DNA of 37,673 nucleotides. It comes from a virus. Made by a program: the position numbers and the translations under genes. The DNA is taken from positions 1 through 37,673 of the IMG/VR virus record IMGVR_UViG_3300042518_001378, one strand, 5' to 3'. Below the pieces are notes generated by a model. The model worked only from the letters and a program-made list of their open reading frames with translations. It did no database searches and was not told where the DNA came from. Positions 1 through 37,673 of the stretch are shown piece after piece; within the stretch, counting starts at the first letter, position 1; each line of letters opens with the position of its first letter.

Positions 1-247
1 TCGCCGGGTAGAATGCCGCGTCTTTGATTTTGTCCGCAGGTAAATCCATCGTGGAGCAGACTTGGCTGAACGCTCGGTTCTTAAAAAAATGCCGAGCCGA
101 CCGCCGAGCCTCCACCATGATCGCCCGCTGGTGTTTGGATTTGTATTTCTGGCGATTCCAGCAGTCTTCGACCGCCTGCAAGATGATGTTGCAGGCTAAG
201 TCTCGGACCCCTTCGAGATGGTAGTCTTTAGAAGGAGATTTCGTCAT
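1..247 (-). CDS. Small phage protein, 3' end cut by the window edge
   Basis: The reading frame starts at the ATG at 247, inside the last codons of the SSB-like gene, and stays open to base 1 (82 codons seen, no stop). The protein starts MTKSPSKDYHLEG and contains IILQAVEDCW, then FFKNRAFSQVC and DLPADKI. This pattern (IxLQAVxDY, then FFxS near a cysteine, then D-hydrophobic-I) recalls a short family of unknown function found in replication regions of many phages and prophages; family members end soon after this point, so only a few residues are probably missing. The 20-base overlap with the upstream gene suggests translational coupling. No function is assigned. The resemblance is from memory and was not searched. 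Confidence 0.7.
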   Translation of the reverse strand, partial: MTKSPSKDYHLEGVRDLACNIILQAVEDCWNRQKYKSKHQRAIMVEARRSARHFFKNRAFSQVCSTMDLPADKIKDAAFYPA

Positions 248-713
248 CGGAGGCGCGGGCGGCGGCGAGGCGTTCGTTGAGCGTGGCCAACCGGTCGCTG
301 GAGAGTGGCTCAGTTTCCCGTGGTTTGGATTCCAGCGGGTTGAGCCATTTGATCTTGTGGCGAAGTTGGCCGTTGTATTCCTCGGCCTCGACCGTGATCC
401 GGCACTTCTGGCCGAGAAACGGCGACTTGCCAGCGTCCAGCGATTTAATGTCCCACTCGCGGCCAAAGGCGGCGTCGAGCGTGTCACAGGTGCGCTTGGT
501 GGCTTTCTCGGTGAGCCAACCCTGCCAAACGATTTCCCGTCCATGCTGGTCGCTCTCCGGGTCATCGATGAGGAGTGGGACGCGAATGAAATCCGTTCCG
601 GTCTTGGTGGTTCCCAGCCACCCGTTGCCGGGGGCTTTTACTTTCGCGATGTATTTGCCTTCGGCGGTCACATAGCGGTTTTGTTTGTCTGCGAGTTCGT
701 GTGTTGTTGTCAT
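228..713 (-). CDS. Putative single-stranded DNA-binding protein
   Basis: A 161-residue protein. It has an OB-fold-like body with a GKYIAKVK strand near the N-terminus and a CRITVEAEEYNG strand followed by KIKWLNP. This resembles phage DUF669/SSB-type proteins. The decisive feature is the C-terminus ASDDEISF: an acidic tail ending in phenylalanine, as in bacterial SSB (DDDIPF) and T7 gp2.5, which recruits partner replication proteins. It is the last full gene of the replication block, after helicase and initiator, which fits a role in coating ssDNA during replication and RecT annealing. The leader is A/C-rich (CAACAACAACAACC) with no Shine-Dalgarno, and a 15-bp dispersed repeat sits 32 bases upstream of the ATG. 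The ssDNA-binding role is inferred from tail, size and context. Confidence 0.7.
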   Translation of the reverse strand: MTTTHELADKQNRYVTAEGKYIAKVKAPGNGWLGTTKTGTDFIRVPLLIDDPESDQHGREIVWQGWLTEKATKRTCDTLDAAFGREWDIKSLDAGKSPFLGQKCRITVEAEEYNGQLRHKIKWLNPLESKPRETEPLSSDRLATLNERLAAARASDDEISF

Positions 714-745
714 TGTGTTGTTTGGTTGTTGTTGTTCGGGAGATT

Positions 746-760
746 GGTATCAGTCAAAAC
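746..760 (-). repeat. 15-bp dispersed repeat, copy a
   Basis: Reads GTTTTGACTGATACC on the minus strand, an exact match to the most common form. It lies between the 61-residue gene and the SSB-like gene, and its first bases supply the TGA stop of the upstream gene (P-F-stop). The gap to the next ATG is 32 bases. Confidence 0.85.
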
Positions 761-939
761 GGCGTGTCTTCGGTTAAATCGGCTTTGGGTTCGTCGGGGA
801 AATATGTATTTCGGAGTTCCACGGCCCGCTTGTAGGCGGCTTCTGCCAAATGATAACGAGCCTTGTCATTAGATTCCCAAATTTTGTTGGCGAGTTCCAA
901 ATCAAAGCAGGCGGCTTCAAAAGCCATATCAGTTGTCAT
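754..939 (-). CDS. Small acidic-tailed protein of unknown function
   Basis: A 61-residue protein starting MTTDMAFEAACFD, with a helical, heptad-like middle (ANKIWES, YHLAEAAYKRAVEL). It starts with an ATGA overlap with the helicase stop, so it is probably translated by coupling. Its C-terminus, DLTEDTPF, is acidic and ends in phenylalanine, much like the SSB-type tail of the gene that follows. That likeness may mean it docks on the same host partner surface, or may be chance in a short protein. The family was not recognised. The stop codon lies inside repeat copy a. Confidence 0.7.
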   Translation of the reverse strand: MTTDMAFEAACFDLELANKIWESNDKARYHLAEAAYKRAVELRNTYFPDEPKADLTEDTPF

Positions 940-2231
940 TGGTTTTGATCCTCCTCAAAACGGGAAATGTCTCCACGCATCACCACCGGCACGGTAGCCC
1001 CTCGTTGCCCTCGCCGATTTTTATCGATGACAATGATCGGCGACCCATCGTGCCGGATGTTAATGACCGCATCGGCATGGTGACCAATGGCGCGAGATTC
1101 GCGCAACCGGCCCTCCTCGTTGAGTTGCGAAGCGGTCAGCACCACGGAATTGGTCTTGAGGGCGGTGAGCTTCAACCTCCGGGCGAGTTCCGAGATCGCC
1201 TGCTCCCTGCTATCCGCCTTCGGCATCGTGACGATTTGCAGATAATCGACAATAATAAGATCGGCTTTCCCCATCGCGACCAACCGATGCGCCTCGGCAT
1301 CGATCTCTGCCACTTCGGAAATCGTGTCGTGGATCGTCAGCGGGTAATTCATCAATCGCGCAAACGCATTGGAAAGGTCAAATCCGCTGGCGACATGGCG
1401 CTGGTCGCCGGTCATTTCCCGAATACCCTCCACCCGCTTCCCAATCATGTTTGCCGCCATCCGCCGCAGGATCGCCTTGGCAGGCATCTCCAAAGAAAAG
1501 ATCGCGACACGCTTCCCAGCCTCAAGAGCTTGGAGCGCGGCTTGGTAAAGCAAAATGCTTTTCCCTCCTCCAGTATCAGCCCCGACCACCAGCATTTCCC
1601 CTCGCAGCAATCCTCCATGGAAATGCCTATCCAATGCCGGGATGCCGGTGCTGAAAGTTTCAATTGCTGTTTTCTGCTCAAGATCGTCAATCAGTTCGGT
1701 TAAATGATGCTTGATGGTTTTTTCCTCGACCACATTCCCCGCTGCTGCCCGAGCGATCTTTTCGGAAATTTCGGCCAAGTCGCAGTTCATTCGCCGGATA
1801 TCTGGCTCGGATTCTGTCCATGCCGCTATCGCATCGCGGAACCCTTTCGCCTTCGCCAATTGTCTACGGTAATCCGATGCGACCGATTGCGCGATAGCAC
1901 CCGGTCCATACAAAGAAGTTTTGAAAACCTCCATGACTGCTGGCGTTCCTCCGCAAAACTCCAGACGACCACTAGTCTCAAGCTCACAAATCGCCTGTAT
2001 CGCGCTGCAAGCACCTGTCCGCTGGTGAACCCTTGCTATGGCATCAAAGATCGTTCTGTTAGGCTCCAAGGCGAAAAGCGAGGCATCCCACGGCAATGCC
2101 GAGAAGATATCTGGGTCGGACACAATCAGACTCAACGCTGCCTCCTCGGCAGTTTTAGCTATAGGGACATTTTTCATACACGATGGCGATGGGTCTTTAA
2201 TCCATTCAGACCAGTCAGTTGCTAGTTTCAT
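936..2231 (-). CDS. Replicative DNA helicase, DnaB family
   Basis: About 431 residues from the ATG at 2231, which overlaps the upstream stop as ATGA; a TTG two codons earlier is possible but less likely. The N-terminal ~150 residues match the helical DnaB N domain. The RecA-like motor follows: Walker A GADTGGGKS at about 217-225, FSLEMP, Walker B LIIVDYLQIV near 327-336, a TASQLNEEGRLRES region, and a C-terminal KNRRGQRG arginine-rich stretch before VVMRGDISRF. This order is typical of bacterial and phage DnaB helicases that encircle and unwind the lagging strand. The gene follows the initiator-like gene directly, so the two probably form the phage replisome loader and helicase. No polymerase or primase domain was seen; those would come from the host. 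Confidence 0.93.
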   Translation of the reverse strand: MKLATDWSEWIKDPSPSCMKNVPIAKTAEEAALSLIVSDPDIFSALPWDASLFALEPNRTIFDAIARVHQRTGACSAIQAICELETSGRLEFCGGTPAVMEVFKTSLYGPGAIAQSVASDYRRQLAKAKGFRDAIAAWTESEPDIRRMNCDLAEISEKIARAAAGNVVEEKTIKHHLTELIDDLEQKTAIETFSTGIPALDRHFHGGLLRGEMLVVGADTGGGKSILLYQAALQALEAGKRVAIFSLEMPAKAILRRMAANMIGKRVEGIREMTGDQRHVASGFDLSNAFARLMNYPLTIHDTISEVAEIDAEAHRLVAMGKADLIIVDYLQIVTMPKADSREQAISELARRLKLTALKTNSVVLTASQLNEEGRLRESRAIGHHADAVINIRHDGSPIIVIDKNRRGQRGATVPVVMRGDISRFEEDQNQ

Positions 2232-2938
2232 AAACAAGATGCTGCGCGTGGCTTTTGTTGTTTCCCGTTGAATGTGGCTTTGGGTTCAAAAATGCCCTGC
2301 CACCCTTGGGAGATCGATTCGTTGATCGCTTTGATCGCAGCGTCATGCCCCCACTCACTCATCTTTTTGAGTTGCGCCACTTGGCTTGTCGGCAGCAGGG
2401 ATTTCATGCGCCCGTTTTTGCGGTATTCCAGATATTCCTTCCAAGCCTTCTCAAATTCCGGAGTTTTTAGGTTTGTTGGAAATTCAACCATCGTCTCTTC
2501 TTTTGAAGATGAAGAAGAAGAAGAAGGGGTTGGTTTTTGCTTAACCTCGGTGGATAAGCAAACGCCAACCTTCTGGTTATCCTTCAAGGTTGGGTTGCCA
2601 CCGAGGTGACCACACGCAGCCCGCTTATTACGAAGCTCTTCGTCCCGAATCATCCGGCGCGAAAAGATCACGCCCTCCTCGTCGGTCTCAAAAACGCCAG
2701 CCTCGGCGAGTTCTGCCAGACACCCTTCCGTTTCCTGCAAGGTTAGCCCGCACATACGAGCAAGGTTGGGGGCAAGGATAACCTTATGGTTAACCTTGAG
2801 GTAACCATAGGGTGAACCTTCATGCATGAAGCAAAGGATATCCATCCAGAGTCCGCGAGCCGCTGCGCTACAAGACCGCAGCCCTGTGTCGCGCAGCCAA
2901 TCGCCGGGGTAGAATTGAAACGCAGGGCGCTTAGTCAT
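2228..2938 (-). CDS. Replication initiator / helicase-loader-like protein (DUF1376-like N-terminus)
   Basis: The ATG at 2938 overlaps the methyltransferase stop (ATGA) and has a strong GGGAGGA ribosome site 5-10 bases upstream, so the longer TTG start is unlikely. The protein is 236 residues. The N-terminal ~120 residues (FQFYPGDWLRD, AARGLWMDIL, MHEGSPYGYL, LAELAEAGVF) match the winged-helix N-terminus seen in DUF1376-type phage replication proteins. A serine-only linker (SSSSSSS) follows. The C-terminal part (EFEKAWKEYLEYRKNGRM, AIKAINESISQGWQGIFEP) resembles DnaD/replisome-organiser C-terminal domains. It lies directly before dnaB, so it probably binds the phage origin and delivers the helicase. 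The exact family is not certain. Confidence 0.75.
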   Translation of the reverse strand: MTKRPAFQFYPGDWLRDTGLRSCSAAARGLWMDILCFMHEGSPYGYLKVNHKVILAPNLARMCGLTLQETEGCLAELAEAGVFETDEEGVIFSRRMIRDEELRNKRAACGHLGGNPTLKDNQKVGVCLSTEVKQKPTPSSSSSSSKEETMVEFPTNLKTPEFEKAWKEYLEYRKNGRMKSLLPTSQVAQLKKMSEWGHDAAIKAINESISQGWQGIFEPKATFNGKQQKPRAASCL

Positions 2939-4403
2939 TTGAGTTCCTCCCAAAGAGTTCTGAATGCTCGCTCGGCGGTGGCAGGCACGACTCCGTTGCC
3001 GAGGAGTCGTAGTTCGTCGGTTCGATTGTCAGAGCGCACCATCCACTCACAAATTTCGGCCAGTTCTTGATGACTGAGGCCGGACAACTCGGCGAGGTCC
3101 ACCCCATGCAGACGCCTTGGAGCGTTTCGACCCAGCGCGGGTTCAATTTGCCGGGGTTCTGCCTGCTCAATGTCACTTTGCCCTCCTCGATCCGCTTCTG
3201 TGCCACTTCCGGCGTCGATGCCAGATGCGAGTCGCCCATGATCGGCGTTGCCCACGCCTTCACCTGCGCCGTCAGCGGCATGGTCGCCACATCGCCCTTG
3301 GCCTGCCTCGCCGCCCATGTCTCTGGATTCTCGTCCGTGGTCTTGCCTGCTCTCGGCGTCGCCCACGCCTTCACCGCACCCGCCAGATAAGTCCCCGAGT
3401 TCCCGTTCGGGCCGCTGCTCTCCATGTCTGGAGTGTGGGCGGTGACCGTTGGCCACAACCCTTGGCGGCTCCCATCCGTGCTGGGGTTGGCCGGGGCGGC
3501 TTGGCCATACTTGAGTTGCTCCGCAGCAACTTGGGTGCGTAGCCTCTGGTCGGATGTCTTGGGGCGTTTCCCATTGGCCCACATCACTACGGCTTCCTGC
3601 GTGCTGCCAGTCACATCTCCCGATTGAGGAGTCAGCCAATTCGCCGCATCCTTTACCACCCGCTGCATCTGCTCGCCTAAGTTCCCGTCTGGAATGCTCT
3701 TCCTCCCGATGCTCGCTCGAAATGCGATCCTCTTCTGGACTCCCTCCTCGCTCCTCACCATGTCCATGTTGGTCGTTGGAGTTTGCCAAGCATCCTGCGT
3801 CACCACCGCGCAGAGGTAGCCCTTGCCCAGCATGTGGTCGTGACTCTTGGAGCCAATCGGCCCAGTGTCCTTGTATTCGCTGGCTCTTATCGTAGGCCAG
3901 GATGAAGACCCGCTTTCTCTGGTGCGGTGCGCCGACTTCAGACGCAGAGAATATTCCCCACGCCGTCTGGTAACCGATTGATTCCAGCTCTCCAATGACT
4001 TCTCGGAGTCCAAGGCTGATGTGTCCTTCGACATTCTCAAAGAAGCAGAGCTTGGGTCGCAGAATCCGAATTCCGTCTGCGATAAATGGCCAGAGGTGCC
4101 GAGGGTCTTCTGTGCCGAGCCGCTTTCCGGCTGCGCTGAATGGCTGGCAGGGATAGCCCCCAGTGAGGATGTCCACGCGGTCACGAAACTCTGCCCATGG
4201 GAAGGATTTAAGATTCGTCCAGATAGGAGCGCAGTCCATGAGTCCCGCTTCCATTTTTGCGACCAAATTCGCGCAGCAGAAGGCTTCGACCTCACAAAGA
4301 GCGACCGTGCGCAGATTTCGGATAACTCGGTGGAGTCCAAGCTCAATGCCTCCGTATCCGGCACAAAGTCCGATGTGTGTAATTGTTTTGGGATTATCCA
4401 CAT
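2931..4403 (-). other. Second open frame overlapping the methyltransferase (W-x-TP repeat ORF)
   Basis: A 490-codon frame starting at the ATG at 4403, two bases before the methyltransferase GTG and sharing its ribosome site, and ending four bases after the methyltransferase stop. Its product has at least five spaced W-x-T-P or W-P-T words (SSWPTIRAS, AWQTPTT, NWLTPQSG, KAWATPRAG, KAWATPIMG) and ends with LNPRWVETLQGVCMGWT. That last motif recalls the LNPxWVExLMGxPxGWT segment of many phage methyltransferase-associated proteins. The N-terminal half is the +1 reading of conserved MTase motifs and may be a pure shadow. In the second half either frame could be the selected one. It might be a second protein, a remnant of a frame-shifted fusion, or a shadow. 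Not called as a firm gene. Confidence 0.4.
2935..4401 (-). CDS. dcm: DNA (cytosine-5) methyltransferase
   Basis: 488 residues from a GTG at 4401, which has a G-rich ribosome site (GGGGGG) and lies next to the end of the preceding gene; a TTG at 4425 is an alternative. C5-MTase motifs are clear: I, GLCAGYGGIELG (11-22); IV, GGYPCQPFSAAG with catalytic Cys85; VI, ENVEG (122-126); VIII, QRKRVFILA (161-169); IX/X, RLLGNGVVPATAERAF (465-480). The enzyme would methylate cytosine C5 in DNA, probably protecting the phage from host restriction. No restriction partner is present. Odd: between motifs VIII and X lies a ~280-residue hydrophilic, Gly/Glu/Arg/His-rich stretch with recurrent LANSN, ELADS, VANGH, VGDAE and VGNAD words instead of an evident target-recognition domain. 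The same DNA is open in the +1 frame over its whole length. Confidence 0.88.
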   Translation of the reverse strand: MDNPKTITHIGLCAGYGGIELGLHRVIRNLRTVALCEVEAFCCANLVAKMEAGLMDCAPIWTNLKSFPWAEFRDRVDILTGGYPCQPFSAAGKRLGTEDPRHLWPFIADGIRILRPKLCFFENVEGHISLGLREVIGELESIGYQTAWGIFSASEVGAPHQRKRVFILAYDKSQRIQGHWADWLQESRPHAGQGLPLRGGDAGCLANSNDQHGHGEERGGSPEEDRISSEHREEEHSRRELRRADAAGGKGCGELADSSIGRCDWQHAGSRSDVGQWETPQDIRPEATHPSCCGATQVWPSRPGQPQHGWEPPRVVANGHRPHSRHGEQRPERELGDLSGGCGEGVGDAESRQDHGRESRDMGGEAGQGRCGDHAADGAGEGVGNADHGRLASGIDAGSGTEADRGGQSDIEQAEPRQIEPALGRNAPRRLHGVDLAELSGLSHQELAEICEWMVRSDNRTDELRLLGNGVVPATAERAFRTLWEELK

Positions 4404-4690
4404 GCTGCCCCCCTGTAGACGGCAAGCACCCGTGCGTGAGCCTGCGCCCGCTTCGCCTTGCGGTAGCAGAGGTGCTGGATCACGCCGGTTTTGACCGCTG
4501 CCGAAAACCTCGCCCCCATCGCATTCGGGTGCGGAGGCTCCGGTATCCATGGCCGGACATCTTCCGCCGTGAATTCCGCTCCGTTGCGAGCCAGCCATGA
4601 GATGACACCATCGCAGGTCGCCTTCCAATCCTCCGGCGTGTTGGCATCCACCGCAAGGATGCCTCGGTCGCGTAGTTCCTCGCCGGTCAT
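4394..4690 (-). CDS. Conserved small phage protein, function unknown
   Basis: 98 residues, starting with an ATGA overlap with the preceding gene and ending within the start region of the methyltransferase. The pattern WKATCDGVISWLARNG, EFTAEDV, PHPNAMGARFSAAVKTG and a C-terminal ARVLAVYRG fits a small winged-helix-like phage protein seen near replication and methylase genes (from memory; no function known). The PNAMGARFSAA helix would be the recognition-like helix. It may bind DNA, but nothing in the sequence proves it. Confidence 0.7.
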   Translation of the reverse strand: MTGEELRDRGILAVDANTPEDWKATCDGVISWLARNGAEFTAEDVRPWIPEPPHPNAMGARFSAAVKTGVIQHLCYRKAKRAQAHARVLAVYRGAACG

Positions 4691-4878
4691 TTGGATTCCT
4701 CCTTCGCGTGTGCCAAGGCAAGGCCCAGCTCATGCCCGAAAATTTCTGCGTTTTTTCTGGAAAACGGCGCTGCCCTTTCAATGGAAGCCGCTAACACAAG
4801 GATTGCCGGAGCGACCTCTCCTTCAAATTCAACATTTCTCCGCAGATAGGCATAGTCATCAGCGATTTCTTCAATCAT
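4687..4878 (-). CDS. Small hypothetical protein
   Basis: 63 residues (MIEEIADDYAYLRRN to AHAKEESK), joined to both neighbours by 4-base ATGA overlaps, which is the best evidence that it is real. It is mainly helical, with an acidic N-terminal third and a conserved-looking hydrophobic middle (APAILVLAASIERAAPF). The family was not recognised. Position right after the exonuclease suggests an accessory role in recombination or replication, but this is only context. Confidence 0.6.
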   Translation of the reverse strand: MIEEIADDYAYLRRNVEFEGEVAPAILVLAASIERAAPFSRKNAEIFGHELGLALAHAKEESK

Positions 4879-5903
4879 TTCGCGGCCCTCGCTTTCTTCG
4901 GCTTGTCCTCGACCAATTTAACAATGTCGGCCTTGCGTTGGGCATACTGCTCCTGCACCGGCATCCGCATCTTCTCATGCCATTCGCGGAACGATTTCCC
5001 GCTCATGTCGCCACCCATTGCGGTGACGAGATCATCAAGGCCGCTCTTCCCGGCCACCGCCGCTGAGACGATGGCAATCCGGTCAAAGAACTCGCTGCCG
5101 GTCTGGTGCTGGAGTTTCCATCCGGGAACCTCCCCGCTGGCTGCGAGGATTTCCTTCGCCGCATCCTTGATAGGCTTGAGGAGTTCCTTCTCAAAAATCG
5201 ACGCCGCCTTGAGGAATTTCCCCAGCCGATCCGGATCGGCGAGGATTCCCTGCCGGACATCGGCCAGCGAGACCGACGACTCAACGGTCGCCAGCGTTTG
5301 CACGACCGGCTCGACCACCTGCGGGCATGTGTCCTTCTTCACGCACCATGAGCAATACTCATTCGCGCAGGGCTTTCGGTTCGGATCGGTCGCCGACTGC
5401 ACGATTCCCTTCACCCAGGCATCTGCTTCCTCGTAGGTGTATCTGTAGCGGACGACTTCGCGCTGGTCGCAGAATAGCAGCACGCACTCCCACTCGGTCG
5501 TGAATGTGCGAGCCATGTTTCCGAGGGCGTAAGCCGCCTGCTGCTTGTGATACGAGCGTAATTGGCCCGACTTGAGGTCCATGCTCATGGATTTCGCATT
5601 CACTCGCGAATCCTCCGTTCCCTCATGCGAGAGATGCGGCGTGGTCACCTTGAGAAGCGCCTCGTCGGCGATGATCTCATGCCCCTCGGCCAAATCCTTG
5701 GCAGTCGTGACCGCCCACAGCACCGAGTCCTGCTCGTCGTCAGAGAGCGAGAGGAACGGCTGGCGCTCCCCCATGAGGAGTCCACGGTAAGCCGCATCCA
5801 TGCGAGTCCCGCGCTCCGCCGCAGGGCCGGAGACGGGGTTGCTTTCAAAACAAGGACACAAGTCGAGCTTGTCCAAAGCGGAGTGTCGAATCGTCGCACT
5901 CAT
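4875..5903 (-). CDS. PD-(D/E)XK exonuclease, Cas4/RecB-like with iron-sulfur cysteines
   Basis: 342 residues, start fused to the RecT stop as TAATG. The nuclease core shows GTED (95-98), MDLKSG with Asp109 and Lys111, and a QQAAYALG helix (121-128), matching the D...D-x-K...Q pattern of RecB/Cas4-type nucleases. Cysteines Cys16/Cys18 near the N-terminus and Cys184, Cys187 and Cys193 (YCSWCVKKDTC) match the split 4Fe-4S cluster of Cas4 and AddB-type enzymes, best known from DUF2800 phage proteins. Together with RecT it would form an exonuclease-annealase pair: the nuclease makes ssDNA and RecT anneals it. The C-terminal ~100 residues are helical and end in a lysine-rich tail. Confidence 0.83.
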   Translation of the reverse strand: MSATIRHSALDKLDLCPCFESNPVSGPAAERGTRMDAAYRGLLMGERQPFLSLSDDEQDSVLWAVTTAKDLAEGHEIIADEALLKVTTPHLSHEGTEDSRVNAKSMSMDLKSGQLRSYHKQQAAYALGNMARTFTTEWECVLLFCDQREVVRYRYTYEEADAWVKGIVQSATDPNRKPCANEYCSWCVKKDTCPQVVEPVVQTLATVESSVSLADVRQGILADPDRLGKFLKAASIFEKELLKPIKDAAKEILAASGEVPGWKLQHQTGSEFFDRIAIVSAAVAGKSGLDDLVTAMGGDMSGKSFREWHEKMRMPVQEQYAQRKADIVKLVEDKPKKARAAK

Positions 5904-6703
5904 TACGCGACCTCCTTCAGCACGGCGTCGATGAATCGTGGCGTGTTGGCCAGCACCCGGTTGCGGTAGCCCTCATCCGCGATGTCGCGGAAAGTCTGCC
6001 CCTCGGCGATCTGGCCCTTGGCGACGAGGAAGGTGTTCACCTTCGGCTCATGCTCAAAAATGCGCTTTTCCAATTCAGCCGCCCAATCCGGTTCCGGCGT
6101 GGTATCATTTGATACCGCCACGGCTTCGACCTCGATGAGCTTCGGTGCTTCCGCCACCGGCTCTGGTGCGACCTCCACTTTTACCGAGCGTGTTGGGCGA
6201 GGGGAGTCAAACTCACCGACCTCTTCTGGGGTATACATCCCATTGAGAACTGCTGGGAATGTCGCCCGGACCCCCTCCGAGATCACCCGCGCCCGGAGCA
6301 TCTGCCGAGGGTAGGATTTCCAGTTGTCCTTTGACCCCAGCCCAGCCGCCTTGGCGCGAGCCATGTCCCAATCGATGCGGAGCGATCCGCCCGCAGGGTG
6401 CGAGAATGTCGCGGACACCTTCTCGTTCGTGTGGTCGTGCCACTCGACACGCCCGCCGCTCTGCTGGAACCGCGCCAGCATCGAGTCTGCCTTCAGACTC
6501 GCTCTGCCTTGAATGATATGGTAGTCGCTGGCCACCGATCCGGGGTGACGCCCTTCGGCGGTCGCGACAATCATCAAGGCGAGTGCCTGGTCTGGTGTCT
6601 TCATGCCGAAGAGACCCGATTTCACGATGGCCGAGGCCATCACCTGCATGTCGCCCAAGGCGACTTGTGTGTTGACTTGTGTAGTCAGTTGTGTGTTACT
6701 CAT
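5903..6703 (-). CDS. recT: RecT-family single-strand annealing protein
   Basis: 266 residues from the ATG at 6703 (MSNTQLTTQ); the open frame extends upstream but that part lies over the tiny membrane genes. The core has VMASAIVKSGLFGMKTPDQALALMI-type sequence, then EGRHPGSVASDYHIIQGR and LKADSMLARFQQSGG, typical of RecT-like annealases. After this come WKSYPRQMLRARVISEGVR and PAVLNGMYTPEEV, which are hallmark segments of the family. A proline/glutamate-rich linker leads to a C-terminal domain (PDWAAELEKRIFEHE to FIDAVLKEVA). It anneals complementary ssDNA in phage recombination or concatemer formation. The next gene is its likely exonuclease partner. There is no obvious ribosome site. Confidence 0.88.
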   Translation of the reverse strand: MSNTQLTTQVNTQVALGDMQVMASAIVKSGLFGMKTPDQALALMIVATAEGRHPGSVASDYHIIQGRASLKADSMLARFQQSGGRVEWHDHTNEKVSATFSHPAGGSLRIDWDMARAKAAGLGSKDNWKSYPRQMLRARVISEGVRATFPAVLNGMYTPEEVGEFDSPRPTRSVKVEVAPEPVAEAPKLIEVEAVAVSNDTTPEPDWAAELEKRIFEHEPKVNTFLVAKGQIAEGQTFRDIADEGYRNRVLANTPRFIDAVLKEVA

Positions 6704-6737
6704 TTTGTTATTACTGCTTTTCTTGTGGTTTAACTTT

Positions 6738-6765
6738 GCCCCGTTGGATTGCCGTCCTTCGGGGC
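6738..6765 (-). other. Leader hairpin upstream of recT
   Basis: A 6-bp perfect stem (GCCCCG/CGGGGC) with a 16-base loop in the 80-base gap between the second tiny membrane gene and recT. It is flanked by direct copies of CTTGTGGT on the plus strand. There is no U-run, so it is not a standard terminator; it may be an mRNA leader or processing structure. Confidence 0.3.
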
Positions 6766-6783
6766 GCTTTCTTGTGGTGAGGA

Positions 6784-6936
6784 CTAGTCCTCGAAATCTT
6801 CCCATTCCGCCCATCGCCTGCGGCGTTCCTCGAAACGGCGCATGCGGATAAACATATTGCGTTGCCCGCAGTGGTAGCTCGCGAGGCAGGAGCCAAGGGT
6901 GAGGATGGCGAGGGCGATGGCGAATCCTGCACTCAT
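6784..6936 (-). CDS. Tiny single-span membrane protein with basic tail
   Basis: 50 residues from the ATG at 6936, which overlaps the previous stop (ATGA). The first ~20 residues (AGFAIALAILTLGSCLASY) form a membrane span; the rest is strongly basic and acidic (RMRRFEERRRRWAEWEDFED), likely a cytoplasmic amphipathic helix. It forms a pair with the gene just upstream. Such pairs of tiny membrane proteins in early regions can act in superinfection exclusion or lysis timing; nothing here decides which. Confidence 0.55.
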   Translation of the reverse strand: MSAGFAIALAILTLGSCLASYHCGQRNMFIRMRRFEERRRRWAEWEDFED

Positions 6937-7034
6937 CGGGCCAACCTCCATGCACAAAGGCCGAGGATGACGACCGGCGATACCATCCAGATAAAATCGA
7001 AGGCGTAATCTAGGCAGCGAAGGATCGTGTCCAT
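6933..7034 (-). CDS. Tiny membrane protein, 33 residues
   Basis: Begins at the ATG at 7034, which shares one base with the stop of the excisionase-like gene (TAATG), and ends with an ATGA overlap onto the next tiny gene. The product starts MDTILRCLDYAFDF, has one hydrophobic span (IWMVSPVVILGLCAW) and ends RLAR. The tight overlaps on both sides support translation. The family is unknown. Confidence 0.5.
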   Translation of the reverse strand: MDTILRCLDYAFDFIWMVSPVVILGLCAWRLAR

Positions 7035-7237
7035 TAGGAAGCCCTCCGGGTGTTGAGGCTCGCACGGCGCTTGTCCGCCCACCACTTCTCCAGCGAGGGC
7101 CGAAGGATGCGCCAACCGCCACGGTCGCCACGGGGCTTTTCTGCGGTGAACATCCCCTTGTTGCAAAACTGCCGAATCGTCCACGGCGCGTAGCCGGTGA
7201 GTTGCGCGGCTTCTTCTACGGTCATCATTATGTTCAT
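7034..7237 (-). CDS. Excisionase-like / MerR-type helix-turn-helix protein
   Basis: 67 residues. It has the pattern of an excisionase-family winged helix-turn-helix: TVEEAAQLTGYAPWTIRQF (helix-turn-helix), then NKGMFTAEKPRG, GGWRILRPSLEKWW, and a basic tail. Two start codons are near each other (ATG at 7237 or 7228). A 13-bp GGTTTTAGTAACC site ends immediately before the start, so the gene is probably controlled by the protein that binds that site. Its place between the integrase region and the early operon fits a directionality factor or early-gene regulator. Confidence 0.75.
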   Translation of the reverse strand: MNIMMTVEEAAQLTGYAPWTIRQFCNKGMFTAEKPRGDRGGWRILRPSLEKWWADKRRASLNTRRAS

Positions 7238-7238
7238 G

Positions 7239-7251
7239 GGTTACTAAAACC
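7239..7251 (-). promoter_or_regulatory. Operator-like 13-bp site 1
   Basis: GGTTTTAGTAACC on the minus strand: outer GGTT/AACC arms form an imperfect palindrome. It directly abuts the excisionase-like start codon. A TTTTTTTATAGA stretch lies just upstream and could be part of a promoter. Confidence 0.55.
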
Positions 7252-7269
7252 TTTCTATAAAAAAATTGT

Positions 7270-7491
7270 TTATTCTAGAGACTTTATGTATGCATCTTTA
7301 ACTTGGCGGGTTACTAAAACCTGCTCCAAAAAAAACTCGACCTGCCGACTGGTTGGTCTTTTGCCTGCTTCCGCCTCAATTTTTACTCGGGCGACTAGCT
7401 CTCTTGGAAGCCACACGGCCAGCAGCTCTTTTGGTGGCTTCGGCGATGGCGAGGTAGTCCTCTGGCGCGAGAATGGTTTTGCGAGTGGCAT
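7270..7491 (-). CDS. Ribbon-helix-helix-like regulator 2
   Basis: 73 residues from the ATG at 7491 (a TTG at 7509 is possible). After a proline- and serine-rich N-terminus comes a ribbon-helix-helix pattern: ELLAVWLPRELVARVKIEA, then TSRQVEFFLEQVL. The first ~40 codons overlap the C-terminal end of regulator 1 in another frame (about 115 bases), which is an unusually long overlap. The 13-bp site 2 lies inside its coding region (codons for Q-V-L-V-T). RHH proteins bind DNA as dimers through the N-terminal strand. It may act with regulator 1 as a switch. If only one of the two frames is real, regulator 1 is the safer choice. Confidence 0.5.
   Translation of the reverse strand: MPLAKPFSRQRTTSPSPKPPKELLAVWLPRELVARVKIEAEAGKRPTSRQVEFFLEQVLVTRQVKDAYIKSLE
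7309..7321 (-). promoter_or_regulatory. Operator-like 13-bp site 2
   Basis: GGTTTTAGTAACC again, here within the coding end of regulator 2, 70 bases from site 1. Confidence 0.5.
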
Positions 7492-7624
7492 GGGTAAGAG
7501 TTTCTTCAATGAAAGCGGTGATTGTCAGCCCACGGGATTTGGCAGCTTTGCGAACCCGTGCCGCCAATGTGCGAGGGATGTAAAATCCGATCACTTCTTT
7601 GTCGGCGGAGTGTTGGTTTGGCAT
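7376..7624 (-). CDS. Ribbon-helix-helix-like regulator 1
   Basis: 82 residues (MPNQHSADKEVIGFYIP). The RHH pattern is clear: a strand VIGFYIPRTL, helix AARVRKAAKSRG, and helix TITAFIEETLTH. A lysine/arginine-rich C-terminal tail (ATKRAAGRVASKRASRP) overlaps regulator 2 in another frame. A good promoter with the 13-bp site 3 over its -10 box lies just upstream, which suggests autoregulation. No CI-like repressor was found anywhere in the window, so this is a candidate lysogeny regulator. That role is inference. Confidence 0.6.
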   Translation of the reverse strand: MPNQHSADKEVIGFYIPRTLAARVRKAAKSRGLTITAFIEETLTHATRKTILAPEDYLAIAEATKRAAGRVASKRASRPSKN

Positions 7625-7646
7625 GACGATGAAGAGTCCTATCCGA

Positions 7647-7659
7647 GGTTACTAAAACC
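7647..7659 (-). promoter_or_regulatory. Operator-like 13-bp site 3
   Basis: GGTTTTAGTAACC, overlapping the -10 element of the putative promoter of regulator 1. The overlap fits steric repression. Confidence 0.55.
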
Positions 7660-7679
7660 ACACAAGAATTATTTTTCAA
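7651..7679 (-). promoter_or_regulatory. Putative sigma-70 promoter of the regulator operon
   Basis: On the minus strand, TTGAAA (-35), a 17-base spacer and TTTAGT (-10). A transcript would begin about 20 bases before the ATG of regulator 1. The surrounding ~100 bases are AT-rich and hold no other gene. Confidence 0.4.
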
Positions 7680-7744
7680 TGGGGTGTTCACCTACCATAA
7701 AAAAACACTTGACATCCGCTTGCAGACTGGGTTTGCGGGCGAAA

Positions 7745-7936
7745 TTATTTTTTCTGCACTCGCGTTTTCTTCGCCTTGTTCTCCATCACCCGCGCAATCA
7801 CCTTCTCGCGGTTCCGTTGATACCAATCCGCCTTGCGATCCTTCTCCGCCTCCTTGAATTTGTCGTCCGTGCGGTAGCGATCCGCATATTGCTTCGCCAT
7901 GAATTTCCGCTGCGTTTTTTTGTTCGCGTAGGGCAT
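7745..7936 (-). CDS. Small basic phage protein
   Basis: 63 residues, extremely rich in Lys, Arg and Glu (MPYANKKTQRKFMAKQYADR to ENKAKKTRVQKK). A GGAGG ribosome site lies at the proper distance, in the end of the integrase gene. The layout MPYxxKxxQRxxxxxxYxxR...WYQRNREKV is common in small phage proteins, some of which precede HNH endonuclease domains; no HNH core is present here. It may bind nucleic acid. Function unknown. Confidence 0.65.
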   Translation of the reverse strand: MPYANKKTQRKFMAKQYADRYRTDDKFKEAEKDRKADWYQRNREKVIARVMENKAKKTRVQKK

Positions 7937-7939
7937 AGG

Positions 7940-8938
7940 TCAAATCCTCCAGAACGCCTTCCAATCAGCCCGAACGGCGGGAACCGCATAGACTCTCTGC
8001 ACCATCGCTGGCGAGGTGTGACCCATCTGGTAAGCGGTCAACCCGGCGTTGCCGCAGCGACCGAGGTGGTAGGTCGCGAACGAATGCCGAAGCGCATTCT
8101 CTGGCCAGCCCTCCCAGCCAATCCCAAGCGCCACTCGCCGCCGCGCCTCATGCAGCGCCTCTAGCGATCCTTTCACGATCACCCCCTTCTTCCCCTTGAA
8201 AAATTCCCTCCGCTTCACCAGCGGCTCGGTCATGTCTACGACCCGCTCCAGCATTCCCGTGGTCTGTTTGCTGACCTCGGGCCGAATATGGATTTGCTTC
8301 GATTTGAAATCCACATCCTCCCAATTCATCCGCGCCACCTCGATGGTCCGCAGGCCCGCGAACCCGCCTAGCAGAAGCAACGCCCGAATCTCGTCCGGCA
8401 TCGGCGCTTTGAGCAGTTCCTTCATTTGCGAGGCCGTTAAAATGTTTCGCGCTGGGGTCGCTTTCGGAGACCGCATCCCCTCGACCGGAGACCGCTCGAT
8501 GAACCTCATCCGTGCCGCCCAGCGGAAAAACATTCGGGCATACCGGAACCACATCGCCCGGGTGGTCGGTGAATCCGAGGTCTGGTTGATCCATCTCGTC
8601 AGCGCCACCGGCTCGATGGCAGACAACGGCCCGGACCATTTCGAGTTCAGTTCCCGACACAACATCTCGACCTTTGCGAAATGCGATTTCGATTTAGTGC
8701 CATTCTCCGCTGCAAACATCCGGGTCGCCACCGCCACCGACATCCCGCCCTCCTCGCTCCTCACTCCCTCGCGCCCCTTCTCGCGCAAGACATCCACCAA
8801 CCGCGCCCCCTCCGAATGCGCCTCCAACTCGGTCTCAAAAAACATCCGTTTCCGATCCCCGAAATGGGACGCCTTCAAATCCAGCACCCATCGATTTCGC
8901 GCATCTTCAAACCGCACCGCATAGGGATTGTGTTTCAT
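7940..8938 (-). CDS. int: Tyrosine recombinase (phage integrase)
   Basis: 332 residues from the ATG at 8938 (a TTG at 8971 would add 11). It has an N-terminal arm-binding domain, a SAM-like core-binding domain (~70-150) and a C-terminal catalytic domain. Active-site residues: Arg197 in GFAGLRTIEVARM, Arg284 in ENALRHSFATYH, His307 in MGHTSPAMVQ and the nucleophile Tyr317 in QRVY. The first residue of the usual HxxR box is Asn281 instead of His. It catalyses site-specific recombination between attP and a bacterial tRNA-Ser gene: the matching tRNA fragment lies about 150 bases upstream of its start. Transcription is co-directional with the rest of the genome. Confidence 0.92.
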   Translation of the reverse strand: MKHNPYAVRFEDARNRWVLDLKASHFGDRKRMFFETELEAHSEGARLVDVLREKGREGVRSEEGGMSVAVATRMFAAENGTKSKSHFAKVEMLCRELNSKWSGPLSAIEPVALTRWINQTSDSPTTRAMWFRYARMFFRWAARMRFIERSPVEGMRSPKATPARNILTASQMKELLKAPMPDEIRALLLLGGFAGLRTIEVARMNWEDVDFKSKQIHIRPEVSKQTTGMLERVVDMTEPLVKRREFFKGKKGVIVKGSLEALHEARRRVALGIGWEGWPENALRHSFATYHLGRCGNAGLTAYQMGHTSPAMVQRVYAVPAVRADWKAFWRI

Positions 8939-9061
8939 TCTGTTGCTTGGTGTTTTGGCAGTCAGTGCCAACTAGTGCCAAAAACATCCCCTCAAAAGCA
9001 AAACCACGCAACAGAAAAAAACACGAAGCAAAAGATAAGGGAAGTCTGTAGACCCGCTTGG

Positions 9062-9088
9062 AAAAAGGCTCCAGAGGCTTTACTGGAG
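9062..9088 (-). terminator. Rho-independent terminator downstream of attP
   Basis: On the minus strand, CTCCAG - 8-base loop - CTGGAG, then CC and TTTTT. It lies four bases after the tRNA-Ser fragment. It would stop late (lysis) transcription before the integrase gene, and may originally be the terminator of the host tRNA gene. Confidence 0.65.
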
Positions 9089-9091
9089 GAG

Positions 9092-9150
9092 CGGAAGGGG
9101 TGGGATTTGAACCCACGGCAGGTTGCCCTGCGTTCGATTTCGAGTCGAGA
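9092..9150 (-). other. attP: Putative attP core: 3' part of a tRNA-Ser (CGA) gene
   Basis: The minus strand carries the tRNA-Ser 3' part: anticodon loop CTCGAAA (anticodon CGA), a long variable arm GCAGGGCAACCTGC, T-arm GTGGGTTCAAATCCCAC, acceptor 3' strand CCCTTCC and discriminator G, which is serine-specific. No matching D-arm or 5' acceptor half lies upstream, so it is not a complete gene. This is the classic product of integration into the 3' end of a tRNA gene: the phage copy restores the tRNA. It lies between the endolysin and the integrase gene. The exact crossover segment cannot be fixed without attB. Confidence 0.82.
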
Positions 9151-9162
9151 AACGGCTACTGA

Positions 9163-9708
9163 CTACGAACGAGTTACGGAGGGAGTGCCAGAAAGTGCCA
9201 AGACAGGGCGGATTCGGATGAAATTCCGGGCGATTGTCTTCTGGCGGGCTTTGCGCCAGACCCCGTCACCGGACTCGGAGTCGCGGTCGCCTCGGCCATT
9301 GGTGTTTCCTTCGATGGTGATGATCTGGTGGCCGGAATCGGATTCGACGATTCCGACATGACTGAAATCGAAAACCACAATGTCGCCGGGTTGGGCGAGG
9401 TCTCGGTCGTGGAGGATGACTGAGGTCTTGGGGCGGGACTTCGCCCAGCCGAGGAACCCGTATGCGAGGGCGGTCTTTGGTCGCCATTCTTCGGGCGTGG
9501 AGGATTGCAGGTTGAGCCAGTCGCGGACGCCCGGACGGTCAAGCCACTCGCGGATGCACCAATCAACGAACGCAGCACACCATGGCCATGAGGCGGGCTT
9601 GAGGTCGGTGGCCCGCTGGTAGTCGCGGATTTTGGATCCGTTGTTGTTGCCGCCGATCTCGCGGACCCCGACTTCTGCTGCGGCGATTTCGGCGAGCAGG
9701 CGGGTCAT
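9163..9708 (-). CDS. Endolysin, CHAP/NlpC-type peptidoglycan hydrolase
   Basis: 181 residues from the ATG at 9708, which overlaps the lipoprotein stop. The N-terminal AEIAAAEVGVREIGGNN and WPWCAAFVDW box (catalytic Cys44) are followed by GDIVVFDFSHVGIV (His117) and ITIEGNTNG (Glu133/Asn135). This is the Cys-His-Glu/Asn arrangement of CHAP amidase/endopeptidase domains in single-domain phage endolysins. It would cut peptidoglycan peptide bonds during lysis. It is the last gene of the lysis cassette, only ~13 bases from attP. No signal peptide was seen, so release depends on a holin. Confidence 0.85.
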   Translation of the reverse strand: MTRLLAEIAAAEVGVREIGGNNNGSKIRDYQRATDLKPASWPWCAAFVDWCIREWLDRPGVRDWLNLQSSTPEEWRPKTALAYGFLGWAKSRPKTSVILHDRDLAQPGDIVVFDFSHVGIVESDSGHQIITIEGNTNGRGDRDSESGDGVWRKARQKTIARNFIRIRPVLALSGTPSVTRS

Positions 9709-9953
9709 TTGTCTTTGAGGGCTTTTGCCTCGCCGAATTTCGACCAGGCATAGGACAGGTTGTCGTCTGCGGGGAGGTCGGGGTTTTGCACCGGCATGTA
9801 TTTCACCGACACGCTGAGTTGCAGGTTGCCCATCTCGCCGACTCGGTCGCCGAATGGTGGGACCGGGATGCTCACGCAGGAGGTGAGGAACGCCAGAGCC
9901 AGACAAGCAAAGGCGAAGAGGATCATCCCTGCGGCGATCCGGCGGGCGCTCAT
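9705..9953 (-). CDS. Lipoprotein, probable outer-membrane spanin subunit (Rz1-like)
   Basis: 82 residues from the ATG at 9953 (MSARRIAAGM). A basic start and hydrophobic stretch (ILFAFACLALAF) lead to a lipobox LTSC, with cleavage before the cysteine; the mature part is ~58 residues and begins CVSIPVPPFGD. A short lipoprotein between holin and endolysin fits an Rz1-like o-spanin that disrupts the outer membrane. No clear i-spanin is present nearby, so it could instead be a unimolecular or unrelated lipoprotein. It overlaps both neighbours by 4 bases. Confidence 0.6.
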   Translation of the reverse strand: MSARRIAAGMILFAFACLALAFLTSCVSIPVPPFGDRVGEMGNLQLSVSVKYMPVQNPDLPADDNLSYAWSKFGEAKALKDK

Positions 9954-10120
9954 CCCTTGCGGAGGATGTTGATCGCGCCTACGAGGCCGAGGCCCGCTGC
10001 GACGATAGCCTCTTGATGCTGTGGATTGAGCGACACGCCCACCGCAGTAAGAACCATCAAAATCCCCCTCCATGTTGACGATTGGCCGAGTTGTGTGAGC
10101 AGGTAGTTCATTGGTTTCAT
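9950..10120 (-). CDS. Holin-like small membrane protein
   Basis: 56 residues (start ATG at 10120, or 10111). Two hydrophobic spans (GILMVLTAVGVSL and AIVAAGLGLVGAINIL) are joined by a short polar turn (NPQHQE), and the tail LRKG is basic. This is a class II holin layout. It directly precedes the lipoprotein and endolysin genes. There is no Shine-Dalgarno; the dispersed 15-bp repeat ends 9 bases before the start codon. Confidence 0.6.
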   Translation of the reverse strand: MKPMNYLLTQLGQSSTWRGILMVLTAVGVSLNPQHQEAIVAAGLGLVGAINILRKG

Positions 10121-10129
10121 GTTGTGGAT

Positions 10130-10144
10130 GGTATCAGTCAAAAC
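10130..10144 (-). repeat. 15-bp dispersed repeat, copy b
   Basis: Exact GTTTTGACTGATACC, nine bases before the holin-like start. A partial copy (TTTTTGACTACC) lies immediately upstream, giving a short tandem. Confidence 0.85.
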
Positions 10145-10158
10145 TTGGTAGTCAAAAA

Positions 10159-13100
10159 TCACTCTTCGGTGGTGGCGTTCTGGTAGAGGCCATACACTGG
10201 TTTGACCATGTTCAGCAGGACGGCGGGAGCGGCCAACCATGGGGCAAGAGCCATTGAGCGGAAAATGTTGTTCCACTCCTTGAGCATGGCATCCGGGTCG
10301 TCGAGGTTGAAGACATCGTCGAGATTATTTCCCGCACGCACCGCTTGCTCCATGGCGGAGAGTAGTGGGTTCTGTGTGCTGCTGTTGAAAGTTTTCTGTC
10401 CGGTTAGCTTGGAGATGGCGAGTTCGCCGACCGTGCCTGCAAAGAAAAACCCTTGCAGCGGGGCGAGGAGAATGGCCTTGGCGAAGCCGCCGAGGTTCCA
10501 GATTTCCTCGTCGTCGTCATCGGAGAAGACATCGCGGAAGGCGCTGGCTACGACATGGGAAAGGACGGCCATCGTTTCGACCACAAGGATTCGCCGGATG
10601 TGTTCGTTGGCGTTGCCTTGCCCGGTGGCCAGCCCGCGAGCGGCATCGGCGAGGATGGCGGTTTTGAGGCGAGGATCGGACATGAAAAGGAAGAAGGTTT
10701 TTGCCAAAACATTCCCGTTGTTTTCCATGATGGATTTTTGTCCGAAGCTGACCGGTTGCGCGAATCGGTAGATGGCTTGGCTGGCGGCGTCGAGGGCGGC
10801 TTGTTTGGCGAGGTTCTCCGGCATGCCCGCTGCGAGGGCATCGTTGAGGTTGGCCCGGTAGACGATGGCCGATGAGATCGAGGTCGCGGCGGAGTCGAGC
10901 CAGTTGATCGGAGTCATCGATGCCTCGGCAATCTTTGCGCCGAAGTTTGGTTTGCCTGCGTAGCGCGAGAATAGGAATCTCGCCTCGGCGGTTGCTCCAC
11001 CTTGGAGTCGGTTCTGGATGGCATCGGATTCCCACACGGTCTGGATGTCTTCGACGATTGTCGATGGGTTGGAGAGAGCGGAGACGATCTGTCGCATGTC
11101 GAGGGCGAGGCCGAAGCGGATCGTGCTGTCCAACTGCATGGCGAGGGTCTTCAAGCTGAATCCCAGTGAGGAGACGGCCTTGCCGGAAAGGACCGTGCCG
11201 AGGATTGTGGTCATCCATGTGGATTCGCGGGCCTTGTTGCCGCCTCGCTGCTCCAGTTGGTCTGCCCAAAGTTCGGCGTCTTTAAGAACGCTTTCTCCGT
11301 GGGTTTGCTTGATGGATTCACGGACTTCCGGGTTGGAAAGGATGGCGCGGAATTCTCGGGCGAGTTCGGCGAAGTGGACCCAGTGCGCTTGCTGGGCGAT
11401 GTGGCCTTGCGCCACGGTGAGGGCATCCTCTGGCGCGATCTTGGCCGAGTGTGTGACACGGGATTTGGCAAAGCCCGGAGTCGTGCCGGTGGCTGTGTGC
11501 GACCCGTCGAGGCCGATGTCTTTTGAGTCATTGGCGTTGAGGAAGCGGGTGGGCGCGTAGTTTTTGACCTGCGGCATGGTCATTCCGAACATGCGCGAGT
11601 AGACCGGATTGACGATGCCTGCGCCCTTGCCATAGAGGCTTTGCAGGTAGTTGATGACGGATCGGGAGACAGGATCGTTGACGAGCGCCTTGAGGTCGGC
11701 TGCGCTTTCATCGGTCCATCCTTCCTTCCGCATCTTGATTTGGACATCCGGTTGGTTCCACGAAAGCAAATATTGGATCGCCTTCCCACGGGACATATCG
11801 AGCTTCACATCCTTGCCACGGAAAATGACTCGCTTGATCGTGACATATTCCTTTTGCGTGTCGGCGGGAAGTGCGGCGAGTTCGTTGCGGAGCGTTTCGA
11901 TATCGGCATCGTTGAGCTTGCTGCGGTCGGCCTCGCCGGTGACGATCTTTTGAGCGAGGTCGATGGCAATGCGCTCGTCCTTGACTTGGCGGTCTTCAAG
12001 GTAGGCGACCGCATTTTTCTGATCTCCTTTGAGCCAGAGCATGGCATCGCCTGCGGACATGTTGGCGGCTTTTGCTCCCTCCCGAACGGCATCGAGGATT
12101 CCTTTTCGGTCCCGAATTTCAGATGCTTGGGAAGCCTCGTCGGCTTTACGAAGGCGATCCGACCATGTGGCGGCGATTTCCGGCGGAAAGATTGCGGTGA
12201 CGAACTGCTCAAAACTTGCGTGAGAAAGTAAATAGTGGTTCGCCAGATCGCTTGCCAGTTGAGAGGTGGTTTTGGTGGCGTTGCGTTTTTTGGCTGTGCC
12301 TTTGCCGAGCCATTCGATGGTCGCTGCGGCACGCGCCCTCTGCTCGTCGATGCGGGCCTGCTCTTTGATGCGCCATGCTTCGCGGCCCATCTGGAGTTGA
12401 CCTTTAAGCCAGTCGAGTCCCTGCGCGAGCGTCTCGGAGGAGCGGTTGTCGAGGTCGCCAAAGGTGTTGAGGATCGACCACTCTTCGGAGAGAGCGGAGA
12501 TGTCCTCGGCGGTGGCATCCGGGTTGGCCAGCGCGGCCTCGATCTCAGCCATGCGCTTGGGCGTGGCCTCGTCGTCGAGGAGTGTGGCGCGTTGGACCAT
12601 GTCAGCGAACTTCTGCGTCTCGGCTCCAAGCGTGGATTTGCGGACTCCGTTGTCACCGGCCTTCGGGCGGGATTGCTTGACGGCTTTGGCGATGGCCTCG
12701 GTGTATTCACGCACCAGCACCTTTTCGAGTTCGGTGTCGATCTTCTTGATGCGGTCGCGGAAGAAGTCGGCGAGGGCTTTGTCGGCTCGCTTGCTGGCGA
12801 GGTTTTCCTTGGCCGTGTAGCCTGGTGGCAGCGAGACCTGCTTGCCTGCTTGGCCGATGTTTTGGCCTTCCTTCATCCATGCCGAGATGATCGCGCCGTC
12901 CATGTTTTTGGCTTCGGAGACTTTCACTCCGTCCTTGAAGACATCCATCGGAGCGATGTTGGCGAGGACGGTGTAGCCGCCCACGCGCCCACGCACTTCG
13001 GGCGGGAGGACTTGGAGGATCGCGTCGAGTTCGCCGAATCCTTGCAGGAGTTGGTTACGGCGGATTTGCGTCTCGTCGGAGCCGGTGTCGGCCATCGCGC

Positions 13101-16100
13101 TGAGTTCGTCGGAATTCCAAGCCATGAGCTTGGAGAATTTTTGCTTGGCCCGCTCGTAGACTTTGAGCCGCTCGTCCGGGCCTCGGTTCATGCCGCCGAG
13201 GGCGCGGTTCACCCGGTCGATCTCCGACTGCGAGGCGATGGAGTAGTTGGTCGCGCCGGGGTCTGTCGTCTCGTCTGGATCGACGACTACTTCTTTGTCT
13301 TTTTTGCCAGTGTCTGAACTTAAACTACTCGCAATCCCTCTTGCTCCGCGAGTTGACGCATTTTCTGAAGCCGTTCCTGGTTCATTTGACTTCGCAATTG
13401 AACTCGCTCGGCCTTCGGCAAGTGCGACAAGTCGTCCACTATCTTTTGGGGATCGGCTGACAGCTTGCTCTGCTTTGTTGAAGAATTGCTTGTAGGTCGC
13501 ACCGAGTAAAGTCTGCATCAAAGGCAGGACTTCGTCAAGTGGTCTGTTAGTAGCACTTGATACCTTTTGACTAATGCGCTCAATGTCGCGTGGTGATGTA
13601 ATTCGTGCATCGGTTGTTGCCAATGTAGCTACTCCTTGCACATCAATTCCCGCATTCCTTAGAACTCTTGCAAATTCCATCCAACTTTCCCCAGTATTGT
13701 GAACATCTTCAACAATAATAATCGGACGGCCCATTGCCCGCAATTTTGCAATATTTTCAAAAACAGGCTCGTATTGAACTGGGTCTTCCAATTTTTGCCA
13801 AAAATCAAGTTTGTGTTTACTTTGTTTTGTGGCTGTGTTTACAGCCAGTTCGTCAAACGAAATTGGCTGACCAAAGTTTTTAGCAATTGAAGCTGCCAAT
13901 CGTTCCGGCAAAATATTACGACCACTTGTAGATGGAACAGGAACTAATATAGCATCTTTTGGAAGTTTAGAATAACGCTCTGGCTTATAGTATTTAGCAA
14001 CCAAAGAGTCTGCTCCCTCCAATGTATACCCACCATCAACCCAAGCGTTTTTATCCGCTCTCAACCCCTTGACATCAGAACTGGAAGAAACAGGAGTAAA
14101 CATTTCTTCAGCGCGATTTGTTTTCCCAATGCTGTAGTTGGTATCAGTCGAAACAGGCTGGCGGAAGTCGAGGACCGGGATGGTGTCCATGCCGAGTTCC
14201 TTGGCTGCGGTGGCGCGATGCCTGCCGTCTTCTTTGCCATCGGCGTAGATGGCGAGCGGGTCCAGCTTGCGCCCGCTCTGCATCATGTTTTTGAGGTCGT
14301 CGATGTTGTCGCGGGAGGCTTCGTCCACTTCCAGCGGTCGCACTTGTGAGAGAAATTCGTCGGGCGACATGGTCACGATCTGCCCGCCACGCTGCGCGAA
14401 ATCCTCGTTGGCCCACCACTTGCCCTTCTGCTCCATGGGGTATGGATTGGTATCAGTCGAAACTCGTTGACCAACCGAGTAGTTGAAGGTGCCTTGTGCC
14501 AGTTCGCCGCCGACCCGCTCCCGGGTGGTGTCCACCATCGTCTGCTGGTTGAGGCCGACCGAGTCGGCGAGGAAGGATTCGTAATCACCGGGAAGGATTC
14601 CTTGCTTGAAAGCACCGCGCAAAGCCACGGCCCGCTGGAGGACTTCTTTGAAGGCTTTCAGCATTCGCTTGATGTAGTCCACGAAGGATGCAGGCAATGC
14701 CATTTCTTCATCGGCATTGATTTTGCCGTCCTCGTAGGCGCGTTGGACACGCGCAAGGGACTCGACAATGTCGTTTTCGTTGTCGCGAACGAGGCCGGGG
14801 AACTTGTCGGGCAGGGCGGTCTCGGTGGCGTCGAGCCATCCTTTCAAGGTGTCGAGCGTGACCGAGCCTTTCATCAGCGCCTTGCGGACGGCGACATGGT
14901 GAATCTCTTCGCGGGCATCTTCGGGGCGGCTATTTTGGTTGAGCGTGATGACGCCACGGAAAACCATTTCTCCAAGGTCTTCGACGGTCGCCTCTCCGAG
15001 GATGTTGATCTGGTCGTAGGGTGTGTCCTTGTATGGGGAAGTGGCGATGCGGCGGTGGAGTTCCTCGATCTGCGCGACATTCCCGGCGGCTTGGAGCTTT
15101 TCGAGTTTTTCCTGCGCGGTGATCCCATCGGACTCGATGGCGACATTGGTGGGGTCTTCTGCGAGCCATTGGTTGCGGAGGTCTACAACCACATTGCGTT
15201 CGTTGAGAAGTTGCCCTTTGAAAAGTTGGGTAATTGCCGACATAGCCGCCTGCTCGTCATCGCTGCGGTAGGCGACCGCGCCTTTCTCGTCACGCACGAC
15301 GAAGACCGGCTTGCCGTTTTCTCCCTGCTCCCGGGTTATGGTCGGCAGGGTTGGGTCTTCCTGCATGGACTTGGCCTCATCAATCTTTGTCTCCATGTAG
15401 GAGATGCCCGCCTTGATGTTGTTGGGAGTGAGTTTTTTGTATTCGGATTGCAACGCGACTTGCCGGTCTTGTGGGGTCTGGTTGTCCTCCACTCGCTTGA
15501 TCGCGGCTTCGTCCATGCCGAATGTCCGGTAGAGATCGAGCCGCTCGTTGAAGTCGTTGAACCGCTTCCCATCGGACATGGTGGCAACGCCGGTTCCGAT
15601 GAGGATGCCGGGGATCGTTGCGGCGAGGACATCGAGGCGGGAGGTTCCCCATTGCCCGAGCGTTGACCCCCAATCCACATCCGGCACATCCGCGCCCAAT
15701 GCGGCGGCGACATCTTGCACGACCGGGGTGACCAAGTCCTGCGTTCCCTCCACGATGTTCTCGCCCACGACAGCAGTCCCAAATCGGATGCCTGCGCTGC
15801 CAGCACGACCGACTCGCGCCGGGTTGCCGATCTTGGTCATCAGCTTTTCAAACGCCGGGAGCTTGCCGAAAATCATCTTGGCACCGACACGCTCCAACCC
15901 CGATTGCAGGATGGCGCTTGGCGCGGCAATCGAGCGGGCGGTCTCGGGGTTGACTCCATCAAGGCGCAGTTTGTTGTATTCTTCGGAATAAATTGCCGCG
16001 CCTGTCATCCAAGGACCGACTCCGGGGACAAGCGCCATGCCGGTGTAAGCAAGCGCCTGCGGAGATCCGTATGCCATCGCTTCCATGAATCCGCCAAATC

Positions 16101-17241
16101 CTCCCTCGTTGATTTTTTTGATCGGGTCGAATTGATTGTCGGCAATGTTGTAGAGTTCGCGGTAGACTTGCAGCCGGTCGAATTTCTTCTGCGCCTCGGC
16201 GGTCAGTTCGGTGCGTTCCTCGGGGGTGATCTCTTTGGCGTTGGATTGGTCGAACCCGGGGTAGACGGTCAGCTTGCCGGTGTCGGTATCTTTCCAGACC
16301 TTTGGTGCTTCCTTGAGAAGTTGCAGTTCAGAATAAGCGGAATCCTCCTGCATGACCATCGAACCGGATCGGAACATATTGAGCGTCCGACTCCATGATT
16401 CACCCCATTGCTCCAGAAATTCCTTGGGTTCCTGCCCTGCTTGCTTTGCTCCGAGAACCACGGCGGCATAGGCGCGGTCGCGAACCTCGGGCGGCATGGT
16501 TGCCAGCGTGTCAGCAAGCCCCTCGATTTCCTGCATGGATTTCGGATTGGTCTCCCCGGCCCGCTCGGTGTCCCGTCCGGTCACCGATGCCAGGTGATCG
16601 TAAACTTGCTTGAGCGGTTCGGAGTAGTTCCGAAGCATTCCTTCGGTCTCGGTGGCGTAATCCGATGCGGCTTGGAGTAACCCGGACTCCCAGCCCGCTG
16701 GTAATTTTTTGAGTTTCTCGGCGTTGCGTTCTTTCCAGATGCTGACGAGTTTCGGCACCTCGACCGCCGTGCCTTGGCCGATGCTATCGAACAACCCCAA
16801 GGCAATGTCCCCGGGGATTTCGTTGGCCGATTGAACCACCTCATTTCTGGACTGCACTCCCTGCTGGATAAGGCCAAAGGTTTCCTTTTCCGAGAGACCC
16901 TTTTTCCCAAATGCCTGCTGCGTCCAGATGTCACGCTTGGCCGGGTAAAGAAAGTTTTGGTCTTCCACCGTCTCACCAAGTTGGTTGGCGATGAACTGCC
17001 GATTGGCAATCCGGTAGCGGGATTCCTCTTCCAGATCGGAATACCCTTCATCCGAAATGTAATTATCGAAGTCGGTGTAAACTCGGGTGAGGTGATCCCA
17101 ATCCTGCTTGTTGCGCTCGGAATCTTTGGCATCGGCCCATGCTTCCAATGCCTTAGCCTTGGTGTTGTAGTCATCCCCGGTGGTGATGTCGATTTCGTTG
17201 TAAAGGCGAGCGGCAGTCTCGTCGTCGATGATATTGAGCAT
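10159..17241 (-). CDS. Giant polyvalent / ejection protein (2360 residues) with ParB-like and phosphoribosyltransferase-like modules
   Basis: It lies where T7-like phages encode gp16, the last internal virion protein, so it is probably packaged and ejected with the DNA. The N-terminal third is helical, with a glycine/alanine-rich membrane-like zone around residues 390-560. EEIHH lies near 778. Residues 933-1029 hold a ParB/sulfiredoxin-like module ending in DGRHRATAAKELG (1005-1017). Both sides of it carry an in-frame VSTDTN encoded by the 15-bp repeat (927-932, 1030-1035). A phosphoribosyltransferase-like module follows (~1048-1265), with PRPP-loop VEDVHNTGES (1177-1186) and LVPVPSTSGRN. The DNA of this module is markedly AT-richer than its neighbours. 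NYS linkers (TFNYSVG, DTNYSIG, ATNYSIA) bracket the modules. The C-terminal ~1000 residues are helical, with a hydrophobic end typical of large polyvalent protein-associated domains. Confidence 0.85.
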   Translation of the reverse strand: MLNIIDDETAARLYNEIDITTGDDYNTKAKALEAWADAKDSERNKQDWDHLTRVYTDFDNYISDEGYSDLEEESRYRIANRQFIANQLGETVEDQNFLYPAKRDIWTQQAFGKKGLSEKETFGLIQQGVQSRNEVVQSANEIPGDIALGLFDSIGQGTAVEVPKLVSIWKERNAEKLKKLPAGWESGLLQAASDYATETEGMLRNYSEPLKQVYDHLASVTGRDTERAGETNPKSMQEIEGLADTLATMPPEVRDRAYAAVVLGAKQAGQEPKEFLEQWGESWSRTLNMFRSGSMVMQEDSAYSELQLLKEAPKVWKDTDTGKLTVYPGFDQSNAKEITPEERTELTAEAQKKFDRLQVYRELYNIADNQFDPIKKINEGGFGGFMEAMAYGSPQALAYTGMALVPGVGPWMTGAAIYSEEYNKLRLDGVNPETARSIAAPSAILQSGLERVGAKMIFGKLPAFEKLMTKIGNPARVGRAGSAGIRFGTAVVGENIVEGTQDLVTPVVQDVAAALGADVPDVDWGSTLGQWGTSRLDVLAATIPGILIGTGVATMSDGKRFNDFNERLDLYRTFGMDEAAIKRVEDNQTPQDRQVALQSEYKKLTPNNIKAGISYMETKIDEAKSMQEDPTLPTITREQGENGKPVFVVRDEKGAVAYRSDDEQAAMSAITQLFKGQLLNERNVVVDLRNQWLAEDPTNVAIESDGITAQEKLEKLQAAGNVAQIEELHRRIATSPYKDTPYDQINILGEATVEDLGEMVFRGVITLNQNSRPEDAREEIHHVAVRKALMKGSVTLDTLKGWLDATETALPDKFPGLVRDNENDIVESLARVQRAYEDGKINADEEMALPASFVDYIKRMLKAFKEVLQRAVALRGAFKQGILPGDYESFLADSVGLNQQTMVDTTRERVGGELAQGTFNYSVGQRVSTDTNPYPMEQKGKWWANEDFAQRGGQIVTMSPDEFLSQVRPLEVDEASRDNIDDLKNMMQSGRKLDPLAIYADGKEDGRHRATAAKELGMDTIPVLDFRQPVSTDTNYSIGKTNRAEEMFTPVSSSSDVKGLRADKNAWVDGGYTLEGADSLVAKYYKPERYSKLPKDAILVPVPSTSGRNILPERLAASIAKNFGQPISFDELAVNTATKQSKHKLDFWQKLEDPVQYEPVFENIAKLRAMGRPIIIVEDVHNTGESWMEFARVLRNAGIDVQGVATLATTDARITSPRDIERISQKVSSATNRPLDEVLPLMQTLLGATYKQFFNKAEQAVSRSPKDSGRLVALAEGRASSIAKSNEPGTASENASTRGARGIASSLSSDTGKKDKEVVVDPDETTDPGATNYSIASQSEIDRVNRALGGMNRGPDERLKVYERAKQKFSKLMAWNSDELSAMADTGSDETQIRRNQLLQGFGELDAILQVLPPEVRGRVGGYTVLANIAPMDVFKDGVKVSEAKNMDGAIISAWMKEGQNIGQAGKQVSLPPGYTAKENLASKRADKALADFFRDRIKKIDTELEKVLVREYTEAIAKAVKQSRPKAGDNGVRKSTLGAETQKFADMVQRATLLDDEATPKRMAEIEAALANPDATAEDISALSEEWSILNTFGDLDNRSSETLAQGLDWLKGQLQMGREAWRIKEQARIDEQRARAAATIEWLGKGTAKKRNATKTTSQLASDLANHYLLSHASFEQFVTAIFPPEIAATWSDRLRKADEASQASEIRDRKGILDAVREGAKAANMSAGDAMLWLKGDQKNAVAYLEDRQVKDERIAIDLAQKIVTGEADRSKLNDADIETLRNELAALPADTQKEYVTIKRVIFRGKDVKLDMSRGKAIQYLLSWNQPDVQIKMRKEGWTDESAADLKALVNDPVSRSVINYLQSLYGKGAGIVNPVYSRMFGMTMPQVKNYAPTRFLNANDSKDIGLDGSHTATGTTPGFAKSRVTHSAKIAPEDALTVAQGHIAQQAHWVHFAELAREFRAILSNPEVRESIKQTHGESVLKDAELWADQLEQRGGNKARESTWMTTILGTVLSGKAVSSLGFSLKTLAMQLDSTIRFGLALDMRQIVSALSNPSTIVEDIQTVWESDAIQNRLQGGATAEARFLFSRYAGKPNFGAKIAEASMTPINWLDSAATSISSAIVYRANLNDALAAGMPENLAKQAALDAASQAIYRFAQPVSFGQKSIMENNGNVLAKTFFLFMSDPRLKTAILADAARGLATGQGNANEHIRRILVVETMAVLSHVVASAFRDVFSDDDDEEIWNLGGFAKAILLAPLQGFFFAGTVGELAISKLTGQKTFNSSTQNPLLSAMEQAVRAGNNLDDVFNLDDPDAMLKEWNNIFRSMALAPWLAAPAVLLNMVKPVYGLYQNATTEE
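14140..14154 (-). repeat. 15-bp dispersed repeat, copy c (in frame)
   Basis: GTTTCGACTGATACC inside the polyvalent gene, encoding V-S-T-D-T at residues 1030-1034. It marks the border between the ParB-like and phosphoribosyltransferase-like modules. Confidence 0.8.
14449..14463 (-). repeat. 15-bp dispersed repeat, copy d (in frame)
   Basis: GTTTCGACTGATACC, identical to copy c and in the same frame (residues 927-931). It marks the upstream border of the ParB-like module. Confidence 0.8.
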
Positions 17242-17246
17242 GTGGA

Positions 17247-18890
17247 TTAAGAGGACATCTCCGGAAGCGGAGTATCAAAATCGATCTTTTGGATTTCCTC
17301 CATGAGGTTGCTCTTGGAGGTTTTCTCTTCGGGTTTCTTGAGTTTCTGGCGGACATCTGCCGGGGTCACCGGCGCGGCAGGAGCGGCGGTTGGTGCGGGG
17401 TCTTCCCATGGCCAGCGCCAGCGGGTTTTTTCTTTTTGGAACTTTTGCAGTTCACGATCAAAGGAAATCAACGCATTGAAATGCTCGTAGACCTTGTTTT
17501 GGTCGGCGGCATCCTTCGGGTTGTTTTTCGCCCAAGTCTCCAAGGCGGTTTTGTATCCGGCAAATTTCTTCCCCGCAGCGATGTATTTATCGACTTCGTC
17601 TTGCGATGCGGGGAGTGCGCTTGTGCCTTTTTGAAATGTGCCGAATTGGCCTTGGTCAAACATTTGCTTGGCTTGGGCAATGGCTTCCTTAACCGGCGTG
17701 GTTTCCCCGGATTCGGTTGCCCGCTTGCGTAGGATCGACAAGGGTTCCTCCCGCTCGCCCTCGGGCAGTTGGAGGATCGTGTCGCGGATTTGCAAATACT
17801 CCTTCCGGTCTGTGTCGCTTGCCGGGTCGTAGGCATCGGCCAACGCAAATGCCATCGGTCGCATTTTCAACCCTTGCTCAATCTGCGCTGGGGTCTTGGC
17901 GAAAATGCCGAGCAGAGATTGGATTTTGTTTTCTGGCAGGACATCCTTCGCGTGTTCGCGGACTTCCTCAGGGGTGGAAAGTTGGCCTTTAATAATCAAG
18001 TCCACCGTGTCGTCATCAAATTGATTGCGGTAGCGGGTCGCCTCGTTGCGTGATTTTTCAAAAAATCGCACGGCATCGGATTTTTCCATCCATGAGTATT
18101 TCGAGGACTTGCCGTTTTTCACCGCTTCCTGCGCTTCTTTTTCGGAACCGATGGGATCGAGAATGATGTCGGATTCCACATTGGCCTCGCGCTGGACTTT
18201 GGCTTTGCGCTGCACATCGTCCAGCAACCGGGATTTCCAAAGAGTGGATTCCTCGGGGCTATGGATGCCTTTTTTGACCGACTCATCCATGACGGCAAAT
18301 GCTCCCTCGTAGTCCTCGTTTGCGATTTTCGCCAAGGCATTAGCCTCTTTATCTGCTCGGAATCCTTTGATCTCCTCTTTCTTGGCGAGGTTGTCGATCT
18401 TGAGCGAGGAAAGGGTAGACCACCGCTCAAGATAGGGAGCGACCTTTTCAGCGGCGTTGTTGCTGAACTTGATTTCTGCCAATTTCCGCTTGGCGTGATC
18501 TTGGTTTTGGTTCCACAGGTTGCCCCACTCTTCGACCGGCTTGCCGAGTTGCTCGGTTTGCTGTTTTTGAAAAGCAGACTCCAAGATTGTTTCGGCCCGG
18601 GAGATGTCCGCAGAGTCCTTGGCCTCGGCGAATTTCTGGCCCCACTTCATGGCGACATCGCCCAGCCCGCCGATGGAGTCGGCGAATTTGCCCATGGCGC
18701 GGGCTTCCTGCGAGAAGGCATCGAGTTCCAGAGTTTGGGTGAGCATCGACTGCGCGGCGTTTCGCATTCCGCCGGGGTCCACCATGGCAGCGCGGCCAAG
18801 TTGCGCGGCTTGCGGGGCGAGGATGCCGGTCGATGGCCCGAGGGCTTGCGGGCCTGCGTTAGGAATGTCGGCGAGTCGGATGGCGGGCAT
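17247..18890 (-). CDS. Internal virion protein, T7 gp15-like
   Basis: 547 residues, long and helical with many charged heptads (WGQKFAEAKDSADISRAE, AEIKFSNNAAEKVAPYLERW, AILDPIGSEKEAQEAV-type segments). It has a proline/alanine-rich linker (DPAPTAAPAAPVTPADV) before a short C-terminal tail. The order gp14-like, gp15-like, gp16-like downstream of the tail tube gene is that of T7-like phages, where these three form the ejectosome that conducts DNA across the cell envelope. Sequence identity to T7 gp15 is not evident; the call rests on order, length and helical make-up. The start shares one base with the previous stop. Confidence 0.7.
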   Translation of the reverse strand: MPAIRLADIPNAGPQALGPSTGILAPQAAQLGRAAMVDPGGMRNAAQSMLTQTLELDAFSQEARAMGKFADSIGGLGDVAMKWGQKFAEAKDSADISRAETILESAFQKQQTEQLGKPVEEWGNLWNQNQDHAKRKLAEIKFSNNAAEKVAPYLERWSTLSSLKIDNLAKKEEIKGFRADKEANALAKIANEDYEGAFAVMDESVKKGIHSPEESTLWKSRLLDDVQRKAKVQREANVESDIILDPIGSEKEAQEAVKNGKSSKYSWMEKSDAVRFFEKSRNEATRYRNQFDDDTVDLIIKGQLSTPEEVREHAKDVLPENKIQSLLGIFAKTPAQIEQGLKMRPMAFALADAYDPASDTDRKEYLQIRDTILQLPEGEREEPLSILRKRATESGETTPVKEAIAQAKQMFDQGQFGTFQKGTSALPASQDEVDKYIAAGKKFAGYKTALETWAKNNPKDAADQNKVYEHFNALISFDRELQKFQKEKTRWRWPWEDPAPTAAPAAPVTPADVRQKLKKPEEKTSKSNLMEEIQKIDFDTPLPEMSS

Positions 18891-19690
18891 TAGGATTTTG
18901 CTTTGTAGCCGTAGTAGTTCATTCCGGTGTTGGCGACAGAACCGACCCCGCTGGCGAGTGCGGAGTAGCCACCAATGGCGGTGGCGCGGGCGGTGGCGTT
19001 GCCGGACATTTGCTCGATGGCGGCTTGGCGCATGTTGATCCGGTAACCGGCCCCGGCGGCTTTCTCGGCGAACTGCGCGTCGTTGAAGCTGATCTGCGCG
19101 GCTTTTTTGTTCATCGCCGAGGCGAAGAGTTCGGAATTCAAATTGAAATCGCCGACGAGTTCGTTCATCCCGGCCTCGTAGCGTTTTTTCTCGGAGGAGA
19201 GATTGGCGAGGAGACGGGTATCGGCGACCTGCATTTCAAAGATACTGGCGGTATCAGCCAAAACTGCAAGAGGCGATCCCTCGGTGGTCACTCCCCCGGC
19301 AGCGTATTGGGAGCGTTGGAGTCCGAGGATGCGCGCCTTCTCGGCGCGGATGCGGTCGGCCTGCTCGCGGGCTTGGCGATCCTCGCCATCGGCTTGGGCG
19401 CGGAGTTGCTGGGATTGCTGCTGAACAAGGACATTGTTCATGTTCGCCTGGTCGGCCTGCGACTGCGCGTTGAACATGGACATCTGCGAATTGAACTGAT
19501 CCGCCTGCGCGGCCCGCTCCGCTGCCATGCGCTGCCATGAGGCGTTCTGCTCGTTCTGGATGCGGTTGTATTCGGCGATGGCGGCTTGCGATTTCGATTG
19601 CTCGCTGGCCGAATACATCGCGATGCCGGTCGAGGCGGCGGTGGCCAGCGCAGATATTACCAACATTGTTGTTAACCCCCCGTCAGCCAT
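18890..19690 (-). CDS. Internal virion protein, T7 gp14-like
   Basis: 266 residues. An N-terminal hydrophobic helix (TTMLVISALATAASTGIAMY) is followed by a long Gln/Ala-rich coiled coil (QSQADQANMNNVLVQQQS to DRIRAEKARILGLQRSQYA). Next comes the diagnostic AAGGVTTEGSPLAVLADTA segment seen in gp14-like proteins of many podoviruses, and a Gly/Ala-rich C-terminus (ALASGVGSVANTGMNYYG). In T7, gp14 forms the outer-membrane part of the DNA ejection channel. The 15-bp repeat variant e lies within the AVLADTA codons. Confidence 0.78.
   Translation of the reverse strand: MADGGLTTMLVISALATAASTGIAMYSASEQSKSQAAIAEYNRIQNEQNASWQRMAAERAAQADQFNSQMSMFNAQSQADQANMNNVLVQQQSQQLRAQADGEDRQAREQADRIRAEKARILGLQRSQYAAGGVTTEGSPLAVLADTASIFEMQVADTRLLANLSSEKKRYEAGMNELVGDFNLNSELFASAMNKKAAQISFNDAQFAEKAAGAGYRINMRQAAIEQMSGNATARATAIGGYSALASGVGSVANTGMNYYGYKAKS
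19250..19264 (-). repeat. 15-bp dispersed repeat, variant copy e
   Basis: GTTTTGGCTGATACC, one mismatch from the consensus, in frame inside the gp14-like gene (V-L-A-D-T). It could be a chance match caused by the conserved protein motif. Confidence 0.4.
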
Positions 19691-20099
19691 TAGAAACCTC
19701 CTCAGTTGGTGTCATAAGAAAAACTTGGTCGCGATTGGCTTCGCGGAACCCCTGCCGCTCCAGCACCCGGGCTATGCCGGGGTATGTGAAGACCGCCATG
19801 GTGTGGTAGCCGAAATCCTTGGCGATTTTTTTGAGGCAAGCCACGCAATGTTTGAAGGCAAGCATCGCGGTTTTCAAGGAAAGGCCGGGGGCGCTGACGG
19901 CATGTTCGGCCATGCACATCCCACAGGAATTGTCCATGTGGAGGAAGAGTGCGGAGACCGGCTTGCCGTCGATCTCGCAGACGACTCCGCATTTCGGGAG
20001 CATCGGCTCCGGGCGGCGGTGCTTGCCGTGGGCGTGCCACCACTCCGAGAGCATCTCGTAGTCGGTCGGTTCGTAGTGGCGGATGTGAATGTCACTCAT
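19683..20099 (-). CDS. GNAT-like acetyltransferase-fold protein in the virion module
   Basis: 138 residues from the ATG at 20099, which overlaps the tail tube stop by 8 bases. N-terminal IHIRHYEPTDYEMLSEWW is typical of a GNAT first strand and helix. VVCEIDGKPVSALFLHM matches strands 2-4, and PGIARVLERQGFREAN matches the C-terminal helix and strand of GNAT enzymes. The usual Q/RxxGxG/A acetyl-CoA loop is not evident; instead there is LSLKTAMLAFKHCVACLKK. Small GNAT-like proteins are common beside gp12-like genes in related phages. It may modify a host or virion protein, or be a fold-only structural part. Cysteines are enriched (SCGMC, HCVAC). Confidence 0.6.
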   Translation of the reverse strand: MSDIHIRHYEPTDYEMLSEWWHAHGKHRRPEPMLPKCGVVCEIDGKPVSALFLHMDNSCGMCMAEHAVSAPGLSLKTAMLAFKHCVACLKKIAKDFGYHTMAVFTYPGIARVLERQGFREANRDQVFLMTPTEEVSNG

Positions 20100-23000
20100 T
20101 GCCGTAGGCGTCCCATTTGGGAAGGATCGAGATGATGCACATTGGGTAAGGTTCGGTCTGGCGGACATCGACATCGGCGTCGATGCCGAACGCTCCGCCG
20201 AGGATGATCTTTTGGTCGCCCGTGGTGGTCGTCGGGGCGAGAGCATACCATGTTCCATTATTTGTGCGAACTTCGCCGCCTCTGGATTTGAGTGTGCGGA
20301 CGACGATCTGGTGGATGCGCTTCTTGCGCGACTGCGCGGTGCCGTCCTCGAAATCGGCATCGAGCTTCATGGGGCGCAGCGTGGAGGTATAGGGCTGGCC
20401 GACATAGCCTGCGGCGGCTTGGGGAACGGTGATCGCTCCGCTGGCGACCGTGCGGGTCACGGGGGATTGGCCGTCTTGCATGACGGTGACGGTTTTTCCT
20501 TCCAGATGCGCGAGACCGGAAATCGTGCGATTCGCCGCCCCGGAGGCAAAAGCGACATGCCCATCGAGGTAGCGGTATTCCTTGGCGGTCTGTTCATCGA
20601 TGTGTTTGCGCCACAGCAACGGGAATCGCTCCACCGTGCGAATCGTCGCGGCGGCATTTCCGGTGTAGGTGAAGATTCCACTGCTCAAAGATGAGACCGG
20701 CGCGGAGAAACTGCCATTCACCACGACGACTTGCGTGGTGTTTGGGGTGATCGAGGAATTGGCGATGCCCAGCGACTCGCCGATCAAGCTGCCGATGGTG
20801 AAGGTGTTTCCGCTTGGGTTGGACAGAACAACATAGGTTTCCGTGGACGAAATGTTCGATCCGGCGGGGAGATTCGTGAACTGGACTCTTTGACCGGCGA
20901 CGATGCCGACATAGCGTTTCACGACCATCCAGATTTCATCCTCGGTGCCGTTCCCGTAGATGGTAGCGACCGATTCCACATCGGCATCGCCGAGCGTGTG
21001 GCGGTGCCAGCCGACGACTTTCTGATCGCGCTCGTAGGTCATGGCGATGAGGGTGCCGTCTCCGCGAACGCACCAGAGGACCGCATCGGGTTGTTGCTGG
21101 TAGGCAATGTCCACGATCTCCCCGGAGGTGATGTGTTCGGCCAGCAAGGTCAAATCCGGCGCGACCCAGCCGTCCTTGTTGAGTTCGTAGACCAACTCGC
21201 GAACCTTGCGTCCGTTGCGCTGGACGAAGAGGAGGACATCGTTGACGAGCGCGGCCTTCATATATTTTGACCCGTAGGAGGATTGCCGGTTCGCCTGCAC
21301 ATTCGTTGCCGAGAGCGCCTGCGTGGAATCGGCGCTGCCAATCGTCCACTCGTCGCCGGATGTCCCGATGAGGAGTTGGCTTTGGCTATACATCCAATTG
21401 ATGCGGTTGCCCTCCGAGGCCGCGAGCGTGAACTGCACGGCATCAGCGGCGGTCGTGCCGGTCTGGAAATTTTCAAAATCATCGATGGCGCTGCACCAAA
21501 TGGTATTTGGCTGGGTGGATGTGCCGCCATAGCAGAGGCGTTGCTCATGCATGGCGACCGAGCGCGGGTAGCCGGTTTGTCCAGAAAAGCCGGGCTCGGT
21601 CCAAAGGGTTGTTTTTTTATTATTAAGCGAATTCTCTCCCAGCCATTCCGTCACGGTTGCTGATGCCGTGAGTCCATTGGTTGCTACCGAGTTGATTTCA
21701 ACGATTCCGCCTGTCGAGTAATTTGAATTGGAAAGAAGGGCGCGGGCTTTTGTGTCGAGAGTGTAGGTAAAAGTTCCGTTACTTAAACTGCTCAAAGTTA
21801 AAAGGGAAACGCTCACGACCCCCGATTTAATAATGACCGATGTCTCCCCTGCGTAAATTCCGTTGTTTGGGACGGAAATACTGGTATTGTCCAAATTTTG
21901 GATTTGGAATGTGTTGCCGCTGACATTTTTTACCGTGTAAGTGTTTGAAGATTTTAGTGCGCTAGTCGAAGGGAGTAAGGTGAATTGGACTTCTTGCCCG
22001 TTGGCAATTGGGTTGTTGTGGGTGCTAACCCAAATCTTTAGTCCGCATCGGTCGGCCTCATTTCCGCTGGCAAGAATATTTTTGTCGGCAGCGACATCGT
22101 ATTCCCGGACGACCTCCATCTGTGAAAGGTTTTCAATTTCAGCGGTGCCAGAGGTGCCGCCGGAATTTGCCACCGAAATTGTGTAAGCGTTGTCGTTTGT
22201 GACCGTGATGGAATACGGAATGGTCGTATCCAAAGGCGATCCGCTGACGATGTGAACGAAGTCGCCTGTTTGGTAGCCGTGGTCGGTATGGGAAATCGTG
22301 GCAGTCGTTCCAGACCGAGTGAAACTTTTTTTGATCGGGCCTTTTTTCCACACTTCGTTAGGTATCCGCATGAGGCGGAGGGTGGCGTTCCAGATACCGC
22401 TGGTGCTGAAATCCCACGCTCCAATGGTATCGAGGGACTTGCTCACGCCCACGGCGTTGATTGTGTATTCTGTAAACGCAGTGAGTCGTTTCCATTTCAA
22501 GTCCCAACGGGTGTTGACATGGCCGGATTTGAAAATTGGATCGCTTGCGGTGAGCGTCACGGTGCCTTGATTGCTGCTGGAAGAAATCGTGGTGTCGGTG
22601 CTGTTTCGTTGCAGTTGTGGCGGGAAGTCCCAAGCGACCTCCGCGAATGTCCAGTTGTTATCTGCGAGGCGCGAGAGTTTGTAGGGGGGGTAGTTCGCAT
22701 GCGCGAAATACATGATGTCGTTGATCTGGACATATTGAATTTCGCGCAGGTCGGCTCCCACATAAGGATGAGTGACTTCCAAAGTCCCGCCCGAGGTGTT
22801 GGTCTGCAAGGCTCCCGTGGAGGGATTCCAGAATCTCATGTAGCCCACGCCCATTTCGATGAGGAACCGGGTGGTGGTGGAGAAGTTGAACCCGATCAAG
22901 CGAACTTCGCCAACCGTGACAAATTTTGTCGTGCCAAGGAATTGCGTCCCGGGGCGGCGGATGACGCCTCCGTAGGGGAGGATTTGGAAGTTCTCTAAAA

Positions 23001-23100
23001 CGCGGCAGGCGCTGCGGTATTTCTCCAAGCTCGTCCGGGCGTCGATGAAGGGCGAGACTTCACCGGCGTTGAACGAGGGATAGAAATCGAACTTCGGCAT
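20092..23100 (-). CDS. Tail tubular protein B (T7 gp12-like nozzle protein) with inserted repeat domains
   Basis: 1002 residues. The N-terminus (FNAGEVSPFIDARTSLEKY, then ENFQILPYGGVIRRPGTQFL) is diagnostic of gp12-like nozzle proteins. Propeller blade segments follow (WSAIDDFENF-type: TIWCSAIDDFENFQTG, LLIGTSGDEWTIGS, DEIWMVVKR). T7 gp12 is about 790 residues; the excess is explained by inserted beta-domains. One near 265-330 (SHTDHGYQTGDFVHI). Two related copies follow: GQEVQFTLLPSTSALKSS with SGNTFQI, and GQRVQFTNLPAGSNISST with SGNTFTI. Each copy ends in NGTFTYT or SGIFTYT. The second copy interrupts the conserved stretch between DEIWMVVKR and RTVERF. It forms the tail nozzle and closes the tube. 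Confidence 0.88.
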   Translation of the reverse strand: MPKFDFYPSFNAGEVSPFIDARTSLEKYRSACRVLENFQILPYGGVIRRPGTQFLGTTKFVTVGEVRLIGFNFSTTTRFLIEMGVGYMRFWNPSTGALQTNTSGGTLEVTHPYVGADLREIQYVQINDIMYFAHANYPPYKLSRLADNNWTFAEVAWDFPPQLQRNSTDTTISSSSNQGTVTLTASDPIFKSGHVNTRWDLKWKRLTAFTEYTINAVGVSKSLDTIGAWDFSTSGIWNATLRLMRIPNEVWKKGPIKKSFTRSGTTATISHTDHGYQTGDFVHIVSGSPLDTTIPYSITVTNDNAYTISVANSGGTSGTAEIENLSQMEVVREYDVAADKNILASGNEADRCGLKIWVSTHNNPIANGQEVQFTLLPSTSALKSSNTYTVKNVSGNTFQIQNLDNTSISVPNNGIYAGETSVIIKSGVVSVSLLTLSSLSNGTFTYTLDTKARALLSNSNYSTGGIVEINSVATNGLTASATVTEWLGENSLNNKKTTLWTEPGFSGQTGYPRSVAMHEQRLCYGGTSTQPNTIWCSAIDDFENFQTGTTAADAVQFTLAASEGNRINWMYSQSQLLIGTSGDEWTIGSADSTQALSATNVQANRQSSYGSKYMKAALVNDVLLFVQRNGRKVRELVYELNKDGWVAPDLTLLAEHITSGEIVDIAYQQQPDAVLWCVRGDGTLIAMTYERDQKVVGWHRHTLGDADVESVATIYGNGTEDEIWMVVKRYVGIVAGQRVQFTNLPAGSNISSTETYVVLSNPSGNTFTIGSLIGESLGIANSSITPNTTQVVVVNGSFSAPVSSLSSGIFTYTGNAAATIRTVERFPLLWRKHIDEQTAKEYRYLDGHVAFASGAANRTISGLAHLEGKTVTVMQDGQSPVTRTVASGAITVPQAAAGYVGQPYTSTLRPMKLDADFEDGTAQSRKKRIHQIVVRTLKSRGGEVRTNNGTWYALAPTTTTGDQKIILGGAFGIDADVDVRQTEPYPMCIISILPKWDAYGNE

Positions 23101-23101
23101 G

Positions 23102-23284
23102 CTACTTTTTCAGATCGCGGAGGATTTTGACTAGGGTGACGAGGCCAACGGCGAACCCGATGGTGACCGAAGCGAATCGCATCCACGCTTCCAGATGCGG
23201 AAGCATGGAGTAAATCGCCGCGCCGATGGAGGTGGCGCTGCCGACGAGGCCGGTGGCTGCGGATTTGAGTTGGTCGCTATTCAT
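23102..23284 (-). CDS. Small membrane protein, second holin candidate
   Basis: 60 residues (MNSDQLKSAATGLVGS). A Gly/Ala-rich first segment (AATGLVGSATSIGAAIYSML) and a second span (FASVTIGFAVGLVTLVKIL) end in a basic tail RDLKK. The layout resembles class II holins of T7-like phages, where the holin gene lies after the fibre gene. It begins inside the stop of the fibre gene (TAATG). Either this or the protein at 9950-10120 may be the true holin, or the two may be a holin/antiholin pair. Confidence 0.6.
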   Translation of the reverse strand: MNSDQLKSAATGLVGSATSIGAAIYSMLPHLEAWMRFASVTIGFAVGLVTLVKILRDLKK

Positions 23285-25128
23285 TAGGAGTTCGCTTGAC
23301 TGAGAAGATTCCCGAGGATTTCCGTGGTCGTGACTTGCGAGAGCCGAGTCGGGTTGAGGGCCGAGACTTTCGCGAGTTCGCTCGATAGCTCGGTTCTCAC
23401 CTGTGAGGCGATGGCGGCGGCGGTTGGCACGATTGGCGCGTCGGTGAGGGTGGTGACGGTGGCAAGCGTGCCGGATGGGGCGAGGCGCGAACTGATGGCG
23501 GCGTCGATGCGGCCCAATTCAACGGAGAGTTCCGAGCGGATGGCGGCGGGGGTGAGGACTGCCGTGCCGAAGCCTGCATCTACGGGGACTCCCAGACTAA
23601 CCGATCCAGCGGCTGGGACTGCGCATGTGCCGGTGAGGTTGCCATTGGCATAGACGGTTCCGGTGCGGACATCTGCTACTGCGGCTTGTCCGAGGTTGTT
23701 GTCGGCGGTGAAGAAATCTGAATAGGTCGTCGATCCGTTTTTTGCTTGGCGGAATTTTGCTGTTGTCGGCGTGGGATCAATTAGGAATTTTGGGCAGTTG
23801 ACCGCCACCATTCCATTCGGAGAACTAATGAGGGAGCCAGAGACTCGTATAATTGCCGAAGCGTTCGTGCTGTTAATCGCGTTGGCAGCGTTGGAGGAGG
23901 TTATATCACCAGTTACATTGATTGTTGCGGCAGAGGTTGTGGTAATAGCACGCGCATTGACTCCTGCCCCGGCAGTTACAGTGCAATTTGTTGCCGAAAG
24001 CACACCGGCCCCAAGATTTATACCAACATTGGTCGATGTTCCTCCAGTAATTGAACTGGACGAAATGTTAATGGTGGCACTGGCTCCATTTGTTATAGCA
24101 GCGGAGGAACCGCCAGTATTTCCTGAAATGGTGCTTCCTGCGGAAATGCTGATAATTCCGCCTCCATTTAGATATATTCCGGCATTTTGGTCGGTTGTGC
24201 CGCCAAACACACTGCTCCCGGAAATGTTAATGTTCCCCGATGCATTATTCCATACACCGTATGAGCCATAAGAGCCGCCACCACCGGAAATCGTGGATGC
24301 CGTGAATGACAAAATGCCTGCCGCATTGTTGCTCACAGCATAAGCGCTGACCGCGCCATTGCCACCAATACTGCACTCGTTAAACGACACGGTTCCAGTG
24401 GAGTTGTTATTTAAAGCGGCAGCAAATGCAGCATTCATTGTCAAAGTGGAATTACTTATTACAATTCCTCCACCGCCCGAATTTTCGACAGCATGCGCAC
24501 CGGTTGCACTATTTGTTCCGATGACGCGTCCACCTGTTGCCGTCATGTTGGATATTGTCATGGTGCCACTTGAAGAAAAAACAATCGCTCGCGTGGAAGC
24601 TGTCCCCGCTGATCCTGTTGCTCTGCAATTCGTCAGAGTTGGCGAGGCAGATCCGCTTATTGTGAGGCAATTTGCAGAGCCTGCCTGTATGTATGCACCG
24701 GTGATGTTGTAGCTTGCCGCCATCGTGAAGCTCCCGCCTGTGGCGATCGTCAGCGGCGTATTAACATAGTTTAGCAACGCACCCATTCTGCGAGCGGTTC
24801 CGGTGGTCGCTGTGCCTGCGTTCACGGCTTGGAAAATCTGACCGACCGCCGAGGTGATCGCAACCGGGGTTCCTGCATTTGTGCCAGGTGCGATGCAGTT
24901 TGCCGTAAGCGCAAAGTTCGTTGTGCCGAGAGATACGATCATGTAGATTTGCCCAGGGATAAACGATCCGCTGGTGTCCACGGTTGATCCTGTAAGGTCG
25001 ATCGATTGGTCGAGTGCGACCGTAAATCCGTTTGCGTAGACCGTGTCGTTGAGCGATGGCACTACGCCACCTGTCCAAGTTCCCGGTGCGCTCCAGTTCC
25101 CGCTTGCGGCTGCTTTGATAGTGGCCAT
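23284..25128 (-). CDS. Tail fibre / adhesin with beta-helix repeats
   Basis: 614 residues. It starts with KAAASGNWSAPGTWTGG, a common N-terminal motif of phage fibre and surface proteins. Residues ~130-460 are low-complexity Gly/Ser/Thr/Asn-rich repeats (GGGIVISNSTLTMN, NASGNINISGSS, GGGIISISAGSTISG), as in right-handed parallel beta-helices. Short motifs such as TISGxxG recur about every 20-25 residues. A C-terminal helical part (AIRSELSVELGRIDAAISSRL, RTELSSELAKVSALNPTRL) may trimerise. The repeat region is clearly AT-richer than the flanks, which suggests acquisition or rapid exchange. It likely binds the host surface. Confidence 0.75.
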   Translation of the reverse strand: MATIKAAASGNWSAPGTWTGGVVPSLNDTVYANGFTVALDQSIDLTGSTVDTSGSFIPGQIYMIVSLGTTNFALTANCIAPGTNAGTPVAITSAVGQIFQAVNAGTATTGTARRMGALLNYVNTPLTIATGGSFTMAASYNITGAYIQAGSANCLTISGSASPTLTNCRATGSAGTASTRAIVFSSSGTMTISNMTATGGRVIGTNSATGAHAVENSGGGGIVISNSTLTMNAAFAAALNNNSTGTVSFNECSIGGNGAVSAYAVSNNAAGILSFTASTISGGGGSYGSYGVWNNASGNINISGSSVFGGTTDQNAGIYLNGGGIISISAGSTISGNTGGSSAAITNGASATINISSSSITGGTSTNVGINLGAGVLSATNCTVTAGAGVNARAITTTSAATINVTGDITSSNAANAINSTNASAIIRVSGSLISSPNGMVAVNCPKFLIDPTPTTAKFRQAKNGSTTYSDFFTADNNLGQAAVADVRTGTVYANGNLTGTCAVPAAGSVSLGVPVDAGFGTAVLTPAAIRSELSVELGRIDAAISSRLAPSGTLATVTTLTDAPIVPTAAAIASQVRTELSSELAKVSALNPTRLSQVTTTEILGNLLSQANS

Positions 25129-25130
25129 GA

Positions 25131-25409
25131 TTAAAGTCCTTTGGAGTAGATGAATTTTTGCAACGCAGCCTGCACTTCGGAGACTGCCGTGCGGGCCTCG
25201 TCGTCGGCTACGGCGAGGGAGCCAAAAAGCACGGTGCGGGATTCGGCGGCTTGCTCGATCTGGTCACCTTCAAAGCGCGTGGGCGTGAGGGTGAGGACAA
25301 CCGAGGCGTCCGGTTGGTCGGGCGCGTTGTAGCGTCCAGAGACGGCGAGCGTCATGGCGTAGCGGTCGTAGGATTTTTCGTTGATTTCGATTGGGTTGCT
25401 TGCGTTCAT
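25131..25409 (-). CDS. Small tail-region protein, function unknown
   Basis: 92 residues (MNASNPIEINEKSYDRYAMT). Mixed alpha/beta pattern: a strand-rich middle (VVLTLTPTRFEG) and a C-terminal helix (ARTAVSEVQAALQKFIYSKG). It lies two bases upstream of the adhesin gene, among fibre genes, so a structural or assembly role is likely. The family was not recognised. Confidence 0.65.
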   Translation of the reverse strand: MNASNPIEINEKSYDRYAMTLAVSGRYNAPDQPDASVVLTLTPTRFEGDQIEQAAESRTVLFGSLAVADDEARTAVSEVQAALQKFIYSKGL

Positions 25410-25427
25410 GGTGTTTGGATTTGAGGT

Positions 25428-25820
25428 TTAAGAAAATTGGACGGAGGTTTTGGAAGACCACGCGCCGGTGGCGGATTGGGTGGCCGTGACCGACCCATCG
25501 GCATCGGTGGTGATGCGGGTGATCGTCCAGCCGGGGGAGGATTCGGCGGTGCCGGTGGGGGCGGTGCCGTAATAATGATAGGGTTCTGCCCAAGCGGCGC
25601 GGGCGATGTTGGAACCGCCCTCGGTGAGGGGGACGGGGGACCATGCCTCGCCGTCGAAGACGAGGATGTCGCCCATCTCCGCCCCCTCGCCAGAAAGGCG
25701 AGAGGCCGGGATGGTGACGGGCATGACCTGCCAACGCGCTCCCGTCCACTTCCACTTCCGATTGCCGGAAGTGAAGGTGTCGTTGACCGACGGAGAACTG
25801 GGAAACGCGAGGGCGGACAT
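25428..25820 (-). CDS. Short tail fibre-like protein
   Basis: 130 residues. The N-terminus (FPSSPSVNDTFTSGNRKWKW, then TGARWQV) is a tail-attachment-like module shared with the neighbouring coiled-coil fibre protein. A GDILVFDGEAWSPVPL segment repeats the sense of a W-containing beta turn. The rest is strand-rich and ends SSKTSVQFS. It is probably a short fibre or fibre-attachment subunit, paralogous at its N-terminus to the next gene. Confidence 0.65.
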   Translation of the reverse strand: MSALAFPSSPSVNDTFTSGNRKWKWTGARWQVMPVTIPASRLSGEGAEMGDILVFDGEAWSPVPLTEGGSNIARAAWAEPYHYYGTAPTGTAESSPGWTITRITTDADGSVTATQSATGAWSSKTSVQFS

Positions 25821-25826
25821 GGTTTT

Positions 25827-26696
25827 TTACTGCTTGTCGATTTCGACCCACGCTCCGTTGTAGGAGACATACTCTGCCATGTCGGTAGAGTCGATCCAGC
25901 GGAGACCGGCGGTGTGGGACGGGGCGGTTGTCGAGATGACATCCTTGATTTGCTTGCCGCTTTCGAGGGAGGAGATGTTCGACTGCGCGGTGGAGAGGCC
26001 ACCTTCCAAGGAGGAGGCGCGGCCTTCCAGCGAATCGATATCCCCTTCGGCGCTAGTCACCCTACCGGCCAAAGTGCTGGCGGCGGATTCGGCGGCGTCG
26101 AGGTCGCTCTGGAGTGTGTTGATTTCGCCCTCCGCCGTGTCGAGGCGAGTGTCGAGACCGGAGATGTCCGTGGCTAAATCGGCATCGGCGGCTTCCAGCG
26201 AGGAAACGGCATTGGCGAGGTTCGTGGAGGCGGCTCCGGCGAGGCTGGAGATGGCTCCGTTGAGGTTGGAATCCGCAGCTTGGAAAGCTGTTACGATTTC
26301 CGATAGCGAATTGAGGGCGGTGCCATCCACATTGGAAAGGACATCGTCCACCCGAACGCCGAGAGCGGTGATGTTGCTCTGGGCGGTGGAGAGGCCGGAT
26401 TGGAGGGAATCAATTTCCCCCTCGGCGGTGCCGACCCGGCTGGTCAAGCTCGACGCTGCCGACTCGATGGCCGAAATGTCGCTCTCAATCGCGCCTGCGC
26501 GGGATTCCAAAGCGGTGACGGCTGGGGCCGAGGCCACGCGGGCGTTGGTGTAGTAGAGGTTGTTGGAACCTTCGACAACCGCATCGGTTGTGCGAGGGAC
26601 GAGTTTCCAAGCGGTGCCGTTGTATTTCCACGAACGAGAACCGACGGAGTGGATGTCATTGAGGGCCGGTGAGGCCGGGAAGGAGATAGCTGCCAT
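25827..26696 (-). CDS. Coiled-coil tail fibre protein
   Basis: 289 residues from the ATG at 26696; the open frame extends upstream but this start precedes the conserved AAISFPASPALND module. After the SRSWKYNGTAWKLVPR turn comes a ~200-residue heptad-rich coiled coil of repeated words (IESAASSLTSRVGTAEGEI, SLQSGLSTAQSNI, LDAAESAASTLAGRVTSAEG, SLEGGLSTAQSNISSLESG). It ends with a small domain (SHTAGLRWIDSTDMAEYV, NGAWVEIDKQ). Repeated STAQSNI and AEGxIxSL units show internal duplication. It likely forms a trimeric shaft. Confidence 0.78.
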   Translation of the reverse strand: MAAISFPASPALNDIHSVGSRSWKYNGTAWKLVPRTTDAVVEGSNNLYYTNARVASAPAVTALESRAGAIESDISAIESAASSLTSRVGTAEGEIDSLQSGLSTAQSNITALGVRVDDVLSNVDGTALNSLSEIVTAFQAADSNLNGAISSLAGAASTNLANAVSSLEAADADLATDISGLDTRLDTAEGEINTLQSDLDAAESAASTLAGRVTSAEGDIDSLEGRASSLEGGLSTAQSNISSLESGKQIKDVISTTAPSHTAGLRWIDSTDMAEYVSYNGAWVEIDKQ

Positions 26697-26707
26697 GGTA
26701 GTGTTTT

Positions 26708-27046
26708 CTAGTTGTTGGTTGGTTTTTCGACCCAACTTCCTCCGAACCATTCGTAGGTGGTGAGGTCAAAAGTGTGTGTCCATCGCTGCCCGATGTAGGG
26801 GTGTGCGGGCGGCGTTTCGGAAAAGGTCGCGGGGAGGTCGGTGGCTTGCTGGTAGGTGCTGCCATTCCAAAGCCACAAAGTGCCACTATCCTGCGCAAGG
26901 TAGATGCGGGCCTCTTTGCCGGGTTGAGGAAAATCGGCCCGGGAGGGATAGATGACGAGTTGCTTGATGCTGTCATCGGGCAGGACAATCGTGAACTGGG
27001 AGAGGTCCAGTTGCTGGGTGATGTTGGTCTCGGTGATGGTCGTCAT
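26708..27046 (-). CDS. Small tail-region protein with WxWNGSTY-type turn
   Basis: 112 residues, beginning with a 4-base overlap with the gp11-like gene. Segments SGTLWLWNGSTYQQ and HPYIGQRWTHTFDLTTYEWFGGSWVEKP are the kind of short carbohydrate-binding or fibre-turn motifs seen in phage fibre proteins. The N-terminal half is strand-rich (FTIVLPDDSIKQLVI). Likely a fibre accessory or attachment protein. Confidence 0.62.
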   Translation of the reverse strand: MTTITETNITQQLDLSQFTIVLPDDSIKQLVIYPSRADFPQPGKEARIYLAQDSGTLWLWNGSTYQQATDLPATFSETPPAHPYIGQRWTHTFDLTTYEWFGGSWVEKPTNN

Positions 27047-28518
27047 GCGTAGGTGGCGGTCTCCCGGTTAGTCCACGCGACATTGGTCGCCTTGGCGGTG
27101 GCAGTGACGGTTCCGTTGGCAGAGAGCGCGGAGCGGGTGATGGTCCATTTGGCCACGGCGGCAGCGGAGCCGGTGGCTGGGATGTCGGAATTGAGGAGCA
27201 GTCCGTAGTAGCTGAAGGTGCCTGCGGTGTTGAGGGCGAAGGAGTGGATGAAGTTGTCCGGGTCGCGCTGGGTGGTGGGGGCGTAGAGACCGAGGGCGAC
27301 GACGACGATCTTTGCGCCGTTCGGGATCGCGGTGGTGAAAGTGATCGTGCCTGCGCCTTGGTTGACGAGGTAGTCGGTGGTGGGTTCCTGCACGACTCCG
27401 TTGATCGCCACAATGACATGGTTCGGGTCGCTGGACTTGAGGCCGGTGACCGAAAAAGTATTGAGTGTGCCGTTGCCGGTGAGGGTGGTTTTGGCCGATG
27501 AAAGGAGGCTTGCTTGGGGGAGACCGAAATTGAGGACGGCGGTGCTGCCTGCGCCGGTGTTGGTGACAAAGGGCGGGGTGGTGCCGGGAACGGCGGTGAC
27601 ATCCCCGACTTGGACGAGGAGCGAGGGATAACTAACGCCGCCTGCGGGACCGCCTCCGCTGACCTGCGCGGCATCGACCCCATCGCCGCCATTGCGGGAG
27701 GAGACGAGCTTGGAGGACATCCACGCAGGCTTGATCCGGCCTTTGCGCTCGGTGGAGTCCCGGCGCATGGCGGGGCTTTTTCCGAGGAGTTCGGTTTCTT
27801 TCGCGAGGAGCGCGGCTTTGTTGGCATCGCCGGTGAGAGGAACCGCGAGCTTGGAGGCGAGATTGGCCGTGAGGAGATCGATGAAGAGGGAATCGAAGAG
27901 GCTGACCTCGGTGACCTTCTTGACATATTCCAGAGTGATCGCCGTGCCGAGCCAGACATCCCAATCGGTCGTCCAACTGGAGGTGACGCCGGGTTGCTTG
28001 GTCGAACCGGCAACCAGGCAGCGGTAAACCGCGCCGTTGTTGGAAACCGCATTGCCGACCTCGTAGGTGCGTCCGGTGACCCATGCAGGCGAGCCGGAAT
28101 CGGCATTGGCGAGGACGAAATTCCCAGCGACCTCCCATGCCGAATCGCCGGTCGAGTAGTCGTAGTCGTTGACTCGGAAGACGCGCAAGCAGTCGGACGG
28201 GATCGCGTATCGGTAAGCCCACTTGTATTCCGGGCGCGGAAGGGTTTCGGCCACCGTGGTGGACTTCATTGCCCATGTCCATGAACCGGCAAGGAGGAGG
28301 GCATCGCGGACCTGCGGGTAGAGGGACTTGGCGAGGAGGAGGGCGTGGCTGCTGGAAGTGAACTGCTCGCCGGTGCCGATGCGGAGGATTGCTTGGCGGC
28401 AAAGTTCGTCTTCGGAAATCGAGACGGCTGGGCGGAATGCCGCCCTGCTCTCAACCGCCGACTTCAGCGCCGGTTGAGAGACTAGGTATTGAAGTTCTTG
28501 GAAGAACTGCTCTTTCAT
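27043..28518 (-). CDS. Tail adaptor protein (T7 gp11-like unit 6) with C-terminal fibre-like extension
   Basis: 491 residues. The first ~240 hold one gp11-like adaptor unit: DELCRQAILRIG, ALLLAGSWTWAMK, YRYAIPSDCLRVFRVN, AWEVAGNFVL, then SLFIDLLTANLASKLAVPL. The unit is interrupted by a ~50-residue insert (WVTGRTYEVGNAVSNNGAVY) like a chitin/carbohydrate-binding turn. A basic linker and then Ig/fibre-like beta-domains follow (GNGTLNTFSVTGL, VVQEPTTDYLVNQGAGTITF). The start overlaps the previous stop (ATGA), and its first residues (QELQYLVSQPALKSAVES) match the linker sequence between units in the preceding gene. In T7, gp11 forms a 12-fold ring joining portal and nozzle and anchors the fibres; the extension would fit fibre docking. 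Confidence 0.78.
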   Translation of the reverse strand: MKEQFFQELQYLVSQPALKSAVESRAAFRPAVSISEDELCRQAILRIGTGEQFTSSSHALLLAKSLYPQVRDALLLAGSWTWAMKSTTVAETLPRPEYKWAYRYAIPSDCLRVFRVNDYDYSTGDSAWEVAGNFVLANADSGSPAWVTGRTYEVGNAVSNNGAVYRCLVAGSTKQPGVTSSWTTDWDVWLGTAITLEYVKKVTEVSLFDSLFIDLLTANLASKLAVPLTGDANKAALLAKETELLGKSPAMRRDSTERKGRIKPAWMSSKLVSSRNGGDGVDAAQVSGGGPAGGVSYPSLLVQVGDVTAVPGTTPPFVTNTGAGSTAVLNFGLPQASLLSSAKTTLTGNGTLNTFSVTGLKSSDPNHVIVAINGVVQEPTTDYLVNQGAGTITFTTAIPNGAKIVVVALGLYAPTTQRDPDNFIHSFALNTAGTFSYYGLLLNSDIPATGSAAAVAKWTITRSALSANGTVTATAKATNVAWTNRETATYA

Positions 28519-30179
28519 TTTTTAGCGGGCATCGCTTGCGGTGAACCCATTTCCAGAAGTTGCGCCAGTTTCATGGCCAAGGTGACGATCAGCACATTGA
28601 GGAAAACGGGCGGGTATTTGCTGACATCGGTCACGATGCCGATGGTCTCCACTTGAATCGGCGAGACTTCGTTCGTGTGGATGTAACCGGAGACGATTTC
28701 CCATTTTCCAAAGTTCTCGTCCTCGTCCACGCCATTGATGCGAAGCACCTTGAGTGTGCCGGTTGGGAGGGCGTAGCGTCGGAGGTATCCAAACGCGGGA
28801 GCGGCGGCATCGGCGTTGATGGAAGATTGGATGCGAGCGAACTGCCAATCGTAGTCGGACAGCACCTCGTTGCGGGTCTGATCGTAGAGGCTGGTGGCGA
28901 GTGCCATCGGTTCGCCGTAGGGTTTGAACGAATCGGCGCTGCCCACGCGCAGGATGGCTTGTCGGCAGATTTCGGAAACCGTGTTGGCAGCGGTGGTGGC
29001 GCGGGGTTTGGCGGACTTCTCGATGAGGATGCGGATGCTGGGGCGCATCATGGTCTCGACGGCGATGGTTGCCATGGCCGAGGCGATGTCGCCCTTTTGC
29101 GTGAGCGGCATGGCGATTTTGCTGGCGAGTCGGGCAATCAGCGCCTCGGTAAAAGGCGCAGGGAATTGGGTGACATCGGTCTGGTTGAAGGTGTAGTCGA
29201 TCTTCACCGGGGAGCCGAGGTCGGTGTGGAGGAATCCCCCGACGATTTCCCATTGGCCGAAATTTTCCGAGGAGTCGATGTTTTCGACTCGGATCAGTTG
29301 CACAAAATCATTAGGCAAAGCATATCGTTTGGTAAATCCTTGGGTCGGCGCGGCGACATCTGCGGTGATGCTCGCCTGCTTTTTTGCAAAAGCCCACGGG
29401 ACATCGGAAAGAAGTTCTTCCAAGGTATGGTCGTAGAATGAATTGGCAAAAACCATCGGTTGCTTGATCAAGGTCTCGGTAGACCCCAAACGCATGATCG
29501 CCTGCTTGCAAATTTGTGTCCGTGTGGAAATCGTGTTGGAAGCCATCGAGTCGGCGATGGATTCGATTTCGCGTTGCAGGGAGGGACGCGCTGCCAGAGC
29601 TTCCATTTCTTTTATCGCGGCCTCGGCTTGACCGGCTAATCCCATGGCCATTGCGAGCTTGTAAGCCATGCGAACGACGACCATTTCTTTGAAAATGGCG
29701 GGGTATGTGGTGTCTGCCACAGGCGCGGCGATAAAATCAATCGCGATAGGTGTCGTGAGGTTTGTGTGAATAAATTCTCCCACAACCTCCCATGTGCCAA
29801 AATTCTCAACGGAATCGATGCCGTTGATTCGCATGATTTTCAGCGATCCAGCAGGAATCGGATATCGGAAATCGTAGCCGGTCACCGGGTTGACGGCATC
29901 CTTGACGACTCCCCCGGATTGATGCCGCGCAAACCGCCAATCGAATTCGGAAAGGATTTCCAAGATCGTGGGTTGGTAAAACTTGGCGGCAAACACAAAC
30001 GGCTGGCCTTGATTCTTGTAGGTTTCGGCATTGCCGACCCGCAGGATCGCTTGGCGAATGAGTTCCGAGGCGGTGGAGGTGAGAGTGCCAGTAAAATTGG
30101 CAACCGTCTCGATGGACTCCAGCAAGGCCGGTTTCGCCATGAGGAATTGGAGTTCTTGGAAAAGTGATTCGTATTTCAT
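28515..30179 (-). CDS. Tail adaptor protein with three tandem gp11-like units (units 3-5)
   Basis: 554 residues with three repeats of ~170. Each begins with a Q-A-I-L/M-R-hG box (ELIRQAILRVGN, QICKQAIMRLGS, EICRQAILRVGS). Each then has a W-F-A box (EFDWRFARHQ, DVPWAFAKKQ, DYDWQFARIQ), a core (IPAGSLKIMRINGIDS, LPNDFVQLIRVENIDS, LPTGTLKVLRINGVDE), an ENFGxWE(I/V)V motif and an IHTN/LHTD motif. Each ends with a hydrophobic helix (RMAYKLAMAM, RLASKIAMPL, TLAMKLAQLL). The linkers share PxLxxxI patterns (KPALLESIET, RPSLQREIES, RPSIRILIEK). T7 gp11 has one such unit in ~196 residues. Three fused units in one chain are unusual. The gene couples to both neighbours by ATGA overlaps. Confidence 0.8.
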   Translation of the reverse strand: MKYESLFQELQFLMAKPALLESIETVANFTGTLTSTASELIRQAILRVGNAETYKNQGQPFVFAAKFYQPTILEILSEFDWRFARHQSGGVVKDAVNPVTGYDFRYPIPAGSLKIMRINGIDSVENFGTWEVVGEFIHTNLTTPIAIDFIAAPVADTTYPAIFKEMVVVRMAYKLAMAMGLAGQAEAAIKEMEALAARPSLQREIESIADSMASNTISTRTQICKQAIMRLGSTETLIKQPMVFANSFYDHTLEELLSDVPWAFAKKQASITADVAAPTQGFTKRYALPNDFVQLIRVENIDSSENFGQWEIVGGFLHTDLGSPVKIDYTFNQTDVTQFPAPFTEALIARLASKIAMPLTQKGDIASAMATIAVETMMRPSIRILIEKSAKPRATTAANTVSEICRQAILRVGSADSFKPYGEPMALATSLYDQTRNEVLSDYDWQFARIQSSINADAAAPAFGYLRRYALPTGTLKVLRINGVDEDENFGKWEIVSGYIHTNEVSPIQVETIGIVTDVSKYPPVFLNVLIVTLAMKLAQLLEMGSPQAMPAKK

Positions 30180-31174
30180 TTGGATTCAATAATTCCGCAC
30201 AATTTGAGTGCGAGGGTCGTGGTGAGGAGTTGCACAAAGATCGGGGGATATTTTGCGACATCCGTGACTTTGGTGGTGATGTCCATGATGATGGGGGTCG
30301 GCAAGTCGGTGTGGACATGGCCACCGATCACCTCCCATTTGCCGCTATTCTCGCTATCGTCGAGGTTGTTGATTCGCAGAATTTGCCCGGTGCCTGCGGG
30401 GATCGCGTAGCGGAAGGCATAGCCCGAGGCCGGGTTGGCGGCATCCTTCGCCACGGAGACTTGCGAGCGGGCAAACGACCACTCGAAATCGGCGAGGAGT
30501 TCGTCGCGGGTTTGCTCGTAGAGAGATTGGGCGATGACCATTGGCTCGCCGTAGGGCTTGAAGGCTTCCAATGGGCCGACCCGGAGGATGGCTTGTCGGC
30601 AAATCTCGGTCACGGAATTCGCCGCCGAGGTGGTGGTCTTCGGCGCTTGCGTGTTGATGATCATAGTGCGAAGACCGGGCTTCTGCATGGTCGCGCCAAA
30701 GATTTCCGCCATTTGGCCGAACAGGTCTTTCGAGCCGGTCAGCGGCATGGCGAGGAGTCCGGCCAATTTGATCGTCAGCAATTCCACGAACAACGCCGGG
30801 AATTTCGTCGAGTCTGTTACGGACGCGATGTAATCGAGCGCGACCGGGGAAGAGAGGTTGGTGTGGATTTTGTCGGCGATGATTTCCCACACGCCAAAGT
30901 TTTCGTTGGAATCCACATTCCCAAAACGAAGCACCCGCAGAAAATCTGTGGGCAGAGTGTATTGAACCGAGTAGCCGGAAAGCGGAGCCGTGCCGCTGGT
31001 GAGGGAAACTTGCTTGCGGCAGAACTGCCAATCGAACTCGGCTTGGAGTTCCTCGACCGTCTGCGTGTAGAACAGAGAGCAATACTGCGCCTGCGCGGTC
31101 GCGTCCGTGAGCGCGGTGATGCGGGAATCACCGAGGCGGGCGAGGGCGAGGTTGCAGATTTGGATGTCTGTCAT
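30176..31174 (-). CDS. Tail adaptor protein with two tandem gp11-like units (units 1-2)
   Basis: 332 residues. Unit 1 (residues 1-160) starts DIQICNLALARLGDSRI, the classical N-terminus of gp11-like adaptors, then EFDWQFCRKQ, LPTDFLRVLRFGNVDS, ENFGVWEI and IHTN. Unit 2 (~190-332) has EICRQAILRVGP, DFEWSFARSQ, IPAGTGQILRINNLDD, ENSGKWEVIGG and VHTD. Unit 1 alone has the canonical start, so it is likely the ancestral copy. The gene ends in a 4-base overlap with the three-unit gene. It would form part of the ring between portal and nozzle. Confidence 0.82.
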   Translation of the reverse strand: MTDIQICNLALARLGDSRITALTDATAQAQYCSLFYTQTVEELQAEFDWQFCRKQVSLTSGTAPLSGYSVQYTLPTDFLRVLRFGNVDSNENFGVWEIIADKIHTNLSSPVALDYIASVTDSTKFPALFVELLTIKLAGLLAMPLTGSKDLFGQMAEIFGATMQKPGLRTMIINTQAPKTTTSAANSVTEICRQAILRVGPLEAFKPYGEPMVIAQSLYEQTRDELLADFEWSFARSQVSVAKDAANPASGYAFRYAIPAGTGQILRINNLDDSENSGKWEVIGGHVHTDLPTPIIMDITTKVTDVAKYPPIFVQLLTTTLALKLCGIIESK

Positions 31175-31199
31175 TGAGGCGCGGTCAGATCACAGATTG

Positions 31200-31232
31200 A
31201 AAAAGTGGGCGGCAGACATTTCCCGGTCTGCC
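31200..31232 (-). terminator. Terminator after the major capsid gene
   Basis: On the minus strand, GGCAGAC - 8-base loop - GTCTGCC, then GCCCAC and TTTTT. It lies in the 73-base gap after the capsid gene, the same place as the T-phi terminator of T7. It would reduce tail gene transcription relative to capsid. Confidence 0.6.
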
Positions 31233-31247
31233 AGCGGGGTGCGGGAA

Positions 31248-32147
31248 TTAGGCTTCGTCGCAGGCAACCTCGACGACTTTGGCCTCTTCCATGCGGACAG
31301 CACCGAGGCTGGCCACCGAGCGGATTTGGAGCGAGTGCGAGAGGTCCGTGCGGACATCCATGTAGGTTTTCAGACCACGCTCCGCGAGAACGATGCCGCT
31401 CTTTACATAGGCGTAGCAGGAGCGAACCGTCGAGGTGAGCGGCAGCAGTTGCGTGCGGCGGAATTTGAAACCCATGAAGGTGTTCACATTTCCGTCCACC
31501 AAGGCGCGAACCGTGTTGAAGTCGGCACTGGTCACTTCAGTCGAGCGGAGCAAGTCTTGAAGCTGGCGAGCCGAAACCACGATGATGCGTTCCTCCTCTT
31601 CGTCCACTTCGTTGGAGTCCAAGATGAACTTGGCGCGGCGAAGTTTGGCGATGGTGAGGCCGGAATTTGCGGCGGTTCCGCTTTCCACCATGTTGACAGC
31701 GACCTTTTGGCCAGCAGGCAACGCAACTGCGGTGAGGCCGGTTGTGCCTGTCATGGAATCTCCGCCGAGGGCTGAGATAATGACGGTGTCACAAGTGCGG
31801 GCATAAGCTGCACCGTGGGATTGGACGATGGGGCTTGTTGGCAGGACGACTTCGCCGAGCTTGGCCTCGTCCCATTCGTCGAGAAGTTTTGCGGTGTCGT
31901 ATTCCTTTGTGCGAACCCAGCGTTTGGCGAAGGTTTGATCGGTGATACGGGTTGTCACCGAGCGGTCCACGATTTCCGCCATCGTTGCGGTGGCAATCGT
32001 GTTGTAGGATTTCTCCTTACCTTCGATGGAATCCACGGTGACATATTCTTTCAGCCGGGAATTTTTTTGTTGAACGAGGTGTTTCCAGTTCGCGTCGAAC
32101 TGGGTCGTGTAGTGATTCGGGATAGTGGTCAGAACATTGTTAGCCAT
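31248..32147 (-). CDS. Major capsid protein (HK97 fold expected)
   Basis: 299 residues with the best ribosome site of the window (AAGGAGG, 6 bases before the ATG), as expected for the most abundant virion protein. It starts MANNVLTTIPNHYTTQFDAN. Segments KNSRLKEYVTVDSIEGKEKS, TDQTFAKRWVRTKEYDTAK, DKARTCDTVIISAL-like helices, EERIIVVSARQLQDLL and VNTFMGFKFRRTQLLPL match the class of podovirus capsid proteins that lies downstream of a scaffold gene. The C-terminus (SLQIRSVASLGAVRMEEAKVV) fits the A-domain end. A terminator follows directly. Confidence 0.85.
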   Translation of the reverse strand: MANNVLTTIPNHYTTQFDANWKHLVQQKNSRLKEYVTVDSIEGKEKSYNTIATATMAEIVDRSVTTRITDQTFAKRWVRTKEYDTAKLLDEWDEAKLGEVVLPTSPIVQSHGAAYARTCDTVIISALGGDSMTGTTGLTAVALPAGQKVAVNMVESGTAANSGLTIAKLRRAKFILDSNEVDEEEERIIVVSARQLQDLLRSTEVTSADFNTVRALVDGNVNTFMGFKFRRTQLLPLTSTVRSCYAYVKSGIVLAERGLKTYMDVRTDLSHSLQIRSVASLGAVRMEEAKVVEVACDEA

Positions 32148-32178
32148 TTTGGCCTCCTTGGTTGATTGGGTTGAGTTG

Positions 32179-32193
32179 GTATCAGTCGAAACT
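32179..32193 (-). repeat. 15-bp dispersed repeat, copy f
   Basis: GTTTCGACTGATACC, 31 bases before the capsid start; the same TCG variant as the two in-frame copies in the polyvalent gene. Confidence 0.85.
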
Positions 32194-32296
32194 GATGGTT
32201 TTTCTGCTCCCTTCGCTTTTCCGAGTGTCCCGTGAGGGGTCAGCGGCGGCGGGTATTAGGGAGCAGGCTCAACGAGGAGGTGTCTGCTCTGACGAA

Positions 32297-32315
32297 GGAG
32301 TGTGTAGCACACTCC
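32297..32315 (-). other. Strong hairpin between the tRNA and the capsid gene
   Basis: Perfect 8-bp stem GGAGTGTG/CACACTCC with a 3-base loop. No U-run follows on the minus strand, so it may be a processing or stability element of the scaffold-tRNA-capsid mRNA. It sits next to repeat copy g; the remaining ~100 bases of this gap, up to copy f, show no gene. Confidence 0.55.
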
Positions 32316-32318
32316 GTG

Positions 32319-32333
32319 GTATCAGTCAAAAAT
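32319..32333 (-). repeat. 15-bp dispersed repeat, copy g
   Basis: TTTTTGACTGATACC (first base differs) immediately after the 3' end of the tRNA. It is the only clear copy followed by no start codon nearby. Confidence 0.75.
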
Positions 32334-32404
32334 TAGCGGGGCCGAGAATCGAACTCGGGATTCCAGATTATGAAACTGGTGTGATGCCTCTTCACTACCC
32401 CGCA
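32334..32404 (-). tRNA. tRNA with anticodon CAT (Met or lysidine-type Ile), initiator-like acceptor stem
   Basis: A 71-base cloverleaf is seen: acceptor TGCGGGG/CCCCGCT with discriminator A, D-arm GTGA/TCAC with loop AGAGGCA, anticodon arm CCAGT-TTCATAA-TCTGG, variable loop AATC, and T-arm CCGAG-TTCGATT-CTCGG. Base pair 1-72 is a T/T mismatch and the rest of the stem (GCGGGG) equals that of bacterial initiator tRNA. The bottom anticodon-stem pair is also T/T, and the three G-C pairs typical of initiators are missing. CCA is not encoded. It is located between scaffold and capsid genes. Confidence 0.8.
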
Positions 32405-32409
32405 GATTT

Positions 32410-33279
32410 TCATCCTTGCTTGAGCAAGGAGGTGACAAGCGCGGCGGCTTCGCGGTCGCCTTCCATGTAGCGTTTGTGCCAAGTGTTGTCGGGGTTCGAC
32501 ATGATGTCCTTGGCGCGGGCCGCGCCGGTCATAAACTCGGTGCCGCCCATGGAGCGACCGACCTTGTCCTCACTCATCATTTGCGCCATGCGAACGAATC
32601 CACGCACGACTTCGGGATCACTGAACCCATGCGAGTTCGCATCGACCCCGGCGATCTTCGCGGCCTGCTTGGCGAGTCCGATGTTCTTTCCGAAATCATT
32701 TCCCCATTCCTTTTGCAAGGTCGCCACGGCCTCGGTGCGTTGCTTCTCGTAGGTGGCTTGGATCGCCTCCAGCTTGAACATCTCGGTCTTCGCGTGTTGC
32801 GTGACGAGTTCCTTCATGGCCGAGGGCGGGATGCCGTGCTTGTGAGCGATCTCGGCATAGGGCTTCGCCATGTCGTCGCTCCATGTCATGCCCTCGGGGA
32901 GTGCCTCGGGAGCGAACTTGTATTCCTCCAGCGACTCGGGAACGCCCATGGCGCGGCGGAAGGCAGAGACTTCCTCGGGCGAGGATTTCTCGTTGGGAAC
33001 GCCGAGCTTTTTCCCGATCAGCGCATTCGCATTCGCGAGCGCCTTCGCCATGTCGGGCACGCTCTTGTATTTCGCGAGGGTGTCCTTGTAGGCGGCGGAA
33101 TCCTCCGGGAGGTTGTTAGTCCATCCTTCTCCGAAGGTGCCGTCTGGGTTGACCCAGCCGGTTGAGGGTTGCGTGGTGGTGGTGTTCGTCTCCGAAGCGG
33201 CGGGCGCTGCGGCGTTGGTGCTGTCGGCTCCTGTGTCGAGCAGACTCTGCTCGGAGGAGGTATCGATGGTGTCTTCCAT
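32410..33279 (-). CDS. Scaffold protein
   Basis: 289 residues just upstream of the capsid gene. The N-terminus is disordered and acidic (Ser/Thr/Asn-rich), followed by GTFGEGWTNNLPED, FREAMGVPES-type sequence (FRRAMGVPESLEEYKF), KHGIPPSAMKELV and LQKEWGNDFGKNIGLAKQA. The C-terminus is NPDNTWHKRYMEGDREAA. This is the usual make-up of podovirus scaffolding proteins: charged, helical, with a short C-terminal helix-turn-helix that docks on capsid protein. No Shine-Dalgarno is present; repeat copy h ends four bases before the ATG. Confidence 0.82.
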   Translation of the reverse strand: MEDTIDTSSEQSLLDTGADSTNAAAPAASETNTTTTQPSTGWVNPDGTFGEGWTNNLPEDSAAYKDTLAKYKSVPDMAKALANANALIGKKLGVPNEKSSPEEVSAFRRAMGVPESLEEYKFAPEALPEGMTWSDDMAKPYAEIAHKHGIPPSAMKELVTQHAKTEMFKLEAIQATYEKQRTEAVATLQKEWGNDFGKNIGLAKQAAKIAGVDANSHGFSDPEVVRGFVRMAQMMSEDKVGRSMGGTEFMTGAARAKDIMSNPDNTWHKRYMEGDREAAALVTSLLKQG

Positions 33280-33283
33280 AAAT

Positions 33284-33298
33284 GGTATCAGTCAAAAC
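33284..33298 (-). repeat. 15-bp dispersed repeat, copy h
   Basis: Exact GTTTTGACTGATACC, ending four bases before the scaffold ATG and starting six bases after the stop of the 57-residue gene. Confidence 0.85.
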
Positions 33299-33304
33299 TG
33301 CGCG

Positions 33305-33478
33305 TCAGTTTTCGACCGGGTGGTAACCGAGATGGGTCGAGCGTCCGGCGTAGGCTTTCTGAAATTCCTCGGGCGCGTAGTCGCGCAGCCACTCAACGAG
33401 GGCGATGGTTTTGTCGCCGAGCATGGGGTCCATTTCGGGGCGTGGCGGGATGTCGTCTTGTTTGGATTTCTTGCTCAT
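33305..33478 (-). CDS. Small protein (57 residues), virion module
   Basis: Starts with an ATGA overlap with the Bbp19-like stop (MSKKSKQDDIPPRPEMDP) and ends GYHPVEN. It has a short helical middle (ALVEWLRDYAPEEFQKAY). The tight overlap and position between Bbp19-like and scaffold genes support it as a real gene. Function unknown. Confidence 0.6.
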   Translation of the reverse strand: MSKKSKQDDIPPRPEMDPMLGDKTIALVEWLRDYAPEEFQKAYAGRSTHLGYHPVEN

Positions 33479-33771
33479 TTTTTCACTTTGCGTTTGGGAG
33501 TCTCGATGTCGCCGTCTGCGATGACCGGCCTGCGGAGGACCGATTCGATGTGAAGGACGACACCGCGCTGGCCATCGCGAAGGGCGGCGACCACAGGGTT
33601 GAAATCGTAACCAGGCAGGAAGACTTGGCTTTCGGTGGCGAACTGCGCCTTGAGGTCGGCGATGACCGCTTGGCCTTCCTTGGTGCTGAACACACGATGG
33701 TAGGCGTTGGTCGTCTTCTGGCGCTCACGCTCGCGCCGAAGGGCGGCGGCTTTGTCCTCGGGAGCCATCAC
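33475..33771 (-). CDS. Bbp19-like virion-associated protein
   Basis: 98 residues. FSTKEGQAVIADLKAQFATE, followed by DFNPVVAALRDGQRGVVLHI, matches the pattern of Bbp19-like phage proteins (F-x-T-x-E-G...L, then a D..xxxR-x-G-x-R-x-V-x-x-x-I helix). Such proteins lie right after the portal gene in podoviruses and are thought to be virion-associated. The C-terminal tail is basic (TPKRKVKK). Confidence 0.7.
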   Translation of the reverse strand: MMAPEDKAAALRRERERQKTTNAYHRVFSTKEGQAVIADLKAQFATESQVFLPGYDFNPVVAALRDGQRGVVLHIESVLRRPVIADGDIETPKRKVKK

Positions 33772-35438
33772 GCTTGTCCCATCATGCCGGGGAGCATCCC
33801 GGCGAGTGCGGAGTCCTGCTTCACGCTGCCAGCTTTGCCGAGGGCGCTTGCGGCCTGCTCCATCTGCTGCGCCTGCATGGCTTGCTGTTGAGCTTGGGCG
33901 CGGGCGGCTCGTTGCTGCGCGACCATTTCCTCCTCCATGAGCCAGCGGGCGGGAAGACCATCGTTCCTCGCCATGTCGCGGCAGATTTCATCGAAATCAA
34001 AGTTGTCGAGCATCTCGGGCTTGATCTGCACATAGGGCAGAAGCATCTCGCTGGTTCGGATGAATGCGGCGTTTTCGAGACTCTTGATCGCGAGGGCGAT
34101 TCGGGAGTTGTAGGCGACATCCGGTTCGGGGATGTAACCGACCATCGTGAGTTGTTGGGGTGGGGGAGGGAACTTGCCAGCGCGGGCGAGGATCGCAAAG
34201 ACCCGGCGAAGGAGCGGATTGAATAGCTCCGTGGTGAGACGCGCAAAGGTCGGTGAAAACTGGATGAGCTTCTCGCTCGCTCGCTCGGCGACTTCGCGGG
34301 CGGTCATCTGCTTTTGCAACTGCGCGAACATCTGGAAGAGATCGACATGGAAGGCTTCGTTGATCGCCTTGCGTTTTTGCTCGGCCCGCTCGACGCCGAT
34401 GTCGTAGCGCCCATTGGTTCCCCATTCCCGTGGTGTGGCGTTGGGGTTGTTCGGATCGAAATAGGTCACGCCCCCGGCGCGGAGGTCGATGTCTCCATCG
34501 AATCCGGCAGGGATCAGAATGCGAGGGAACGCATGAATCTCGGCGAGCGAGTCGAGTTGCTTTTCGAGAAAATTAAGCTGCTTGCACTCTGGCAGCGCGG
34601 TCCACGATGGCGAGTAGCCGTAGCATTCGGAATTCTTCCACTTGAGATAGCGGGTGACGAAAAACGGTTGCTCATCGAACCCCGAGGACAGGAAGACATG
34701 TTTCGATGCCTTGTCCACATACACGCTGGCGTAGGGTTTGTTTGCGCCATCGCGCTTGCCCATTTCAATCTCACCCGGACCACGGGGAGCGATGAGATGG
34801 ACGCACGCGAACTTGCGGTTGGAGTTGGGCTTCTCCAGTTCCTTCTTCATCGAGTCGGTCAAGTTCTCGACGCCGAACTTGAGCGCGGCCTGCCGTGCCG
34901 TCATCTCATACTCGCGAGAGAGCGTATCCACATAGCCTTCGTCGTCCTCGGAGATCGCGAACGATCCGAGATCGAGCTTCGTGAAATTTAGGGAATTGTT
35001 CTTCCCGGCTTCGACCAGAATTGCCGCCGTGCCGAACGCGCCACGGTCCAGATAGAGTTCGTGAATTTCGGTGTAGAAATTCGACCGGCTGAGTTCGGCC
35101 TGCATGACCTCGGTGCAACGCTTGAACCATTGCTCGATCTCGTCCTCGCTCTCCATCGCCTTCGGCGGTTCCAAGCTGAACCACCGGCTTTCGAGCGGCG
35201 TCATCCATGAGAGTTGGCCATTGGCCAGAATCATGTTCGCCCGCACCGCAGTGGCGTCGAAGAGTTGCGCCTCGTCTTCGGTGGACGGCGAGGTCGTCTG
35301 CGTGAACATCGTCGCCTTCCGGGGCATCACATACTTCGCGATGTCCTCCCAGAGCGATTCCCATGTGGCCCGCTGATGCACTAGTTCCGCATGGCGCTGC
35401 AAAACCTTGTCGGCGAGTTCGGGATTTTTTCCGGTCAT
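33768..35438 (-). CDS. Portal protein (T7-like head-tail connector)
   Basis: 556 residues. WESLWEDIAKYVMPRKATMF, then DEAQLFDATAVRANMILANG and WMTPLESRWFSLEPP, are typical of T7-like portals. The middle has YLDRGAFGTAAILVE and a VSREYEMTARQAALKFG-like stretch, then HAFPRILIPAG; near the C-terminus are KAINEAFHVDLFQMF, MTAREVAERASEKL and PTFARLTTELFNPLLRRVF. A Gln/Ala-rich tail (RAARAQAQQQAMQAQQMEQA) follows, as in the crown and barrel of such portals. It forms the dodecameric DNA entry vertex. Repeat copy i ends two bases before the ATG, and no ribosome site is seen. Confidence 0.9.
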   Translation of the reverse strand: MTGKNPELADKVLQRHAELVHQRATWESLWEDIAKYVMPRKATMFTQTTSPSTEDEAQLFDATAVRANMILANGQLSWMTPLESRWFSLEPPKAMESEDEIEQWFKRCTEVMQAELSRSNFYTEIHELYLDRGAFGTAAILVEAGKNNSLNFTKLDLGSFAISEDDEGYVDTLSREYEMTARQAALKFGVENLTDSMKKELEKPNSNRKFACVHLIAPRGPGEIEMGKRDGANKPYASVYVDKASKHVFLSSGFDEQPFFVTRYLKWKNSECYGYSPSWTALPECKQLNFLEKQLDSLAEIHAFPRILIPAGFDGDIDLRAGGVTYFDPNNPNATPREWGTNGRYDIGVERAEQKRKAINEAFHVDLFQMFAQLQKQMTAREVAERASEKLIQFSPTFARLTTELFNPLLRRVFAILARAGKFPPPPQQLTMVGYIPEPDVAYNSRIALAIKSLENAAFIRTSEMLLPYVQIKPEMLDNFDFDEICRDMARNDGLPARWLMEEEMVAQQRAARAQAQQQAMQAQQMEQAASALGKAGSVKQDSALAGMLPGMMGQA

Positions 35439-35440
35439 TT

Positions 35441-35455
35441 GGTATCAGTCAAAAC
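35441..35455 (-). repeat. 15-bp dispersed repeat, copy i
   Basis: Exact GTTTTGACTGATACC, two bases before the portal ATG, filling the gap to the upstream stop. Confidence 0.85.
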
Positions 35456-35459
35456 TGAA

Positions 35460-35801
35460 TCAACCGAGGGTCGAGTAGCCGGTCGTAATGGGAGCCTGCG
35501 AGGATTCCCCGGCGAGGATGGATTTCTTCATGCCCTTGCGCCTCAAGATTTCTTTTTCTATGTCATCCTGCGGTGAGCCGGGGTCAACCTGCGCCCCCGG
35601 AGCAGGGGCGTTAGCAGCCATTTGCATGATCATGCTTTCGCGATCTTTTCGTTGCTCTTCGGCTTGTCTTTTTGCCTCGGCGATTTGCTCGTCACGAATT
35701 TTTTTATCTTCTGCGGCTCGCGCCAGCATGGCTGCGTTATCTTTAGCCGCCTGCTCTTTTTCGGCCTTGCTCGGGCCTTTATTTCCTCCTCCTCCATACA
35801 T
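35460..35801 (-). CDS. Small charged virion-module protein
   Basis: 113 residues. Gly-rich start (MYGGGGNKGPSKAEKEQ), a long charged helix (AEDKKIRDEQIAEAKRQ to EQRKDRESMIMQMA), a Pro/Ala linker, and a C-terminus (RRKGMKKSILAGESSQ, STLG) like that of small proteins next to podovirus portals (RRGRxxTILTxG). Probably a virion or assembly component. The exact role is unknown. Confidence 0.65.
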   Translation of the reverse strand: MYGGGGNKGPSKAEKEQAAKDNAAMLARAAEDKKIRDEQIAEAKRQAEEQRKDRESMIMQMAANAPAPGAQVDPGSPQDDIEKEILRRKGMKKSILAGESSQAPITTGYSTLG

Positions 35802-35819
35802 CGTGTTGTTTTCCTTTCT

Positions 35820-36263
35820 TTAGTTAATGTCGTAGGTTCTGCATTTGTCGGCGCAATTTGCCATGTGCGAAAATCCGCCAATAATAAAAGCAACTCCGAG
35901 ATAAATATCGATGTCTCCACACCTCACTACTTGCGCTCGGACCTTGTCGTCGTGGTCCCCTTTATCTAGCGAATCCCCAACACGCCAACGACAACACGCA
36001 GACACAATGAGAGGGTATAAAAAGGTTTTGTTCTTAAGGAAAAACTTATTGCAAACGAGACTCTCAACAAAAAGTGCCAGCACCTCGCTGGATTCGTCAC
36101 TTGTTGCGATCCTGTCTTTATCCACGCAGTCGTCGATGAAGTGCGTGAACGACCAGAATGCTTTCATCCAATGCAAAGCATCTGAATTGCCATTGGCAAT
36201 TTCTTCCATGAGCAAAAATGCTTCTGGATTTTTTTGAATTTCTGCTTCGCTGTCGCAATACAT
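35820..36263 (-). CDS. DDxxD-motif phage protein of unknown function (AT-richer gene)
   Basis: 147 residues from the ATG at 36263 (a TTG at 36269 would add two). All-helical. FLLMEEIANGN, HWMKAFWSFTHFIDDCVDKD, an ESLVCNKFF stretch, LYPLIVSACCRWRVGDSL and CGDIDIYLGVAFIIGG match a small family seen in podovirus genomes (pattern FIDDxxDxD...L...N..F...L.PL......W, from memory). The DDxxD cluster could bind metal, but no catalysis is known. The gene and its upstream gap are clearly AT-richer than their neighbours, suggesting a recent arrival. It has seven cysteines in 147 residues, unusual for a virion-module gene. Confidence 0.62.
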   Translation of the reverse strand: MYCDSEAEIQKNPEAFLLMEEIANGNSDALHWMKAFWSFTHFIDDCVDKDRIATSDESSEVLALFVESLVCNKFFLKNKTFLYPLIVSACCRWRVGDSLDKGDHDDKVRAQVVRCGDIDIYLGVAFIIGGFSHMANCADKCRTYDIN

Positions 36264-36298
36264 GGCCAATGTTTTCGCACAAATTAAAATTTTGGCAA

Positions 36299-36313
36299 AA
36301 AATTGACTGATAC
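36299..36313 (+). repeat. 15-bp dispersed repeat, copy j (opposite orientation)
   Basis: AAATTGACTGATACC on the plus strand, upstream of the DDxxD gene; the last 12 bases match the consensus. It is the only copy oriented against transcription. Confidence 0.55.
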
Positions 36314-36319
36314 CTTAGA

Positions 36320-37642
36320 TCACCGCCGCACCTTTCCGAATCCCCCGCCTCGGAATCCTGCCATGACTCGGGTTGCTTCATGCCGCTCGGCCTTGCGCGG
36401 GATCGCGCTGCGGTCGATGACCATGCCTCGCTTGATAGCTTGGTGCGAGAGGCTGAATGCATCGCAGAAGTGGGATGACCAATCATGCACCGGCACATCT
36501 TTGATCGTGACGCCATCGCGTTCCTCCTTGGAGTGGTAGGCGTCGAGCGCCTCGATGCCATCCGCGCAACCGGCCTCGTTGATGTGAATGCGCGGGAACG
36601 CATCGTTGGCGAGGTTGATGCCATCCCAAACGCTGATCTGCCGTGGCACAGGAACCACGCCGGTCAGCCCGCTGCGACCGAGCGCCTCCTGCCAGAGTCC
36701 TCCCACTTCCGCTGCGGCGTCATGCGGGATGTAATGCCCGCCGTAGCCGTATTGGCGATCCTTGAGCCTCGCCGCCCAGTCCGCAGGGGTCTTGCATTCA
36801 TCGGACCCGGAAAGGGATTCCAGATAGTTGATGCGGTCGCCGACCATCTGCCAAATCCAGACCTTTTGATTCAGCGGAGCGCCCACATCCCAGCTTGTGT
36901 AAGTCGGGAGTTCTTTGAACCACAGGATGTCGTTTGTGACCCGCTTCTCGGCTCGGGCCTTTTCCAGACTGCGAACATAGATCGCGCCCGGGCGACCAAT
37001 GTTGAAACTGCACTCGTATTCCTGCTGGTAGGCATTTTCCGTGGTGCCACGACGGATGTCGGTGAGTTCCTCCTCGGGAATGATGTGGCTCTCGCTCGCC
37101 TTGAGCATGAGCGTGAACCACTCGTTGTCCGCACACGCCCGGTTCCACATCTTCCAGAAAATGTTTCGCCCCTTCGGCGTTCCCACCCATGTCGCCCAGC
37201 CTTGGTAGTCGGTGAGTGTGGGTCGGATGACATTGTCCCATGCCGCTGGGTCGAGGTCGGCGGCCTCGTCCATCACGACCCCATCGAGATAGATTCCGCG
37301 AAGGCGCTCGTAGGCTTCGCCCGAGTAGAGCCGGATCGTGGCCTCGTTGTGAAAGGTGATCGCGAGATCGGCCTTGTTGATGACCACGCCGGGGATTTGC
37401 GAGGTGAACTGGACAAGGTATTTCCAAGCGATGTCCTTCGCCTGCTCGCGGGTCGGAGCCACATAGGCGTAGCGGAGGGGCGGTCCGCTGCGCTTGTGCG
37501 AGAGCGCCTTGGCGATGAGGTCTTGGATGCAGACGAACGATTTCCCAGCACGGCGATGCAGCACCATCACCGACCAGCGTTGCGTCCGGTGCAGGTAGCT
37601 CGCCAACTGCGGGCGCGGGATGATGTCGATGTTAATGGCCAC
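36320..37642 (-). CDS. terL: Terminase large subunit
   Basis: 440 residues from a GTG at 37642 that overlaps the preceding stop by 9 bases. ATPase motor: Walker A HRRAGKS (29-35), an adenine-type loop YVAPTREQAKDIAW, Walker B GVVMDEA (121-127) and coupling motif WVGTPKGRN (152-160). Nuclease (RNase H-like) acidic residues: Asp252 in TSWDVG, Asp308 in YIPHDAA and Asp387/Asp394 in VHDWSSHFCDAF. It packages DNA into the procapsid and cuts concatemers. The usual partner, a small terminase, was not recognised; the gene fragment upstream is too short to judge. Confidence 0.92.
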   Translation of the reverse strand: MAINIDIIPRPQLASYLHRTQRWSVMVLHRRAGKSFVCIQDLIAKALSHKRSGPPLRYAYVAPTREQAKDIAWKYLVQFTSQIPGVVINKADLAITFHNEATIRLYSGEAYERLRGIYLDGVVMDEAADLDPAAWDNVIRPTLTDYQGWATWVGTPKGRNIFWKMWNRACADNEWFTLMLKASESHIIPEEELTDIRRGTTENAYQQEYECSFNIGRPGAIYVRSLEKARAEKRVTNDILWFKELPTYTSWDVGAPLNQKVWIWQMVGDRINYLESLSGSDECKTPADWAARLKDRQYGYGGHYIPHDAAAEVGGLWQEALGRSGLTGVVPVPRQISVWDGINLANDAFPRIHINEAGCADGIEALDAYHSKEERDGVTIKDVPVHDWSSHFCDAFSLSHQAIKRGMVIDRSAIPRKAERHEATRVMAGFRGGGFGKVRR

Positions 37643-37673
37643 CGATGCGGATGTTGATGTCCATGGCCCCGGC
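37634..37673 (-). CDS. 3' end of an upstream gene cut by the window edge
   Basis: An open frame enters from the right edge and ends GAMDINIRIGGH at TAA (37632-37634 on the plus strand), overlapping the terminase start. Only 12-13 codons are visible. It may be the end of a small terminase gene or, if the genome is circular, of the gene cut at base 1. Confidence 0.45.

Follow-up and report, generated by a model that had tools for sequence, protein, structure and literature searches.

A tRNA-Ser(CGA) half beside a lambda-type integrase as the probable attachment site of a temperate-type Verrucomicrobiota podovirus

Our results make it highly probable that the window (the whole stretch of DNA analysed, a viral record of 37,673 bases with 57% G+C) carries the attP of a podovirus of temperate type that infects uncultured bacteria of the Verrucomicrobiota, and whose lambda-type integrase would recombine with the host tRNA-Ser(CGA) gene. 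The anatomy of this attP can be read in the window and is conserved across its relatives, matching attB genes occur in bacterial genomes, and related integrases lie at intact tRNA-Ser(CGA) genes. Integration by the window's own clade would take the same form, and the tRNA-Ser half very likely serves as an insertion site without breaking the host gene. We infer a temperate lifestyle; neither a clear repressor nor a lysogen of the clade was seen. The features involved are as follows.

9194-9200 and 9184-9190, minus strand: P-arm, two direct TGGCACT repeats 10 bp apart (sequence)
9149-9091, minus strand: attP core, the 3' half of a tRNA-Ser(CGA), 59 bp (alignments to host tRNAs and 39 attP sequences)
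9138..9144, minus strand: candidate 7-bp strand-exchange (overlap) region, the anticodon loop CTCGAAA (symmetry)
9061..9088, minus strand: terminator-like hairpin with a T run, past the tRNA 3' end (fold)
8974-8980 and 8964-8970, minus strand: P'-arm, two direct TGGCACT repeats 10 bp apart (sequence)
7940..8938, minus strand: tyrosine integrase, 332 aa (PF00589, 1.4e-10; phrog_1, 6.2e-32)
8753..8938, minus strand: predicted N-terminal arm-binding-type domain of the integrase, residues 1-62 (45% identity to L020; model)
9163..9717, minus strand: CHAP-domain endolysin, adjoining the attP upstream (PF05257, 3.7e-9; phrog_21825)
7376..7624, minus strand: small Arc/CopG-like protein downstream of int (phrog_582, phrog_7325, 3.4e-4, a weak match)
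5903..6955, minus strand: RecT-like annealing protein (phrog_561, 9.4e-27)
33768..35438, minus strand: podovirus portal / head-tail connector (phrog_332, 8.9e-120)
33475-33771: Bbp19-like protein

As the original prediction had it, the tRNA-Ser(CGA) 3' half lies between the endolysin and the integrase, both on the minus strand, and ends at the discriminator base, with a terminator after it. Specifically, the core comprises part of the anticodon stem, the loop CTCGAAA with its anticodon CGA, the variable arm (GCAGG-GCAA-CCTGC in the window), the T arm and the 3' acceptor strand; the discriminator G is at 9092, one extra C lies beyond it (9091), and the hairpin stem (9088-9069) is followed by CCTTTTT, with similar hairpins readable in relatives. 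Unlike 16 of the 39 attP sequences and 45 of the 58 host genes, the window has no CCA after the discriminator G. No tRNA-Ser was called in the window by ARAGORN or Rfam, whose sole call is a complete tRNA-Met(CAT) at 32334-32404, so that the fragment is not a full tRNA-Ser gene overlooked. The tRNA-Met lies on the minus strand, flanked by the gene at 32410 and that of the major capsid protein, is called in all four complete relatives and occupies the same place in G107:C79. Within the core, an inverted TCGA flanks the anticodon loop and the block shared by phage and host starts just 5' of the loop, features that point to the loop as the probable place of strand exchange.

The feature most typical of a lambda-type attP, its paired arm-type repeats, falls outside the coordinates given in the original prediction. 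One TGGCACT pair lies upstream of the core and the other between the terminator and int, and shuffling the window's flanks 5000 times never yielded a 7-mer twice on each side. The window and 15 loci served for a first reading of the repeat offsets; in the wider count the two-plus-two arrangement is present in 33 of 38 sequences, and the remaining five keep three exact sites (L002, with a truncated left arm, and L038 are left out of this count). The motif depends on lineage: two plus two copies of TGGCACT in 18 of the 20 sequences of the window's clade, and of GGACAAC, at nearly the same offsets, in 15 of 18 from other lineages, with the two motifs mixed in none of the 38.

These relatives come from a scan of viral contigs for the integrase, which gave 40 loci. 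The att fragment could be aligned in the window and in 38 of the loci (39 sequences in all, with L041, a 29% match, and L038 left out), and in every one it lies upstream of int. The four complete relatives (37.7-39.6 kb), three with exact end overlaps of 127 bp (G219, G220, G222) and one of 59 bp (G221), all keep the lysin, att and int in that order on one strand. Because the ends of the window land about 0.8-1.0 kb apart on these end-overlapping relatives, we read it as a nearly complete map of the free phage. Phage genes lie on both sides of the fragment and the circular-type relatives hold the block internally, as expected of the free-form attP originally proposed. Viral contigs with an intact tRNA upstream, that is, provirus contigs, were not found in a virus database that may trim host flanks.

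Despite this constancy of position, the tRNA block is not constant in sequence. There are 10 alleles among the 39 cores, yet the pairs of the variable arm and T stem are intact in all 180 cells scored (21 of the 39 sequences were given to the count, 18 of them distinct). None of 500 shuffles matched this pairing or the covariation score; cruder measures did no better than shuffles (double-change pairs, 219 of 500; number of pair types, 230 of 500). In some pairs of contigs the core differs and its surroundings scarcely do. Counted over the 53 core positions, the adjoining 70 upstream and the adjoining 70 downstream, the differences number 7, 5 and 0 both for L010 with L004 and for L014 with L023, and 3, 0 and 2 for L024 with L025. 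The window and L015 form a less clean pair (7/53 in the core, 7/70 and 11/70 in the flanks). Recombination between the phage site and a host tRNA gene would explain such changes of allele within near-constant flanks.

A search of GTDB genome contigs with a pattern that left the variable arm free in sequence and fixed in length, and hence did not reach longer-armed hosts (G102, G107), returned 58 stretches, two of them (L060, L080) in one bin. All 58 are complete tRNA-Ser(CGA) genes according to ARAGORN, and all come from MAGs whose titles name Verrucomicrobiota groups (Verrucomicrobia, Spartobacteria, Chthoniobacterales, Terrimicrobiaceae, Udaeobacter, Chthoniobacter, Verrucomicrobiales, Verrucomicrobiae in one case and Akkermansia in two). 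Bacteria with such a tRNA end thus exist, and identity to the window's core reaches 91.5% over 59-bp alignments. The attB originally predicted was found as a class, in one bacterial phylum; no sequenced host has exactly the window's allele, which is present in none of the 58 tRNAs (the closest differs at 5 of 53 positions) and, with up to three mismatches, in none of 213 genomes of the order. For 13 of the 39 attP cores an exact host match does exist (L061, titled Lac Pavin; L068; and L059/L089/L100). The most specific phage-host pair is L139 and G107. A single tRNA-Ser(CGA) was found in that MAG, and the phage contig (63% integrase identity), which is binned there, matches it exactly over 63 bp that take in an unusual variable arm. 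The gene was found once per genome in all eight genomes tested. Joined in silico, a host 5' half and the window's 3' half gave a tRNA-Ser(CGA) call for 58 of 58 host genes and the opposite junction for 0 of 58. The host of the window's phage is most likely a member of Spartobacteria/Chthoniobacterales. We found no report of a tRNA-Ser attP in Verrucomicrobia phages in the open-licence literature.

Related integrases in bacterial genomes occupy similar places. Eight of the 15 loci examined (32-63% identity) adjoin an intact tRNA, and all eight have a repeat pair before int; the tRNAs beside these 32-54% integrases are two Ser-CGA, two Arg-ACG, Arg-TCT, Thr, Asn and Leu-TAG. Integrases standing beside tRNAs whose isotype varies by lineage make the arrangement look like a habit of the family. 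At tRNA-Ser(CGA) are the integrases of G218 (54%; GGACAAT repeats; its contig ends 1.3 kb past the integrase) and G102 (46-47%; GGACAC repeats). No intact tRNA was called at the other seven loci, of which L126 represents the G107 phage's own attP and L132, L134 and L138 lack a complete tRNA in the stretch read. AttL-like places at an intact tRNA-Ser(CGA) were seen only for integrases of 46-54% identity, in two genomes, and not for the window's clade itself: no lysogen of it appeared among the 213 order genomes (seven have matches at E <= 1e-30, 33-63% identity) or in an even draw of 387 phylum genomes from a larger group (one integrase match at E <= 1e-50, a 47% relative), and no attL or attR of the clade was found in viral contigs, order genomes or phylum genomes.

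In G102 a podovirus-like prophage occupies 1.954-1.996 Mb of a 3.76-Mb contig, beside tRNA-Ser(CGA). We rejected it as a clean integrated relative: a second tRNA end (attR) for tRNA-Ser or tRNA-Asn was not found between 1935 and 2005 kb and the integrase points against the structural genes, so that the site looks decayed, and we think it a rearranged remnant. The same genome of the order holds three separate podovirus portal loci (52-54%) on G102:C2 and G102:C3; no related integrase was found near the two further portals, or in G103 or G104, in the parts fetched. G218, a 2.5-Mb bin, holds seven related integrases (L127, L132, L134-L138), among them two reading frames with one stop and one with two; four of the seven adjoin intact tRNAs, a different one in each case (Ser-CGA, Leu-TAG, Arg-TCT, Arg-ACG), and their repeat motifs differ likewise. 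In the other three of the seven loci without an intact tRNA (L131, L115 and L114, 45-49%) we read a tRNA-Leu(CAA)-like 3' half as the core, with GGGCAAC-like repeats, and L144, on the same contig as L114, encodes a RecT and an exonuclease about 80% identical to those of the window.

The integrase itself has the catalytic domain PF00589, as do all 17 members compared, with R197, R284, H307 and Y317 invariant. Asn281, invariant in 17 sequences, presumably takes the place of the usual first His of HxxR, which reads NALR here. The AlphaFold model has a mean pLDDT of 55, and in Foldseek this low-confidence model found lambda integrase (1z1b) as its top match; INPHARED gave no integrase match at E <= 1e-5. 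The first 62 residues are modelled as beta-beta-beta-alpha (three strands and one helix, pLDDT about 66-88), and no Pfam arm-binding family was matched in the integrases. It is this domain that sets the window's clade apart. Compared with L020, the window's integrase is 45% identical through residue 62 and 92% thereafter, and DNA identity falls at 9050-8751 and recovers directly afterwards; among eight integrases of the GGACAAC group, pairwise identities are 58-94% in the N-domain and 66-90% in the rest (half a gene, L038, and the truncated genes L039 and L040 are omitted from the domain comparison). In trees of 25 sequences, the C-terminal part nests the window's clade within the L020 group (starred branches), from which GGACAAC looks ancestral, and in the N-domain tree the branch leading to it measures about 1.26 substitutions per column, compared with about 0.03 for the C-domain. 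Repeat motif and N-domain thus set the window's clade apart from its nearest relatives in parallel, a pattern suggestive of a matched swap.

Integration would proceed along lines familiar from lambda. The N-terminal domain would bind the paired TGGCACT arm sites, two on each side, and the integrase the core sites in the tRNA anticodon stem, with attP and the host tRNA-Ser(CGA) crossing over most probably across the anticodon loop. The host would keep its 5' half and receive the phage 3' half with its terminator; since one half is joined to the other, the tRNA gene would stay whole, and int would come to sit just downstream of the restored tRNA.

Other readings of the locus have to be weighed against this one. 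Phages do carry tRNA genes, and the window has a complete tRNA-Met, so that the fragment might be what is left of a phage tRNA gene in decay, or have been captured by chance, with no part in integration; this is very improbable, given that the same half lies upstream of int in every aligned sequence with its stems still paired, that some attP alleles are identical to host genes, and that the arm repeats keep nearly fixed offsets. Scarcely more credible is that the window represents a prophage or spans a junction of host and phage, with 9091-9149 as attL or attR: its ends share no exact repeat of 10-400 bases, and its circularity is hence not itself demonstrated, but phage genes flank the fragment, the end-overlapping relatives hold the block internally, and the window's own ends fall only about 0.8-1.0 kb apart on them. 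An essentially lytic phage that inserts transiently into tRNA-Ser(CGA), without stable lysogeny, deserves more attention, though we consider it rather unlikely. It would account for the want of a clear CI-type repressor (one weak Arc/CopG-like match) and of any lysogen of the clade among the 213 order and 387 phylum genomes, and transient integration has a precedent in T7-like cyanophages (PMC8776855); it sits less well with the 32-54% integrases that adjoin intact tRNAs on bacterial contigs and the podovirus-like prophage within a 3.76-Mb bacterial contig.

The history of the arm-binding domain is more evenly contested. We lean, by a little, towards an ancestor of the window's clade in which the arm-binding domain and the four arm sites would have been replaced jointly, with the joint near codon 63 and the catalytic part and tRNA-Ser target kept. 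Separately, and on the same slight lean, the tRNA block of attP would be overwritten by other host alleles as the phage DNA next to it stays nearly constant. Gradual, fast co-divergence is a possible, if doubtful, substitute for recombinational replacement. The two halves of the integrase give no conflicting tree topologies, the N-domain bootstrap being unsettled, and no donor was found, as a 62-aa query matched only the window's own clade (20 loci); in cluster K1 mycobacteriophages, moreover, arm specificity varies with N-terminal substitutions (PMC3203893). Against gradual change stand the jump in identity at the domain boundary, the disparity between the two branches and the absence of any sequence with mixed motifs.

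What kind of phage carries this attP is less T7-like than was supposed. The description of a T7-like chassis, normally strictly lytic, was too strong: no T7-type single-subunit RNA polymerase was found with PHROGs among 30 window ORFs, a scan that leaves out other small ORFs and the 0.8-1.0 kb or so absent from the window, and a phage of the epsilon15 type has a portal of the same family and a similar order of lysis genes, integrase and RecT. The proposed gp11-gp12-gp14-gp15-gp16 order held for three members with profiles (tail phrog_394, tail phrog_376 and internal virion phrog_418, for which we assume the T7 gene numbers) and not for the last two, which have no family match. The window also has three adjacent phrog_394 tail-family genes at 27043-31174 on the minus strand, two of which are related by a 77% DNA repeat. 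The Arc/CopG-like protein downstream of int, which has no Pfam support, is possibly a regulator or excision factor. Seven coding-strand copies of GTTTYGACTGATACCA are present (minus-strand 5' ends at 35455, 33298, 32192, 14463, 14154, 10144 and 760), several just before genes, and each of the four complete relatives has five or six copies on one strand; the element is possibly a phage regulatory or promoter sequence.

Likeness to the epsilon15-type temperate podoviruses, among them BPP-1, extends to the Bbp19-like protein. Uetakevirus OR757455, of this type, has the same portal family (28.6% identity) and runs terminase-portal-peptidase-capsid and on to holin-hydrolase-integrase, then RecT and a nuclease; it differs in having RecT on the other strand, in its low identity and in its hosts. 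The best portal matches in the phage collection are HTVC010P-type pelagiphages (33-34%), which infect SAR11 and, unlike the window, show no integrase among the 37 features seen in KC465898 (24.3 of 34.9 kb, mostly hypothetical). The T7-like cyanophages P-SSP7 and S-TIP37 are likewise podoviruses with an integrase and an attP that is part of a host tRNA, but the tRNA is tRNA-Leu, the attP lies downstream of int and behaviour is lytic; their integration was demonstrated experimentally, that of the window's phage is predicted (PMC8776855). A close parallel in attP architecture is with cluster K mycobacteriophages (PMC3203893), whose core lies 5' of int at part of a tRNA or tmRNA, is flanked by arm-type repeats in two pairs and has a terminator between it and the second pair; the N-terminal domain is implicated in the choice of arm. 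There, arm sites covary with the integrase N-terminus, and Pixie and Tweety have related integrases and the same core with other arm sequences (PMC3203893). Host phylum and tRNA are different here, and sister clades whose catalytic parts are about 92% identical have unlike arm motifs and N-domains that diverge throughout. Among marine Verrucomicrobia phages, one of the seven genomes of group G11 was assigned to Verrucomicrobia through an integrase and a tRNA-matching att site; G11 is marine and 43.8% G+C, against 57% in the window (PMC3861242). The window does not fit tRNA-dependent lysogeny, which involves a short core and a phage tRNA of the disrupted isotype (PMC10865867): here the shared block is 59 bp, and the phage tRNA is Met(CAT), not Ser.

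These results assign a host, most likely Spartobacteria/Chthoniobacterales, to a group of podoviruses represented by 38 related contigs from 36 metagenome data sets, with all matching host records being MAGs, and they give the phage-host link in the form of a testable attP-attB pair. Changes of attP allele may further record past host species. With its arm-binding domain and arm sites changed as a pair, the clade provides a natural experiment on how integrases of the lambda type can switch DNA partners and still function. If the joint replacement we favour is true, integrase targeting would be modular and swapped in nature as a matched set, and the overwriting of the attP tRNA would let phages keep pace with the host species that they enter.
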